A DNA stretch of 64,000 nucleotides from a virus (IMGVR_UViG_3300032893_000009:54882-118881), one strand, 5' to 3'; shown: positions 1-64,000, counted from the first letter of the stretch. Numbers and translations are program-made. Notes: generated by a model not told the origin, from the letters alone.

Positions 1-759
1 GACAAGATGACCGGGCCATTTCTGTTCACCCCGGCCAAGACTGTCGCCGACCAGCTGCTGGCCTCGATCTTCGGCGCGAAGAAGAAGAGCTACACCGACC
101 CCGTGCGCGGCTACAACATTTCTGTCTCCCGTACTGGTACCGGCAAGAACGATACCAAGTACGGCATGATCACTGCGGACGAGGACCCCACCCCGGTTCC
201 CAAGGCGCTGCTGGACAAGCTGAAGCCGTTTGCGGAACTGAAGGAGGTTCCGATCTACTCGCAGGCCAAGCAGCAGGCTGCTTATAGTGGCAAGTCTGTG
301 GACGAGGTTGAGCCTGAGCAGGAAGAGGAGCAGCCGCGCAGTCGCCGCAGGGCTGTTGCCGAGGAAGTGGAAGAGCCTGTGGAGGACATCGATACCGAGG
401 CCGAGGCGGTGGATGAGGACGACCCTGACTTGGATGCCGATGAGCCAGTGGATGGCGAGGACCTGCCTGCAGAGGACGAGGAGCTGGTGGAAGAGCCTCC
501 CGCGCCCCGTGCCAAGCCGAAGGCCAAGCCTGTTGCCGTGCGCCGTCCAGCTCCGGTAGAGGAAGTCGCGGATGAGCCCCTTGAGGACGACATCCCCGAC
601 GACATCGATCTGGATGCAATCGATGATGAGGGCGACGACGCCCCCGACCCGGAGCCTGTGCGGAGGCCTGCTGCCAAGCCGGGTCCACGGCCCGTGGCTG
701 CCAAACCAGCTGCGCGGCCCGCGTCGAGGGTCTCGGCCCCCAATCCGAAGCGCCGGTAA
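1..759 (+). CDS. ssDNA-binding-like protein with acidic tail (5' partial)
   Basis: The frame is open from base 1, so the ATG at 7 is probably internal and the gene starts upstream of the window. The first ~80 residues (RGYNISVSRTGTG, then TKYGMITADED) resemble the end of the OB-fold region of phage single-stranded DNA-binding proteins. The rest is low complexity: a long Asp/Glu-rich stretch broken by Arg/Pro/Ala segments and a basic end (NPKRR). Acidic C-termini are usual in phage SSBs, where they recruit replication partners. The gene lies directly upstream of a RecA-like gene and a terminator, which fits a recombination role. The family call is tentative because the N-terminal part is missing. 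Confidence 0.5.
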   Translation, partial: DKMTGPFLFTPAKTVADQLLASIFGAKKKSYTDPVRGYNISVSRTGTGKNDTKYGMITADEDPTPVPKALLDKLKPFAELKEVPIYSQAKQQAAYSGKSVDEVEPEQEEEQPRSRRRAVAEEVEEPVEDIDTEAEAVDEDDPDLDADEPVDGEDLPAEDEELVEEPPAPRAKPKAKPVAVRRPAPVEEVADEPLEDDIPDDIDLDAIDDEGDDAPDPEPVRRPAAKPGPRPVAAKPAARPASRVSAPNPKRR

Positions 760-773
760 TCCGAGCAGCTAAC

Positions 774-804
774 TGAGGCCCGGAGCATCGGGCCTCATTC
801 TTTC
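774..804 (+). terminator. Rho-independent terminator
   Basis: A perfect 9-bp stem TGAGGCCCG/CGGGCCTCA with a 6-nt loop is followed by TTCTTTC. It separates the SSB-like gene from the recombinase gene. Confidence 0.7.
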
Positions 805-816
805 TGGAGATGCGAC

Positions 817-1797
817 GTGATTCCCAAGCCCAAAGCGAAGCGTGCCGAACCTGCTGCGCCAGCCAGCGTGGCGGCACCCGTGAAGTCTGCGGTTCTGGAC
901 ATCGATGGCAATGCCATTCAGACGCAGGTCCACAAGATGCTGGACACCCCGATCTTCGCGGTGAAGGAGCGCTACTGGCTGGATACCAAGTCACCGGAGC
1001 TGAATGCTACTTTCGGCTCACGGGAGAGGGGCATTCCTTACGGCAAGGTCTTTGAGATTTCTGGTTTGGAGCACAGTGGCAAGACTCTGATCGCCAACCT
1101 GCTTATGGGCATGGCTCAGGACGACGGCGCGGCTGCCGGGTACATCGATCTGGAGGATAGCCGCGACGGGGCGTGGGCTACCAAGCTGGGTGTGCATTGG
1201 AATGCTGTGACACAGTTCTACCCACAACTGGTTAGGCAGGAGAAAGGTCCACCGAAGCTGCTCGGTGTTGAAGAGATTTGCGACCGGGCAGAGAAGGCCA
1301 TGTATCTGCTACACAAGAGGGCCGGAGCCAAGAAGCAGTTTTGGTTCCTCGACTCCGTGGCCATGATGGTGACCGGCAAGCAGGTGGATGCTGGCCTGAC
1401 AGAAATCACTATGAATTCCAAGCTGGACCGCGCCGCATTTCTGGCTACCATGCTGCCGCGCTGGACGGGACTGGCTGCGAACTACAACGCCATGATCCTT
1501 GTCTCCAACCATCTGCACAACAAGGTGGGCAAGTTCTTCGGCGATCCCTACGAGACTCCCGGGGGCCGTGCCCTGCGCCACGTCTGTGCGGTGCGGGTGC
1601 GTGGGGCGCGCGCCAAGAACGGGCGGCTGATGCAGGGCAAGCGGGTGATTGGGCTGGCCAGCATTTTCCGCAATCTGAAGAACAAGAGCGGAGACGGTTC
1701 CGTGGAAGGCTGCGAAGTGGGTTTCAAGGTGCGCTGGGACAAGCCCCTCGCAGTGGTGCAGTTTATGAACGCCAACGAACTCAGAGGAGATGAGTAA
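817..1797 (+). CDS. RecA/UvsX-like recombinase
   Basis: Predicted ATP-dependent strand-exchange recombinase of the RecA fold. The Walker A motif GLEHSGKT is at residues 83-90. A Glu/Asp-bearing segment YIDLED follows at ~109-114, and a hydrophobic Walker B strand FWFLDSVAMM is at ~170-180. At 326 residues it is close to phage RecA-like proteins and shorter than bacterial RecA; the ~45-residue N-terminal extension (Ala/Pro/Lys-rich) is low complexity. It starts at GTG with TGGAGA upstream; the frame has no nearby ATG. It sits between the SSB-like gene and the clamp-loader and Mre11-Rad50 genes, a coherent recombination-dependent replication cassette. Confidence 0.8.
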   Translation: MIPKPKAKRAEPAAPASVAAPVKSAVLDIDGNAIQTQVHKMLDTPIFAVKERYWLDTKSPELNATFGSRERGIPYGKVFEISGLEHSGKTLIANLLMGMAQDDGAAAGYIDLEDSRDGAWATKLGVHWNAVTQFYPQLVRQEKGPPKLLGVEEICDRAEKAMYLLHKRAGAKKQFWFLDSVAMMVTGKQVDAGLTEITMNSKLDRAAFLATMLPRWTGLAANYNAMILVSNHLHNKVGKFFGDPYETPGGRALRHVCAVRVRGARAKNGRLMQGKRVIGLASIFRNLKNKSGDGSVEGCEVGFKVRWDKPLAVVQFMNANELRGDE

Positions 1798-1798
1798 C

Positions 1799-2209
1799 AT
1801 GGCAACGAAAAAGACAAGCGAGGCCCCCGAGGGTACAGGGGAGCAGACCGGGGCGCTGAGCCGCGAAGCTGAATTGACTGCTGCGTTGAATGAGGTGAAG
1901 ACGCAGCTTGCTAACCAAGAATCTTTGTACCAGCACGAAGTTGGACGGCTGAAGGGCATCATCGAGCGGCTGCAGCACGAGTCCAAGAGCGTGCATCCCG
2001 ACGCCACTCCACAGGGCGCGCTGTCCTATATCATCACCTATCTCGAAGCTGTGGCGGTTGGTGGAAGCGCCGGTTATCTGCGCAGCGCTGTGCATGTAGC
2101 TGCTGGCCGTTTGAACACCGATGATCGCATGAAGCTGCGCGAGTACGTGCAGCGTTTGGCCTCTGCTACTGACGCCGTGGTGCAGGAATCCGCAACATTC
2201 TTCGTGTAA
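1799..2209 (+). CDS. Hypothetical coiled-coil protein
   Basis: I do not recognise the family. A heptad-rich helix at residues ~20-70 (EAELTAALNEVKTQLANQ and following) suggests a coiled coil, followed by a small alpha-helical domain. The ATG at 1799 is chosen over the one at 1790 because GAGGAG at 1784-1789 is 9 nt from 1799 but abuts 1790. It follows the recombinase stop immediately, so the two are probably co-translated. Confidence 0.6.
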   Translation: MATKKTSEAPEGTGEQTGALSREAELTAALNEVKTQLANQESLYQHEVGRLKGIIERLQHESKSVHPDATPQGALSYIITYLEAVAVGGSAGYLRSAVHVAAGRLNTDDRMKLREYVQRLASATDAVVQESATFFV

Positions 2210-2219
2210 GGGGGCCGTT

Positions 2220-2543
2220 GTGCAGTTTGTTTGCGGAGTTGTGGACAAGCAGGGGGTGCGCCGCATCCTTACCGCCGAGAGTACGCCGACACTGGAGAAC
2301 ATCGACGACGCGGCGCGGCGCATGACTGCTCTGCCTGTGGACTGGGGGCCGGAGGCCGATCAGGAAGCCAGCCGGTGGGCTGCGTGGATCATTCTTGATA
2401 CTGTGACGGGCGCGGTTATAGCAGATCGATATTGCGAGCAATATGCTGCTGAGGTGGTCAGGAAGCTGAGCACGGATCGCATGTGGCTCCTACCTGTGGG
2501 CGAGGTCGAGGAATGGCTGAGAACCAAGCAGAAAGTAAACTGA
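2220..2543 (+). CDS. Hypothetical protein
   Basis: 107 residues starting at GTG with AAGGGGG upstream. No motif recognised; the sequence is mixed alpha/beta with a charged C-terminus. Its last 31 bases overlap the start of the clamp-loader gene in another frame, so translation of the two is likely coupled. Confidence 0.55.
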   Translation: MQFVCGVVDKQGVRRILTAESTPTLENIDDAARRMTALPVDWGPEADQEASRWAAWIILDTVTGAVIADRYCEQYAAEVVRKLSTDRMWLLPVGEVEEWLRTKQKVN

Positions 2544-3571
2544 CGCAGCAGCTGTCTCTCGCGGCACGGCCCAGAACACTGGATGGCCTGATCGGACAGG
2601 GAAGAATGGTGAGCCGCATTCGTGGCCACATCGATACAGGCCGCTACCCCAAGGCGTGGTTGTTCTACGGACCCAAGGGGGTGGGCAAAACAACCACTGC
2701 GCGTATTCTGGCTCTCTCTTACCAGTGCTCTCATCAGGAGCTGTTCGGACGGCCATGCAAGGCCTGCCGCGCGCTGTGCCCGGAGGGGGTCTCTGCGGGC
2801 ATCTGGAGCAACTTTCCCGTGCTGGAGATTTCCGGTGCGGCCATCTCGACGAAGGAAGAAATGGGCTATGCGCTGTCAGCGGCGCATGCGGGCATCATGG
2901 GCGTGGGGCGCTACCGGGTGTACATCATCAACGAGGTGCAGCGCTGCAGCAGCGCCTGCCTGAGCCTGTTTCTGGATCGCATGGAAGACACTCCCCGGAG
3001 CACGGTATTCATCTTCACCACCACCGAGGCCTCGCGCCTGAGCGACCCGTTCCGGTCCCGCTGCCAGTGCTACGAGCTGAGAGAGCTGGACGCCGATGGT
3101 GTGGGATTGATGGTGGGACGTCTTCTGAAGCGCATCGGAAGCGCGTTGCCTGCCGACCGGCTGGTGGAAGCGCTGCTTGACAGCAAGGTATTCTCACCCC
3201 GGCTGGTGGCGCAGGCTGTCGAGAAGTACACCGCCGGGTGCGACCCGGATGAGGCGGCGCTGGTGAGCGGCACGCCGGACGTGGACATCATGGCGCTGTC
3301 CAAGGCTATTACCCATGGAGACTGGCCGAGCGCCGCACAGTATTTGCAGGGAGCGCAGCGCAGCGATGCCCGTTCTTTGCGGGTACTGCTGATGAAGTAC
3401 CTGCGCGACCAGCTGCTGGAGTCGTCGGAGATCGGGCCGAGGGCAACCACGGTAGCCAAGGCCATCGATCTCATGTCAAGTGTGACTAATGCCGAGGATG
3501 AGGTGGTATTTGCAGCCATCTGCTCATCTGCTTATTCTCTGACGAAGCTGTTCAGCCAGTATACGGTGTGA
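2513..3571 (+). CDS. DnaX-like sliding-clamp loader ATPase
   Basis: AAA+ ATPase resembling DNA polymerase III gamma/tau. Walker A is GPKGVGKTTTARIL near residue 54. A zinc-type cysteine cluster (Cys, eight residues later CKAC, then ALC) follows, as in DnaX. A modified Walker B, VYIINEVQ, appears in place of the usual DEVH, and sensor 1 plus the arginine finger appear as FTTTEASRLSDPFRSRC. At ~352 residues it is close to a minimal gamma subunit, with no tau extension. Loading a clamp for phage replication is the expected role. The start is the ATG at 2513 (MAENQ), preceded by GAGG; the longer frame reads into the previous gene. Confidence 0.8.
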   Translation: MAENQAESKLTQQLSLAARPRTLDGLIGQGRMVSRIRGHIDTGRYPKAWLFYGPKGVGKTTTARILALSYQCSHQELFGRPCKACRALCPEGVSAGIWSNFPVLEISGAAISTKEEMGYALSAAHAGIMGVGRYRVYIINEVQRCSSACLSLFLDRMEDTPRSTVFIFTTTEASRLSDPFRSRCQCYELRELDADGVGLMVGRLLKRIGSALPADRLVEALLDSKVFSPRLVAQAVEKYTAGCDPDEAALVSGTPDVDIMALSKAITHGDWPSAAQYLQGAQRSDARSLRVLLMKYLRDQLLESSEIGPRATTVAKAIDLMSSVTNAEDEVVFAAICSSAYSLTKLFSQYTV

Positions 3572-3579
3572 GGACGTTT

Positions 3580-6390
3580 ATGAGACTGCTGTTCACGAGT
3601 GATTGGCAGGTTCATTTCAGTAACATGCTGGAGTGTGAACTTTCGCTGGAGGAATTGCTGGCCGCCGCCGACAAGTACAAGCCTGCGGTGATCATCCACG
3701 GCGGCGACATGAAAGAGGACTACTCGCCTGTGGACGTGGAGGTGGTGAAGTTTGCCGTCCGGGCAGTGCGCCGCATTCGGGAGGCCGGGCACCGGTTCAT
3801 CATCAATCTGGGCAACCACGACCGCATCAGCCAGTCGAGCGAGTCCAAGGACTGGCTGGATGTGCTGGCCGCCGCCGGGGCTGAGGTGGTCACCAAGCCT
3901 GCCATCAAGAAAATCGGGAATTTGGCCCTGTGCTGCCTTCCGTTCACGGCGGACAGGGAAATGCTCATCAAGGGGGCAAAAGCCCTGCTACGGGCTTCTG
4001 CGGGCCACCACGGGCCTAAAATCCTGCTCTTCCATACCGAGATTGCCGGTGCGGTGCTGAATTCTGCTGGAAGGCTGGGCCACGGCCCCACCCCAGAGGA
4101 GCTGGGCTTCGATCAGTACGACGCCTGTTTCGGCGGCCATATTCACAACCACCAGAGGATCAGCGAGAACAGCTGGTATATCGGAGCCCCGTTTGCGCAG
4201 GACTGGGGCGACGCCAATTCCAGCCGGGGTCATCTGCTAGTAGATGTAGTACAGACGGTGGGGGTGAAGCAGCTGCGCACTGATATTCCTCACTGGTACG
4301 ACGTGGGCTATCTGGAGGAGAACAAGATCACCCCCGAGGCCGGAGCCTACATCCGGTCCAAGGTGCCGGTGACCAGTCGCCGCATCACCGATCAGCTGCG
4401 CGAGGAAGAGGAGCGTATTCGTGCGAAGTACGGCGAGGTGCGGGTTCACACCGTTCCGGTGCTGGTGGACGAGACCCCTGATCAGATGGTGCTCAAGGGT
4501 GCCACCGACCGGGAGAAGATCGAGCAGTACGTGGCAGCGACCATCACCGAGCAGCACCGCTTCGAGCCCGCGCAGGCGGTCAGCTACATGGAGTCCAAGC
4601 TGCAGGGTCTGAAGGAGGGCGCGCAGGGCGGCGATCTGCATTTCGTGGGCGTGGAGGCGCATAACGTTCTGGTGTTCGAGGACGTGAAGATGCGGCTGGA
4701 GAAGCTGGGACTGGTGCTGGTGCGCGGGGAAAGCGAGGACTGGCCCGGGCGCTCCAACGGCACCGGCAAGAGCAGCCTGCTGAGTCTGGTTCCGATTGCC
4801 ATGTTCGGGGTGGTGCCCAACAAGAAGCAGAAGGCCGATGCGTGGGCTTACGAGCGCGACGAGGCTCCGGCTACGGTGCGCTTGTTGTTGCAAGACGCAG
4901 CCAAGCGCAAGATCGAGATCATCCGGGGCCGCAGGCCGCACCTGATTCAACTGCGCATCGACGGTGAGGACAAGTCTTCAGGCATCCGAGGCACTGGCAA
5001 GAACGAGACACAGGGCCTCATCGAGCAGGTGACCGGCTACGATATGCAGATGCTGATGAACGCCGTGTACATCGATCAGGCGGTGGCCAACAGCTTCGTA
5101 TTCGGCACCCCCAGCGGACGCATGGACCTGATTGCCCGCTTCCAGAACCTCGAACGCTTCGACAAGGCTCTTGCGGCGGTGGGCGCGGATTACAAGCGCT
5201 GGGAAGGAGCCGTACCACCGTTGACCGCCCAGATTGAATTATGGGAGCAGGAGATTGATGGGCTGAAGGACGAGCTGCATGCAATCGAACAGGAGCAGAA
5301 GTCGAACTGGGGCGAGCAGCTGAAGGAGGAGCAGGCCAAGCTGGGCAACCTCGTGGAACAGCATGCGGCGCTGTCCGGTGTGGCTGCCACCTATGCGGAG
5401 ATGCAGCGTGAGCTGGACGATCTGCTTGCCGACCGTCATAGGGAGCTTGCAGATGTGGAGAAGCTGGACCGGCAGGTGCATGTGGCCAAGGACCGGGCGG
5501 AGCGCGGACGCGAGCTGGTGAGGGCTGGGCAGTGCCCCACCTGCGCGCAGCCCACCAAGAATCTGGGCGACACGCTGGTGAAGAGCTTCGAGAACAAGGC
5601 CAAGGAGATCGAGAGCATAGCACTGCGGCACCGGGACGCGGTAGACGGGTTGGACCGGAAGGTGGCCGATATTTCCACGAAGCTGGGCAAATTCCAACTG
5701 CAGATGACAGGATTGGAAGGCGAACTGAGCGTCAGCCGTGGCCGGGTGCGCGATCTGCAGAAGGTTGCTGACGAAGAGGCTGAGCGCAACCAGACCCGGG
5801 CGGCCAAGATCGAGCGCATGTCTTTCGAGCTGGCTTTGAAGAAGCGCTACCGCAGGGCGGCGGTCGCAGCGCGGCAGGAACTGATCGTCGGGCTGGAGAT
5901 GCTGGAGTATGCAAAGAAGGCCTTTCACCGCAGCGGCATTCCGCTCTACCTTTCCGTGGGGCTGTGCCCGCTGCTCAATCAGGCTGCCGATGAGTACAGC
6001 GAGATTTTTACGGATGGCAAGCTCAAGGTGACCTTCCGCGTCGAGGACGGGGAGTTTGTGGTGGACGTGGTCAACCCGGTGGGCTCGGGGACCACCGAGG
6101 GCCAGTCTGCCGGTGAGTCGGCGATGGCTGGTCTCATCGCGGCATTTTCCGTGCGCGAGGCCGCGCCCAAGACCAATCTGTTGATCTTGGATGAGCCGGG
6201 CACGCATCTGGACCCCGAGGGGTGCCGCCAGTTTGCACGGGGAATTCTGAAGCTGAAGGACCGCTTCGAGACCATCATGCTGGTCACGCATAATGCTTAT
6301 ATTGCGTCACTTCTCTCTGGTGAAACGGTCTACACTGTACGGAAGCGGAGCGGACGAAGCAAGCTCTATCTATCATCAAGGAGAGGGTAA
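3580..6390 (+). CDS. Fused Mre11-Rad50 (SbcD-SbcC) nuclease/ATPase
   Basis: One polypeptide of 936 residues carries both halves of the double-strand-break processing complex. The N-terminal ~300 residues are a calcineurin-like Mre11/SbcD nuclease: TSDWQVH, HGGDM, LGNHDR, FHTE and GGHIHNH give the metal ligands. The remainder is Rad50/SbcC: Walker A SNGTGKSS near residue 395, coiled coils on either side of a CPTC zinc hook at 652-655, signature QSAGES, Walker [13 protein letters not shown] and H-loop VTHN. In cells and in T4 (gp46/gp47) these are separate proteins. ATG 3580 is chosen because GAGGA lies 5 nt upstream. The gene is longer than two minimal phage subunits combined. Confidence 0.9.
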
Positions 6391-6617
6391 TGAAGAACGA
6401 GGGCAAGCGTGAGCAGGGCAGCGTGAAGTGGTTCAATGCTGCCAAGGGGTTCGGGTTCATCGGGCGCAGTGAGGGTGATGATGTGTTTGTGCATTACTCC
6501 GGCGTGCGCGGAGACGGCTTCAGGAAGCTGGATGAGGGTGACCTAGTAGAGTTCTCTCTACAGGCATCCAAGACCAAACCGGGGAAGTTTGAGGCCATTG
6601 ACGTAGTGAAGGTGTAA
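6390..6617 (+). CDS. Cold-shock (CspA-like) RNA-binding protein
   Basis: A 75-residue OB-fold cold-shock domain with [16 protein letters not shown] (RNP1 region) and DVFVHYSGV (RNP2). It would bind single-stranded RNA or DNA as a chaperone. It overlaps the Mre11-Rad50 stop by one base (TAATG), so it is translationally coupled to it. Confidence 0.9.
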
Positions 6618-6621
6618 GCCT

Positions 6622-7065
6622 ATGAGGATCGCAGTGGTGGGAGCTAAGGAAAGGGATACGGAGGAGGATCGTCTGCTGGTTGAGAAGCTGGTGGAGCAGA
6701 TTTCCTCCGAAGCCCCGCACACCGTGTTCGTCGGAATGATGACGCACATCGGGGTGGGGCGGTTTCTCAAGGACAAAATTCTGCGGCGCGACGGCAACGG
6801 CAGTTTCTCCTTCTCCATGATCGAGTGCTCGGTGCGGGTCTTCGCCCGGGGCATGTCCAAGAGCGATCTGGTGCAGATTTATCTGGCGCGCAACGCCACG
6901 CCGTTTGAGATCAGTGACATGCTGATTTACCTCGCTTCAGAGGACCGGCGCGGCACCTGCGAAGAGCTGCTGGAGCGCTTTCATCATGCGGGCAGGCCGG
7001 TGCTGGTGCTGATGCCGGGTGACCCGTTGCCGGAGCGTATTCTGGAAAGCGCGGAGGTAGCATGA
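6622..7065 (+). CDS. Hypothetical Rossmann-like protein
   Basis: The N-terminus MRIAVVGAKERDTEEDRLLVE and the internal strands TVFVGMM and VLVLMPGD suggest a small alpha/beta nucleotide-binding fold of 147 residues. No catalytic signature was recognised, so function is open. It overlaps the next gene by ATGA. Confidence 0.6.
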   Translation: MRIAVVGAKERDTEEDRLLVEKLVEQISSEAPHTVFVGMMTHIGVGRFLKDKILRRDGNGSFSFSMIECSVRVFARGMSKSDLVQIYLARNATPFEISDMLIYLASEDRRGTCEELLERFHHAGRPVLVLMPGDPLPERILESAEVA

Positions 7066-7274
7066 CCTACCATTCGCTGAGCGACAGCGGGATGACGCCG
7101 GAGGAGCGCCGTCAAGAGGCCAATGTCATCATTGCCATATTCAATGACTGCGACGCGCTGGGTAGGCTGAGCCGCAACGAGTATGAATTCGTAGAGAAGA
7201 TGGCGAAGGGCTTTCCGGTTTCGACGAGCCAGCTCTTCTGGCTCAGGGATTTGAAAAGCAAGTATTGCGAGTGA
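7062..7274 (+). CDS. Small hypothetical protein
   Basis: 70 residues, predicted helical, with no recognised family. Start ATG overlaps the previous TGA (ATGA). Confidence 0.6.
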   Translation: MTYHSLSDSGMTPEERRQEANVIIAIFNDCDALGRLSRNEYEFVEKMAKGFPVSTSQLFWLRDLKSKYCE

Positions 7275-7281
7275 GGAGCGT

Positions 7282-7563
7282 ATGAGCAAAGAAGACGTAG
7301 CACGGTACAGGGCGGCTGCCCATGCAATGCAGACTGCGGTGGCTATGAGCATGGAGGTCGATCCGGGCGATTGCACCCCCAAGCATCTTCGAGTGGGTGT
7401 CAATTCAGCTCTGTGTGATAGCGGAGCCATGGCCGCGCTGCTTATTGCCAAGGGTCTGATCACCCGGGATGAATACGAGAAGGCGGTTGCGGACATGATG
7501 GAAGCTGAGGTGCAGCGCTACCGCGAGGAGTTGGGTCTGCCGGACAACGTGATATTTTGGTGA
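7282..7563 (+). CDS. Small hypothetical protein
   Basis: 93 residues, mostly helical, family not recognised. GAGGAG lies just upstream of the ATG. It shares the operon with its neighbours. Confidence 0.6.
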   Translation: MSKEDVARYRAAAHAMQTAVAMSMEVDPGDCTPKHLRVGVNSALCDSGAMAALLIAKGLITRDEYEKAVADMMEAEVQRYREELGLPDNVIFW

Positions 7564-7572
7564 GGTAAGCGT

Positions 7573-8349
7573 ATGACAGTTGCTGTGTGTACCATGGGCT
7601 GCGACCGCAAGGCTGCAGAGGGCCAGCCATCTTGGCCTTATCTGTTCGATCTGGACGGCGATTACACCCTTTACATCAACTACGAGTCCACGCATGAAGA
7701 CAGCGGGGCAAAGTGTGACGCCATTGCCGAGGTTGAGGCGCTTGCGCAAAAGTTTCCTCAACGGGTCTGGTCCTTTGACGAGTGGGTCTGGAACACACCT
7801 CACGGCACACTCTGGCGTCACCGTCCCCAGTACGATCAGGATCAGAACCGGCTGGCCAGCATCGTGACGGCACGGAATATGTGCGTGGAATATGCCATGC
7901 AGACCAATGCCAGCCACCTATTGTTCTGCGACGCTGACATCATTCCGCCCCGCGACGTGATTCCCAAGCTGCTGGAGCTTAACCGCGATGCGACTTGTGG
8001 GCTGGTGCATGGCCGTGGTGTCCACTCCTCCTGCCAGTATCTGTTTGGCGAGAAGCGGCGCTGGCGGCAGGGTGACCCATCCTACGAGGTCGTGGAGTGC
8101 GAGCACGGCAACATCGGCTTCACCATGATCTCGCGCAAGCTGTTCGAGGCGGTGCGCTTCCGTTACGGCATGTCGATGTATGCCGACGGGCGTAATTGCT
8201 TCACCAGCGACGATCCGGCCTTCCATGCCGACTGCCATCTCAAGTTCGGTACATGGCCTTGGCTCAGGATGGACGTTGAAGGAAAGCATGTGGGCGACCT
8301 CAAGGCCGAAGACGTGGCTGGCTGGGGCGCAGCGGAACCTGCGAGGTAA
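7573..8349 (+). CDS. GT-A type glycosyltransferase-like protein
   Basis: Contains a metal-binding DxD-type motif in the context HLLFCDADIIPP, near residue 120, typical of GT-A fold enzymes that use nucleotide sugars. A later segment, GNIGFTMISRKLFEAV, matches the acceptor-side region seen in phage Anp1-like glycosyltransferases. It is followed directly by an FkbM methyltransferase and a sugar epimerase, so the trio probably modifies a glycan (virion surface, DNA base or host polysaccharide; the sequence does not say which). Confidence 0.7.
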   Translation: MTVAVCTMGCDRKAAEGQPSWPYLFDLDGDYTLYINYESTHEDSGAKCDAIAEVEALAQKFPQRVWSFDEWVWNTPHGTLWRHRPQYDQDQNRLASIVTARNMCVEYAMQTNASHLLFCDADIIPPRDVIPKLLELNRDATCGLVHGRGVHSSCQYLFGEKRRWRQGDPSYEVVECEHGNIGFTMISRKLFEAVRFRYGMSMYADGRNCFTSDDPAFHADCHLKFGTWPWLRMDVEGKHVGDLKAEDVAGWGAAEPAR

Positions 8350-8351
8350 TC

Positions 8352-9044
8352 ATGCCCGTTTTGAATGCTACTGTGCGCGACTTCAACGTCTTCAAAACCA
8401 GTTGGCAGGGGCCTAGCTATTCACAGCTTGGCCAAGACGTGTGGGTGATTTTTCAATTGGGCAGGAAGGCCAACGGCTATTTTGTGGAGATCGGCGCTGG
8501 CGATGGTGTGATCAATAGCAACACCTGCATGTTGGAAAGAAAGTTCAATTGGCAAGGGGTACTGGTTGAACCACGTCGTTCTGCGATCCCTTCATTGCTT
8601 GCCAACCGTCCCCTCAGCGTGAAAATGGGGTACTGTGTGATTGGGAATAAGGCTTGGCCTCCGGGGCAAGAACACAGTGTTCCTTTTACTGAAATGCAGT
8701 GGGGAGATTTATCAGTGCAGGAGGGGTATGGGCAAGACCACATGGCCCTGCACCGCCAGCCGCTTGACACGTACCCTGTCTATGCTTACACGCTGGATGA
8801 GATTCTGCATTATGCTCAGGCACCAAAGCAGATTGACTACATGAGCATTGATACCGAGGGAAGCGAGTACGATATTCTGGCGGCATTCGATTTTAGCCGC
8901 TACGACATTCAGCTTTTGACTGTGGAGCACAACTTCACCGAGAACCGGGCAAAGACCCGTGCGCTGCTTGAGGCCAACGGCTACTTCTGTGTGGACTGGC
9001 CGGAGGTCACGGCTTTTGACGATTGGTTTATCAAGGAGAGGTGA
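8352..9044 (+). CDS. FkbM-family SAM-dependent methyltransferase
   Basis: Class I methyltransferase fold with the SAM-binding motif GYFVEIGAGDGV (residues ~40-52), an acidic second strand GVLVEP, and the FkbM hallmark YMSIDTEGSEYDIL (~155-168). FkbM enzymes O-methylate sugars or small molecules. Its TGA overlaps the following ATG by one base. Confidence 0.85.
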   Translation: MPVLNATVRDFNVFKTSWQGPSYSQLGQDVWVIFQLGRKANGYFVEIGAGDGVINSNTCMLERKFNWQGVLVEPRRSAIPSLLANRPLSVKMGYCVIGNKAWPPGQEHSVPFTEMQWGDLSVQEGYGQDHMALHRQPLDTYPVYAYTLDEILHYAQAPKQIDYMSIDTEGSEYDILAAFDFSRYDIQLLTVEHNFTENRAKTRALLEANGYFCVDWPEVTAFDDWFIKER

Positions 9045-9892
9045 TGAAGGCGCTTGTAATTGGAGATCATGGTTTTGTTGGACGGCATCTCTGCCCCATG
9101 CTGCACAAGGCGGGGTACGAGGTATATGGCACCGAGGATTTCGTGCGGAACTTTTTGCCCGACTATCACTCCCGTATTCATTACGACGTAATCGTGCATC
9201 TGGGAGCCAACATCGTGAACGTCGATGACCGGATGAAGCTGGGCATGCACGGCTACGACGACATCCTGCTCGACTACGAGGTGTGCCGGTATGTGGAGCT
9301 GTTTCCGCCGACCAAGGCCTTCATCGCCATGTCCAGTTGCGCGGTGGATTACCCCGACGATCCCTACTGCATCGTGAAGCGCACGCTGGAGGCCTTCGCT
9401 CATACCCTGTTCAAGAAGGGCGTGCCGGTGGTGACCCTGCGCCCCTTCTCCGGCTACGGCCCTGATCAGTCCACCGAGTATCCATTCCGGGCCATCTTCG
9501 AGCGTGCCATGCGCCACGAAGAGCCGTTGACGGTGTGGGGTGGCACTCAGGTTCGGGACTGGCTGTGGATCGACGACCTGTGTGATGGCATCATGTGCGC
9601 CATCGAGTATTTCCCGCGTGGCGGCGTGTATGAGATGGGCACCGGCATCGGGACGTCGTTGCTGGAGCTGGGGGAGAGGATTGCGCGGGGCGTGGGCTAC
9701 TATCCTCTGGTAATCGGAGATACAAGACGCTGCTCTTCCTCCAATTTCCGTGTAGCGTCTCAGCGGGGGCAGCACCAGTACGGGTGGATGCCCCGGGTAT
9801 CGCTGGCTGACGGCATCGAAAAGTCCGTGGCCTACTTCCGCGCGGCGGGCAGAATTCCTGCCGTACTTGAAGACGCAAAGAAAATTGTCTAG
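9044..9892 (+). CDS. NAD-dependent epimerase/dehydratase
   Basis: Extended short-chain dehydrogenase fold. The cofactor motif GDHGFVGRHL is at residues ~7-16, followed by IVHLGAN, the SSCAV serine strand and the catalytic YCIVK (YxxxK). The GYGP substrate region and RDWLWIDDLC are typical of nucleotide-sugar epimerases such as GalE/WcaG relatives. ATG 9044 has AAGGAGAGG upstream. It likely supplies a sugar donor for the glycosyltransferases in this phage. Its last codons contain the promoter for the Y RNA array. Confidence 0.85.
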   Translation: MKALVIGDHGFVGRHLCPMLHKAGYEVYGTEDFVRNFLPDYHSRIHYDVIVHLGANIVNVDDRMKLGMHGYDDILLDYEVCRYVELFPPTKAFIAMSSCAVDYPDDPYCIVKRTLEAFAHTLFKKGVPVVTLRPFSGYGPDQSTEYPFRAIFERAMRHEEPLTVWGGTQVRDWLWIDDLCDGIMCAIEYFPRGGVYEMGTGIGTSLLELGERIARGVGYYPLVIGDTRRCSSSNFRVASQRGQHQYGWMPRVSLADGIEKSVAYFRAAGRIPAVLEDAKKIV

Positions 9893-9895
9893 TAT
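9872..9895 (+). promoter_or_regulatory. Phage promoter for the Y RNA-rsr operon
   Basis: GACGCA at 9872-9877, 12 bases, then TAGTAT at 9890-9895. The same GACGCA-N12-TANNNT arrangement with a C just before TA occurs at six other sites here. A start 7 bases after the -10 box falls on 9902, exactly the first paired base of Y RNA 1. Confidence 0.6.
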
Positions 9896-9901
9896 AGTAG
9901 T

Positions 9902-9966
9902 GCGTGAGCCGAATGGCCTCTGTTCTCTGCTTAAGAAAACTCGGAGGCCTGACAACTTGCCCACGT
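9902..9966 (+). ncRNA. Y RNA 1 (Ro-binding module only)
   Basis: The lower stem pairs 9902-9908 with 9960-9966, with one A.C mismatch (9907.9961). C9909 is bulged and CGA (9910-9912) pairs with UUG (9957-9959). A copy-specific upper stem GGCCUC (9915-9920) pairs with GAGGCC (9944-9949). The loop begins UGUUCUCU, and the 3' core strand reads ACAACUUGCC. This order (bulged C, CGA, stem, GUUAUCU-like box, stem, ACUUG) matches the Ro60-binding end of animal Y RNAs as I remember human Y1. The insert is a short loop with no tRNA-like body. The start coincides with the predicted promoter start site. Confidence 0.75.
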
Positions 9967-9975
9967 CAAAAGTTT

Positions 9976-10118
9976 TGCGAGAGCCGATGTGATTCTGTTC
10001 TCTGGGGGCTGCGCCCGCAAGGGCATCTAGGTTCAAGTCCTAGTTCCCCGACGTGTCGGGGAATGGTGAAATGGTAGACACACAGCTTTTGATCGGAGTC
10101 CGACAACTTGCCCTCGCA
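9976..10118 (+). ncRNA. Y RNA 2 with full tRNA-like module (class II type)
   Basis: Lower stem 9976-9983 pairs with 10111-10118 (one A.C mismatch); bulged C9984; CGA 9985-9987 pairs with UUG 10108-10110; upper stem GAUUC 9991-9995 pairs with GAGUC 10096-10100. Above it sits a permuted tRNA-like fold. Anticodon-stem strands GGCUG (10007-10011) and CAGCU (10083-10087) pair. There is a variable arm with a GCAA loop and a T arm CUAGG-UUCAAGU-CCUAG (10027-10043). The acceptor UUCCCCG (10044-10050) pairs perfectly with CGGGGAA (10057-10063) across a 6-nt cap, and the D arm is GUG/CAC with a GGUAGA loop. The body looks like tRNA-Leu/Ser. There is no free acceptor end and no proper anticodon loop, so it cannot be a working tRNA. 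Confidence 0.85.
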
Positions 10119-10123
10119 TGAAG

Positions 10124-10216
10124 TTCGGTATGAGCCGGATGAATTGGGTTATCCAACTTGACAATGGATGAGACTCCAATCTCATTTATCCAGTTCAACA
10201 ACTTGCCCATACCGGA
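10124..10216 (+). ncRNA. Y RNA 3 (hairpin insert)
   Basis: The lower stem is the longest in the array: 10124-10134 pairs with 10206-10216 (A.C mismatch at 10133.10207). C10135 is bulged and CGG (10136-10138) pairs with UUG (10203-10205). The upper stem UGAAUUGG (10140-10147) pairs fully with CCAGUUCA (10190-10197). The box GUUAUCC follows the upper stem. The insert is a simple imperfect hairpin (AUGAGA/UCUCAU core) with a loop unlike a T loop, so no tRNA mimicry is visible. Confidence 0.75.
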
Positions 10217-10222
10217 AGGAAA

Positions 10223-10366
10223 GGCACGAGCCGACAGAGGTTGGTTATCTGCCAAACTGCAGGTCGCGGGTTCAAATCCCGCCTTCCGGGCAACCGGATG
10301 TAGCTCAGCTGGCTAGAGCAGCAGAGGCCGAAAGGCCATACCCGACTTCAACAACTTGCCCGTGCT
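10223..10366 (+). ncRNA. Y RNA 4 with full tRNA-like module
   Basis: Lower stem 10223-10230 pairs with 10359-10366; bulged C10231; CGA 10232-10234 pairs with UUG 10356-10358; upper stem GAGGUUG (10237-10243) pairs with CGACUUC (10343-10349), then GUUAUCU. The tRNA-like body contains CUGC/GCAG anticodon-stem strands (10257-10260 and 10321-10324) and an AGGUC variable loop. The T arm is GCGGG-UUCAAAU-CCCGC. The acceptor CUUCCGG (10283-10289) is capped by a GCAA tetraloop and pairs with CCGGAUG (10294-10300, one mismatch). The D arm GCUC/GAGC has a GG-containing loop. An extra GGCC-GAAA-GGCC hairpin (10326-10337) lies where an anticodon loop would be. Confidence 0.85.
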
Positions 10367-10374
10367 GAAAGTAC

Positions 10375-10467
10375 GATGGGAGCCGACTGAGCTTCGTTAT
10401 CTGGATAACGTGAGTTCGAGTCTCACCAGCCGCAAGGCTGTTCGGAGTTCAACAACTTGCCCCCATC
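10375..10467 (+). ncRNA. Y RNA 5 with T-arm minihelix
   Basis: Lower stem 10375-10382 pairs with 10460-10467; bulged C10383; CGA 10384-10386 pairs with UUG 10457-10459; upper stem GAGCUUCG (10389-10396) pairs with CGGAGUUC (10443-10450); box GUUAUCU 10396-10402. The insert keeps only the T arm (GUGAG-UUCGAGU-CUCAC, 10410-10426) stacked on a capped acceptor-like stem CAGCC-GCAA-GGCUG (10427-10440). D and anticodon arms are missing, so this looks like a half-reduced tRNA mimic. Confidence 0.8.
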
Positions 10468-10482
10468 CTAACCCGACGGAAA

Positions 10483-10513
10483 GCTGCAGGCCGGTTTGCT
10501 TGCAGCGTAGGAG
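10483..10513 (+). promoter_or_regulatory. Leader hairpin and RBS of rsr
   Basis: GCTGCA (10483-10488) can pair with TGCAGC (10501-10506), just before the ribosome site AGGAG at 10509-10513 and the GTG start at 10519. The hairpin leaves the RBS free, and may mark a processing site between the last Y RNA and the mRNA. Confidence 0.4.
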
Positions 10514-10518
10514 AAACG

Positions 10519-12216
10519 GTGACACATAGCTATCTGAAGACCGCAACCAACCGCAAGGTTACCCCTCAGTCCCAGCCCATCCCCGGCAGCGTGCAGGTGG
10601 AGAACAACGCTGGCGGCTTCGTGTTTGAGATCGATGACTGGAAGCGCATGGAGCGCTTTCTGATCCTCGGTTCCGAGGGCAATACCTACTACTGCGACGA
10701 GCGCAAGATGACCGCGGATAACGTGACCTGCCTTGGCCGGTGCCTGAAGGCCGACGGCCATCGTTATCTGAAGCTGGTCGAGGACATCAGCGTTGCGGGC
10801 CGCGCCCCCAAGAACGATCCGGCGCTGCTGGCGCTGGCCTATGCCTTTGCTCAGGGCGATGTGGAGACGCGGCGTGAGGCCGCGCTGGTGCTGCCCAAGG
10901 TGGCGCGCATCGGCACCCATCTGTTCCACTTTGCCGACTTCGTGGACGGCATGCGTGGCTGGGGTCCGGTTCTGTGCCGCGCCGTGGCCGACTGGTATCT
11001 GGGCAAGAAGGCCGGTGATCTGGCCAGCCAGCTGCTCAAGTATCAGGCGCGCGACGGCTGGAGCCATCGTGACCTGCTGCGCCTGTCTCATCCCAAGAGC
11101 GATGAGCCGGTGATCAACGCCCTGTTTGGCTATGCGGTCAAGGGCGCTGAGGCGTTGTCCTATGGTGAGGACGAGCCCTTGCGCTTCGTCGGCGCGGTGG
11201 AAGAGCTGAAGCGGCTTCCCAAGCCTCCCGAGGCATCGAAGTCGGACGAGCACCGGGTGGTGCAGCTGATCACCGACTATCGCCTGCCCCGGGAGTGCGT
11301 GCCCACCGAGTGGCTGAATTCCAAGGCGGTGTGGGAGGCTCTGCTGCGTGGCATGCCCATGACGGCCATGATCCGCAACTTGGGCAAGATGTCGAGCATT
11401 GGATTGCTGGCTCCGTTGAGCAGCACTGCCCGCGACGTGGCGGCCCGTCTTTGCGATGAGGCAGAGCTGCGCAAGGCCCGGGTGCATCCGATTCAGGTGC
11501 TCATGGCGCTGGCTACCTACAAGCAGGGCCACGGCATGAAGGGCAGCCTGAACTGGACTCCAGTGCAGGCAGTGGTGGCTTCATTGGATGCCGCCTTCTA
11601 CAAGGCCTTCCTCAATGTCGAGCCGACCGGCAAGCGTTTCTATATCGCGCTGGACGTGTCCGGTTCAATGGGCGACGGCAACGTGGCAGGGACTCCGCTG
11701 ACTCCGCGCGAGGCCTCGGCGGCGCTGGTCATGGTGACCATGCGCACCGAGGAGCAGTATCACATCGTCGGGTTCACTAACGGTCAGTACCGCTCGATGT
11801 GGTCCAATGTCACCGGCCACGGTTCCGGCGTGACCGACCTGCCGCTGAATCCGAGCATGGACCTCACCACGGCAGTGCAGACGGTGAGCGGTCTGAACTT
11901 CGGCGGCACCGACTGCGCATTGCCCATGATCGATGCCAAGGCGCGGAAGATCGAGGCGGACGTGTTCTACGTGCTGACCGACAACGAGACGTGGGCCGGT
12001 CGCATCCATCCCTGTCAGGCGCTGCGCGATTACCGGCAGAGCACGGGCATCCCGGCCAAACTGATTGTGGCCGGGCTGACAGCCACTCAGTTCAGCATCG
12101 CTGACCCCAGCGATCCGGGCTCTCTGAATGTGGTGGGCTTCGATGCCAGCGTACCGGCGCTGATCGCCGACTTCGTGACAGACGGCAAGCAGGCCGTTCA
12201 GAACATCGAGGCCTGA
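10519..12216 (+). CDS. rsr: Ro60/Rsr ortholog (TROVE plus vWA domains)
   Basis: 565 residues, close to human Ro60 (538) and Deinococcus Rsr (~530). The N-terminal ~330 residues match the helical TROVE ring (for example LLALAYAFAQGDVETRREA, then HLFHFADFVDGMRGWG). The C-terminal half is a von Willebrand A domain with an intact MIDAS: DVSGS at 379-383, GGTDCA, and VLTDNETW. Ro proteins bind Y RNAs on the outside of the ring and misfolded RNA ends in the hole; in bacteria Rsr with a Y RNA tethers PNPase for RNA decay and acts in stress and rRNA maturation. Five Y RNAs lie immediately upstream. The start is GTG 10519 with AGGAG 5 nt upstream. No PNPase or RtcB gene is visible nearby. Confidence 0.93.
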   Translation: MTHSYLKTATNRKVTPQSQPIPGSVQVENNAGGFVFEIDDWKRMERFLILGSEGNTYYCDERKMTADNVTCLGRCLKADGHRYLKLVEDISVAGRAPKNDPALLALAYAFAQGDVETRREAALVLPKVARIGTHLFHFADFVDGMRGWGPVLCRAVADWYLGKKAGDLASQLLKYQARDGWSHRDLLRLSHPKSDEPVINALFGYAVKGAEALSYGEDEPLRFVGAVEELKRLPKPPEASKSDEHRVVQLITDYRLPRECVPTEWLNSKAVWEALLRGMPMTAMIRNLGKMSSIGLLAPLSSTARDVAARLCDEAELRKARVHPIQVLMALATYKQGHGMKGSLNWTPVQAVVASLDAAFYKAFLNVEPTGKRFYIALDVSGSMGDGNVAGTPLTPREASAALVMVTMRTEEQYHIVGFTNGQYRSMWSNVTGHGSGVTDLPLNPSMDLTTAVQTVSGLNFGGTDCALPMIDAKARKIEADVFYVLTDNETWAGRIHPCQALRDYRQSTGIPAKLIVAGLTATQFSIADPSDPGSLNVVGFDASVPALIADFVTDGKQAVQNIEA

Positions 12217-12235
12217 AACCCTCTTGCACTTCTCT

Positions 12236-12271
12236 GCCGACACTCTATCATTGGGGTGTCGGCATCTTTTT
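12236..12271 (+). terminator. Rho-independent terminator after rsr
   Basis: Perfect 8-bp stem GCCGACAC/GTGTCGGC, 12-nt loop, then ATCTTTTTG. It ends the Y RNA-rsr operon 20 bases after the stop codon. Confidence 0.8.
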
Positions 12272-12284
12272 GTTCGGAGTCTTT

Positions 12285-12503
12285 ATGGCCAAGGCTCATG
12301 TCGTTGCTAAATACCTGCTGATGGGCGACACGGTGCCCCCTGCTGGCCCCACGGCCTTCGAGATGGAGGTGCGCAGGCTCAATCTGCAGCCGGATGAGTA
12401 CAAGGCCTCGCTGGCCCTGAAGAAGTGGGTCAGCATCAACAGGCACCGGGTGTACGTGCCGGAAAAGCTGCTGGGCGAGTGGGGCTTCTTCGTAGACGCA
12501 TAA
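12285..12503 (+). CDS. Small hypothetical protein
   Basis: 72 residues with no recognised family. The ATG at 12285 is preceded by CGGAG; the longer frame would start inside the terminator. It lies directly after the rsr terminator. Confidence 0.5.
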   Translation: MAKAHVVAKYLLMGDTVPPAGPTAFEMEVRRLNLQPDEYKASLALKKWVSINRHRVYVPEKLLGEWGFFVDA

Positions 12504-12518
12504 GCGATTCTCTACCAT
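12495..12518 (+). promoter_or_regulatory. Phage promoter (GACGCA-N12-TACCAT)
   Basis: GACGCA, 12 bases ending in C, then TACCAT: the same arrangement as the Y RNA promoter. It overlaps the end of the previous gene and precedes the exported protein gene at 12534. Confidence 0.5.
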
Positions 12519-12533
12519 GAAAGCGGAGGGAGT

Positions 12534-12971
12534 ATGCACGCGGATTGGAAAGTGTGGGTGTTGCGTGGGGCTCTGCTAGCGGCGCTGGTGGTGTCTGCTT
12601 TCAGTCAGGACCGCCCCGGGTCTGTAATCCTGTCCAAGCCGGGCGAAGATGTGAAGCTGGAGCACGCGGTGGACTCAACCAAGGTGCAGGTAGCCTATGA
12701 GAAGGAAAAGAGTCTGCAGCTTCAGTTCCAGCTGGCTCAGCTGCAGCTTCAGTTAGACCTTAGCCAGCTGCAGTTGCAACATCTCCAACAGCAGCGTCTG
12801 CAACAGCAGCAGGGGGCCTTACAGGACCAGTATCAGGTGCTGGAGAAGGGGATCGCCGACTGGATCGAGAAGGTGAAGAAGGAAAATCATCTGGGCGACG
12901 ACGTGAGCTACGACCGGGAGCACGACAAATGGGTGCGGATTCCCAAGCCAGCACCTGCGGCTAAGAAGTAA
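12534..12971 (+). CDS. Exported Gln/Leu-rich coiled-coil protein
   Basis: The N-terminal hydrophobic segment VWVLRGALLAALVVSAFS looks like a Sec signal peptide, with likely cleavage near residue 24. Residues ~60-110 are a Leu/Gln-rich heptad repeat (LQLQFQLAQLQLQLD) predicting a long coiled coil. The C-terminus is charged and ends in a Pro/Ala/Lys tail. A periplasmic structural or envelope role is possible but unproven. Confidence 0.6.
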   Translation: MHADWKVWVLRGALLAALVVSAFSQDRPGSVILSKPGEDVKLEHAVDSTKVQVAYEKEKSLQLQFQLAQLQLQLDLSQLQLQHLQQQRLQQQQGALQDQYQVLEKGIADWIEKVKKENHLGDDVSYDREHDKWVRIPKPAPAAKK

Positions 12972-13045
12972 CCGGCACCGCGACTTTGGAGGAACGATGG
13001 ATAAAAGAGAGGTGACCCATGCCGACTAACTAGAAAGGAGTCGTC

Positions 13046-13288
13046 ATGGGCAATGCACATGCGTGGAGGCACCGCCATGGACGGGGCAAACCCTGTCCCA
13101 GCGGTTGCAAATTCTGCGCGGCGCGTCCCTCGGTTGGAGACTATGCCAATTCGACGGGACACCGGCACAACCTCGCAGCCAAGAAGGGCGGGAAACGCAA
13201 CCAGACCGTGATCGTGGCGGGCGGCGCAGGCCGCAGCAAAACGATGTGGGTCAAGAGACCGAAGCCGCAGCGCGGACTCGGCTCTTAA
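13046..13288 (+). CDS. Small basic Cys/His protein
   Basis: 80 residues, very basic, with CPSGCKFC and several His residues near the N-terminus suggesting a small zinc site. A strong RBS (AGAAAGGAG) precedes the ATG. Family not recognised. Confidence 0.55.
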   Translation: MGNAHAWRHRHGRGKPCPSGCKFCAARPSVGDYANSTGHRHNLAAKKGGKRNQTVIVAGGAGRSKTMWVKRPKPQRGLGS

Positions 13289-13391
13289 CAATCTGGGCGC
13301 TGTACAAAACTGGACGAGGGTGAGAAGGGGTATCACACCCGCGTTCAGGCCTGCGAGACCAGCGCCCAGAACTTCCGAAAAGGAGAAGCGT

Positions 13392-13613
13392 ATGGCAAAA
13401 GGGAATCTGTATGAGTATGTGGTCCTTCATCATCCCAAGGCGAAGAAGGACCTAGCGGGCAACGAGGAGCAGGTGAAATCCTCCATCATCACCGACGTAA
13501 CGCATGTTCTGGCAGCCTCCCCGGAGGAGGTTTCCATTCTCGCCGCGCGGTCCATTCCGACGGAATATCTGGACAAGCTGGAGCAGATCGAGATCAAGGT
13601 CCGCCCTTTCTAG
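13392..13613 (+). CDS. Small hypothetical protein
   Basis: 73 residues beginning MAKGNLYEYVVLHHP; the internal segment SIITDVTHVLAASPEEVSIL is reminiscent of small phage proteins predicted to have a ferredoxin-like alpha/beta fold. AAAAGGAGAAGCG precedes the ATG at 13392; the longer frame start is unsupported. Confidence 0.6.
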   Translation: MAKGNLYEYVVLHHPKAKKDLAGNEEQVKSSIITDVTHVLAASPEEVSILAARSIPTEYLDKLEQIEIKVRPF

Positions 13614-13643
13614 CCCAGCTGGATCGTAAGCGTGCAGCTGGGC
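13613..13643 (+). other. Strong hairpin without T-run
   Basis: A 9-bp perfect inverted repeat GCCCAGCTG/CAGCTGGGC spans the stop of the preceding gene. No T-run follows, so it may be a processing site or stabiliser rather than a terminator. Confidence 0.4.
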
Positions 13644-13705
13644 AGTTAGCGGACGAGCGCAACCGGGAGTTCGTCAGGCAAAGGAAGGGCATCAGAAGCG
13701 AGGCG

Positions 13706-13864
13706 ATGCCGGTGACGTTCGAGCAGCCAGAATTCCTCGGTGGTCAGCAGATGTTCAATGTGAGCGATGCGGTTGCCGGTGCGTGCCTCACGGCTTGCAC
13801 ATTTACTACCACCTGCGCCTCTCCTTCGCGCAGCTATTCGGCGAACCTCGTTGTGGATCGGTAG
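13706..13864 (+). CDS. Possible small Thr/Cys-rich protein
   Basis: In the otherwise gene-poor stretch 13614-14015, a 52-residue frame begins MPVTFEQPEFLGG with GAGGCG before the ATG. The reading frame stays open upstream to the previous gene without another ATG. The C-terminal half is Thr/Cys/Ser-rich. Weak evidence; it may be a remnant. Confidence 0.3.
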   Translation: MPVTFEQPEFLGGQQMFNVSDAVAGACLTACTFTTTCASPSRSYSANLVVDR

Positions 13865-13935
13865 GCTTGCGGGCATCCGGCTCAACTGGGTGCCCCAACC
13901 CTCTCAAAACACTACAAATAAAGACGCAAAATAAA

Positions 13936-13964
13936 TGCTCACGTTTCTGTAATTGTGCTATATT
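13936..13964 (+). promoter_or_regulatory. Extended -10 promoter upstream of the DUF932-like gene
   Basis: TGCTATATT at 13956-13964 is an extended -10 (TGn plus TATATT) and resembles the TGCTATACT and TGATATACT promoters elsewhere in the window. CACGTTT lies upstream at 13940, but the second operator half is degenerate. Confidence 0.5.
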
Positions 13965-14015
13965 GGTGATGGCACAGTAGGGAGCTGGACTCCCACGGTT
14001 GCCGGAGGAAAGTAT

Positions 14016-15110
14016 ATGGAGTTGTTCAAGGCACACAACCAGTGGGCGATTCGTCCTGCTGATGAAACCTTCTCAAATGTGAAAACCGCTTTTGAGGCTG
14101 CCCGGGAATATGCCCGTACCGCCGCCGAGAAGCCTGACGTGCCTCTCACCTCGATTCGTGCAGAGGCCGACGGAGGCGAGGTATGCCTGACCGGCAAGGG
14201 CGGAGTCCCTGCCCGGGTAGGCAACTGGGCCTTTGGCCAGCTGGCCCGCATTGCCGAGGCCCCGGCTGGTTACCTGCGCACCCTGCCTGCAACGCTTGCA
14301 GTTCAGAACCTCAACTATGGTTTGAAGACCGCCAGCGAGTTGCACGCCGATGCCAAGGTCAACATCTTCGCCCACAAGAACGGCGATCTGCTGGTCCGGG
14401 CACTGACGTCCGACAAGTACCGCCGCATCTGGAACTATGAAGTGCTGGGCCGGATGCTGCCGCTGGAGGCCGAGGGCTGGAGCTGCCCGACGCCGTTCCG
14501 GGTGAGGGCCGAGCAGGTTGCTAAGCCTGATCCCACGGTCTATGTCTCCGACCACGATATGTTCGCCTTTCTGGTTTCCGAGAACCATAGGATTATGGAA
14601 CCCGGCAACCCGGACGGTTTGGCTCGTGGATTCTTTGTGGAGAACTCCGAAGTGGGCGCGAGCGCGCTGCGTGTCACCACGTTCCTCTACCGCTATATGT
14701 GCTCGAACCACATTGTGTGGGGCGCTAAGGACGTGAGCGAGATCGCAGTCCGGCACGTGGGAGGCGCACGGGGCAAGCTGCAGACCATGTTCATCGGCCT
14801 GACTGAGTACCTGAACGAGTCCGCTTCTGAAGTGGAAGGCAAGATCAAGCTGGCCAAGAACCGCCTGATCGATGCCGACCCGGACAAGGTGCTGGATGCG
14901 ATCTTTGCCAAGCTGCGCGGACAGATTTCCCGCGACGCCTTGCAGAAGTCCTTCCTGCTGGCCTCCGAGAACGCTGCAACGGACGGCGATCCGCGCAGCT
15001 TCTGGGGTCTTGCACAGGGCGTGACCCGCTACAGTCAGACCCTCGCCTTCGCCGACCAGCGCGTGCAGGTGGACGCGGCTGCGGCCAAGGTGATCGATCT
15101 GGCCTTCTAA
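14016..15110 (+). CDS. DUF932-like phage/plasmid protein
   Basis: 364 residues resembling the DUF932 phage/plasmid-like family. Supporting stretches include WAFGQLARIAEAPAGYLRTL, DMFAFLVSENHRI, the conserved RGFFVENSEVGASALRV and FLYRYMCSNHIVWG. Members are common on phages and plasmids; their biochemical role is not settled. The ATG at 14016 has GGAGGAA upstream and sits about 50 bases downstream of a promoter; an earlier in-frame TTG would overlap that promoter. A terminator follows. Confidence 0.75.
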   Translation: MELFKAHNQWAIRPADETFSNVKTAFEAAREYARTAAEKPDVPLTSIRAEADGGEVCLTGKGGVPARVGNWAFGQLARIAEAPAGYLRTLPATLAVQNLNYGLKTASELHADAKVNIFAHKNGDLLVRALTSDKYRRIWNYEVLGRMLPLEAEGWSCPTPFRVRAEQVAKPDPTVYVSDHDMFAFLVSENHRIMEPGNPDGLARGFFVENSEVGASALRVTTFLYRYMCSNHIVWGAKDVSEIAVRHVGGARGKLQTMFIGLTEYLNESASEVEGKIKLAKNRLIDADPDKVLDAIFAKLRGQISRDALQKSFLLASENAATDGDPRSFWGLAQGVTRYSQTLAFADQRVQVDAAAAKVIDLAF

Positions 15111-15224
15111 GGTGTTGTTAGAGAAAGCGGACAAAGCGAACAAAACCGCCGCTTTCGCTACTTGCGGGTAGTGAGGGGCATCGGGACCTGCTCACCATGG
15201 TCGGCAGCAATCTCGACTACAACA
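15111..15224 (+). other. Intergenic stretch with hairpin
   Basis: No convincing gene. GAAAGCGG near 15122 can pair with CCGCTTTC near 15150 across a loop. Together with the following terminator it forms a ~200-base untranslated region. Confidence 0.35.
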
Positions 15225-15256
15225 AAAGCCCGGGGAGCAATCTCCGGGCTTTCTTG
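15225..15256 (+). terminator. Rho-independent terminator
   Basis: AAAGCCCGG and CCGGGCTTT form a 9-bp stem with extra inner pairing, followed by CTTGT. It closes the DUF932-like transcription unit. Confidence 0.7.
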
Positions 15257-15316
15257 TATCTGCTAGAATTTGCGGTGTGCTATGCTGATTCTCGGAACAG
15301 TGCAGCAGGAGGAACC

Positions 15317-15472
15317 ATGCCGACGAAAAACATGAGCGGGAAATTGGGCACGTCGCCCAGTCCCGTGGCCAACCGCGTGATTTCTAACAACAAGAACGTG
15401 CAGCAACCCTGTGGCAGCGTGCAGTCGGCGCTGGCCGGTAAGTTCACCCGCAAGCCGGTGAAAGTGGGATGA
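15317..15472 (+). CDS. Small basic hypothetical protein
   Basis: 51 residues (MPTKNMSGKLG...), strong RBS AGGAGGAA. Family not recognised. Its stop overlaps the next start (ATGA). A weak extended -10 (TGCTATGCT) lies about 35 bases upstream. Confidence 0.55.
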   Translation: MPTKNMSGKLGTSPSPVANRVISNNKNVQQPCGSVQSALAGKFTRKPVKVG

Positions 15473-15687
15473 CACCCACCTTTCTAAATCGGGAGATTGC
15501 GTCCCGGGCCGGACGCACCAAGATAGAGAACATGACGGCTGGTGAGCTGGCGGCCTTTGCAACTGCTGGCGGTAATGCTCTGCTACGCATGTACGGCGTG
15601 CAGTATTACTCAGCATTGGGAAGGAAGTCAGCGGAGAAGCGCAGCAAGAGGCCGACGGTATGCGAAGAGCCAAGCGCGGGCCGGTAG
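15469..15687 (+). CDS. Small hypothetical protein
   Basis: 72 residues, alpha-helical and basic at the end. Coupled by ATGA to the previous gene, and its last 28 bases overlap the next. Family not recognised. Confidence 0.5.
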   Translation: MTPTFLNREIASRAGRTKIENMTAGELAAFATAGGNALLRMYGVQYYSALGRKSAEKRSKRPTVCEEPSAGR

Positions 15688-16478
15688 CGAAGCAGCAACC
15701 CAAGAACCGCACGCTTGACGATATGCAGCGCTTCTATCGAACGCTGGACCTCGCCGGTTTGTGGGAGGAATTCTACGCCTCCATAGGTTCATCTGGACGT
15801 CCCCTGTACAACACCGTCAGGCAGTTCGCCAAAGCCAAGGCGGTCAATGAAAAACAACTGGAGTTTCTGCTTTGGCTGTTTGGCCCGGAGGGGGCCGATC
15901 CGCAGGCTGACCTGTTGTACCCCTTTGCCAAGCCTCTGGACTTCGAGAAGAAGCGCGCGAGCGGCGGCTGGTTCACGGACGAGGCGCTGAAGGCCCACAG
16001 CCGGGAGATCGCCCGGGAGATCAGTGCTCTGGATGCGCTGCGCATGGCGGGCAACGGCATCACCATCAACTCACTGGTCCGCATGGAGAATCTGGCCCGG
16101 CGGCTGGATGAGGATTTTGGGGGCCGCTTCTTCGTAGAGGGCCTGAGCATGAAGCAGAATCTGGAACGGGCTTCGGAGTATGTCAGTCTGCATGCCCGGC
16201 TGCTGAACATGATCGCGCAGGCGCAGGACATCTACGCCAAGAGCCACGGCATCAACTTCGCCGACATGAGCGGCTTCGAGCGGTTGCTGGCGGCGCAGGC
16301 CATGACACTGGCGGCCAGCAGCAATGCCCGCGAGTCGAGGGCTTTTCAGGCTATTCACGATATCACAGAGATGACTCTGGAGAAGGCTGCCAAGCACGGC
16401 TTTGAATTGCCTTCTGAGATTACCAACAAGATTGTTACGATAGAGGGTAAGAAACCGCCCAAGTCCAATGTGATGTAA
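15660..16478 (+). CDS. Hypothetical helical protein
   Basis: 272 residues with a basic start (MRRAKRGPVAKQQPK) and a mostly alpha-helical body. I do not recognise it. Position between small genes and the secreted protein cluster gives no clear hint; a DNA- or RNA-binding role is only suggested by the basic N-terminus. Confidence 0.6.
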   Translation: MRRAKRGPVAKQQPKNRTLDDMQRFYRTLDLAGLWEEFYASIGSSGRPLYNTVRQFAKAKAVNEKQLEFLLWLFGPEGADPQADLLYPFAKPLDFEKKRASGGWFTDEALKAHSREIAREISALDALRMAGNGITINSLVRMENLARRLDEDFGGRFFVEGLSMKQNLERASEYVSLHARLLNMIAQAQDIYAKSHGINFADMSGFERLLAAQAMTLAASSNARESRAFQAIHDITEMTLEKAAKHGFELPSEITNKIVTIEGKKPPKSNVM

Positions 16479-16538
16479 GTCTATTCCGGTTGTCAGTCGT
16501 TCTCGTGCGACGTATGGCTTTGCGAAGGAGAGGCTGAC

Positions 16539-17315
16539 ATGAGGAAATGGCTGCTGTGGATCGGCCTGATTGTGCTGGCCCGTGTGCTGTCTGCGCAGAC
16601 AGTGACGGTATCCGGCAGCGTGGTGAATCCCGACGGCTCACCTTTCAAAGGAACCTTCATCATCACGCTGGCCAAGAGCACCGTGGTGAACATCTGCACC
16701 ACTCCGAATCTTGTGGTGCCCTCCTACATGAGCATCCCCGTGAACGGGACTTTTCCCTCCACGGCGATTTATGCCACGCCCTGCCTGTCTCCGAGGCTGC
16801 CCTACTTCGTCCGCGTGGTGGATCAGTTCAACCAGTCCGTCTACAGCGACAACTGGTACATCCCGCTGACCCTAAGCGGCACCGTGAATGTCGGGTCACT
16901 GGGCGACGTAAAACTGGCTTCAGGCATCACAGTGGCCGTGCCGCTGGCCATCATCTCCAACCCCAGCGGGAACCAAGTGATTACGCAGCCCCCGGGCACG
17001 TCGCTTACCATTAACAATCTGATTGTGGGCGGAACGTCACCCATTGTGCAGAGCGTGATCGCCTGCGGCACGACGACGACCTGTGCGAATACCGGTCAGA
17101 CCCTCCCACGTATTGTGTGGGGCACGGTTACGCTTTCCGGCGGCACTGCCTTGGTGGGAAGCATGCCAGCGTGGACCTCTACAGCATCTTTTGCCTGCAC
17201 TCCAAATGACCTGACCACGGCGGGCGCAGCAAAGATCACCAACACCTCCGCGACCAGCATAACGGTTACCGGTGGCACCTCTGACGTAGTGAACTACGTC
17301 TGCGTTGGAAACTGA
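16539..17315 (+). CDS. Secreted beta-rich protein
   Basis: Sec signal peptide (MRKWLLWIGLIVLARVLSAQ, cleavage after LSA). The mature part starts with a carboxypeptidase-regulatory-like beta domain (VSGSVVNPDGSPFKGTF), then Thr/Ser/Gly-rich beta repeats. The same N-terminal theme recurs in the next gene (LTGTVNLPNGQGFSGVL), so the two are paralogous at the start. A virion adhesin or a secreted host-surface protein would both fit. Confidence 0.65.
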   Translation: MRKWLLWIGLIVLARVLSAQTVTVSGSVVNPDGSPFKGTFIITLAKSTVVNICTTPNLVVPSYMSIPVNGTFPSTAIYATPCLSPRLPYFVRVVDQFNQSVYSDNWYIPLTLSGTVNVGSLGDVKLASGITVAVPLAIISNPSGNQVITQPPGTSLTINNLIVGGTSPIVQSVIACGTTTTCANTGQTLPRIVWGTVTLSGGTALVGSMPAWTSTASFACTPNDLTTAGAAKITNTSATSITVTGGTSDVVNYVCVGN

Positions 17316-17328
17316 ACGGAGAAGAGCC

Positions 17329-19398
17329 ATGTTCAAAAAGGCTTGCCAACTTCTGCTCGGGACGGCGATGCTGCTAGGTTGCATTACAGCGCGGGCGCAG
17401 ACCCAGCTGACCGGCACCGTCAATCTTCCCAATGGTCAGGGCTTCAGTGGGGTGCTGCGTTTTTCATTGGCTCAGGACGCTTCTGTGAGCAGTGCCAGTC
17501 CGTGTCCCGGGCCGGAGCTGGTGGTGCCAACTGAGGTGGTGAACGTCACCGTTACCAATGGGACGATGGTGAGCCCTCCCATACTGGTCAGCTCTTACTG
17601 TACGATTCCGCTGGGCGTCCCTTATTACGTGGTGGCCATCGATACCTATGGCACCGCGGTGTTCACTGATCAGTGGCTTATCAGCGGCTCAGTATTCGAC
17701 GTGGGTACTGCTGTGTCTTCTAACTCTTCCCCATCTGGTGGTGGTTCTGGTGGCACCGACGTTTGTACGTTTGGTCCCGGTGACACAAGCAGTGTGTATT
17801 GCGGCGCTGGTAACACGATACCGACGGCCAATCCTGCTAACACAAATGTTCTGGGGTATGACAGTCTGAACAACGGCAGCGCTATATCGGGGCAGGTGGT
17901 GGCGATAGGCTCCACGCCGATTTCCATGGCAACCGTCGGGATGATCACCACCGATGTGGTTGCTATAGGCAACAATCCTTTTAACAATATCAGCCCCGAA
18001 GAAGTTGGGTCTTCTGACTTGGTGGGGATTGGCGATAACGTCGGTGCCAATGCGACGACGTTGTATCATGCTGTGTTGGTAGGTGACGCAGAAGGAAGCA
18101 ACAGCGACTTGGACAATATAGTTGCCGTGGGTTTTGAAGATGCGGAAGGCATACAAGCTGATAGGGTAGTCGCCATTGGCTACAGCAACTTGAGTCCTGT
18201 AGGAAACTGCTCAGTGGAAACAACCTATGCCATAGGCACATTCAACGGTGTAGGTTGTGATACTGGAAGCATCTACGAGACTGTCATGCTGGGCGATTAT
18301 AATCTCAATGGTGAGGAGCACAACACCGTAGCAGTTTCTGAATCAGTTCACATCGGGGATAGCGCCTCTTTCATTGAATCCTATTCTTCAGGTACAATGC
18401 AGGAGATAGTTGTACTCGGCGACCATAGTAACTACAATTCAGCCTGCATCGCGTGCGAGGCAGTTAGCGAGGCTGATGTAATTGCTATCGGCGATCACAC
18501 AGCTACAGGCACTGCTATGCAGAGTGCTACTAATCTTGTTGCCATAGGCAATCATGCTGTCAATACAAGCTCCAGCAGCATAAGTAACATGATAGCTATA
18601 GGCAACAGTCCCGCAGACAGCTCCTCCGGGTCAAATCATGTTGCCTTGGGAAATAGCAGCGACACGGCAGTATCTGGTAACGACGTCATAGCGATAGGTG
18701 ACAGCGCGTTGCTAAGTGGTACGTCCTTAACGAATATCATTGCTATCGGTAACAGTCCAGCGACCACGGTGTCAAGCGATACAAACTTCGTAGCTATAGG
18801 CACTTCGACAGGATCGGGCAGTTCCGGCATTTCAAGCGCACTACTAGCAGGACAAGATGCTGGTGAGTCTTTGACCACCGTGACCGACATTGTGGCTATC
18901 GGTGACAACGCTGCGTCAGGCACCAACGCCACTAACGACGTGGTTGCTATCGGCGACAACCCGGCTCTGAGTTCCACAGTCAATGAGCTTGTTGCTATAG
19001 GTGATTCGGTAGACCAGAATTCGGCTGGCTCCGATCACGTTGTCATAGGTGACAATGCGGGGCCGTGTACAACCCCTTCTACCCTGACAGACATTATTGT
19101 GATTGGCGATCACGCCTGCGCGGACGGCTCTAACGAGGCAGTATTGGGGTCGGCCTCCCACACCACGCTGACCAAGCTGTATGGCGAAGTGGACATCGAG
19201 GGCACCGGCACCACCGTGACGACCTACACGCCGGGGCTCTTCTCCACACTGCCTACCTGCAACAGCGGCGAGGAGGGATCGGAAGCAGCGGTCACCGACT
19301 CAACCACCAATACTTGGGGCGCAACAATCACCGGCAGCGGTGGCGATCACGTCAAGGCCTACTGCGATGGAACTAACTGGACGGTGGAGGCGAAATGA
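17329..19398 (+). CDS. Secreted YadA-head-like beta-roll repeat protein
   Basis: Signal peptide MFKKACQLLLGTAMLLGCITARA, an N-terminal beta domain shared with the previous gene, then about 20 copies of a ~14-25-residue repeat centred on VVAIGDN or IIAIGNS (for example TDIVAIGDNAASGTNATN). This is the pattern of left-handed beta-roll head repeats of YadA-type trimeric adhesins (consensus AIG). No membrane-anchor domain is present; it ends in a small Cys-containing domain. A trimeric adhesin or fibre is likely. Confidence 0.7.
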   Translation: MFKKACQLLLGTAMLLGCITARAQTQLTGTVNLPNGQGFSGVLRFSLAQDASVSSASPCPGPELVVPTEVVNVTVTNGTMVSPPILVSSYCTIPLGVPYYVVAIDTYGTAVFTDQWLISGSVFDVGTAVSSNSSPSGGGSGGTDVCTFGPGDTSSVYCGAGNTIPTANPANTNVLGYDSLNNGSAISGQVVAIGSTPISMATVGMITTDVVAIGNNPFNNISPEEVGSSDLVGIGDNVGANATTLYHAVLVGDAEGSNSDLDNIVAVGFEDAEGIQADRVVAIGYSNLSPVGNCSVETTYAIGTFNGVGCDTGSIYETVMLGDYNLNGEEHNTVAVSESVHIGDSASFIESYSSGTMQEIVVLGDHSNYNSACIACEAVSEADVIAIGDHTATGTAMQSATNLVAIGNHAVNTSSSSISNMIAIGNSPADSSSGSNHVALGNSSDTAVSGNDVIAIGDSALLSGTSLTNIIAIGNSPATTVSSDTNFVAIGTSTGSGSSGISSALLAGQDAGESLTTVTDIVAIGDNAASGTNATNDVVAIGDNPALSSTVNELVAIGDSVDQNSAGSDHVVIGDNAGPCTTPSTLTDIIVIGDHACADGSNEAVLGSASHTTLTKLYGEVDIEGTGTTVTTYTPGLFSTLPTCNSGEEGSEAAVTDSTTNTWGATITGSGGDHVKAYCDGTNWTVEAK

Positions 19399-22136
19399 AG
19401 CGCTGTCTATTAGGCTTACTCTTTACGTTGCTGCTGGCACTGCCAGCATCGGCCAGCTTGACGAACGTGTACATTGCCCAGTCGTCTGCTGGTAGCGCAG
19501 ATGGCACTTCATGTGCCAATGCTTACGCTGTGACGTTCTTCAATACTTCAGGCAACTGGGGAAGTGGCTCAAGTCAGATAGGCCCCGGTACTACGGTGCA
19601 TTTGTGTGGCACGTTCACTTTCTCTGCAGGAGCTACCGCCCTGACGTTCAACGGTAGCGGCACGAGTGGCAATCCCATTACGCTGTTGTGGGAATCCGGT
19701 GCTGTGCTGCAGGCCCCATACTTTTCTGCCGCGACCTTCGGCATCAACGGCAACGGGGCATCCTATGTCGTGATCAACGGCGGGACGAATGGTGTCATTC
19801 AGAACACCGCCAACGGCACGAGCCTCACCTACCAGCAGCAGAGCACGTACATCGGCGGCTTCGGCAGCAACTTTCAGGTCGAGAATCTATCCATGCCCAA
19901 CGTCTATGTTCACACCGCCAACGATGACGGGGGCGGGGGATCATGGGGCATCGAGATTCAGGGCCAGAGCAATGTGACCATCGGTCCGGGGAACAGCTTC
20001 TCCCAGTGCGACGTGTGCATTTTTGATGACTGGACCAACGCGAACAACTCCAACCTGACGATCTATAACAATAATTTCAGCCATGCCAATCAAGATATGG
20101 AGTTCGGCTTCTACCCTGCTGGCACATTTACCAACGTCTACATCTACGGCAACACGGCGGACACTTGGAACAACTGGGACACGGCGGACGACGCATTCCA
20201 TCACAACTTCGTTCACCTGTTCACGAACCTGTCCGGCGCGAGCATCACGGGCGACATCTGGATATACAACAACGTGGCCGTGGGCAATATCGGAGCCAAC
20301 GCCACCTCGATTGTCTATCTGGAGAACAACAACGGCGGGGCGGGCGGCAGCATCGGAACAAGCTACATCTTCAATAACGTATTCTCCAAGACGAACGCGA
20401 ATGTGCCCACCTCCACCGGCATCGTCTCCATGCTGGGCTTCAACGGCGGGTATATCCTGAACAACACCATCATCGACGCGGGCGGAACGGGCTCTAATGC
20501 ATACAACTGCATAAACATTTATCAGAACGGCTGGACGGTGAAGAACAACATCGAGCTGGGATGCGGCACCTACATATGGCAGCAGGGATCGGGCATCACG
20601 GCCTCGAACAACGACTACTACGGCGCATCGGTTCCGCAGTGGATTTACATCTCCTCCTACTACAGCGCGCTCAATTCATGGCAGTCCGGCTGCGGCTGCG
20701 ACGCATCATCGATTTCATCCAATCCCAATCTGAATGGAAGCTACGTGCCGGGATCAGGCTCGCCGGTTATCGGAGCTGGTGTAAACCTGTCGAGTCTGGG
20801 CATCACCCCGCTGGACAGCGACGCAGCGGGTAACGCGCGAGGGTCCGGCGCGTGGACCATGGGAGCGTACAACAGCAGTGGCGGTGGTCCCACCTACACC
20901 TTGACGGTGACCAACACCAACGGCAGCGTCTCCGGCACTAATTGTTCGACGGGCACATATGCTTCCGGCACCGGCATAGGAGCCTGCACTGCATCCCCGA
21001 ATTCCGGGTACACCTTCAGTGGCTGGAGTGGAACGGGATCGTGTTCCGGCGCATCTGGTACAGGCACGGCAAGCTGTACGCTGACCAGCAACTCGACTCT
21101 CACTGCGACGTTCGCACCGGTCGGTTCCTATAGCCTCACGGTCACGCACACCAACGGCACAGTCAGCGGCTCCAACTGCTCGACGGGCTCATACAGCTCA
21201 GGCACCAGCATCGGCGCGTGCTCTGCGTCGCCGAATAGCGGCTATACCTTTACGGGCTGGAGTGGAACGGGGTCATGTTCAGGCACATCGGGTACGGGAA
21301 CAGCATCGTGTACCTTGAACAGTAACTCGACGCTGACCGCGACGTTCACTGCCATCGGTTCCTACAGCCTCACGGTTACGAACGCCCACGGCAGCGTGAG
21401 CGGTACAGATTGCGCGACGGGAAGCTACAGTGCCGGGTCGGCCATCGGTGCCTGTACAGCATCACCAAACACCGGCTACACCTTCACGGGCTGGAGCGGT
21501 ACAGGCTCCTGCTCCGGTGCCTCGGGGACAGGCACGGCCTCGTGTACCTTAAACAGCAACTCGACGCTGACCGCGACATTTACGATCAACACCTACACTC
21601 TGACGGTGACCGCACTCGGTGGCAGTGTGAGCGGCACCAACTGCGCGACGGGGACATACAACTACTACACGGGCATCGGGCCTTGCACAGCCACGCCGGG
21701 CGGTGGCTACACCTTTACCGGCTGGAGTGGCACGGGCTCCTGCTCTGGCGCTTCAGGAACAGGCACCGCATCCTGTACGCTGACAGCGAACTCTACTCTG
21801 GTGGCGACGTTCAGTGGCGCTGCAGCGACACCCACATTCTCGCCCGGAGGAGGCAATTACTCCAGCACCCAGACCGTGACGATCTCGGATGCTACTCCCA
21901 GCTCCACGATCTACTACACCACGGACGGCAGCACGCCGACCACGGGCTCTTTTGTATATTCCACGCCCCTCAGTATCAGTGTCACTACGACAGTGAAGGC
22001 GATTGCCACGGCCAGCGGTTACTCGAACAGTGCCGTGGGCAGCGCGACGTACAACATTGGTCCTGCTCCGCCAACGAACTTCCGCGTGGTCGGGGCTATG
22101 AAGATCAAGGGGGGATTCAAGGTGGCTCCCCACTAG
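19395..22136 (+). CDS. Secreted beta-helix adhesin with Gly/Ser/Cys repeats
   Basis: Signal peptide (KRCLLGLLFTLLLALPASA), residues ~25-490 a right-handed parallel beta-helix (pectate-lyase-like; repeated GxxxVxNNxF patterns). Four ~75-residue repeats follow, each with GYTFTGWSGTGSCSG and LTATF, then a domain like the chitobiase C-terminal domain (STIYYTTDGSTPT). The repeats each hold paired Cys. The gene overlaps the previous stop by ATGA. A sugar-binding or depolymerising surface protein is the natural inference; no catalytic residues were identified. Confidence 0.7.
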   Translation: MKRCLLGLLFTLLLALPASASLTNVYIAQSSAGSADGTSCANAYAVTFFNTSGNWGSGSSQIGPGTTVHLCGTFTFSAGATALTFNGSGTSGNPITLLWESGAVLQAPYFSAATFGINGNGASYVVINGGTNGVIQNTANGTSLTYQQQSTYIGGFGSNFQVENLSMPNVYVHTANDDGGGGSWGIEIQGQSNVTIGPGNSFSQCDVCIFDDWTNANNSNLTIYNNNFSHANQDMEFGFYPAGTFTNVYIYGNTADTWNNWDTADDAFHHNFVHLFTNLSGASITGDIWIYNNVAVGNIGANATSIVYLENNNGGAGGSIGTSYIFNNVFSKTNANVPTSTGIVSMLGFNGGYILNNTIIDAGGTGSNAYNCINIYQNGWTVKNNIELGCGTYIWQQGSGITASNNDYYGASVPQWIYISSYYSALNSWQSGCGCDASSISSNPNLNGSYVPGSGSPVIGAGVNLSSLGITPLDSDAAGNARGSGAWTMGAYNSSGGGPTYTLTVTNTNGSVSGTNCSTGTYASGTGIGACTASPNSGYTFSGWSGTGSCSGASGTGTASCTLTSNSTLTATFAPVGSYSLTVTHTNGTVSGSNCSTGSYSSGTSIGACSASPNSGYTFTGWSGTGSCSGTSGTGTASCTLNSNSTLTATFTAIGSYSLTVTNAHGSVSGTDCATGSYSAGSAIGACTASPNTGYTFTGWSGTGSCSGASGTGTASCTLNSNSTLTATFTINTYTLTVTALGGSVSGTNCATGTYNYYTGIGPCTATPGGGYTFTGWSGTGSCSGASGTGTASCTLTANSTLVATFSGAAATPTFSPGGGNYSSTQTVTISDATPSSTIYYTTDGSTPTTGSFVYSTPLSISVTTTVKAIATASGYSNSAVGSATYNIGPAPPTNFRVVGAMKIKGGFKVAPH

Positions 22137-22145
22137 GAGGTTTTT

Positions 22146-23999
22146 GTGAAGCGCATTTTCTCTACGTTCCTTACCGTTTTCCTGCCTGCTTTGCTGCTGT
22201 TAGGTCAGAGCAGTGTGACGTTGAACTGGACCGCGAGCGCCAACAGCACCCCGGGCGACCCCGGCACGGTGAACGTGTACCGTGGTGGGTCGTGCAATAG
22301 TTTCGCAAAGATAGCATCCGGGGTGGCTGCGGGTGGTCCCTATGTCGATACGACGGTGGCGGCACCGGGCTCCTATTGCTACTACGCAACCGCACTGATT
22401 GACGGCTTGGAAAGCGTGCCCTCGAATTCTGCGGCGGCGACACTCGTAGCGGGCAGCACGGTCTGCCCTTCAGTTACGGTGGGATCGCAGGTACGCGAGT
22501 TCTGCACATCCTCGGTCAGCTGGCATGCGGCGACGAGCGGTGCCAACATCGTCGTGGAGGCCATCGGTGGCGGCGGGAGCGGCAACTACGGCTACGCGGC
22601 ATATGGCTCAGGCGGCGGTGGCGGGGCATATGCGAAAGCCTCAGTGGCTTACACGTCCGGCGCTTCTGTCGCGGTGACGGTGGGAGCCGGGGGCGCAGCC
22701 AGCAGCACAGCTACAGGCAATGCGGGTGGTGCCTCGTCCTTCGGTTCGCTGGTGGTGGCCAACGGCGGGCAGGGAGCCACGAACACGGCCACAGCGGCGC
22801 TGGGAGGCTCTGGAGGCACTGGCACTACGCTCTACAATGGGGGCGCAGCGGGCACGCCAGCCCCGTACACCGCGTTTGGCGGTGGGGGTGGGGCGGCAGG
22901 CCCTAACGGCGCAGGCGCGGCTGGCGGGGCTGGAAATGCCGCTACGCAGCAGCCGGGAGCAGGCGGTGGCGGCGCATCGGGTGCCGGTGCAGCAGGCAAC
23001 GGGCCGCCCAGCAATGCGACGACCGGCGGTGCTGGCGGGGCTAATCATCTGGCATCGATAGCCGGAGGTCTGGGAGGCACGGGCACTTCTGCGGCAACCC
23101 CGGGCAGCGGCGACGTGAATGGCGCTTCGGGAGGCGGGGGTGGAGCAAATTTCACCACCAGTCCCAACGGCGGCAACGGCGGTGCCGGGCTGGAATGGGG
23201 AGGCTATGGCTCGGGTGGCGGAGGCGGTGGAGGTGGTGGCATGGGCTCCGGCTCGACGAGCAATGCCGGGAATGGGGGAACGGGTGGACTTTATGGCGGT
23301 GGCGGGGGCAGTGGCGGATACACGCCCGGTGGGACGCAGGGTAACGGCGGAGCAGGTGCGCCGGGCATCGTGGTCATCACCTACACGCCCAGCAGCGGGG
23401 GCAACAACTACACTCTGACGGTGACAGCCACCAATGGCAGCGTGAGCGGCACAAATTGTGCGACGGGAACCAGCAAATCGGGGACCAGCATAGGCCCATG
23501 CACGGCGACGCCGAACAGCGGCTACAGCTTCACCGGCTGGAGCGGCACAGGATCGTGCGCCAGCGTTTCAGGAACAGGCACCGCATCCTGCACATTGACC
23601 GGCAATTCAACTCTCACTGCGACGTTCACCCTGATCCCGGTGACAACCCTTCCCGGTGCGAGCACATGCACTGGCGGGACGCTCAGCTCGGTGACCATTC
23701 CCATCAGCGACACCAGCTGCACTTCGAGCACCTGCGGGTTCTCCATCTACCGCAATACCGGCGTATGTCCGGCGACGCTGGCCGGTTCCACAGGCTGGAC
23801 GCTGCTGGCTACTCTGCCGGGCACCTCGACCAGTTATGTGGACAGCACGGTGGTGGCCGGAAACACCTACGCCTACGATGTGGAGGCTACATCCACGACG
23901 ACGCCGACCACGTACAGCGGCCCGTCCAACTGTGTGAATGTGACTGCCGTGGCCTGCCGACCGCAGCCGCCAGTGGCGGGAATGCCGTTAGTACACTAG
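22146..23999 (+). CDS. Secreted Gly-rich adhesin with fibronectin-like domains
   Basis: Signal peptide, then a fibronectin type III-like domain (~25-100) and a very Gly-rich domain (~130-420) resembling the polyglycine sandwich of phage adhesins. One GWSGTGSC repeat shared with the previous gene follows, then a second fibronectin-like domain. T4-like Gp38 adhesins use similar glycine-rich helices for receptor binding. The start is GTG or ATG near 22146 with AGGAGG upstream. Sequence sharing with 19395-22136 suggests module shuffling. Confidence 0.65.
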   Translation: MKRIFSTFLTVFLPALLLLGQSSVTLNWTASANSTPGDPGTVNVYRGGSCNSFAKIASGVAAGGPYVDTTVAAPGSYCYYATALIDGLESVPSNSAAATLVAGSTVCPSVTVGSQVREFCTSSVSWHAATSGANIVVEAIGGGGSGNYGYAAYGSGGGGGAYAKASVAYTSGASVAVTVGAGGAASSTATGNAGGASSFGSLVVANGGQGATNTATAALGGSGGTGTTLYNGGAAGTPAPYTAFGGGGGAAGPNGAGAAGGAGNAATQQPGAGGGGASGAGAAGNGPPSNATTGGAGGANHLASIAGGLGGTGTSAATPGSGDVNGASGGGGGANFTTSPNGGNGGAGLEWGGYGSGGGGGGGGGMGSGSTSNAGNGGTGGLYGGGGGSGGYTPGGTQGNGGAGAPGIVVITYTPSSGGNNYTLTVTATNGSVSGTNCATGTSKSGTSIGPCTATPNSGYSFTGWSGTGSCASVSGTGTASCTLTGNSTLTATFTLIPVTTLPGASTCTGGTLSSVTIPISDTSCTSSTCGFSIYRNTGVCPATLAGSTGWTLLATLPGTSTSYVDSTVVAGNTYAYDVEATSTTTPTTYSGPSNCVNVTAVACRPQPPVAGMPLVH

Positions 24000-24014
24000 G
24001 AGGAGCAAGCGATA

Positions 24015-24059
24015 ATGCAGCAGAGGCACGAACAGATCAACTTGGAGAAGGCCCGCTAG
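24015..24059 (+). CDS. Possible 14-residue peptide
   Basis: Short ATG frame (MQQRHEQINLEKAR) with AGGAGGAGC upstream, in the gap between two larger genes. It may be a leader peptide coupling to the TTG-started gene that follows. Weak. Confidence 0.25.
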   Translation: MQQRHEQINLEKAR

Positions 24060-24084
24060 AGCGGCGTAATGCAGGAGGTGGCCC

Positions 24085-24495
24085 TTGGATCCCAAGACAA
24101 CTGAGGAGCGCTTGACCGCAGTGGAGATCAAACAGCAGCAGATAGCCAACGTGGTGATACCCGCTGTCGGTCAGGCGCTGACGGAGAGATTGGCGCGTAT
24201 CGAGAACCGCTCCGAACCCAACTTTTTCGAGAAGCAGCTGTTGGACGGACAGAAGGAGATACGTCAGGAACTGAGCACCATGCGCACCGTGCTGACCGAG
24301 GTGAAGGCCGCCTGTCACTTGAACTGCGGCGACGGGGGACGGGTGGACAGGGTGATCAGCGATGTGGATGCACTGAACGCCAAGGTGGACGACATATCCG
24401 CCGACAACAACAAGGCCAAGGGCATAGGGGTCGCTGTTTTATTCATCGGCGGCCTGCTTCAGGGAGTCGTGGACTGGGTTTTGATGAGGCACTAA
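24085..24495 (+). CDS. Coiled-coil protein with C-terminal membrane segment
   Basis: 136 residues: helical coiled coil over most of the length and a single hydrophobic segment IGVAVLFIGGLLQGVVDWV at the C-terminus. A TTG start is required; AGGAGGTG ends 4 nt before it. The architecture is like XhlA/Rz-type or holin-associated proteins. Located two genes before head proteins and four before the muramidase. Confidence 0.55.
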   Translation: MDPKTTEERLTAVEIKQQQIANVVIPAVGQALTERLARIENRSEPNFFEKQLLDGQKEIRQELSTMRTVLTEVKAACHLNCGDGGRVDRVISDVDALNAKVDDISADNNKAKGIGVAVLFIGGLLQGVVDWVLMRH

Positions 24496-25187
24496 TGCAC
24501 CGACACATCCATGCCGATGACGCAGATGAACAAAGAAGACGCAGGTTGAAGAGGCGTGCGCTGGCAACCATCCTGCTCATGTCCCCGTGGAAGAGCCTGC
24601 GCCTGCACATCGGCATGGCGACGCACGATCTCAACGATTACTTCGATTCCATCGATTCGGTGCTTGATTACAAGGTGATGAAGGACGCCATGAGCCTGCC
24701 CGGATTGAAGCAGAAACTGAACAACTCCATCAGCAAGCTGGTGCAGGCGGCATTGATCAGGGGCTACGACGACGGAGGATCATTGGTGGGAAGGAAGGCG
24801 GGCAGCTTCTACATCGCCGACGCCAAGGCCCGGGCATCATATCGAGCGCAGGAGATCAGCGACCAGATGAACCTGACGACCAAGAAGTGGCTGGCCGCTG
24901 ATCCCCACAACGAATTCGCACTGAGCGGACAGAGAGCGGAAAGGGCGGCAAGGTACGAGGCCGCAAGGGGCTACTATCAGGGAATGATGGACGCCACCAT
25001 GGGCGAGGGACTGCTGAAGAGCTGGGTGTGTCTGGGCGACGATCCTTGCGAGGATTGCCTAGCCAACGAGGAGGACAGCCCGATTGCCATGGAAGAGGTG
25101 TTCCAGAGCGGAGACTATGCGCCGCTGGCCCACTTGAGCTGCAACTGCGTGATCGATCTGTCACGCCCCGAGGAGGACGCACTGTGA
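24495..25187 (+). CDS. Phage Mu F-like minor head protein
   Basis: The C-terminal third has the Mu F/SPP1 gp7 head-morphogenesis signature: KSWVCLGDDPCEDC, a short spacer, then PLAHLSCNCVIDL (Cys pairs and His/Cys near the end). The N-terminal part is helical. These proteins associate with the portal during procapsid assembly. It overlaps both neighbours (TAATG and GTGA). A portal-associated protein sitting ~29 kb from the portal gene is unusual. Confidence 0.65.
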   Translation: MHRHIHADDADEQRRRRLKRRALATILLMSPWKSLRLHIGMATHDLNDYFDSIDSVLDYKVMKDAMSLPGLKQKLNNSISKLVQAALIRGYDDGGSLVGRKAGSFYIADAKARASYRAQEISDQMNLTTKKWLAADPHNEFALSGQRAERAARYEAARGYYQGMMDATMGEGLLKSWVCLGDDPCEDCLANEEDSPIAMEEVFQSGDYAPLAHLSCNCVIDLSRPEEDAL

Positions 25188-25792
25188 ACATCAGAGAGCT
25201 TATTGCTGCAGGCACCAGCGAAGGCGCGAAGAAGGGCTGGGATACACGAGGACGTGGCCGGGCCGATGACCAGATGCAGCACATCAAGGACCTCTACCGC
25301 GAGGGACAGGGTGCCAACTACCCGGTGGACCCGCGCTACAAGCAGCGCTACCGCGACGAAGGTGACAAGGGCAGGACCGAGCAGAAGGCCATGAACAAGG
25401 CGCTGGCTATTGCAGGCTGGCGCGAGGCCACAGTGAAGGACATGGGCAATCCCCTCTACTCGAAGTTCATGCAGGACGCCACGGAACGCAATGCCGATCC
25501 CGGGCAGGCACTGGAATACGGCCTCAGCCCCCATGAGGTGGTGTTCGTGAACGATGCCCGGCCCAATGAGCTTATTACGACGGACAGAAGCGGCACCGGA
25601 GCGGGCAACGAGAACTGGAATCACTTCCGGGTGTATCAGCAGGGCGAAGCAGCGAATCCCAACATGCAGCACACCCCGATTTATCAGGTGAAGAGCGGCA
25701 GCGGCGTGCACCAGCTGGCCGAGCATCTGCGTGGAGGAGCGCCGCCCCCGGCGATGCGTTTTTCGGCGGACGTAAACAGGAGGAAGAAATGA
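25184..25792 (+). CDS. Hypothetical head-region protein with NIRELI N-terminus
   Basis: 202 residues starting at a GTG that overlaps the previous TGA; GAGGAGGACG precedes it. The N-terminus MNIRELIAAGTSEGAKKG is similar to two other proteins in this cluster (25789 and 28991). The body (ALEYGLSPHEVVFVNDARP) is not recognised. Confidence 0.6.
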   Translation: MNIRELIAAGTSEGAKKGWDTRGRGRADDQMQHIKDLYREGQGANYPVDPRYKQRYRDEGDKGRTEQKAMNKALAIAGWREATVKDMGNPLYSKFMQDATERNADPGQALEYGLSPHEVVFVNDARPNELITTDRSGTGAGNENWNHFRVYQQGEAANPNMQHTPIYQVKSGSGVHQLAEHLRGGAPPPAMRFSADVNRRKK

Positions 25793-26259
25793 GAATCAGG
25801 GACCTGATCGAGATCAACGCCTACGGAACCAAGGCGGGATACAAGGCGGCGCAGAAGACCAAGACCGACGGGCCTACTGACCACATGGCCGAGTATCACC
25901 GCCTGATGCAGGAATCGGCTGCCCATCAGCGCGCCGCCGACGCCTTGAACCAGAGCCATGAGGACGCGGATTACCCGCTTTACAAGCAGCATGCCAAGAA
26001 GGCGTGGAAGCTGGGCAATCAGGCCATGGAGCACTTCGGCAAGCTGACCAAGGAACAGCGCTCCATGATGGAAGACCAGCACTGGCAGCAGTCAGGCCAG
26101 CAGGTGCAGCAGCAACAGCAGCAGGGATTCGGACGTCAGCGCCAGCAGGGTTTTGGCAGGCAGCAGCAACAGGGCGGGAACAAGCAGTACATCCAGTCCA
26201 TCGCCGCCTATGCCACCACCCGGGGCATCGAGGCGGCGTGGTCCAAAGCCAAGAGGTGA
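25789..26259 (+). CDS. Gln-rich protein with RIRDLI N-terminus
   Basis: 156 residues. The N-terminus MRIRDLIEINAYGTKAGYKA resembles that of the preceding protein. The C-terminal half holds a poly-Gln and GFGRQ low-complexity stretch and ends IEAAWSKAKR. ATGA overlap. Function unknown; a virion or scaffold component is suggested by the neighbours. Confidence 0.6.
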   Translation: MRIRDLIEINAYGTKAGYKAAQKTKTDGPTDHMAEYHRLMQESAAHQRAADALNQSHEDADYPLYKQHAKKAWKLGNQAMEHFGKLTKEQRSMMEDQHWQQSGQQVQQQQQQGFGRQRQQGFGRQQQQGGNKQYIQSIAAYATTRGIEAAWSKAKR

Positions 26260-26262
26260 GCT

Positions 26263-26814
26263 GTGGCAAACTTCGACGTGGCATTCAATTGGATGATGGA
26301 CAACGAGGACCAGCCGCGCAGCTACGCCCTCGTGCCCGATCCGGTGCCGGTGCGGCCCAGTGATTCTGCGGACGTGGCTGCCGCCAAGCGTGCGGCCTAC
26401 GCCGTCAGCGGCATCAACTCGTTCTGGCACACGAATCAGTACATGGCCATCAGCCGGTTGCCGCAGGAGCAGCGTGGCCCGGCGGTCGAGTCCGCCTACC
26501 AGACAGACTTCTGGAATCAGTGGATGGCGGGCTGTGATTCTGACGAGGTGGTCAAGCGGGTGCTCGATTGCGAGGTCAACAACGGACCCGGTACCGGCGT
26601 GAAGCTGCTGCAGGAATCCATCAACGCCATCACCGGAATCGACATGACTGTGGACGGGGCATGGGGTCCGAACACCATGGCCGCCACCAACAACTGCAAC
26701 GAGGCGATGCTGGTGTCCCAGTTCAAGCGTCAGCGCGCCGCACTGTATCAGGGCATTTACAAGGAAGACCCCAGCGTTCCGATCAAAGCGTGGCTGGCCA
26801 GAGCAGCGAAGTGA
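26263..26814 (+). CDS. Endolysin: GH108-like muramidase with peptidoglycan-binding domain
   Basis: The N-terminus FDVAFNWMMDNEDQP fits the family 108 N-acetylmuramidase pattern, with Glu15 as the probable catalytic acid. The C-terminal half (GTGVKLLQESINAITG, then TVDGAWGPNT) matches the type 3 peptidoglycan-binding domain normally fused to it. At 183 residues it has typical length. No signal peptide, so it needs a holin; a candidate is at 29990. Confidence 0.75.
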   Translation: MANFDVAFNWMMDNEDQPRSYALVPDPVPVRPSDSADVAAAKRAAYAVSGINSFWHTNQYMAISRLPQEQRGPAVESAYQTDFWNQWMAGCDSDEVVKRVLDCEVNNGPGTGVKLLQESINAITGIDMTVDGAWGPNTMAATNNCNEAMLVSQFKRQRAALYQGIYKEDPSVPIKAWLARAAK

Positions 26815-26821
26815 GGTGGAG

Positions 26822-27055
26822 ATGAAGCCGCAGATGATCAACGGGTTTCCGCGACGTGCAATGATCGAGAAGATGACCCCCATGGAGCGCCGCCTGCGTG
26901 ATGACATGATCATGGTGGAAGCGCTGGGCGCACATCCCCGGCTGACCGACGCGGTGGTGCTGCTGGAGTCGGCCCGCGAGGCGGTGGCGGACTGGGTGGA
27001 GGAAAGCGGCTACACGGAAAGAGTGGGCGTGGGAAGAAAAGTTGAATTACTATGA
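26822..27055 (+). CDS. Small hypothetical protein
   Basis: 77 residues starting MKPQMINGFPRR; the ATG at 26822 is preceded by GAGGTGGAG. Helical, family not recognised. Confidence 0.5.
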   Translation: MKPQMINGFPRRAMIEKMTPMERRLRDDMIMVEALGAHPRLTDAVVLLESAREAVADWVEESGYTERVGVGRKVELL

Positions 27056-27132
27056 CAAGGCGATGATTGAAGCCGTATGCTGAGTTGGGAAACAACCGGA
27101 ATGCCCGGGACAGAAACTTTGAGGAGTGCATC

Positions 27133-28341
27133 ATGCGAATTTCCCTGTTAGGAGAGGACCTTGCCAAGCTGGTGGCCGCTGGAGACGGCTCCATGGGGCG
27201 TTTCAAGACCGGGCGTAGATATGATCTGGTGTGCGTTCATCTGCTGCGCGTGGGTTGCCCCCGTGAGCTGACTGCGGCCAAGGAAAACAAGCTCAACATG
27301 CCGGTGGTGGTCGAGAAGAACCGACGTCATCTGGGTGAGCTTGCGGCCACGAAATACTACCCCGAGGCGGTGGTGGTGTGCGGGGAATATCGCCGCGCGC
27401 AGCTGCTGGCTCAAGGCATTCTCGACGAGTACGGCTGGGTGGAGCGGGGAGCGCTGGAGGTGCAGGATGCCGACGTGATCAGTGCGGGAGAGCTGACCGG
27501 CACGCTGCAGCGCCTGATACAGGAACGTCACTGCGGCCCGCGCGTGATGATGGGCCAAGCCTACCCCATCCTCACCGAAGTCCATCCCTATCACAACGCC
27601 TGCACCTATGAGCTGGGCGGCAGGAAGTTCCGCCAGAACTACTCGCTCAACGGCGACGTGAGCCTGAGCGGAATGCCGCTGAAGATCAACGCCAGTTGCC
27701 CGGGCATGGACCGCCCCCAGACCGGCGGCCACTTCACGAGCAGGCCGATGCCGCTGGCCAGCAATCAGGTATCGCAGTTCCCGGCAGCCAGCGCCGATCT
27801 GGTGCGCATGATGATCCGTGACGTGTCCAGCGAGACCAACGTGGTGGACAAGATGCTGAGCGCCATGCGGACGGGATTGTACAAGCCTCTCAAGCCCGAC
27901 TTCGCGCCGGTCAACCTGTCCGACGACGGCAAGATTCTCGGGCCGCTGGTTTCAGCAGGCATAGCCCCGGCGGACTTTGTGGTGTGGGCGGACAAGTACA
28001 TGGAGAGCCGCGAATTCTCCGATACGCGACGCAAGAAGCTGGCCAAGAGCGGAGCAGCGATGCCCCACGGCGGATTCCCCATCGTCAACCGTGAGGATTT
28101 GTCCAACGCCAAGCGTGCCATCGGACGCGCCAAGAACCGCGCCGCCACCATCGCCCACATCAACAAGCGGGCCAAGGCGCTGGGCGCGCCGGGATTCGGT
28201 GCAGAGGCGGACATGGGCTCGATGCCTTCCGAGGACGAGGTGAAGGCGCTGGGCATCGGCTTCCATCACAAGATGGGGCACAGATCGATGACCAAGATGC
28301 ACGACGTGGGCGGGCCTAAGAAAGTGCATTTCAAGGTGTGA
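27133..28341 (+). CDS. Head-region protein with DUF6582-like C-terminal domain
   Basis: 402 residues. The segment HGGFPIVNREDLSNAKRAIG, followed by AKNRAATIAHINKRAKALG, matches the conserved motif of a domain found in phage capsid and protease-related proteins (DUF6582 type). The N-terminal two thirds are not recognised. ATG 27133 has GAGGAG upstream and is preferred over the earlier TTG at 27067. The position among head proteins suggests a structural or maturation role. Confidence 0.55.
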   Translation: MRISLLGEDLAKLVAAGDGSMGRFKTGRRYDLVCVHLLRVGCPRELTAAKENKLNMPVVVEKNRRHLGELAATKYYPEAVVVCGEYRRAQLLAQGILDEYGWVERGALEVQDADVISAGELTGTLQRLIQERHCGPRVMMGQAYPILTEVHPYHNACTYELGGRKFRQNYSLNGDVSLSGMPLKINASCPGMDRPQTGGHFTSRPMPLASNQVSQFPAASADLVRMMIRDVSSETNVVDKMLSAMRTGLYKPLKPDFAPVNLSDDGKILGPLVSAGIAPADFVVWADKYMESREFSDTRRKKLAKSGAAMPHGGFPIVNREDLSNAKRAIGRAKNRAATIAHINKRAKALGAPGFGAEADMGSMPSEDEVKALGIGFHHKMGHRSMTKMHDVGGPKKVHFKV

Positions 28342-28343
28342 TC

Positions 28344-28763
28344 ATGGACTGGCGATTGTGGGCTGGATTGTTCGGAGTCGGTTTGCAGGTTTTCGCAGTG
28401 GTGCTCTGGTCACAGGCGCTGATCATCCCTCCTGCACACACTTTTGTGTGGATTGCGGGCCAGCGTTACGACGTGAGAATCAGCGACCAGCTGGAAGGCC
28501 CGGTGTCCAAGGGCGGCATTCTCAACCTCGAACTGATCGACGGCTACTCCAGATGTTCGGTGGCGGGCACCCCCGGGGCTATCGGCGTGAACAGCACAGT
28601 CATGCCGGTAACGCAGGCCAAGGTGCTGATCCACGAAGTGATTCACATCGCGCAGAGCTGCGACAAGCGCAACCTGCCACTGGATGAGAAGATCGCCGAG
28701 GACGTGAGCGATCTGTTCAACAGCCCGCTGGGACCGTTCGTGATCAAGGAGCTTACGCCATGA
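28344..28763 (+). CDS. Membrane-anchored HExxH putative metallopeptidase
   Basis: One N-terminal hydrophobic helix (LWAGLFGVGLQVFAVVLW) followed by a small domain containing VLIHEVIHIAQSCD, a zinc-protease-like HExxH motif. The downstream acidic stretch EKIAEDVSD may supply a third ligand. Substrate unknown; cleavage in the periplasm is possible given the predicted topology. Confidence 0.5.
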   Translation: MDWRLWAGLFGVGLQVFAVVLWSQALIIPPAHTFVWIAGQRYDVRISDQLEGPVSKGGILNLELIDGYSRCSVAGTPGAIGVNSTVMPVTQAKVLIHEVIHIAQSCDKRNLPLDEKIAEDVSDLFNSPLGPFVIKELTP

Positions 28764-28975
28764 AGCTACGGGATGCGATAACCGTGATGGAGCTGATTGA
28801 GACGCTGGAAAAGTATCCTCCTGAGATGCCTGTGACAGTGGACATACTTACACCTGTGCGCGGGGGATACCACGGCGAGCGTGCCCGTTTTCTCCTCTAT
28901 GATCTGCAACCGACCCCGGACGGGCCGCCGGGCCGTATTGTCTTCGGTGTGGGCGTGGGCCTGCAGGACATCTGA
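28760..28975 (+). CDS. Small hypothetical protein
   Basis: 71 residues; ATGA overlap with the previous gene. The start MKLRDAITVMELIETLEKYPPEMPV resembles a widespread family of small phage proteins of unknown function. Confidence 0.6.
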   Translation: MKLRDAITVMELIETLEKYPPEMPVTVDILTPVRGGYHGERARFLLYDLQPTPDGPPGRIVFGVGVGLQDI

Positions 28976-28990
28976 AATGTGAGGATTGCT

Positions 28991-29299
28991 GTGAACATCC
29001 GCGACTACATCGAGATCATGGCCGACTACAGCAGCGAGCACTACGAGACGTTTCAGGCTCCTACGCCCATTCCCCACACGCACCCGCCGTACTTGAAGAA
29101 CCCCCAGAAAACCAAGCTGCAGGACACGATGCAGGACGGCTGGCGCAGGAAGGACTCGAAGCGCAAGAAGAAGCAGGCGCGGCGGGACATGAAGCAGACG
29201 CTGCGCAAGACCCTCAATCAGGGCAGGCCAACGATGGTGCGCCATGCCCATGGCGGCGATCCCAATCTCTGGGCACCGTCTCAAATAGCGGATTTATGA
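28991..29299 (+). CDS. Basic protein with NIRDYI N-terminus
   Basis: 102 residues from GTG 28991 (GAGG 7 nt upstream). The N-terminus MNIRDYIEIMADYSS resembles those at 25184 and 25789. The middle is strongly basic (RRKDSKRKKKQARRD). The 3' end overlaps the oppositely oriented HNH gene by 19 bases, so an insertion may have altered its tail. Confidence 0.55.
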   Translation: MNIRDYIEIMADYSSEHYETFQAPTPIPHTHPPYLKNPQKTKLQDTMQDGWRRKDSKRKKKQARRDMKQTLRKTLNQGRPTMVRHAHGGDPNLWAPSQIADL

Positions 29300-29916
29300 G
29301 GAAAGTTGATGTGAGCAAATTTGCCGTGGTATTTTCTGGCTGCCTTGTCATAGGCTTTGGCTGCTTTGATTTTCTGTGAAAAAGGGAAGCGCCCGATGTG
29401 CTTGAACTTTCCATTTACGGTAATGCCGACGCACCACTTTTTGCTGGCTCTATCCAAGCTGACGCCTTTGTACCCGCTTGTGTTTGTGGTGGGCTTTTTC
29501 ATGTTCTTCTGGTTTTGGCTGTGTGTGCATGGGGTGAGATTACTTTCACGATTATTCATTGGGTCATTATCGTGGTGGTCGCACTCTTTTTCTGGTGGGC
29601 AATCTATCACGACTTTGTGCAGCCACTCCCACTTTCCGTTACGGATGCGTGCTGCATATCCTTTGACGTACTGCCAGCGTCCTGCAACCTTGGGCCAGTT
29701 CTTGGCGTCGATGATTGCCTCATGGCCATCGCTTAGGGGTATTGCGTATGTTTCGCTGTCAACTACTCGGTACATGGGGCGTTGCTTTACTGCACCATGT
29801 CCCTTGACGAATTTCATGGGCTGGCCCTTTATCCAACCCTTCGACGCCCGGTTGCGTGGAGCGAGTTTTGTTTCCTCTCCGCAGCCGCATTGGCATAGGC
29901 CGTTGGGAATTGACAT
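29281..29916 (-). CDS. HNH endonuclease with AP2 DNA-binding domain
   Basis: The only clear minus-strand gene. Residues ~95-140 hold the HNH core (LHKVVIDCPPEKECDHHDND, then NNRESNLTPCTHSQN). The C-terminal part (TSGYKGVSLDRASKKW, then AKAYDKAARKYHG) is an AP2 domain. A Cys cluster near the N-terminus (LCQCGCGEE) may bind zinc. HNH-AP2 proteins are typical free-standing homing endonucleases of phages. Orientation against the operon supports recent insertion. Confidence 0.85.
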   Translation of the reverse strand: MSIPNGLCQCGCGEETKLAPRNRASKGWIKGQPMKFVKGHGAVKQRPMYRVVDSETYAIPLSDGHEAIIDAKNWPKVAGRWQYVKGYAARIRNGKWEWLHKVVIDCPPEKECDHHDNDPMNNRESNLTPCTHSQNQKNMKKPTTNTSGYKGVSLDRASKKWCVGITVNGKFKHIGRFPFSQKIKAAKAYDKAARKYHGKFAHINFPHKSAI

Positions 29917-29942
29917 TTGCTACCTCACCATACTCAGTTCTA

Positions 29943-29976
29943 CTGTACCCTAAATTGGGTACAGATCGCCGATCTG
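29943..29976. promoter_or_regulatory. Two overlapping palindromes
   Basis: CTGTACCC/GGGTACAG (8-bp arms, 29943-29964) and CAGATC/GATCTG (29962-29976) share the bases CAG, so only one hairpin can form at a time. They lie between the HNH gene start and the holin-like gene. Confidence 0.4.
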
Positions 29977-29989
29977 TAAAGGAGACGAC

Positions 29990-30301
29990 ATGCACTCTCT
30001 CATGTTTCTGCTGGTGCTGGTAACCATCACCGTTCCGCCTGCCGCCAAGGTGCTGGCCATCGTGGCGGTGGTCTATGCGGTGATACAGGGCCTGAAGCAG
30101 GCCCCGTGGTTCGCCCCCTATCTGAACGGCTGGGTGGCGGTTCTAGTCAACGTGCTGCTGAGCGCCGGGGGCGTGCTGGTCATCACCTCGCCGGACCAGC
30201 TCTATACCTTGGCCACTCTGCAAAACCTGCTTTTGGCCATTTTGGGGTCTGCGGGCGTTCACGGCACCATTTCCAAGGTGATGATGGGCGGGAAGGGCTA
30301 G
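29990..30301 (+). CDS. Holin-like small membrane protein
   Basis: 103 residues with three predicted membrane segments (LMFLLVLVTITV, KVLAIVAVVYAVI, LNGWVAVLVNVLLSAGGVLVI) and a short C-terminal tail. Strong RBS AAAGGAGACG. Size and topology fit a holin. The muramidase is ~3 kb upstream, so the assignment is by architecture only. Confidence 0.5.
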   Translation: MHSLMFLLVLVTITVPPAAKVLAIVAVVYAVIQGLKQAPWFAPYLNGWVAVLVNVLLSAGGVLVITSPDQLYTLATLQNLLLAILGSAGVHGTISKVMMGGKG

Positions 30302-30303
30302 GA

Positions 30304-30347
30304 AACGCGCCTTGGGGCCTTGGCGCTCGATTGCGGGGCATTCTGGA
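30304..30347 (+). repeat. Copy 1 of a 44-bp intergenic repeat
   Basis: AACGCGCCTTGGGGCCTT, 12 variable bases, then CGGGGCATTCTGGA. The same ends occur at 43160-43203. Both copies lie just upstream of an ATG. Confidence 0.6.
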
Positions 30348-30358
30348 AGGGGGCGAAC

Positions 30359-30700
30359 ATGAGTTTTCTGATGCAGAGCTTTCATCATGTCTCCCGGTCG
30401 CAGTATGGGGCACTGTGCGTGCGCGTCAGGGAGCACCTTGGGGTGAAGGTCACGGCCTACGACAACCGGGGCTCATGGACCGGGGCGGCCCTCACCGGTT
30501 TCTACACCATCGATTGGGCCTATGCGCCCAAGAGTTGCGTGCTGATGGTGCGCTGTGTCAGGAAGCCTCCCCTCGTTCCGGGCTTTCTGGTGCGACGCAG
30601 GATCGAGCAATTCGTGATGCAGGGTTTGCGAGCAGCCCCTGTCGAGGCAGAGGCGGAGAAGGAGAAGGGTAAACATGGAAAATCTGGCGTTGAATCGTAG
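30359..30700 (+). CDS. Small hypothetical protein
   Basis: 113 residues starting MSFLMQSFHHVSRSQYG; GGAAGGGGGCG precedes the ATG. Charged C-terminus. Overlaps the following Tat-signal gene. Not recognised. Confidence 0.55.
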   Translation: MSFLMQSFHHVSRSQYGALCVRVREHLGVKVTAYDNRGSWTGAALTGFYTIDWAYAPKSCVLMVRCVRKPPLVPGFLVRRRIEQFVMQGLRAAPVEAEAEKEKGKHGKSGVES

Positions 30701-31304
30701 GACGTTCCTGAAGCTCTCCAGCGCGGGCGCGGCAGTGGCGGTGGTCACGGTGCCAAGTTCCGTACTGCTGGAGGGGTGTAGCACCAGCTGGATTACGACG
30801 GTGGAGAAAGACCTGCCGGTAATCGTCAACATTGTGCAAAGCATCATAGCCATCATTGCCGAGGCCACTGGCAATGGGACGCTGGCAGCCAGCGCGGCGG
30901 CGCTCATGGCCAACGCCTCCAATGTGCTCAACGCTGCACTGAATGCGCTGAGTCAGGCGGTGACGGCCTACAACGCGGCCAAGACTCAGGGCAATCTGGA
31001 CGCAGTGATCGCGGCCCTGCAGTCGGCGCAGTCGGCGGCCAGCGGTGTCATCACAGCCCTGCAGACAGCCGGTGTGCCGGTAAGCAGCTCGATTGCCACG
31101 GTGGTCACGGCGGGCATCGGGACGGCCATCGTCATCCTGTCGTCGATTCAGGTGCTCATCCCCGGCGCGGCTCCGGCCTCGGTGGTGATGAAGGCGCAGG
31201 TCAAGGCAGGTCTGGGCAAGGTTGCAGTACCCGGCACCGATACCCTGAAGTACGGCTACAACTCGGTGCTCTGGCTGCATGGCCTCAGCACGCACGCTGT
31301 CTAA
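30675..31304 (+). CDS. Twin-arginine (Tat) lipoprotein, helical
   Basis: The N-terminus reads NRRTFLKLSSAGAAVAVV, a textbook twin-arginine motif, and the hydrophobic region ends in LLEGC, a lipobox-like site. The mature part is Ala-rich and helical with a second hydrophobic stretch (IATVVTAGIGTAIVIL). Export of a folded lipoprotein through the host Tat pathway is rarely seen for phage genes. It lies next to the papain-like protease. Confidence 0.65.
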   Translation: MENLALNRRTFLKLSSAGAAVAVVTVPSSVLLEGCSTSWITTVEKDLPVIVNIVQSIIAIIAEATGNGTLAASAAALMANASNVLNAALNALSQAVTAYNAAKTQGNLDAVIAALQSAQSAASGVITALQTAGVPVSSSIATVVTAGIGTAIVILSSIQVLIPGAAPASVVMKAQVKAGLGKVAVPGTDTLKYGYNSVLWLHGLSTHAV

Positions 31305-31312
31305 CCCCGACG

Positions 31313-31336
31313 GGGGCGGTGAGCAGCCGCCCCTTT
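31313..31336 (+). terminator. Probable terminator
   Basis: GGGGCGG/CCGCCCC 7-bp stem with a TTT tail, right after the Tat lipoprotein stop codon. Confidence 0.5.
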
Positions 31337-31352
31337 CGCTCTAGGAGACACC

Positions 31353-32231
31353 ATGAGCTTTCTGCCTGTATCAGCCGGGGGCCGCCGCTATGGCCGGTTC
31401 CGTGATAATCCCAATCACCCGGCGCGCACCCTGCGCCTGTTCCAAGCCGATCCGGCGGTGGTGCTGCCGTCCAAGGCCGACGTGTGGCGCTTCAAAGGCC
31501 CGACCCGCGATCAGGGGCAGGAAGGATCGTGTACCGGCCAGATGGGAGCTGAACTGCGCGACGCGCTCTATCGCCAGTTCTTCACCTCCGAGGTCAACCA
31601 GAGCGTGCCTGCCGACCGGTTCGAGGCCAGCGCGGAATTCATCTACCTGTGCAACCTGATTGCCGACGGCAATCTGGGCGCGGATGCGGGTTCGAGCATC
31701 CACCAGACCTTCATCAGCCTCAACCAGAAGGGTGCGTGCCTGAATTCGCAGATGCCCTATTCCGACAGCCAGTATTCGACGCCGCCCACTGCCGAGCAGT
31801 TTGCCGACGGGCTGGTGTACAAGGGCGGCGCATACCACTACATCCCCGATCTCGCCACCATGAAGAGCGTGATCGCCTCCGGCTACAGCTTCGGTTTCGG
31901 CATCAGCGTGTACCAGAGCTTCGAGAGCGACTGGGCGCAGCCGGGTATGATGCCGGTGCCGGACATCACCACCGAGCAGCTGCTGGGCGGCCACGCGCAG
32001 CATGTCATGGCCTACGACGACACGCTGGTGTTTCCCGACAGCAGCGTGGGCGGACTGGGCGTGCAGAACAGCTGGGGTTCGGGCTGGGGCATCAGCGCCC
32101 CGGGCCACTCGGACGGCGGCTGCTACTGGATGTCCTACAAGTTCGTGGAGCTGAACGATCCCAACAACGGCCCTGCGGTCAGCGATGCGTGGGTTATGCA
32201 CCTCGGTGCCCCGTGGGTTCCCAAGCAGTAG
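31353..32231 (+). CDS. Papain-like (C1A) cysteine protease
   Basis: 292 residues. The active-site region is RDQGQEGSCTGQ, with Gln (oxyanion) and Cys about residue 61. The catalytic His lies in GGHAQHVMAYDD and the Asn in GVQNSWGSGWG, giving the complete C1 triad. No propeptide or signal peptide is evident. Phage-encoded papain-like enzymes are uncommon; virion maturation or host-surface cleavage are both possible. A terminator follows. Confidence 0.85.
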   Translation: MSFLPVSAGGRRYGRFRDNPNHPARTLRLFQADPAVVLPSKADVWRFKGPTRDQGQEGSCTGQMGAELRDALYRQFFTSEVNQSVPADRFEASAEFIYLCNLIADGNLGADAGSSIHQTFISLNQKGACLNSQMPYSDSQYSTPPTAEQFADGLVYKGGAYHYIPDLATMKSVIASGYSFGFGISVYQSFESDWAQPGMMPVPDITTEQLLGGHAQHVMAYDDTLVFPDSSVGGLGVQNSWGSGWGISAPGHSDGGCYWMSYKFVELNDPNNGPAVSDAWVMHLGAPWVPKQ

Positions 32232-32251
32232 CAAGACCGTGGAGAGTGGAG

Positions 32252-32280
32252 AAGCCCTGCTGGACGTAGCAGGGCTTTTC
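32252..32280 (+). terminator. Rho-independent terminator
   Basis: AAGCCCTGCT/AGCAGGGCTT 10-bp stem, 6-nt loop, then TTTTC. It overlaps a predicted promoter for the next unit. Confidence 0.8.
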
Positions 32281-32286
32281 TATTAT
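32263..32286 (+). promoter_or_regulatory. Phage promoter (GACGTA-N12-TATTAT)
   Basis: GACGTA, 12 bases ending in C, TATTAT. Member of the seven-site class, embedded in the terminator loop and stem. Confidence 0.5.
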
Positions 32287-32304
32287 GGAGTGGAGGAACA
32301 ACGT

Positions 32305-32463
32305 ATGAGTCTGGTTTTGAAGTCGGTCGAAGAGGAAGCAGCTGCTTGCCGTGAGCGGTGTGCCGGGATGAAGGTCGGGGACGTGATCGTGCTCTGTCAT
32401 CACGACACCTTATTCACGACGCCGACATGGGAGCGCGGTAAGGAGGGACTATGCCTGAGATAG
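32305..32463 (+). CDS. Small hypothetical protein
   Basis: 52 residues from ATG 32305, GGAGGAAC upstream. Predicted small beta domain with two Cys. First gene of the unit driven by the promoter at 32263. Confidence 0.5.
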   Translation: MSLVLKSVEEEAAACRERCAGMKVGDVIVLCHHDTLFTTPTWERGKEGLCLR

Positions 32464-33041
32464 CGGAAGATTTGCGGGGATTGTACGACGAAGCTATGAT
32501 GCGATCCGAGCAACAGATCGTAGCGATGCGTCCATCTTTGGTTCAAGAACTCATCGAGCGTACCAGCACGGCGGAAGCGCGGGTGAAGGAGCTGGAGGAC
32601 GCACTCAAGGCATCGAATGATGGCCCGGTCCCAGTCGGCCAGAAGTGGAGTGATTACGCAGCAAGCCCCGAAGGTCAGCTTGAGTATGCAATGGCCGAAA
32701 TCGCCCGCCTCAAGGCACCGGTAAGAGATGGGCAGACTGTGTGGTTCCACGGTACCTCACAAGAAAATGCAAAAAGTATAGCGTTGAAGGGCTTTCGAGA
32801 AGGCACGTGGTTTGCGCGGAACATGGAAACTGCGGTGGCCTATGGCGGCCCTTACGTGTTCTCAGTCCGCGTGTCATTCGACGTCGAACTGGAACGCTGG
32901 CAGGTGTGCTGTGCAAATGCCCTTGCCCCGTGCCAGATTGAAAAGCTGACGATTGTCGGTGAGGAGAAAACCCTAGCACAGTTAGAGGCCGAAGTGATAG
33001 CTCGCGCACAGAAGGGAGATGCGAATGACCCATCCGAATAA
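32451..33041 (+). CDS. ART-like (HGTS motif) fold protein
   Basis: 196 residues. The N-terminal half is a helical coiled coil. The C-terminal half has VWFHGTSQENAKSIALKGF, then GTWFARNMETAVAYGG and VFSVRVSF, the strand-helix pattern of ADP-ribosyltransferase/PARP-like folds with the first-motif His. The catalytic Glu is not clear. Possible roles include host-protein modification or RNA 2'-phosphate chemistry; activity is unproven. Confidence 0.5.
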   Translation: MPEIAEDLRGLYDEAMMRSEQQIVAMRPSLVQELIERTSTAEARVKELEDALKASNDGPVPVGQKWSDYAASPEGQLEYAMAEIARLKAPVRDGQTVWFHGTSQENAKSIALKGFREGTWFARNMETAVAYGGPYVFSVRVSFDVELERWQVCCANALAPCQIEKLTIVGEEKTLAQLEAEVIARAQKGDANDPSE

Positions 33042-33477
33042 AAGCCATTTCATCGGAGTTCTGACCAAAGTGGACGAGCCGAGCAATAAAGCGCCCTCTG
33101 GTGCGCGGGGGCACACTGTGGTGCTGACCAAGCAGGCCGCAATGGACGCGATCCCCAGCCTGCTGGGCATGGGAGTTTGCTTTCACGCCGAGAGCAAGCA
33201 TGTGGTGGGAGCCAAAATCGGAGTTATCGATACTGCTGAGTTGCACGGCAATGAACTTGTGATCACTGGCTACCTGTTTGCGCGGGACGTGCCGCAGATC
33301 GTAAGCCAGATAAGGGCCAGCGCCGAGTACGGCATGAGTTATGAGCTGGCCGATGCGCACGTGGAAGACATGCGTGCAGCAGTGTGGTACTTGACCAAGG
33401 TGACCTTCACCGGGGCCGCCATCCTCCCCCGCTGCAAGGCGGCCTACAGGACTACGGACTTTGTGCTGGTGGACTAA
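33025..33477 (+). CDS. Prohead-protease-like protein
   Basis: 151 residues. The arrangement CFHAESKHVVGAKIGVI, then GNELVITGYLFARDVP, and EYGMSYEL, followed by FTGAAILPR, follows the HK97-type assembly protease pattern, with a possible catalytic His and Ser. It is shorter than most such proteases and lies far from any capsid gene, so it could be a relic or relative. The start is ATG 33025 (AAGGGAGAT upstream). Confidence 0.45.
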   Translation: MTHPNKSHFIGVLTKVDEPSNKAPSGARGHTVVLTKQAAMDAIPSLLGMGVCFHAESKHVVGAKIGVIDTAELHGNELVITGYLFARDVPQIVSQIRASAEYGMSYELADAHVEDMRAAVWYLTKVTFTGAAILPRCKAAYRTTDFVLVD

Positions 33478-33510
33478 AAAATTCTTACACGTTGAACCGG
33501 AGGCCCACCA

Positions 33511-33861
33511 ATGATCGATGAAGCGAGACTGAAAGATATATGCAGCAGGCCACCAGATTCTTACTCACCGGGAAAAGTCCTGACGCCATGCATTATCGCA
33601 GACGACGAAGAAATTGATGCGGCGTTTGACGAACTCCTCGCAGCGCGTGAGGAACTGGAGCGGCTGCGCTGGCGGAGGATCACGCCGGAGAGCCTGCCGA
33701 ATGCCAACGAAGAAGTGTTGGTGTGGGATGGGGATTCTGTTCACTTGGCGCTCTATCGGCCCGATTCGGAAACATACCGGTTCGACTGCGACACTTATGG
33801 CTTGGAAGAAAAAGAAGTTGTGATGTGGATGCCCATCGCTCCACCCAAGGAGGAAGCATGA
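33511..33861 (+). CDS. DUF551-like small protein
   Basis: 116 residues. The C-terminal half (ITPESLPNANEEVLVWDGD ... VVMWMPIAPP) matches the DUF551 pattern common in phages, of unknown function. The N-terminal half is helical. Confidence 0.6.
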   Translation: MIDEARLKDICSRPPDSYSPGKVLTPCIIADDEEIDAAFDELLAAREELERLRWRRITPESLPNANEEVLVWDGDSVHLALYRPDSETYRFDCDTYGLEEKEVVMWMPIAPPKEEA

Positions 33862-34097
33862 TCGAAAAGCTGGAACGTTACGCTCAGGATGGCACGCCAG
33901 AGCCCGAGGGCTGGATGTGCTATTACCGTGTTGCCCGCGCCAGGGAGGATGCGCTGCTGGAGGCGCTGAAATCTGTGGGGGATGAGTTGCCTCAAGGCGG
34001 TTGGTGCTTCTGTCCAGCTTCGCATGCCGGTGCCAAACACACATTCGATTGCGCGGAAGCAAACCAGCTGATACGGGAGATCGAGAGGACGCGATGA
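33858..34097 (+). CDS. Small Cys/His protein
   Basis: 79 residues, ATGA overlap. The segment GGWCFCPASHAGAKHTFDC suggests a small zinc site. Family not recognised. Confidence 0.5.
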   Translation: MIEKLERYAQDGTPEPEGWMCYYRVARAREDALLEALKSVGDELPQGGWCFCPASHAGAKHTFDCAEANQLIREIERTR

Positions 34098-34261
34098 GGC
34101 GCTTCTGGGTGTTGTTCCAGGCCTTCTGGTATGGCGTATTCCATCCTTTCCTGACAGATGCGCAGCGCGAGGCCTACGCGCGCCGCGAGGCCGCCCGGTA
34201 TATGGCACGTTTGACAGAACGTGATATACTGGACGAGATGAGGAAGAGGAGACTGATATGA
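34094..34261 (+). CDS. Small membrane-associated protein
   Basis: 55 residues; aromatic hydrophobic N-terminus (FWVLFQAFWYGVFHPFL) then a basic helix. ATGA overlap. Its 3' end contains the promoter for the next gene. Confidence 0.5.
   Translation: MRRFWVLFQAFWYGVFHPFLTDAQREAYARREAARYMARLTERDILDEMRKRRLI
34206..34230 (+). promoter_or_regulatory. Extended -10 promoter with palindromic operator
   Basis: CACGTT-N6-AACGTG palindrome (34206-34223) immediately before an extended -10, TGATATACT. The same layout occurs at 46838 and 50699. Confidence 0.6.
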
Positions 34262-34692
34262 AACGAATTGTCAAACTGGGATTGCTGTTTGGGCTGGGCC
34301 TGCTGGTAGGAGCAGCTTTCGCACAGGGTAATGCCATGGTGCGGGTGGGCAGTGGGGTGATGATCAGCGCAGCAAAGGATGCGCCCCCGGCGTCCAGCGT
34401 GGTGGATAAGGTCAAGTACCCCGAGCAGTTCTATGTGGGCACTTCGCAGACGGTAGGCGGCTGGGTTGTCATGTGGCTGGGCAATGCTAGGACGAACACG
34501 GCTTACGGCGTGGTGGGCAATGCTTGGAGCGCTGTCTTCTACCCCAATCAGTTTGTCGCGGGCCGCTTCGAGCGTGGTGGTTCGGCCATTGAGCTGGCTT
34601 ACGACGACAAGGGCAGGCAGAAGACCAGCACATATCTTGTCAAGCAGACGGCTCTGCTGCCGCCTCAGCCTCCGACTCCGGGTGCAAAATGA
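34258..34692 (+). CDS. Exported protein with signal peptide
   Basis: 144 residues. Signal peptide MKRIVKLGLLFGLGLLVGAAFA, mature beta-rich region, Pro-rich tail. ATGA overlap upstream and downstream. Not recognised. Confidence 0.55.
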   Translation: MKRIVKLGLLFGLGLLVGAAFAQGNAMVRVGSGVMISAAKDAPPASSVVDKVKYPEQFYVGTSQTVGGWVVMWLGNARTNTAYGVVGNAWSAVFYPNQFVAGRFERGGSAIELAYDDKGRQKTSTYLVKQTALLPPQPPTPGAK

Positions 34693-34877
34693 TGGAAAAC
34701 AAAATCTATCAGGTGACGTTTGACTACTATCGGGGTGAGTGGGTGGCCAAGGTGTTCCTCGGGGGCGTGCTGGTGGCCGAGGGTCGTGCTTACAATATGG
34801 TTAGCGCTGTGGGCGACGCTTTTGAAAAGCTAGGGGAGCGCGATGATTGTCATTCGGAACGTCAATCTGCTGGGTGA
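34689..34877 (+). CDS. Small hypothetical protein
   Basis: 62 residues, short beta-rich sequence. Overlaps the next gene by 35 bases in another frame. Confidence 0.45.
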   Translation: MMENKIYQVTFDYYRGEWVAKVFLGGVLVAEGRAYNMVSAVGDAFEKLGERDDCHSERQSAG

Positions 34878-35664
34878 CACGCTGTACACCCTGCGCCCCA
34901 TAGCCGAGCTGCACATGCAGAAGCCCTTGGAGCAGATCGTGATCGGCGTGGGACAGGACTTGGCGGGTGAGATGGTGCGCCGCCAGTTCCCCATGCTGTC
35001 AGTGCGCGACGCAGGGACGCTCTCTCCGGTGGAGAACGCCCAAGCCATCGACCTGACTGCAGGACGTGCCGCGCAGCTGGCCGTTGTACAGCTATACCAG
35101 TATCATCGCCGGGTGCATATCTCGCAGTGCTTCGCATGGTTGCTGGGAGTGAACACCGATCACTGGGTTGGGGTGCCCGCGCCCCTGACTGGATGGGCAA
35201 ACATCCATCCGAGAAACACCGACGTTCACTACGCGCTCATCGCTCCGTTCTCGCGTTCCTGTTCGAGGCACGTGGGCATGCGTCCCAACAAGACCCCGGA
35301 CCACGAGCGCTGGATGCAGGTGATCGAGTGGCTGCGTGATGAACGTGGTTTGCAGCCCACCATTCTGGCTGGGCCGAATGATAACTGGACTGGTTTCCAG
35401 TGTGCCAAGACAACCGCCAGCGACCTTGACGACATGACCAATCTGCTGCGTCATGCTGATTTGATTCTGACGGTGGATAACGGCATCGGCCATCTGGCCA
35501 GCGCTCTTGGCTGTAAGACGCTGATCCTCTGGCCGCCCATGTCCGGCGTGGATTTCATCGGGCCTCTCTATAATAAATCGACACGGCTGTTGTTCATGCA
35601 CCCCGAGCGGGTGCGCGGCGATCAGCTGCTGGAGATCATCAAGCGCGAGGAGAAACTGGTATGA
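34843..35664 (+). CDS. GT9 heptosyltransferase-like glycosyltransferase
   Basis: 273 residues. The start VIRNVNLLGDTLYTLRPI matches the N-terminal GD element of family 9 enzymes. The C-terminal motif LILTVDNGIGHLASALGCKT matches their conserved nucleotide-sugar site. Such enzymes add heptose to lipopolysaccharide in Gram-negative bacteria. Phage copies may alter host surface sugars or glycosylate virions. Two more divergent relatives lie at 40531 and 49565. Confidence 0.75.
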   Translation: MIVIRNVNLLGDTLYTLRPIAELHMQKPLEQIVIGVGQDLAGEMVRRQFPMLSVRDAGTLSPVENAQAIDLTAGRAAQLAVVQLYQYHRRVHISQCFAWLLGVNTDHWVGVPAPLTGWANIHPRNTDVHYALIAPFSRSCSRHVGMRPNKTPDHERWMQVIEWLRDERGLQPTILAGPNDNWTGFQCAKTTASDLDDMTNLLRHADLILTVDNGIGHLASALGCKTLILWPPMSGVDFIGPLYNKSTRLLFMHPERVRGDQLLEIIKREEKLV

Positions 35665-35903
35665 GCCCCAATATGCCGGATGAATCAGAGCAGGTTGATA
35701 TTGACAAGCGCCAACGTGAGGCTGAGCGACAGGCCGAGGAAAGGCTGGCCAGCAGGATTGTGATGTCCATTCTAGGAGACGTAACTGATCGCCGGGGATG
35801 GAGGCAGGAGTGGGAGCAGTTCGATTCCGATGTGCGGGCGGAAGTAAAGCGTGAGTGGAAGCGGCTTATCCTGCGCGAGCTGCGTAGAAAGGAGAAAGAG
35901 TAA
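35661..35903 (+). CDS. Charged helical small protein
   Basis: 80 residues, almost entirely charged helix (Arg/Glu rich). ATGA coupling. Not recognised. Confidence 0.5.
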   Translation: MSPNMPDESEQVDIDKRQREAERQAEERLASRIVMSILGDVTDRRGWRQEWEQFDSDVRAEVKREWKRLILRELRRKEKE

Positions 35904-36310
35904 TGAGCAAGACGTTAGACAATACCAAGAAGTGGGAGGTCATCTCTCCCGAGGGCTATGTTCTCGGCATGGTGGCGTGGCATGCGCCTTGGCGGCGCTA
36001 CCGCTTCTGGTCGCTGAGCGGCACAGTGATGAGAAACATCGATGGCAAGTTCAGTACAGACGGGTGTGAGATATTCAATACCGTGTCCGGTGCGGAGATA
36101 CCGCAGGACGAGCCCTTGTTTCTGCTCCGCGCCCGTGATCGGAATGCTGTGGCCACTCTTGAGGCCTATCGCGTGCTTTGCAAGGAATCCGGCTGCAACA
36201 ACCTGCACATAAAGGGCGTGGAACAGACCATCCGCAAATTTCAGGACTTTGCGGACGCACACCCGACAGCTATGAAACAGCCCGGCGTGACCCGCGATCT
36301 GAAGCTGTGA
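35903..36310 (+). CDS. Hypothetical protein
   Basis: 135 residues with a beta-rich N-terminal half and a helical C-terminal half. TAATG overlap. Not recognised. Confidence 0.55.
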   Translation: MSKTLDNTKKWEVISPEGYVLGMVAWHAPWRRYRFWSLSGTVMRNIDGKFSTDGCEIFNTVSGAEIPQDEPLFLLRARDRNAVATLEAYRVLCKESGCNNLHIKGVEQTIRKFQDFADAHPTAMKQPGVTRDLKL

Positions 36311-36322
36311 AGGAGGCAGGCG

Positions 36323-36790
36323 GTGCCCATTCGCATGACCAAAGCTGAGCTGCTGGCCGTTCGTGTTGAGGAGCGGGCCAAGATGCGCGTGAAGCAGAAG
36401 CAATCAGCCTTCATGCGCCGCACCCTTTCCATCTACAACGGGCAGAACAAGCGTATAGAGGCTGCCAACGCCGGGGCGCTGCCCTACACCCTTGCTGAGT
36501 TCCGCAGCGCAGCCCAGCGGGCTCTGGACACTGGCTGCTGCTTCTATTGCGGCACCAAGCTGACAGTGCGCAATCTGACTCCTGACCACAAGGTGGCGCT
36601 GGCGGCCTGTGGCAGCTGGAATCTGGACAACCTCGCGTGGTGCTGCCAGAGCTGCAACTGGGAAAAGGGACGGCTCAGCGCGACCGAGTTTCAGGAGCTG
36701 CTGCTGTTCCTCGACGAGCACCTGAGCCCGGCATCATCCGCCGACGTGAAGCGGCGCTTGAGCATCGGTGGCAAGTGGAGCTGGAAATGA
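36323..36790 (+). CDS. HNH endonuclease (McrA-like zinc type)
   Basis: 155 residues. CCFYCGTKLT, then LTPDHKVALA, and NLAWCCQSCNWEKG give the two zinc knuckles and the central DH of HNH nucleases. A basic helical N-terminus precedes it. It is on the same strand and coupled to neighbours, unlike the AP2-type one. It could act in packaging or as a homing nuclease; the terminase genes are ~8 kb away. Confidence 0.75.
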   Translation: MPIRMTKAELLAVRVEERAKMRVKQKQSAFMRRTLSIYNGQNKRIEAANAGALPYTLAEFRSAAQRALDTGCCFYCGTKLTVRNLTPDHKVALAACGSWNLDNLAWCCQSCNWEKGRLSATEFQELLLFLDEHLSPASSADVKRRLSIGGKWSWK

Positions 36791-36888
36791 AGCTCAGGAT
36801 GGACTCGGACGACTTGTTGAAGGCGGCGCTGGTTTTGATCTGGCCTGTGACAGGATTGCTTATCTGGTTTTTAGGGGTGGGCAAATGA
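36787..36888 (+). CDS. 33-residue membrane peptide
   Basis: ATGA-coupled ORF; one hydrophobic segment AALVLIWPVTGLLIWFLGV. Likely a small membrane protein. Confidence 0.45.
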   Translation: MKLRMDSDDLLKAALVLIWPVTGLLIWFLGVGK

Positions 36889-37280
36889 ACCCCGGCTACG
36901 TGAGGACGGCGCTGATCTTCGCCATGCTGCTTATCGCCATCGTGCTGGGCGTGACAGTGTGCCACAGGCACGTTCGCCCACGTCCCCAGCTTCCGCCTGC
37001 CCTGACTTCTTCAAACAGCGTGCTCATCGTGCATGATGCAGAGGGCCGTACCATAGCGATATGTGACCACTACGACGACACAACCTATGTGGCCAGCAAA
37101 TGCACTGTTGTATCGGTGGACGGACTATTGTCGGCGATGGCTCTGATGGAGCACCAGCGCAGCAACAAGGAGCAGTCACAGCGTTACGTGATTGATTACC
37201 TGCTGGGCAAGATCAGGGAGTTGCAGGAGCAGCTGGGCGTTCCCCACGCCCCGACTGGCATACTGGAGAGGGACCTGTGA
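36885..37280 (+). CDS. Membrane-anchored hypothetical protein
   Basis: 131 residues. N-terminal membrane helix (ALIFAMLLIAIVLGVTVC), then a soluble alpha/beta region. ATGA overlap. Not recognised. Confidence 0.5.
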   Translation: MNPGYVRTALIFAMLLIAIVLGVTVCHRHVRPRPQLPPALTSSNSVLIVHDAEGRTIAICDHYDDTTYVASKCTVVSVDGLLSAMALMEHQRSNKEQSQRYVIDYLLGKIRELQEQLGVPHAPTGILERDL

Positions 37281-37489
37281 TAACCGATTCGACGTGGTAT
37301 GAGGTGGAGTGGCGCATCGCAACCCACCCCGCTAATCCGTGGCACCGTTACTGCGACGATCCTCTGAGCTATGACAATGCTCTGGTTTTCAAAAAGGACC
37401 ATGAAGCGAGCGGTCCTTACGAGTGTCGCATTGTGCGCGTCACGATGACTCGTGAGGTGATTGACGAAGCTGCTTGGAAGGGATTCTGA
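37277..37489 (+). CDS. Small hypothetical protein
   Basis: 70 residues beginning at GTG that overlaps the previous TGA. Beta-rich with several Trp and His. Not recognised. Confidence 0.45.
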   Translation: MITDSTWYEVEWRIATHPANPWHRYCDDPLSYDNALVFKKDHEASGPYECRIVRVTMTREVIDEAAWKGF

Positions 37490-37490
37490 C

Positions 37491-37601
37491 ATGAAGACCA
37501 AGCCTCTGCCGCCGAAATTGAAGGCACACTACGAGCGCAGGAACAAAATTTGGAAGGAGGCTGCTATGCCCCTTGGATCGGAGGTGCAACGCGCATGCTG
37601 A
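37491..37601 (+). CDS. Small basic peptide
   Basis: 36 residues (MKTKPLPPKLKAHYERRN...). Starts right after the previous stop. It shares the reading frame with the glycosyltransferase downstream but is separated from it by TGA and TAG codons. Confidence 0.35.
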   Translation: MKTKPLPPKLKAHYERRNKIWKEAAMPLGSEVQRAC

Positions 37602-37739
37602 CACGCCAAAATTCCGTATGTTTTCTAGGAGCTTGGTTGGACGCATGCGCGTGACCATGCTCTTTGGCGCTTCTACTACCCGCACCAGAACATCCCCGGG
37701 TCGAGCTTCTACTGCTTCGCCAACGCCCCTAACTTCGAC
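37595..37739 (+). pseudogene. Frameshifted 5' end of the glycosyltransferase gene
   Basis: A good start (GGAGGTG, then ATG 37595) reads MLTRQNSVCFLGA and stops soon after. One frame over, the sequence WTHARDHALWRFYYPHQNIP continues smoothly into the glycosyltransferase, but in that frame a TAG at 37626 blocks any start. Dropping one T in GCTTGG near 37634 would join the two. Either an indel (natural or sequencing) or a programmed +1 shift. Confidence 0.5.
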
Positions 37740-39650
37740 GTGATCGCGGGCTGCGACGTGGTGGTGGTGCAGCGCTGCTGTTCCCTGCCCCAGTTCAACT
37801 TCATCAACACCTGCCGGAGTCTGGGCGCGAAGATCATCTACGATCTGGACGACGATGTGTGGGACCTGCCGGAGTACAACCCCGCGCACCAGCCGCTCAA
37901 GCAGATGCGCGAGGGTTTCATCCAGTGCATCCGGGTGACCGATCTGGTGACCTGTTCCACCAAGACGCTGGCCAAGCGCATCAAGGCCAACGTGAAGCAC
38001 ATGATCAACCCGGCCACGCGCCGGGAGATTCCCATCGTGGTGTGCGAGAACTGGATGGAGGAGCGGTTGTACGCGACGCCGATGCCGCGCCCCGAGTTCA
38101 TTGTCGGCTGGAGTGGTTCGAGTTCCCACGTGGGCGATCTGGAGCTGGTCTACGATGCCCTTAAAGGGGCTGTAGAGGCCCGCCCTGATGCCGTGGTGGA
38201 GTTCCGGGGCTGCGAGCCCAGCGACCGCCTGCGCACCCTGCCTAACTTCCAGCACCGGCCATGGTGTCCGGTGGCCGAATTCTCCGCGCGCATGCCGGTG
38301 TGGGGCTGGAGCGTGGCTCTCGCGCCGCTGACCGACCACGCTTTCAACGAGGCCAAGTGTCTCGCGCCCAGCACATCTATTATCGGCAAGAAATGTGGCC
38401 GCTTAGTGCGCACCAATTTAGCCGACTTTCTCAGTGACGGTGATAATCACATGCTGCCCGGTCCTGATGGACGATGGAGGCGTGTTACGGCATGGGAAAA
38501 ACAGCCTTTTGGGGCAGCATTGTCTGTGCACATGAAGGGCGGTGACATGCTGCATGTGACCCCCAAGCACCGCTTTATTCTTGACGACGGAAAAGAGGTG
38601 TGCGCTAAGGATATTAAGCCCGGGATGATTTTGCGGGAGGCGGACCTGTCTCCGTTAATCGACGATTCTACGGGTCTGCTTGACTTCGAGGCAGGTTGGT
38701 TTGTCGGGCATTTTATCGGTGACGGCAATTGGGGTATGCAATGTGGATCAGGAAAGCGGGGAGGGAATAATCAAGTTGGCTTCGCATGCCATGCGGACCA
38801 GAATGTTTTGCATCACAAGATCAGGAAATTTGCTGAGAAGCATCATGCGGTGGTAACTGAGTCCGTGATCAGTGCGCGTGGTATCCGTCTGGAGGTGAGT
38901 GGAGCGTATGTACATGGTCTGTTGCGCCAGTGTGTGATTGGGTCCACTAGCCAAGACAAGAGGCTGTCTGTGGCTGCGTGGAATGCGGGCAGGCAGTTTT
39001 TACAGGGTGTCCTGATAGGTTGGCTGGAGGCCGGCGGAAGTTATGCCAAGCCAACTTCAGCTGAGAGGTCTGGACGACGCCCCGGTACATGGAACTTCAG
39101 TATAACTCGTAACTGGGGATGGCTACGTGACGTGCAGGCTATGTGCTCAGTTCTGGGCTACAGGATGCGCTATCGACGTGGTTTTGCTTCTTGTAAGGGA
39201 AAGCAGTTCAAAGTGGTGCGCGGGTCGATCAACCTTGCATACGTCCCTTATCAGTCGAACGTCTCTCCATTCGAGGTTGCAAGTGTAGAGCACATTCGCA
39301 CTTCTACTATTGCTGTGGAGGTTGAGGGTGACCATCTCTTCGTCTTGCCCAGCGGTCTCGTCACGCACAACAGTGCCATCAAAATGTTTGAAGCCGCATA
39401 TTGCCGCATTCCATGCCTTGCCAGCTGGTCGAAGCCTTATGACGACTTCACCAGCCACGACCCCGAGCTGCGCTGGTTACTATGCGCTGGTCAAAGCGCT
39501 TGGCAACCCAAACTGCGTGATCTGGTGTGTGATGAGGCGCGACGTATCGATCTGGGAAACCGGATGTACAACGTCCTGCACGAACACTATTCCTTCGACC
39601 GGCCCCACCCCGGGTGGGCCGAGGCGCTGAGGATGGTAAGGGGGCTGTGA
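37740..39650 (+). CDS. Glycosyltransferase interrupted by an intein
   Basis: Extein residues 1-206 contain VVVVQRCC and KIIYDLDDDVWDLPEYN, the DDD-type motif of phage and spore-coat GT4-like enzymes. After the intein the extein resumes with SAIKMFEAAYCRIPCLASW, the conserved sugar-nucleotide EAA motif. The intein sits exactly before this motif (FNEAK/SAIKM), so the enzyme is inactive until splicing. GTG 37740 is only the first available start in frame; conserved sequence extends upstream (see 37595-37739). Confidence 0.75.
   Translation: MIAGCDVVVVQRCCSLPQFNFINTCRSLGAKIIYDLDDDVWDLPEYNPAHQPLKQMREGFIQCIRVTDLVTCSTKTLAKRIKANVKHMINPATRREIPIVVCENWMEERLYATPMPRPEFIVGWSGSSSHVGDLELVYDALKGAVEARPDAVVEFRGCEPSDRLRTLPNFQHRPWCPVAEFSARMPVWGWSVALAPLTDHAFNEAKCLAPSTSIIGKKCGRLVRTNLADFLSDGDNHMLPGPDGRWRRVTAWEKQPFGAALSVHMKGGDMLHVTPKHRFILDDGKEVCAKDIKPGMILREADLSPLIDDSTGLLDFEAGWFVGHFIGDGNWGMQCGSGKRGGNNQVGFACHADQNVLHHKIRKFAEKHHAVVTESVISARGIRLEVSGAYVHGLLRQCVIGSTSQDKRLSVAAWNAGRQFLQGVLIGWLEAGGSYAKPTSAERSGRRPGTWNFSITRNWGWLRDVQAMCSVLGYRMRYRRGFASCKGKQFKVVRGSINLAYVPYQSNVSPFEVASVEHIRTSTIAVEVEGDHLFVLPSGLVTHNSAIKMFEAAYCRIPCLASWSKPYDDFTSHDPELRWLLCAGQSAWQPKLRDLVCDEARRIDLGNRMYNVLHEHYSFDRPHPGWAEALRMVRGL
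38358..39371 (+). mobile_element. Intein with LAGLIDADG-type endonuclease
   Basis: 338 residues from Cys (CLAPSTSIIGKKCG) to VTHN, followed by Ser. Splicing block B is VTPKHRF. Two degenerate LAGLIDADG motifs are visible: WFVGHFIGDG and LIGWLEAGG. The penultimate His and terminal Asn are canonical. Confidence 0.85.
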
Positions 39651-39820
39651 TGCGCTGGTTGATGAAGTTCTTCGTGCATCTGATCGATCTGCTGACCGGC
39701 TTGGCCATGCTCATGCTGATGTTCATCGGCGTGGTGGTTGCGTTGCCTTCTGCATTCGTTCACGGCCTGACCGACGAAATCCTCGGAGAGGAGGGGTCCG
39801 ATGGAGCTGCTAGTCATTAG
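39650..39820 (+). CDS. Small membrane protein
   Basis: 56 residues, one long hydrophobic region (LIDLLTGLAMLMLMFIGVVVAL). One-base overlap with the glycosyltransferase stop (TGATG). Confidence 0.5.
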   Translation: MRWLMKFFVHLIDLLTGLAMLMLMFIGVVVALPSAFVHGLTDEILGEEGSDGAASH

Positions 39821-40076
39821 CCTTGTCTTCTTGGGTCCGCTGGCCGTCTACGTGCTGGTGGTGGCTTTCCGGGCGTGGATCGAAGTGCGCTCGACGCCCA
39901 AGGTCGATTACTTCACCTGTGATAAGCACGGATCGTTCCCCCTGAAGTGGGCCATTGACATGCCCATGGACGACGGAGGTCCGCCGCACAAGGTGTGCTG
40001 CTTCTGCTTTCAGGACGCCTACAAGCGCGCCGATTCAATAGTGCGAGAGCAGGAGCAGAAGGCGACGATCCACTGA
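39801..40076 (+). CDS. Membrane-anchored zinc-ribbon-like protein
   Basis: 91 residues: N-terminal membrane helix, then YFTCDKHG and VCCFCF, a possible zinc-binding pair. Not recognised further. Confidence 0.5.
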   Translation: MELLVISLVFLGPLAVYVLVVAFRAWIEVRSTPKVDYFTCDKHGSFPLKWAIDMPMDDGGPPHKVCCFCFQDAYKRADSIVREQEQKATIH

Positions 40077-40087
40077 TTCCCTATAGT
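40064..40087 (+). promoter_or_regulatory. Phage promoter (GACGAT-N12-TATAGT)
   Basis: GACGAT, 12 bases ending in C, TATAGT; precedes the gene at 40103. Member of the seven-site class. Confidence 0.5.
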
Positions 40088-40102
40088 GAAGTGAGGTGTT
40101 CC

Positions 40103-40345
40103 ATGGAGCATGACCTTACAACTTTCGAGTTCGAGGTGAACAGCGACACGGCCATGATTGCCATGGTCGTCGGTGACAATGCCACGGTGGAGCTTGTGAC
40201 CGGGGACGAGTCTGTGGAGCTTAGCGGCAGGAAGGATGCGCTGCTGCGCCTCCTTTGGAAGTGTGTCGAGGCCCTGAACGGTGAGCCGTTGCCTTGCGTT
40301 ACCACCTCGGTATTGGAGCAGCTGAATGAGCCCCCGCAACGATGA
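40103..40345 (+). CDS. Small acidic protein
   Basis: 80 residues from ATG 40103 (GTGAGGTG upstream), beta-rich then helical. Not recognised. Confidence 0.5.
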   Translation: MEHDLTTFEFEVNSDTAMIAMVVGDNATVELVTGDESVELSGRKDALLRLLWKCVEALNGEPLPCVTTSVLEQLNEPPQR

Positions 40346-40544
40346 TTACGAGGCCAGCCTTTCCAAACGGGCCGCAGACCGGGCAATCGATGCTTTGCAG
40401 GGTTGCACACTTACCAAAGAGGACGCACTGAGGATTGCTGAAGCAGTGCTGCAGTGTGTGCGGCCTGATCCTGTCGCAGAGCTGCCGGAATTCAGAGAAC
40501 CATGGGGATGGAATGTGGGGGAGCTTACTGATGGTGGCCACTGA
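40326..40544 (+). CDS. Small hypothetical protein
   Basis: 72 residues, helical; overlaps both neighbours. Not recognised. Confidence 0.45.
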   Translation: MSPRNDDYEASLSKRAADRAIDALQGCTLTKEDALRIAEAVLQCVRPDPVAELPEFREPWGWNVGELTDGGH

Positions 40545-41424
40545 GGACATCCTGTTCATCATGCCCAAGGACCGCGAGCTGCAGTTCCCGGCCATGGCCG
40601 CGCTGCAGTCCTACGTGAACAACTACCAGATGAAGATGGAATCCAACTGCGTGACGACGGTCATGCCTGAGTACCGCTTCCGCTACCAGACCACCATGAG
40701 CCCGGAGGACTGGGAGCTGTTCGCCAAGCTGGGCATCGCTCTTGTCCAGCAGCCGGAGCAGATCAGCTTCCCCGACTCGGTGATCGAGATGAGCGACGCG
40801 AAGATTCTGAGCTTCTACAACTCCGAGAAGCATGCCGCGCAGGTGTGCGCCGCGCTCAGCGGGGTGGAGGCTCCGCCCTATCCCAAGGTGAAGCAGCCAA
40901 CGCCGGGGCTGGCGAGCGGGGTGCTGTGCATCACCGACTACCCGGTGCCCCACACCCTGTTGGAGAAGGTTTTGCAGTGGAGAGGCGAATATAGTGTGCA
41001 GCTGATGATCTCTGAAGATTGGACGCGCCTGCTGGACACGACCACGGATGCTGCGCCCACTCCGGTTTACGTGGGCACGCAGAGCTGGCAGACCTATGCT
41101 CTGTCGGCCATGAATCTGCCGGTGATCGAAATCCTGCCCAAGGGGCGCGGCCTGAACTGGCTATCGAAGTGGAAGAATTCGTTGTATCGTTTAGTTGAGG
41201 AAGATCAGCTGGCGCGCGTGCCCGACGCGCTGCGCAACATCGAAGCCACGCTAAAGTTTCTGGAGGAGAAGCGATGCCGTTCTGGTCAGGATCAAGCCGC
41301 CAAGGAGGCTATCGCAACCCCGACGGAAGCTACCGCATCATCTGCGAGAGCTGCCGCCAGTATATCTGCGACTCCCAGATTCGGATTGGAAAGGTCACAT
41401 GCGCCCTCTGTCAGGCAACCCTGA
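40531..41424 (+). CDS. Divergent GT9-like glycosyltransferase
   Basis: 297 residues from ATG 40531 (MVATEDILFIMPKDREL). The C-terminal part, PVYVGTQSWQTYALSAMNLPVIEILPKG, parallels the family 9 motif seen at 34843 but lacks the usual D-GxxH core, so activity is doubtful. The last ~150 bases overlap the next gene in another frame and are low complexity. Confidence 0.5.
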   Translation: MVATEDILFIMPKDRELQFPAMAALQSYVNNYQMKMESNCVTTVMPEYRFRYQTTMSPEDWELFAKLGIALVQQPEQISFPDSVIEMSDAKILSFYNSEKHAAQVCAALSGVEAPPYPKVKQPTPGLASGVLCITDYPVPHTLLEKVLQWRGEYSVQLMISEDWTRLLDTTTDAAPTPVYVGTQSWQTYALSAMNLPVIEILPKGRGLNWLSKWKNSLYRLVEEDQLARVPDALRNIEATLKFLEEKRCRSGQDQAAKEAIATPTEATASSARAAASISATPRFGLERSHAPSVRQP

Positions 41425-41750
41425 ACGGACAGATCATGCCTGCCGACGCCATCGAGGCCTACAAGCTGGGCACCTTGGGCCACCGGGACAGGCAGGTGAC
41501 CGGCGTCAATGTGAGCGACGAGGTGACAGCCGGTGGCGAGAAGTTCACCCTGCGCTCACTGGGCGGTTTCGTGGCCCATGCGCTGGGCTTTGCGAAGACC
41601 GAGGAGAAGCCGCTGGAGAGCGTGCGGGTGGCCAAGATCAAGAAGCGCGGACGGCTGCTTGAGTCCGTGGACTTGGAGAAGATGGAAGGCGGTCTGGGCA
41701 GTATGCAGGAACTGGACGCAGCCTTGAACAAGGCAAAGGAAACCAGATGA
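41274..41750 (+). CDS. Zinc-ribbon protein
   Basis: 158 residues. CESCRQYIC and CALC near the N-terminus form a likely zinc ribbon; the rest is helical. GGAGGAGAAGCG precedes ATG 41274. Confidence 0.55.
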   Translation: MPFWSGSSRQGGYRNPDGSYRIICESCRQYICDSQIRIGKVTCALCQATLNGQIMPADAIEAYKLGTLGHRDRQVTGVNVSDEVTAGGEKFTLRSLGGFVAHALGFAKTEEKPLESVRVAKIKKRGRLLESVDLEKMEGGLGSMQELDAALNKAKETR

Positions 41751-41968
41751 TTGAATTGTATGTGCATCAGTACACGCTGCCGGATGGAAGGGCGCTTACC
41801 GAGCTTCGCGGCGACGACCTTAGTCCCGATATTTTTGGTCTCATGTGGGTAGACGCACTGCGCCACGCTGCTGTCATGTTCAAGGTGCCCGAAGAGAGAA
41901 TTTGGGAGATGGTGGACAAGGAGCGCGCATGCCCCACCACGACGCTTTCTGAAGTCAAGCCGAATTGA
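41747..41968 (+). CDS. Small hypothetical protein
   Basis: 73 residues, ATGA overlap. Not recognised. Confidence 0.45.
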   Translation: MIELYVHQYTLPDGRALTELRGDDLSPDIFGLMWVDALRHAAVMFKVPEERIWEMVDKERACPTTTLSEVKPN

Positions 41969-41976
41969 GGTCTTTG

Positions 41977-42228
41977 ATGCTTGTCAAATGCTTGGGTTGT
42001 GGCGGCACCTTCGACATCCCTGATCTGGCTCCGGCGCAGATCATCAACATGCCCGAGGTCACTCTGATTGTGGCCATTCACACCCAGCGGACACAGTGCC
42101 CGCAGTGCAACACGGACACGCTGCCGGTGGTGATGGAGGTGAGCATGGCGGTGGCTGCGGCTCAGGCTCCGCCGCCGACGAAAGAGCAATCCCGTATCAT
42201 TGCACCGGGTGGTTTTCACATTCAGTGA
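41977..42228 (+). CDS. Small zinc-finger protein
   Basis: 83 residues with CLGCGG and CPQCNTD, consistent with a four-Cys zinc ribbon. TTGAGG before ATG 41977. Confidence 0.5.
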   Translation: MLVKCLGCGGTFDIPDLAPAQIINMPEVTLIVAIHTQRTQCPQCNTDTLPVVMEVSMAVAAAQAPPPTKEQSRIIAPGGFHIQ

Positions 42229-42235
42229 GGTGGGT

Positions 42236-42538
42236 ATGGAAATGTTTCTGTTGTTCTTAATCGCCGCATTTCTGCTCGTGCTGGTGTGGCGGAGTCTGGG
42301 GCCAGAGGAGAAGCAGGTGGTGGAATCTAGGAGTCCTGAAGTGCTCAGGATGTGTGTGGACGACACGTTGATCCTGTGGTGGGAGAAGCCGCAGGCACCA
42401 AGCACCATCGCAGTGGTCAAGAGCACCTTGGAGAAGCACTGTTCGGTGGTGATACTGAACGGCGTCGCCGCCCCCGAAAATGTACTCGTGGTCGGGGACG
42501 GGACCGATTACGAGCCTGATAAGAAGGCAGGGAGCTAG
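42236..42538 (+). CDS. Membrane-anchored hypothetical protein
   Basis: 100 residues: N-terminal hydrophobic helix (MFLLFLIAAFLLVLVW), soluble domain after. GAGGTGGGT before ATG. Confidence 0.5.
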   Translation: MEMFLLFLIAAFLLVLVWRSLGPEEKQVVESRSPEVLRMCVDDTLILWWEKPQAPSTIAVVKSTLEKHCSVVILNGVAAPENVLVVGDGTDYEPDKKAGS

Positions 42539-42540
42539 GC

Positions 42541-43149
42541 ATGGCGGACATGGATATTCGCGTAGTCAGTGTGGAAGAGAAGCTGGAAGAGATCGACCGC
42601 CTGAGTCAGGAGCTGTTTCAGGAGAACCGGGTGTTCACCCCGCTCTACCCTTGGGTCTTCGTGCTGGTATGCACCAAGGCGCAGCAGGTGGGTCATATCA
42701 TTCTGCCCGACAAGCAGAACAAGACGGTGTGGGAGGGCATCGTGCTCACTACTTGGAACAGCAGACTGGTGGAGCGCGGCTACACCACCAAGGACGGAGT
42801 ACGCATGATGCGTACCGTTAGGGAGTGCAGTGAGCTGGCTCCCGGCCACCGGGTAGTGTTCCCGCACTGGGCGGGCGCGCCGGTACCGGGCTACGATCCC
42901 GAGCGCTTCCGGGTGGTCAAGGAGATTGGGCGCGACAAGGACGACGGAATCATCTATGGGCGGATTGACACCTATGAGCGGAGTACCAAGGCGGTGACCG
43001 ATCTGCTGGAGCTGGTGAAGCAGGTGCATACCGGGGAACCGTGGCCTGCGCTGACCCCGGAAGAGGCAAGGCTGCTGGTAGAGAAAATCGAGGACCAATA
43101 CGTTGTCGTGGACCGCGAGACCAACTCGGTCACCCTGTCAGGCCGATGA
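42541..43149 (+). CDS. GroES-like co-chaperonin
   Basis: The segment PWVFVLVCTKAQQVGHIILP, then NKTVWEGIVLTTW, and APGHRVVFPHWAGAPVPGY follows the Cpn10 beta-barrel order (RVLV, mobile loop, GxIILP, GDRV, the aG). At 202 residues it is twice GroES length, with a helical C-terminal extension. Phage co-chaperonins such as T4 gp31 refit host GroEL for capsid folding. No GroEL gene is present here. Confidence 0.65.
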   Translation: MADMDIRVVSVEEKLEEIDRLSQELFQENRVFTPLYPWVFVLVCTKAQQVGHIILPDKQNKTVWEGIVLTTWNSRLVERGYTTKDGVRMMRTVRECSELAPGHRVVFPHWAGAPVPGYDPERFRVVKEIGRDKDDGIIYGRIDTYERSTKAVTDLLELVKQVHTGEPWPALTPEEARLLVEKIEDQYVVVDRETNSVTLSGR

Positions 43150-43159
43150 AAGCTCACCG

Positions 43160-43203
43160 AACGCGCCTTGGGGCCTTTACGTGCGATCCCGGGGCATTCT
43201 GGA
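43160..43203 (+). repeat. Copy 2 of the 44-bp intergenic repeat
   Basis: Identical outer 18 and 14 bases to 30304-30347 with a different centre, again just upstream of a start codon. Confidence 0.6.
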
Positions 43204-43209
43204 GCCGAC

Positions 43210-43647
43210 ATGGAGCAGCGATTTGGCACACACGCCCCTGTAACGATCTGTCAGGCCCACGATGACCTGCTGAAGGCCAAACTGGGCGAGGCCGGGCTGC
43301 TGTCCTACACATCCGCCAGCGGGGAAGAAGCGGTGGACCGGATGTGGCTGTGGAGCGCAGGAGACCGGTGCATTGCCAACTACGACCCATTCCTGCTGGC
43401 CTATACCGACATCGTGGACAGCATGATCCGGGTATTCGGTCCACGTGCATACGAGCCCGGCGCGCCGGAGTGCATGCTGTGCTACATGAACGAGGCAGCC
43501 CGCAACGGATGCGGCGATCCGCTTTGCGAGAAGAAGCATGATTCCGGCGACGACTGGGTGCAGTACGCCGTGGACGACCAGCTCCGGCTGGCCGAGCAGC
43601 TGGGACTGATGGGCGTCCCCGAGGCTGTTCTGGAGGAAGACCGATGA
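43210..43647 (+). CDS. Hypothetical Cys-containing protein
   Basis: 145 residues. CMLCYMNEAARNGCGDPLC may bind a metal. GGAG upstream of ATG 43210. Not recognised. Confidence 0.5.
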   Translation: MEQRFGTHAPVTICQAHDDLLKAKLGEAGLLSYTSASGEEAVDRMWLWSAGDRCIANYDPFLLAYTDIVDSMIRVFGPRAYEPGAPECMLCYMNEAARNGCGDPLCEKKHDSGDDWVQYAVDDQLRLAEQLGLMGVPEAVLEEDR

Positions 43648-43829
43648 CCCAGTACAAGGTTGAATACCTGACGCTGAGCGGCGGCAAGGTTATCGCCGCG
43701 TACAAGCTGGTTTGCCCCGATTGCCACAAGCTCGATCTGGAGAGCGAGATCGACACAGAGACTACGCCTTGGACGGCGTGGTGCAGGCAGGGCCACGAAT
43801 TTCGCGTTGACCCGACGCCTGATGCATAG
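43644..43829 (+). CDS. Small zinc-binding protein
   Basis: 61 residues with CPDCHK and WCRQGH. ATGA overlap. Confidence 0.45.
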   Translation: MTQYKVEYLTLSGGKVIAAYKLVCPDCHKLDLESEIDTETTPWTAWCRQGHEFRVDPTPDA

Positions 43830-43840
43830 CGGAGGTTCCG

Positions 43841-44155
43841 ATGTTCGGCAACCGTCAAGTTGTGAAACTTCTAACCAACATCCTTGAGGAGATGAAACAA
43901 ATGAGCACCCAACCCGGATTGACTGCACTGACCCAAGCCGTGACCGATCTGACTACGGCGGTAACCAACATGAGCACGCAGGTGACTGCTGCCACCACCG
44001 AGATCGCGGCGCTGACCGCCCAGCTGGCACAGAGCGAAGACCCCGCAGTACAGGCTGCAGCGGCCTCTATCGAGACGCAGGTGGGCAACATCAACACCGC
44101 TGCTTCGGCGCTGCAGGCGGCTGTCGCTCCGCCCGCTCCAGCCCCGGCACCGTAA
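43841..44155 (+). CDS. Thr/Ala-rich helical protein
   Basis: 104 residues, heptad-like Thr/Ala/Leu repeats predicting a coiled coil, and a Pro/Ala tail. Not recognised. Confidence 0.5.
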   Translation: MFGNRQVVKLLTNILEEMKQMSTQPGLTALTQAVTDLTTAVTNMSTQVTAATTEIAALTAQLAQSEDPAVQAAAASIETQVGNINTAASALQAAVAPPAPAPAP

Positions 44156-44225
44156 GTTCGCTCTTGTACGACGTCGTTCCGGTAAGACGCTAAACAACCG
44201 GAAAATCCCAACTGAGAGGTGTTCC

Positions 44226-44579
44226 ATGGAAATCGAGAATGTAAATCAGGTGCAGGTCCAGTCCACCGCTACCGAGGCCACCGACGATCTGCCTGATGAG
44301 GTCCATGCTGTCCTCAAGGACGAGCCTGAGTACAGGATGTGCTTCAACTACAGCATGCTGCGCTACGATGCCGAGCGCCTGCTGGGTGACATCTTCGTCA
44401 TCCTCGACGCATCCATTGTCAACAAGGACCAGAATCGATCTGTGAAGCGATTGATTCAGGAGAAGGTGAGCGATGTGGTCGATGTGTGGCAGAAGAACGC
44501 TTACTGCTACAACGGGGACGTAGCACAGTCGGCTCCTTCGCTGGTCGTTCCGGTGCCCCCGCATCCCATTTACCGGTAG
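44226..44579 (+). CDS. Hypothetical protein upstream of terminase
   Basis: 117 residues, helical. Its place immediately before the terminase large gene is that of a small terminase subunit, but no HTH is evident. Confidence 0.5.
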   Translation: MEIENVNQVQVQSTATEATDDLPDEVHAVLKDEPEYRMCFNYSMLRYDAERLLGDIFVILDASIVNKDQNRSVKRLIQEKVSDVVDVWQKNAYCYNGDVAQSAPSLVVPVPPHPIYR

Positions 44580-44597
44580 TTTGCTGTTCATCGGGCC

Positions 44598-45539
44598 ATG
44601 CTTTGGATGTATTGTCCGGGCATGGCCAACCAGCCCGACAAGTCCCTCTGCCACGATCAACTGGAAGCATTGCAGGCCATGCGCAAGGCTTGGGGCTCCT
44701 ACCTGTTTCTGGCCGCCATGTTCTGGATTCTCCAGAAGGTGGACGACATCAAGACAGCGGTCGAGCGCCCCACCCGGCTGGTGCCCTTCATTCTCAATCC
44801 CATTCAATTGCACATGCTGAGCAATCTGGAGCGCCACAACCTGCTGCTCAAGGCGCGCCAGATCGGCGGCACGACGTTCTTCCTGCTGGTGCGTGGATTG
44901 CTGGAGGTCATCACCAACGAGGGCACCAACGCGCTGCTCATCTCGCAGAGCCGGGAGTATGCCGAGCTGCACTTTATGATCGCGGCCAGGGCCTACCGCT
45001 ACTTTGGAATGAGGAACCCGCATGACGACCGGGAGAACCAGATCAACATCTCCTACCGCCAGAATCTGCTGCACACCAAGTACACCAATCGCCGTGAGCT
45101 GTATTTTGATCAGATTGAATCGCGGCTGGCTGTGGCTACGGCGGAGGTCGAGGAGTCTGGTCAGGGCGCGACGTTACACCACCTGATCTGCAGCGAGTAC
45201 GCACGCTGGCCCAAGAATCCGGCGGCGACGCTGGCCAACGTGCGCGGCGCTCTGGCACCCCGGGGAACGGTGGACATCGAGTGTACCGCCAACGGCGCGG
45301 CGGGCAGCTTCTTCGAGAAGTTCCAACTGGCCCAGCTCAATCCTCTTGCATCCGACGCCAAGAGCCACTACTACAGCTGGTACTTCGCTGAGGACTTGGA
45401 CATGCAGATCGATGACAAGCAGAAGGAGGAGATGGAGAAGGACATCTCCGAGGACGAGCTTAGGCTGATCGCCCAGATGCACCGCGAGCTGACCGACGTG
45501 GCGTGGACTGGGGTGCAGGCCAACAGGGTCTTTGTATGA
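44598..45539 (+). CDS. terL: Terminase large subunit, ATPase part
   Basis: 313 residues with the packaging ATPase motifs: Walker A LLLKARQIGGTTFF (~90-103), Walker B LHHLICSEYARWP and a coupling TANG-like segment IECTANGAAGSF. The frame ends before the nuclease domain, which is encoded separately from 45721. The start may be ATG 44598, 44607 or 44622; none has a clear RBS. Together with 45721-46608 it would equal a normal ~600-residue TerL. Confidence 0.8.
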   Translation: MLWMYCPGMANQPDKSLCHDQLEALQAMRKAWGSYLFLAAMFWILQKVDDIKTAVERPTRLVPFILNPIQLHMLSNLERHNLLLKARQIGGTTFFLLVRGLLEVITNEGTNALLISQSREYAELHFMIAARAYRYFGMRNPHDDRENQINISYRQNLLHTKYTNRRELYFDQIESRLAVATAEVEESGQGATLHHLICSEYARWPKNPAATLANVRGALAPRGTVDIECTANGAAGSFFEKFQLAQLNPLASDAKSHYYSWYFAEDLDMQIDDKQKEEMEKDISEDELRLIAQMHRELTDVAWTGVQANRVFV

Positions 45540-45724
45540 GATACGGATGCGCCAAGGCGGATGCGACGTGCATGTTCTGCTCCCGGCGTGCATGGATCAA
45601 TTTCTGCGACAGCACCGGCACTCGGTATCGCTCCTGTGCTGTCTGCTACCATCTGTTGACAGACCCGAGGTGGAGCAACCGTAATCCGTGGCCCCGCGAC
45701 GGGCAGAGAGCTTGCAGGGGATGA
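45536..45724 (+). CDS. Cys-rich zinc protein inserted in the terminase locus
   Basis: 62 residues: Cys at 5, CMFC, Cys, and CAVC form four to five metal ligands. Its ATG overlaps the upstream TGA (ATGA) and its own TGA overlaps the downstream ATG, so all three frames are translationally coupled. Similar zinc modules occur in phage small genes, but I do not recognise this one. Confidence 0.55.
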   Translation: MRYGCAKADATCMFCSRRAWINFCDSTGTRYRSCAVCYHLLTDPRWSNRNPWPRDGQRACRG

Positions 45725-46608
45725 ACCTGAACGAACCCACTGCCGAAGAACAGAAGCTGATCGACGAGCTGGGCATCACTCCGGAGATCGTGCGGCTGTA
45801 CTTGGGGCGGATCGCGTGGCGCAGGCAGGCCAAGCTGGACTTCCCCGGCGTGGAGTTCGACGAGAAGTTTCCCGAGAGCTGGATTACTGCCTTCGTGGTG
45901 TCCGGCAAGAGCTACTTCGACCGCGACATCCTGACCGCGCGACGCCGCGAGCTGATGGGCTTCCAGCCCTACAAGACCTTTCAGGGCGGGCAGGCCAAGT
46001 TCCTCAAGAAGCGGCTGCCCGGACGGCGCTATGTCATCGGGGCCGATACCGCGCAGGGCGAGTCCATCTCCGAGCAGGAAACCGACAACTGCGCGGCGCA
46101 GGTGCTTGATCTCGAAACCGGTGAGCAGGTGGGCAGCTACTGCGCCTGCGTGCGCCCCGAGGACTTCGCGTGGGATTTGTCCGACATCGGCAAATACTAT
46201 AACGACGCACCCATCATGGTGGAGCGCAACGGGCAGGGCGGCACCACCATTCTGACGCTGGCGGGAGAATGCCGCTACGCGGGTGTGATGAAGTCCAAGG
46301 AATGGCTGAAGCGCGAGCGCAAGCTGGTAGAGTTTGACGGATTCCAGACCAATGTGCGCACCCGGCCTGTGGCTCTGAACTTCGTCAACCGCTGGGTGAA
46401 GGACAGTCCCGAGCTGATCAACGACCTGAGCTTCATCGACGAGGCTCTGGTCTTCGTGCGCAATGAAAAAGGCATCCCCAAGGCCACCCCGGGCGCACAC
46501 GACGACCGGGTGATGGCCATGGCCATGGCACAGGCCGCCCGGGCCATGCTGATGGCCTACTGGCCCTCGCAGGGCCGTGAAGGCTACATCGACGCAACCC
46601 GCCTCTAA
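45721..46608 (+). CDS. terL: Terminase large subunit, nuclease part
   Basis: 295 residues. The start (ELGITPEIVRLYLGRIAWRR) is the linker seen in the middle of large terminases, followed by FPESWITAF. The RNase H-fold nuclease motifs are present: YVIGADTAQGE (first Asp), the central MVERNGQGG and the final AHDDRVMAMAMA. ATG 45721 is preferred over GTG 45688. It cleaves concatemeric DNA during packaging once paired with the ATPase subunit. Confidence 0.8.
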   Translation: MNLNEPTAEEQKLIDELGITPEIVRLYLGRIAWRRQAKLDFPGVEFDEKFPESWITAFVVSGKSYFDRDILTARRRELMGFQPYKTFQGGQAKFLKKRLPGRRYVIGADTAQGESISEQETDNCAAQVLDLETGEQVGSYCACVRPEDFAWDLSDIGKYYNDAPIMVERNGQGGTTILTLAGECRYAGVMKSKEWLKRERKLVEFDGFQTNVRTRPVALNFVNRWVKDSPELINDLSFIDEALVFVRNEKGIPKATPGAHDDRVMAMAMAQAARAMLMAYWPSQGREGYIDATRL

Positions 46609-46632
46609 GACGCAACACGTTTTCACTATAGT
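46609..46632 (+). promoter_or_regulatory. Phage promoter (GACGCA-N12-TATAGT)
   Basis: GACGCA, ACACGTTTTCAC, TATAGT; the best match to the seven-site class. Immediately downstream of the terminase stop. Confidence 0.6.
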
Positions 46633-46648
46633 GGGGTAGAGGTGTGCG

Positions 46649-46837
46649 ATGGCGGAAGCGAGAAAAATAAACGTACCTGCTGGTGCTGTGGTGACGCTGA
46701 AATCAGGCGGTCCCAGAATGACCGTGCGGGAGCGTGTAGCATGTGCCGCTGGTGAGGTGTACCGGTGCGTGTGGTTCGATCAAAATGAGATGGTTCACGA
46801 GGCGGTATTCGACATCAACATGCTCTTCTGCGTTTGA
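46649..46837 (+). CDS. YodC-like (DUF2158) small protein
   Basis: 62 residues: VVTLKSGGPRMTV, then CVWFDQNE, match the short beta-barrel DUF2158 family of unknown function. Confidence 0.75.
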   Translation: MAEARKINVPAGAVVTLKSGGPRMTVRERVACAAGEVYRCVWFDQNEMVHEAVFDINMLFCV

Positions 46838-46862
46838 CACGTTTATTGAAACGTGCTACACT
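46834..46862 (+). promoter_or_regulatory. Consensus promoter with palindromic operator
   Basis: TTGACA (46834-46839), 17-bp spacer, TACACT (46857-46862) with TGC extension. The spacer contains CACGTTT-ATTG-AAACGTG, a perfect 7-bp inverted repeat. Confidence 0.75.
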
Positions 46863-46889
46863 GGTGCTGTTTGGAGACGGAGAAGGAAC

Positions 46890-47294
46890 ATGATCAACTT
46901 GGATGAAAACATCGTAGGTATCTGGTATGTGCAGCTGAGCGCGACGTCGGACTGGATGTGCGGAGTCAGCAAACTGCCCGATGGCAAATGCGCCGTCACC
47001 TACCGGTTCCGTTACTACGACGGTGACCAGAGCAAGGACACCTTTGAGGACGGCGATACCGAGCACTGGTATGCTGGCACAGCCACCAGCCGGGAGGTGG
47101 GCATCGAGATCGCCCGGGCTGCAAGTGCCTATCTCAAGGGCAAGGGGGCCGTGGGCGACGTCTATGAGTGCCTGAACGATAAGGGCATCAAGGACTTCAC
47201 GGAGCGCTTCACTAAGATGCCGTTTGTGCATATCAAGACAGTCACCGCCGAAGAGGCTGCGAAGTACGCGCCCGATCAGGTGAGCACGAACTAG
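46890..47294 (+). CDS. Hypothetical protein
   Basis: 134 residues; beta-rich N-terminal half, helical middle. AGAAGGAAC before ATG 46890; driven by the strong promoter 28 bases upstream. Not recognised. Confidence 0.55.
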   Translation: MINLDENIVGIWYVQLSATSDWMCGVSKLPDGKCAVTYRFRYYDGDQSKDTFEDGDTEHWYAGTATSREVGIEIARAASAYLKGKGAVGDVYECLNDKGIKDFTERFTKMPFVHIKTVTAEEAAKYAPDQVSTN

Positions 47295-47318
47295 GACACA
47301 GCACATTTTCACTAAGGT
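47295..47318 (+). promoter_or_regulatory. Phage promoter (GACACA-N12-TAAGGT)
   Basis: GACACA, GCACATTTTCAC, TAAGGT; the spacer closely resembles that at 46609. Only 7 bases separate it from the next ATG, so any RNA would be nearly leaderless. Confidence 0.45.
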
Positions 47319-47324
47319 GGATGT

Positions 47325-47516
47325 ATGAAGACTGGCGAGGAGTTGATCGGATTGCTGCCTGAGTGGATCGTGCGCCGGGTTGCCGGACGGCGCAGCCGTT
47401 CGATGCTGGGACAGGCGCTGATGATCGCCTACCTTCAGGGCATGCGCGACGTGATGCAGGAAGATCGCGCAGCCCTCAGCCGGGAGCTTGGCGCGGATGG
47501 AAAACCGAAGGGGTGA
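47325..47516 (+). CDS. Small hypothetical protein
   Basis: 63 residues, basic helix. Not recognised. Confidence 0.45.
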   Translation: MKTGEELIGLLPEWIVRRVAGRRSRSMLGQALMIAYLQGMRDVMQEDRAALSRELGADGKPKG

Positions 47517-47521
47517 ATTGT

Positions 47522-47890
47522 ATGGCAACCAAGGAAATCAAGCTGGAGCCGCTGAAAGAGGGTGCGCTGAAGAAGGCCATTCTCGATCTGCAGGACCTGA
47601 GCGAGCAGTACGAGGAGCTGGACAAGAAGTGGGACGCGCTGGCAGAGAAGATTCTGGCCACCATGCCACCCCGCGACGTGCGCCAGTATGGCGAGCTGCG
47701 CTGCACCATCGTGCAGGCTTGGCAGCGCCGCGTGGACTGGAAGCGGGAATGCCTCAAGCTGGCCCGCGAGCTGTTTCCCACGGCCTCGGCTTTCAAGGCC
47801 TTCCTGTACAGGCTGGTAAAGGCCTACAGGAAGAAAGCCAACAAGCCCAGCATCAAGCTGTCGATCATCAAGGGTGGGGGTGAGCAATGA
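47522..47890 (+). CDS. Hypothetical helical protein
   Basis: 122 residues from ATG 47522; helical with a basic end. Not recognised. Confidence 0.5.
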   Translation: MATKEIKLEPLKEGALKKAILDLQDLSEQYEELDKKWDALAEKILATMPPRDVRQYGELRCTIVQAWQRRVDWKRECLKLARELFPTASAFKAFLYRLVKAYRKKANKPSIKLSIIKGGGEQ

Positions 47891-48216
47891 CCCCGGACGA
47901 GTATCTGAAGATCAGGGACTGGCTGACGCGGGAGGAGACCGAGGCCAAGATTGCGCGTGCGAGGATGCGCCTGCCCAAGGCCACTGAAGCGCTGTTTCAG
48001 TTGGAGAGGGCGCTGAAGGCCGAGGCCACTGCACGGGTTCTGCGCAGAGTTCTCAAGATGCTGGACGCTTTACCAGAGTCGATGCGCGAGGACGAGTCTG
48101 CTGATCCCGAGTCCGAGAACTACATCGGGCACAACCGGGCGAAGGCTCTGGGCGTTGCCAAGTGTTTATGCCATGGCGGGAAGAGGGACATCATGTGCCC
48201 GTTCCACGGGAGATGA
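47887..48216 (+). CDS. Helical protein with Cys/His tail
   Basis: 109 residues, ATGA coupled. C-terminal CLCHGGKRDIMCPFH is a likely zinc knuckle. Confidence 0.5.
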   Translation: MTPDEYLKIRDWLTREETEAKIARARMRLPKATEALFQLERALKAEATARVLRRVLKMLDALPESMREDESADPESENYIGHNRAKALGVAKCLCHGGKRDIMCPFHGR

Positions 48217-48566
48217 CGATGAAAGAAGTGTTGTTCAAGGACGGCAGGGTGGTGAAGGTCGATGCGGACATGCTGTTGTGCCCGGAGGGCGAGGTGGCTC
48301 TGTACAAGCGCAACGGCAATGGCAACCAGCACGTGGTCAGCTATCCCGCTGAGACTGTCAAGGACGTGCGCGACTATCAGGATCATCCGCTCAAGATTCT
48401 GGCAGTGAAGCTGCTGCAGGCTATGAGCAAGACCGAAGCGCACGGCAGCCAGAAGCTGTGTGAGCTGGCCGGGGTTAAGTATTCCGACGCAGTGATCCCG
48501 GTTCTGAAGAAACTGCGCGAGGCAGGCAAGGTCAGATTTGAAGCTGGAAAGTGGCTGAGGGTGTGA
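48213..48566 (+). CDS. Putative winged-helix protein
   Basis: 117 residues. The C-terminal half (KLCELAGVKYSDAVIPVLKK, then AGKVRFEAGKWLRV) has the pattern of a winged helix-turn-helix. Could regulate the promoters nearby; no target shown. Confidence 0.5.
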   Translation: MTMKEVLFKDGRVVKVDADMLLCPEGEVALYKRNGNGNQHVVSYPAETVKDVRDYQDHPLKILAVKLLQAMSKTEAHGSQKLCELAGVKYSDAVIPVLKKLREAGKVRFEAGKWLRV

Positions 48567-48579
48567 GGGGGAACAACGT

Positions 48580-49080
48580 ATGACGACGGTAGCGGAAGCA
48601 AAGAAGTGGGGATACTGGCGGGGCTGGACCGAGGAGCAGCAGAAGAACGTTCGTGAACTGCTGATGGACCGGGACCTGCCTTACGCGGAGATCGCGCGGG
48701 CGTTCCCTGTGGAGGGCGGTGTTGCCGCGATCAAGACCTATGCCGGGCACGTGGGTGCGCCGGAGCGGGCCAAGCGCGCTTACACGAAGAGGGGCGATGC
48801 TCCTCTGGCAATGCCCAAGAACCTTAGCGCGGTGGAGACGCAGATCGAGATCGTGCGCCGCAAGCAGGCTGAGCTGGAAGCCGAGCTGAAGCACTTGCAG
48901 GACGTGAAGCAGGAGATGTCCATCCGTTTCGAGCGCGACGGAGGTGATGTGTTGGTCTATGGCGTGGCCCCCCAGCCGCTGCGGGCCAGTATCGAGCAGT
49001 GGGTCACCTTCCTGAACAAGGAGGGCGCGCGCAAGCTGCGCGATTACATCGTTGCCACTACCAAGAGCACGGTTGTGTGA
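48580..49080 (+). CDS. GcrA/HTH-like protein with coiled coil
   Basis: 166 residues. The N-terminus (GWTEEQQKNVRELLMDRD, then YAEIARAF) resembles SANT/GcrA-type helix-turn-helix modules. A coiled coil follows (VRRKQAELEAELKHLQDV). A DNA-binding regulator is likely. Confidence 0.5.
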   Translation: MTTVAEAKKWGYWRGWTEEQQKNVRELLMDRDLPYAEIARAFPVEGGVAAIKTYAGHVGAPERAKRAYTKRGDAPLAMPKNLSAVETQIEIVRRKQAELEAELKHLQDVKQEMSIRFERDGGDVLVYGVAPQPLRASIEQWVTFLNKEGARKLRDYIVATTKSTVV

Positions 49081-49087
49081 GGGCGCT

Positions 49088-49342
49088 ATGTGGACGAAAT
49101 TGCCGAAGTGCGACGTGTGTGGCAAGACCAAGGGCGTGGGCAACAGGTGGCTGCTGGCGGTGCGCCATACCTCCATCAAGGAGTTTGGCCGCTGCCGTCT
49201 CGCGGTGTTCGACTGGAGCGACGCGCTGGCGGCCAAGCCGGGCGTGCTGCACATCTGCGGAGAGGGCTGCCTGTCCACTCTTTTCAGCCGTGCCATGGAG
49301 AACAGGACGAGCCCCAAGATTGTAGAGGTTAAAAATGTCTAA
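49088..49342 (+). CDS. Small zinc-ribbon protein
   Basis: 84 residues with CDVCGKTKG and CGEGC, a probable zinc ribbon. Confidence 0.5.
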   Translation: MWTKLPKCDVCGKTKGVGNRWLLAVRHTSIKEFGRCRLAVFDWSDALAAKPGVLHICGEGCLSTLFSRAMENRTSPKIVEVKNV

Positions 49343-49568
49343 GATGAGTTTGAAAGAGGCACTGCAGCGACGTGCCCATTTGGTGGCCACATACGTGGAC
49401 CTGCAGCACACGCTGCTGAACGTGCGCCTCGCGCTGCGGGAGCTGCCCTTTGTGGGACACCTTCGTCCACAGGTGGTGATTGAGCTGTGCCGCCGCTGCG
49501 GCCAGCCTTTCAGCGCCCGGGATATTCGCAAGCACGAACCGCATTGCAAGGGGAAGCTAGTCAAATGA
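49335..49568 (+). CDS. Zinc-finger protein
   Basis: 77 residues; C-terminal CRRCGQPFSARDIRKHEPHC is a C2HC-type finger. Confidence 0.55.
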   Translation: MSKMSLKEALQRRAHLVATYVDLQHTLLNVRLALRELPFVGHLRPQVVIELCRRCGQPFSARDIRKHEPHCKGKLVK

Positions 49569-50302
49569 TTCTCGGTATACCCAGCGACGCAGCCTTGTGG
49601 GAAGTGGTGGGTGCGATACAGGTGTGCCAGTCAGCGGGCATCGCCGACGTGGAATACAACGGGGGTGACGAGAGCAGCCAGTTTCTGGAGCTGACCGGGC
49701 TGAAGCAGGCGGAATCGGGTACGGCTGAAAAGTGGCTCGATCTGGGCAGCGCCATGCGCCAGCTGGAGAAGGCCAAGGTGACCTACCCCGATCTGCTGGC
49801 CGATACCGTGGGTTTGAAGATTGGCGGGGGCAAGGCACCCCTGTTTCCCGGGCTGGAAACGGCCCAAGGCGAGGCCGGTGGCATCGTGGTGAGCCCTTAC
49901 CATGTCCACGACTCTTTCCGCCTCCCTTGGCAGATTTGGCGGGGTCTGATCAAGCACCTGCGCACCTACGGGCTCCCGGTACACCTGCTGGGCATGACCG
50001 GCGAGCGCGCCGACTATGCCAACTTCACCGAGGGCACCGTGCTGAGCAGCCTGCCGGTGGCCGACAAGCTGCGGGCGCTGGCGCAGGCCAAGCTGGTGGT
50101 GGGGGTGCCCAATGCTTGGACGTGGGCGGCTGCGGGCTACGGCAAGAAGGTGATCGTGCTCCATCCCGATGGCATCCCCCATGAGAGGTGGTTCGGCTTC
50201 GAGGTTCAGCCCCGTACTCTGGGGCGGCTGCTCTACGACGCGCAGCAGCTCCAGCCTGCCGTGATTCTGGCCGGGATGCGCAAGCTGATCTCGATTATGT
50301 GA
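49565..50302 (+). CDS. GT9-like glycosyltransferase
   Basis: 245 residues. VVSPYHVHDSFRLPW and the final VVGVPNAWTWAAAGYGKKVIV follow the nucleotide-sugar binding half of heptosyltransferases. More divergent than the copy at 34843. ATGA coupled. Confidence 0.5.
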   Translation: MILGIPSDAALWEVVGAIQVCQSAGIADVEYNGGDESSQFLELTGLKQAESGTAEKWLDLGSAMRQLEKAKVTYPDLLADTVGLKIGGGKAPLFPGLETAQGEAGGIVVSPYHVHDSFRLPWQIWRGLIKHLRTYGLPVHLLGMTGERADYANFTEGTVLSSLPVADKLRALAQAKLVVGVPNAWTWAAAGYGKKVIVLHPDGIPHERWFGFEVQPRTLGRLLYDAQQLQPAVILAGMRKLISIM

Positions 50303-50314
50303 CGGAGGACTGCA

Positions 50315-50668
50315 ATGAGCTATAACATTTCTCTTCTTGATCCGGTTACCAAGGACACATTGATGCTGGACGAGCCACACCAGTTTATCGGCGACCTCTA
50401 TATTGCAGCTGGGTGTGTGCTGTGGCTGAACGTCACTTGGAACTACGCATCGCACTTTTACCGGCTGCTCGGAGAAAAGGGTATCCGCGTCATTTACGGA
50501 ATGACCGGCGCAGAGTCCATCCCGGTTTTGCAAAAGGCAGCCGACCAGCTACAGGACGACGTGGATCGTGACTACTGGCAGGCGACTGAGGGTAATGCTA
50601 AGCGGGCGCTTCTCAACCTGATCGAGATGGCGAAACTGCGCCCGGATGGCATCTGGAGTGGTAATTAA
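50315..50668 (+). CDS. Hypothetical phage protein
   Basis: 117 residues beginning MSYNISLLDPVTKDTLMLDEPH, a family I recall from phages, of unknown function. GGAGGACTGC before ATG. Confidence 0.6.
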   Translation: MSYNISLLDPVTKDTLMLDEPHQFIGDLYIAAGCVLWLNVTWNYASHFYRLLGEKGIRVIYGMTGAESIPVLQKAADQLQDDVDRDYWQATEGNAKRALLNLIEMAKLRPDGIWSGN

Positions 50669-50696
50669 CCCGCTGAAAACACGACGCAAAAAGGTG

Positions 50697-50724
50697 TTGC
50701 ACGTTTGTTGAAACGTGCTATACT
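50697..50724 (+). promoter_or_regulatory. Extended -10 promoter with perfect palindromic operator
   Basis: GCACGTTT-GTTG-AAACGTGC (50699-50718) is a perfect 8-bp inverted repeat between TTGCAC and TATACT (50719-50724, TGC extended). It drives the structured RNA below. Confidence 0.7.
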
Positions 50725-50730
50725 GTAATT

Positions 50731-59023: not shown

Positions 59024-59566
59024 ATGCCTGAGAGCAAAGCGCATAGCATTGAATGGGCGCTTAAAGTTGCTGGTTGGATGAGCGAACAGGAGCTGTCCTA
59101 TCTCGCCGACGCGGCCAGCAGGAGCATGCTGATTGCCGAGATCGGCAGCTGGAAGGGACGGAGCACCTGTGCTCTGGCTGCCAACACCGAGGGTCTGGTG
59201 GTTGCAGTGGATACTTTTCAGGGGTCGCCGGAGCACCAGTGGGAGCTGGGTCAGCACGAGCCTCAATGGCTTATCGGCGAGTTCATGCGCAACACGTACG
59301 GCCTTCCGGTCGTGTCTGTGGTTGCAACTTCTGTTGCGGCAGCGTGGATGTTTCAGTGCCACCGGTTCGACATGATCTTCATCGACGCCGGGCATGAGCC
59401 ACAGGAGGTGGAGCAGGACATCAGATCATGGGGGCCGCTTCTGAAGACGGGTGGCATCCTGTGCGGCCATGACTACCGGAATGAGTACCCCGGAATCATG
59501 GAGGTTGTAAAACGTCTGGTACCACAATTCAGAGTCGTTGATTCTATCTGGACTACCGAGGTATAA
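59024..59566 (+). CDS. Class I SAM methyltransferase (Methyltransf_24-like)
   Basis: 180 residues. IAEIGSWKGRSTCALAAN is motif I, followed by VVAVDTF and MIFIDAGHEPQEVEQDIRSW, then GGILCGHDYR. This is the cephalosporin-hydroxylase-like small-molecule or sugar O-methyltransferase pattern. It pairs with the adjacent glycosyltransferase. Confidence 0.8.
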   Translation: MPESKAHSIEWALKVAGWMSEQELSYLADAASRSMLIAEIGSWKGRSTCALAANTEGLVVAVDTFQGSPEHQWELGQHEPQWLIGEFMRNTYGLPVVSVVATSVAAAWMFQCHRFDMIFIDAGHEPQEVEQDIRSWGPLLKTGGILCGHDYRNEYPGIMEVVKRLVPQFRVVDSIWTTEV

Positions 59567-59569
59567 GAC

Positions 59570-60436
59570 ATGGAAAAGCACGGAACACGTCTCGCTAAAG
59601 ATCAGTGGCCTGCTATGCGAATCGACCTTGCGCCGATCCGTGAAAATCGCAGCCTGATGATAGCCATGCCCGCCTACGGCGGCAATGTGCATGTCAACAC
59701 CGCTCTCTCGCTGTGGGGTCTGGAAACCCTGCTGATGCAGGCAGGCATCCAGCACAACCACATCGTCACCTACAACGATCCTTATGTCAGCTTCGCGCGC
59801 AACCGGCTGACCGCGTTGTTTCTGCAGAGCGACTACACCGACATGCTGTTTGTGGATGCCGACGTGGAGTTCAATCCTGCAGACGCGCTCGGGCTGCTGC
59901 ACTTCGACAAGGACATCATCGGCGGCACGTATCCCCGGAAAGAGATCGACTGGGAGGCTGTGAAGCGCATCGCGCAGGAGAACCCGGGCATCGAACCGGA
60001 GAACCTTGGAGTGGCAGCGGGCGTATTCACCACCGGCTCGGTATGCGATACGATGCACCCCTTCGTTCCCACCAAGACGACGGAACTGGCGACGGGTTTC
60101 ATGTGCATCAAGCGGTCGGCGCTGGAGCGCATCGAACCATTCTGCCGGAAGTACCGGGTGGGGCCGATGGACCGGCCCAAGCAGCAGAGCGCGGAAGTCA
60201 TCATCAGGGGTGACTGGATCACCGACTTCTTCCCCTCCGGCGTCATCGGAGAGCAGTGGGTGGGAGACGACTTCCAGTTCTGCCGCAAGGCGACCGAGGC
60301 GGGCGTGGACCTGCATGTGTGCAGCTGGATGGAGATTGCTCATCATGGAACGCACCGGTTCCCCGGCAACATGCACATGGCGTGGCAATATAAGTACAAG
60401 AGGGAAATCGAGGCGGCCCAAGAGTCTGCCGTTTAG
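59570..60436 (+). CDS. GT-A glycosyltransferase (Anp1-like)
   Basis: 288 residues. MIAMPAYGGNVHVNTALS, the DxD motif MLFVDADVEFNP, IIGGTYPRKE and GDDFQFCRKATEAG follow the Anp1-type phage glycosyltransferase pattern. It may decorate the large appendage encoded next. Confidence 0.75.
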   Translation: MEKHGTRLAKDQWPAMRIDLAPIRENRSLMIAMPAYGGNVHVNTALSLWGLETLLMQAGIQHNHIVTYNDPYVSFARNRLTALFLQSDYTDMLFVDADVEFNPADALGLLHFDKDIIGGTYPRKEIDWEAVKRIAQENPGIEPENLGVAAGVFTTGSVCDTMHPFVPTKTTELATGFMCIKRSALERIEPFCRKYRVGPMDRPKQQSAEVIIRGDWITDFFPSGVIGEQWVGDDFQFCRKATEAGVDLHVCSWMEIAHHGTHRFPGNMHMAWQYKYKREIEAAQESAV

Positions 60437-60456
60437 ATCACCCCTTGCATAGCTCA

Positions 60457-60534
60457 GTGGGCGGTGGGGGATGGTGATTGCCTTCAGCAACGGCGCATGC
60501 TCGACAGGCAGTTTAATAACCCTCGCCCACTTTT
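60457..60534 (+). other. Structured leader or terminator before the appendage gene
   Basis: GTGGGCG (60457-60463) pairs with CGCCCAC (60524-60530), followed by TTTT. Inside, TGCCT (60479-60483) pairs with AGGCA (60506-60510). An AGCTCAGTGGG stretch resembles a tRNA D arm, but no T arm is present. Rod-like RNA, possibly a terminator or 5' UTR element. Confidence 0.4.
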
Positions 60535-60565
60535 CGGGCCACCCTGCTCCCTGCGAGGTGGTCTG

Positions 60566-63500
60566 ATGGCGATCACCCTAGTCCAGTCCAGCGCCACCGG
60601 CACCATCAGCTCTACAGGTGCCGGGCACCTGCTTGTCGTCACGCTGGTTCACGGTGCCGCCGCAGTCGTTCCGGCGCTGACGGACAACATGGGGTCGTCC
60701 TACGACTTCATTACGAAATCCACTACGTCCGAGTTAACCGTCTCCATTGCTTATCTTCTGGCCACTCCTTCGGGCATCACCTCCCTGTCGTCTTCCAACT
60801 GCACGATTACGAATGTGTGCGAATACTCGGGAGGAGCATTCACCCTCGATAAGTCTGCAAGCAACAGCGGCTCCGGTACAGGAACATCAGCAACCGCCGC
60901 CCTGTCCAGTTCCCTGACGCCGAGCGCGGCCAACGAACTGGTGGTGGCTGCTGTGGGAGCCTATGCGGGCACCCATACCGTCTCTTCTTTCTCCACCCCC
61001 ACCAACTTCACAGCCAGAAACTCCAATGGCACCACGACCGCCACGGCAGCCGAGGAATTCGACTGGATTCAGACCACGGCAACGGCCACGACGGCCTCCT
61101 CCACCGTCACCTACAACACCAGCAGCGGCACCAAGTATTGGGCTATAGTGGTGGCGGCTTTCACTGCCGCCGCCACTGCTGTTGTAGAAGAGATCAGCGA
61201 CAGCTGGTGGGGTGGTGTGCGCCAGTGCGCTGCCGGGGTGGCTCTCGCTGCGGTTGTCGCCGCCGGGTCGCTTGCTGTTCTTGCCGAGTCCACTGTTGAC
61301 GGCCTTCCTGATGAGCTGCCCTCCTCCGGTTCGGGCAGCTACACGCTGCAGGACTCATTCACAGGTACGGATTCTTTTGACGTAATTGTTGGTTACACCA
61401 CCTCCTTCGTCTACACTGCGCAGAACTTCACCGCGACCAAAAACTACACTCTCTCCCGAGTTGATCTTCTTTTAAAAATTGCGGCGGGCAGCCCTGTCTT
61501 CAGCATGACTGCCAGCATCTACTCCGATTCCGGCAGCACGTCGCCCGGAACGAAAATAGGGACGGCCTCCTTACCGGTTTCTGCCTCCACCGTGCTTGCC
61601 AACCCCGGCAGCATGATCCCCTTCGAGGGAATGAGCGTTCCGATTGTCGCCGGAACAACCTATTGGGTGGTCATCGAAACCAGTTCATACGACAGCTCCA
61701 ACTATGTGGGCTGGGGCTCCTATAACACCAGTTTATCCACGAATGCCGCCGACTCTGCCCCTGATGGCGTTACGTGGTCGCAGGTCAACAGCTACGCGCA
61801 GGGCATCCTTAACACCTACAGCAGCTCGGGTGCAGCTGTTGTCGATGAAGACTTCTGGATCAACCCGGTTGCTCCGGTGCAGGCAGCATTCAACTGCCCC
61901 CAGCACTGGGCATTTGAGCAGCACGAATCTTACCTGCCGAGTTGGAAGCCGGACGAGGATTACTGGCAGAACGAGGTTGATCCGGTCGTTGCTTCGATGG
62001 GTGCTCTTTACCTGCCTGACCCTGAAGAGATTCCTGCGCATACACTGCGTGGCACCGTCGATGAGGACTTCTGGGATAACCCGGTAGCACCTGTAGCAGC
62101 TTCCCTACTCTGGCCGCAGCCATTCTCCTTCGCTTTCTGTGATGACTGGGTGCAGTATGTCGTGCCGCCCAACTTCCTTGACGAAGATTTCTGGCTCAAC
62201 CCTGTAGCGCCGGTTACCCCGGTCGTGCCGAATCTCAGCAGTGCGGTTGCTAATGGGCAGCAAGACGAACTGTTCAGCGCAACCGGCTACATACTGCAGG
62301 AGTCCTTTTCAGGCACAGATACTTTTGACAACTATATCGGCTACGGCTTCTCGAATCTCTACACAGGTAAGACGTATCGCGCGGGTGTCTCATACACCCT
62401 GAGCAGAATTGACTTGTTCCTGAAGATCGGGGGTGGCAGCCCGTCCTTCAACATGACCGCCAGCATTTACACCAGTGTTGGCACATCACCTGCTATTCAG
62501 CCCGGAGTGCAGGTGGGAACGGGCTCCTCGCCTGTTGCATCTTCGACCGTATCTGCTGGCGGAGGTCTGGTTTCCTTTACAGGGCTGAATGTTCCGATTG
62601 TTGCCGGGACGACATACTGGGTGGTTGTTTCTATCGATGCACTCGGCGGCACAGACTACGTTGATTGGGAATCGTACACCTCCTCCTACGCACCCGATCA
62701 GGCCAAGTATTCTGCCGACGGCTCCACGTGGTCTGCTGTTAACAGCTACGAGCAGGGCATTTTCAACACCTACTCCAGCGGTGTGGCTGCGGTCATTGAT
62801 GAGGACTTCTGGCAGAACGAAGTTGATCCGGTTGTCGCCTCGATGGGTGCTCTTTATCTGCCGGACCCCGAGGAGATTCCTGCCAACAAGCTGTATGGAC
62901 AACCGGACGAAGACTTCTGGGTTAATTCTGTAGCTCCAGTCCCGCTTGCTTTTAGTCCGCTGCCGCTGTGGTCCTATGATCCCAGCGACATTGATTTTCA
63001 GCAGCAGGACGAAGACTTCTGGCAGAATCCAGTTGCTCCAGTTCAGGCTACTCTACTGGCACCCGCGCCATGGTCATTTGAGCAGCACGAGCAGGCCACC
63101 GCCCTGCACGGTCAGCCTGATGAAGACTTCTGGGTCAACTCTGTAGCTCCAGTACAGGCGACGCTGCTGTATCCAGCTCCGTGGCAGTTTGAGCAAAATG
63201 AACAAGCGGTTTTGTATGGTCAGCCTGATGAAGACTTCTGGGTCAACTCTGTAGCTCCAGTACAGGCGACGCTGCAGTATCCATCTCCGTGGCAGTTTGA
63301 TCAGGACGAATCTCCTACGCTGGAGGGACAACCAGACGAGGACTTCTGGATCAATCTCGTAGCTCCGGTACAAGCAACTCTGTCGTGGCCACAACAGTGG
63401 ACGTTTGATCCGAGTGAACAAGGTGCAGGTCTGCATGGTCAACCAGACGAGGACTTCTGGCAGAACCCAGTTGCCCCTGTTCAAGCTACTCTAGGACGTT

Positions 63501-64000
63501 TGTATCTGCCGGACCCCGAAGAGATCAGCGCAGCCACTTTGTACGGTGTGCCTGAAGAGCTGTTCTGGCAGAATCCTGTTGCCCCGGTTCCTGCAACACT
63601 GGGCAAGCTATACCTGCCGGACCCAGAGGAGATTCCTGCTGGCTACTTGTATGGTCAGCCTGATGAAGACCTCTGGCAGAATTCTGTAGCTCCTGTTCAG
63701 GCAACTCTGTTGTGGCCCCAGCCGTGGACGTTTGATCAGGATGAGCAAATTACCGGAGATCATGGTCAGCCTGATGAAGACTTCTGGGTCAATCCTGTAG
63801 CTCCAGTACAGGCGACGTTACTGTACCCGCAGCAAGGTGCCTTCGAGCAGCATGAGCAGGCCGTTCTGTCCGGTCAACCTGATGAAGATTACTGGCAGAA
63901 CCAAGTAGCCCCGGTCCCGGCTACCCTTCAGTATCCGCAGCCGTGGGTATTTGAACAGAACGAGCAGGCTGTTCTGTCTGGACAACCCGATGAGGACTTC
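60566..64000 (+). CDS. Giant tail-appendage protein with DEDFW repeats (3' partial)
   Basis: Open for 1145 codons and running off the window. Residues 1-~200 are a Ser/Thr-rich beta domain (MAITLVQSSATGTISSTG), followed by a short hydrophobic segment. Two ~170-residue beta domains follow (YTLSRVDLLLKIAAGSPVF and YTLSRIDLFLKIGGGSPSF), then tandem ~25-30-residue repeats with core GQPDEDFWxNxVAPVQATL, at least ten copies. The tract likely forms a fibrous stalk. Only the frame, not the family, is certain; a tail fibre or a surface appendage fits its place after glycosylation genes. Confidence 0.75.
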   Translation, partial: MAITLVQSSATGTISSTGAGHLLVVTLVHGAAAVVPALTDNMGSSYDFITKSTTSELTVSIAYLLATPSGITSLSSSNCTITNVCEYSGGAFTLDKSASNSGSGTGTSATAALSSSLTPSAANELVVAAVGAYAGTHTVSSFSTPTNFTARNSNGTTTATAAEEFDWIQTTATATTASSTVTYNTSSGTKYWAIVVAAFTAAATAVVEEISDSWWGGVRQCAAGVALAAVVAAGSLAVLAESTVDGLPDELPSSGSGSYTLQDSFTGTDSFDVIVGYTTSFVYTAQNFTATKNYTLSRVDLLLKIAAGSPVFSMTASIYSDSGSTSPGTKIGTASLPVSASTVLANPGSMIPFEGMSVPIVAGTTYWVVIETSSYDSSNYVGWGSYNTSLSTNAADSAPDGVTWSQVNSYAQGILNTYSSSGAAVVDEDFWINPVAPVQAAFNCPQHWAFEQHESYLPSWKPDEDYWQNEVDPVVASMGALYLPDPEEIPAHTLRGTVDEDFWDNPVAPVAASLLWPQPFSFAFCDDWVQYVVPPNFLDEDFWLNPVAPVTPVVPNLSSAVANGQQDELFSATGYILQESFSGTDTFDNYIGYGFSNLYTGKTYRAGVSYTLSRIDLFLKIGGGSPSFNMTASIYTSVGTSPAIQPGVQVGTGSSPVASSTVSAGGGLVSFTGLNVPIVAGTTYWVVVSIDALGGTDYVDWESYTSSYAPDQAKYSADGSTWSAVNSYEQGIFNTYSSGVAAVIDEDFWQNEVDPVVASMGALYLPDPEEIPANKLYGQPDEDFWVNSVAPVPLAFSPLPLWSYDPSDIDFQQQDEDFWQNPVAPVQATLLAPAPWSFEQHEQATALHGQPDEDFWVNSVAPVQATLLYPAPWQFEQNEQAVLYGQPDEDFWVNSVAPVQATLQYPSPWQFDQDESPTLEGQPDEDFWINLVAPVQATLSWPQQWTFDPSEQGAGLHGQPDEDFWQNPVAPVQATLGRLYLPDPEEISAATLYGVPEELFWQNPVAPVPATLGKLYLPDPEEIPAGYLYGQPDEDLWQNSVAPVQATLLWPQPWTFDQDEQITGDHGQPDEDFWVNPVAPVQATLLYPQQGAFEQHEQAVLSGQPDEDYWQNQVAPVPATLQYPQPWVFEQNEQAVLSGQPDEDF

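What the first reader, a model, noticed from the sequence alone, without database searches (positions are those of the whole stretch)
9902..12216. Five tandem Y RNAs in one operon with a phage Ro60 (Rsr) gene
Seen: five units with the same core order (bulged C, CGA:UUG or CGG:UUG helix, upper stem, GUUAUCU-like box, ACAACUUGCC strand). Each is closed by lower and upper stems whose bases differ from unit to unit but still pair, including one A.C mismatch at the same place in all five. Such covariation is strong evidence for a conserved RNA fold. Known: animal and bacterial Ro proteins bind this end of Y RNAs, and bacterial rsr genes often have one or two Y RNAs upstream. Inference: a phage ribonucleoprotein system with a multi-member Y RNA set, perhaps to redirect host RNA decay or protect phage RNAs. 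An array of five is, as far as I know, unusual.
Basis: partly seen in the sequence, partly recalled or inferred. Interest (0 to 1): 0.95.

Follow-up and report, generated by a model that had tools for sequence, protein, structure and literature searches.

The report
Phage Ro60 with five Y RNAs
A phage carries a gene for the RNA-binding ring protein Ro60 and, directly in front of it, five different small partner RNAs (Y RNAs), two of which contain a complete but rearranged tRNA; the family is real, but such clusters turn out to be common in phages and bacteria.

Summary
Confirmed: five tandem Y RNAs (9902-10467, + strand, 7-8 nt apart) precede a full-length Ro60 gene (10519-12216) in a 118.9-kb phage record. 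The paired arms covary. A covariance model built only from these five units found 82 matches beside Ro60 genes in other phages (81 on the Ro60 sense strand) and 83 in bacteria (82 sense). Across 76 distinct viral sequences 94% of pair cells pair, against 64.5% in shuffles.

Not confirmed: that an array is unusual. With an expanded model, 80 of 94 phage/viral and 69 of 80 bacterial Ro60 loci have units; 10 and 13 of them have five or more, and one contig has about eleven.

De-permuted, both are called tRNA by ARAGORN (0/200 shuffles of unit 2). Unit 4 is the known YrlA type. Unit 2 is class II, Leu-like, with a long variable arm. Unit 5 keeps only a T-arm/acceptor minihelix; units 1 and 3 have no tRNA part.

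Most likely mechanism, partly inferred: one transcript is cut into five RNAs that bind the phage Ro60; the tRNA-like ends dock tRNA- or RNA-decay proteins such as host PNPase. Expression, binding and function are untested.

The parts
9902..9967 (+). Y RNA unit 1: minimal, no tRNA-like module (66 nt)
   Evidence: R1 56.5 bits (built from it); R2, trained on other phages, 45.5 bits, E 1.6e-9; fold z -2.7
9975..10118 (+). Y RNA unit 2: encloses a circularly permuted class II (Leu-like) tRNA
   Evidence: R2 36.8 bits, E 3.2e-7; minimum-energy fold shows the permuted cloverleaf with a variable-arm hairpin GCCC-GCAA-GGGC; de-permuted sequence called tRNA by ARAGORN, 0/200 shuffles
10006..10089 (+). 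tRNA-like module of unit 2: anticodon stem 3' strand, variable arm, T arm, acceptor 3', loop, acceptor 5', D arm, anticodon stem 5' strand (approximate limits)
   Evidence: sequence and fold
10126..10213 (+). Y RNA unit 3: plain hairpin insert, no tRNA-like module
   Evidence: R2 58.0 bits, E 7.7e-13; Rfam nematode sbRNA family RF01656 28.1 bits, E 0.0026, below cutoff 38; fold z -3.7
10222..10366 (+). Y RNA unit 4: YrlA type, encloses a circularly permuted class I tRNA
   Evidence: R2 59.7 bits, E 2.7e-13; Rfam YrlA RF02553 37.3 bits, E 2.7e-6, below cutoff 69; de-permuted sequence called tRNA by ARAGORN and about 82% identical over 97% of its length to a plasmid tRNA-Trp
10373..10467 (+). 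Y RNA unit 5: T arm plus short closed acceptor helix (minihelix), no D arm
   Evidence: R2 52.4 bits, E 2.5e-11; T arm GUGAG-UUCGAGU-CUCAC followed by CAGCC-GCAA-GGCUG read in the sequence
10519..12216 (+). Ro60 (Rsr) gene, 565 aa, GTG start
   Evidence: Pfam TROVE and vWA_Ro60; PDB 1yvp E 7.7e-123 over residues 16-555; Y RNA-contact residues K174, R178, H191 and MIDAS D379, S381, S383 present
12235..12264 (+). terminator-like stem-loop with T tract just downstream of Ro60
   Evidence: 13-pair stem followed by TCTTTTTG; the scan finds about as many in shuffled sequence, so weak alone

Best explanation
The phage encodes its own Ro60 ribonucleoprotein system. One transcript carries five head-to-tail Y RNAs and then Ro60; it is cut in the 7-8-nt spacers to release the RNAs. 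Each Y RNA binds the outer face of the Ro60 ring through the lower stem with the bulged C. The other end differs between units: units 2 and 4 present a permuted tRNA shape, unit 5 a T-arm/acceptor minihelix, units 1 and 3 only a hairpin. The tRNA-shaped ends tether Ro60 to proteins that recognise tRNA shape, most likely host polynucleotide phosphorylase as in the Deinococcus RYPER particle, so that structured host or damaged RNA is degraded or tRNA-binding proteins are occupied. The short units act as gates on the Ro60 channel. Shown here: gene, RNA family, fold, permuted tRNAs. Inferred: processing, Ro60 binding, partner proteins, benefit to the phage.
For: Five covarying units. Independent recovery beside Ro60 genes in phages and bacteria with near-total strand agreement: R1 81/82 and 82/83, R2 225/225 in bacteria, none of which were in its training set. 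Covariation in 76 distinct sequences. Units lie upstream or downstream of Ro60, never inside it (0 of 427). Full-length Ro60 with Y RNA-contact residues. Permuted tRNA modules. Spacers of 7-8 nt leave no room for separate promoters. Precedent for tethering: PMC8394870, PMC7790460 and PMC4726728 (read) describe Y RNA tethering Rsr to PNPase; PMC8394870 describes a tRNA-like YrlA domain modified by TruB and DusA.
Against: No expression or binding data. PNPase tethering was shown in D. radiodurans and need not hold here; the phage record has no PNPase and no RtcB, and its host is unknown. Three of five units lack a full tRNA module, so one tethering role cannot cover all. No sigma-70-type promoter was found upstream.
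Confidence: 0.6

Rival explanations
1. The tRNA-like modules are decoys or sponges: they occupy host tRNA-directed defence nucleases or sensors of tRNA fragments, and Ro60 only stabilises them.
For: Modules of different tRNA types in one array and in relatives; a subset of relatives keeps a canonical 7-nt anticodon loop, 19 viral units against 3.6 expected. PMC7790460 suggests YrlA could competitively inhibit an anticodon nuclease.
Against: In this window the anticodon loop is opened into the Y stem (units 2, 4) or absent (units 1, 3, 5), so no anticodon loop is offered; zero canonical loops in the window. The phage has no tRNA or RtcB genes that would point to a tRNA-damage arms race.
Confidence: 0.2
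2. The array is mainly a cis-acting 5' leader: Ro60 binds its own message and represses it.
For: All five Ro60-binding sites lie on the same strand within 620 nt upstream of the Ro60 start, with 51 nt between unit 5 and the GTG.
Against: In other loci 89 of 427 units lie downstream of Ro60 and 18 loci have units only downstream; complete tRNA modules are not needed for a leader.
Confidence: 0.12
3. The region is a decayed tRNA gene cluster that happens to look like Y RNAs.
For: T arms, D arms and acceptor stems are recognisable; other actinophage Ro60 genes sit near tRNA clusters.
Against: Compensatory changes in both stems, circular permutation with closed acceptor loops, retrieval of independent loci by a five-unit model, and no tRNA genes in this phage.
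Confidence: 0.02

Closest known systems
YrlA RNA (Rfam RF02553; Salmonella, Mycobacterium) with Rsr/Ro60
   Same: Y stem for Ro60 plus a permuted tRNA-like domain (T arm, acceptor, D arm); unit 4 aligns over the full Rfam model
   Different: Unit 4 scores 37.3 bits, below the curated cutoff of 69; the other four units do not match; unit 2 has a class II variable arm that the Rfam consensus lacks
Deinococcus radiodurans Y RNA and RYPER (Rsr, Y RNA, PNPase)
   Same: Ro60 gene with adjacent Y RNA, bulged-C Ro60 site
   Different: Five units of different build in a phage; PNPase tethering not shown; no PNPase gene in the phage record
Ro60 loci of mycobacteriophages, Gordonia, Rhodococcus and Streptomyces phages (e.g. 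prophiGD43A-5, Trina, Farewell)
   Same: 342 phage records have a Ro60 relative; several carry Y RNA arrays of 2-8 units
   Different: At most about 46-48% protein identity; their Y RNAs are mostly unannotated or labelled tRNA
Animal Y RNAs and nematode stem-bulge RNAs (RF01656)
   Same: Bulged C, CGA:UUG helix and a GUUAUC box at the same nine-nt spacing as human Y1 and Y4 (the human sequences recalled from memory); unit 3 hits RF01656 at E 0.0026
   Different: Below the family cutoff; animal Y RNAs carry no tRNA-like module (own knowledge)

Membership tests
Y RNA | lies beside a Ro60/Rsr gene | tested here: met
   Ro60 ORF 51 nt downstream of unit 5
Y RNA | terminal stem with bulged C and conserved Ro60-binding helix | tested here: met
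   all five units; covariation
Y RNA | bound and stabilised by Ro60 in the cell | not testable with these tools
   needs pulldown; only contact residues K174, R178, H191 of Ro60 were checked
YrlA (RF02553) | reaches the curated covariance-model cutoff | tested here: not met
   no match at gathering score; unit 4 37.3 of 69 bits
YrlA (RF02553) | permuted tRNA-like domain with T arm, acceptor and D arm | tested here: met
   units 2 and 4 only, de-permuted and called tRNA; unit 5 partial; units 1 and 3 lack it
YrlA (RF02553) | modified by TruB and DusA | not testable with these tools
   reported for YrlA in PMC8394870
RYPER particle | Y RNA tethers Ro60 to PNPase | not testable with these tools
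   no PNPase gene in the phage record; a host PNPase could serve
Ro60 protein | TROVE HEAT-repeat ring plus vWA domain with MIDAS, full length | tested here: met
RNA repair operon rsr-yrl-rtcBA | RtcB ligase encoded with Rsr | tested here: not met
   no RtcB in the 118.9-kb record, which may be a fragment

The most novel reading that the evidence does not exclude
Y RNA arrays are modular libraries of tRNA mimics: a common Ro60-binding handle is fused to permuted tRNAs of different isotypes (class I, class II Leu-like or Ser-like, minihelix, and in relatives modules with an intact canonical anticodon arm), each selecting a different tRNA-recognising partner, and phages use such libraries to redirect or blind host tRNA and RNA-decay machinery.
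Probability: 0.25. Interest if true: 0.85.

Novelty: new variant of a known kind. Interest (0 to 1): 0.55.

Why it matters
Bacterial Y RNAs are described in the reviews I could read as Ro60 tethers with one tRNA-like domain. Here a phage array combines a minimal Y RNA, a class I and a class II permuted tRNA, and a minihelix, and the same kind of mixed array recurs in many phages and bacteria. If different modules select different partners, one locus allows a direct test of what Y RNA ends recognise and why phages keep Ro60. The five-unit model also opens a way to hundreds of Y RNAs that Rfam's gathering threshold does not report.

Tried and rejected
The close-relative scan with the protein alone found nothing in viral contigs, so an alignment of phage Ro60s was used. 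Megablast of the first 25 kb against known phages found no match. My first motif-plus-stem descriptors were too strict or too loose and were replaced by covariance models. Automatic class I/II sorting of modules by variable-arm length was noisy because the anticodon stem can be picked wrongly; I rely on the fold and the explicit de-permutation for units 2 and 4 only. In one search ARAGORN also accepted a class I reading of unit 2, so its class II assignment rests on the variable-arm hairpin and Leu-like D arm. De-permuted unit 2 had no match among plasmids. An intact anticodon arm was sought in the window units and not found. The decayed-tRNA-cluster idea was rejected. The key primary papers (Chen 2014; Sim and Wolin 2018) were not held, so I could not check whether multi-unit arrays are already described there.

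Full report
OBSERVATION. The region 9902-10467 holds five units on the + strand, each with the order lower stem, A.C mismatch, G-C, bulged C, CG(A/G):UUG, upper stem, GUU(A/C)UC box, variable insert, ACAACUUGCCC. Lengths are 66, 144, 88, 145 and 95 nt, and spacers are 7-8 nt. On the aligned arms 96.3% of cells pair against 80.4 +/- 3.0% in shuffles (0/500), with 15 doubly changed cells against 5.8; sliding one strand drops pairing to 28-50%. The lower stem pairs in every unit at every position although four of its five positions change on both sides. Single-unit folds are more stable than shuffles to varying degrees, z -1.75 to -3.74.

RO60. ORF 10519-12216 matches TROVE and vWA_Ro60, the Ro60 structure 1yvp at E 7.7e-123 over residues 16-555, and Rsr 2nvo. 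By that alignment K174, R178 and H191 correspond to K170, R174 and H187 of the 1yvp chain. PMC4030889 names H187 as essential for Y RNA contact; the other two are from my own knowledge. K174 and R178 are invariant and H191 is in 13 of 14 phage Ro60s; the MIDAS residues D379, S381 and S383 are invariant.

INDEPENDENT RELATIVES. Model R1, built only from the five units, finds exactly the five units in the window. In 94 phage or viral Ro60 loci it finds 82 matches at E < 1, 81 on the Ro60 sense strand, the best at E 1.6e-8 in Mycobacterium phage Farewell. In 80 bacterial Ro60 loci it finds 83, 82 on the sense strand. Neither strand nor position was given to the search, so this agreement is strong. 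Over the 82 viral matches (76 distinct) 94.0% of cells pair against 64.5 +/- 0.9% in shuffles, with 389 doubly changed cells against 111.7; that alignment was fitted to the model, which favours the structure. Model R2, retrained on these, finds 232 viral matches, 231 sense (partly training data), and 225 bacterial matches, all sense and none used for training. Of 427 units at E < 0.01 none lies inside Ro60; 338 are upstream and 89 downstream. A DNA pattern with no reference to Ro60 also retrieved contigs with arrays, 26 of 94 loci having Ro60 in the fetched stretch.

HOW UNUSUAL IS FIVE. Units per locus at E < 0.01: 80 of 94 phage or viral loci have at least one and 10 have five or more; 69 of 80 bacterial loci have at least one and 13 have five or more; the maximum is eight. 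L249 has about eleven. Some viral loci are near duplicates (for example L028/L030), so counts are not independent. Five is above the typical one to four but not unusual.

tRNA-LIKE MODULES. Unit 4 aligns to the whole Rfam YrlA model at 37.3 bits, E 2.7e-6, below the cutoff of 69. Its insert reads anticodon-stem 3' strand, variable loop, T arm, acceptor 3' strand, GCAA, acceptor 5' strand, D arm, anticodon-stem 5' strand: a tRNA permuted so that its natural ends are joined by a loop and its anticodon loop is opened into the Y stem. Unit 2 has the same order, with a GCCC-GCAA-GGGC variable arm and the D arm GGUGAAAUGGUAGACAC typical of tRNA-Leu (own knowledge); its minimum-energy fold is this permuted cloverleaf. 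Put back in linear order with a filler anticodon loop, both are called tRNA by ARAGORN; 0 of 200 shuffles of unit 2 are. The class II reading of unit 2 rests on the variable-arm hairpin and D arm, since ARAGORN also accepts a class I reading in an automatic scan. De-permuted unit 4 is about 82% identical over 97% of its length to a tRNA-Trp gene on a Mycobacterium plasmid. Unit 5 has a perfect T arm followed by a short closed helix. ARAGORN finds no tRNA gene anywhere in the 118.9-kb record. Class II permuted modules are not unique to this phage: L137 (Chloroflexi) has a Leu-like one and L152 a Ser-like one.

SURROUNDINGS. Upstream are a weak glycosyltransferase-like match (Anp1, below its curated cutoff), an FkbM methyltransferase and an NAD-dependent epimerase; further upstream are SbcCD-like, clamp-loader and UvsX-like genes. 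The record has neither RtcB nor PNPase, though it may be a fragment. A terminator-like hairpin follows Ro60; no sigma-70-type promoter was found before unit 1.

MECHANISM. Shown: Ro60 gene, Y RNA family, fold, permuted tRNA modules, single orientation. Established elsewhere: in D. radiodurans Y RNA tethers Rsr to PNPase (RYPER), and the YrlA tRNA-like domain is modified by TruB and DusA (PMC8394870, PMC7790460, PMC4726728). Inferred: one transcript, cleavage in the spacers, binding of each RNA to Ro60, and docking of PNPase or other tRNA-recognising proteins by units 2, 4 and 5, with units 1 and 3 as gates. Decoy and autoregulatory readings remain open.

NOVELTY. Ro60 in phages is well known (342 records; PMC7824862; PMC7765460), and PMC7765460, citing Sim and Wolin 2018, says several phages have YrlA. 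What appears less described is the mixed array with class I, class II and minihelix modules. I could not read the primary papers, so prior description is possible. Hence: new variant of a known kind.

Noticed in passing
L003:2739-2873, L022:4389-4516, L023:2333-2469, L028:4900-5037, L020:1203-1331, L170:1137-1272, L151:5107-5242: Y RNAs of relatives that keep an intact anticodon-arm hairpin with a canonical 7-nt loop (e.g. CUGCUAA, CUGUUAA, CUCAUAA) just after the GUUAUC box, i.e. tRNAs permuted between D arm and anticodon arm: 19 viral units against 3.6 expected by shuffling (bacteria 9 against 4.6).
   Followed up: partly
L020:1794-1918 and 1927-2069, L028:4474-4617: Y RNA units that appear to enclose a tRNA in normal, non-permuted order; L028 is called tRNA-Ile by ARAGORN, the L020 ones were read by eye.
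   Followed up: partly
L004:2241-2319; L009:2643-2851; L007:5715-5803: GenBank tRNA features beside or within phage Ro60 arrays (tRNA-Thr, pseudo tRNA-OTHER, tRNA-Leu) that overlap or adjoin predicted Y RNAs and are probably mis-annotations.
   Followed up: partly
L187, L210, L242, L249: Contigs, several of them jumbo-phage size, with about four to eleven Y RNA units spread over several kb, some away from Ro60.
   Followed up: no
L008:5461-5517: A Pistol ribozyme match at 56.8 bits lies inside the tRNA cluster of Gordonia phage GMA2, near an unannotated tmRNA at 4740-5151.
   Followed up: no
window:53787-58040: A 1417-aa ORF matches portal-protein families in its C-terminal part and, separately at about 649-740, a family labelled thymidylate synthase; possibly an intein or insertion.
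   Followed up: no
window:10126-10213; L016:2777-2904; L003:2739-2873: Phage Y RNAs score weakly with the nematode stem-bulge RNA model RF01656 (E 0.0026, 0.016, 0.11) and share the CCGA-N9-GUUAUC spacing recalled for human Y1 and Y4, hinting at homology of the Ro60-binding end across bacteria, phages and animals.
   Followed up: partly
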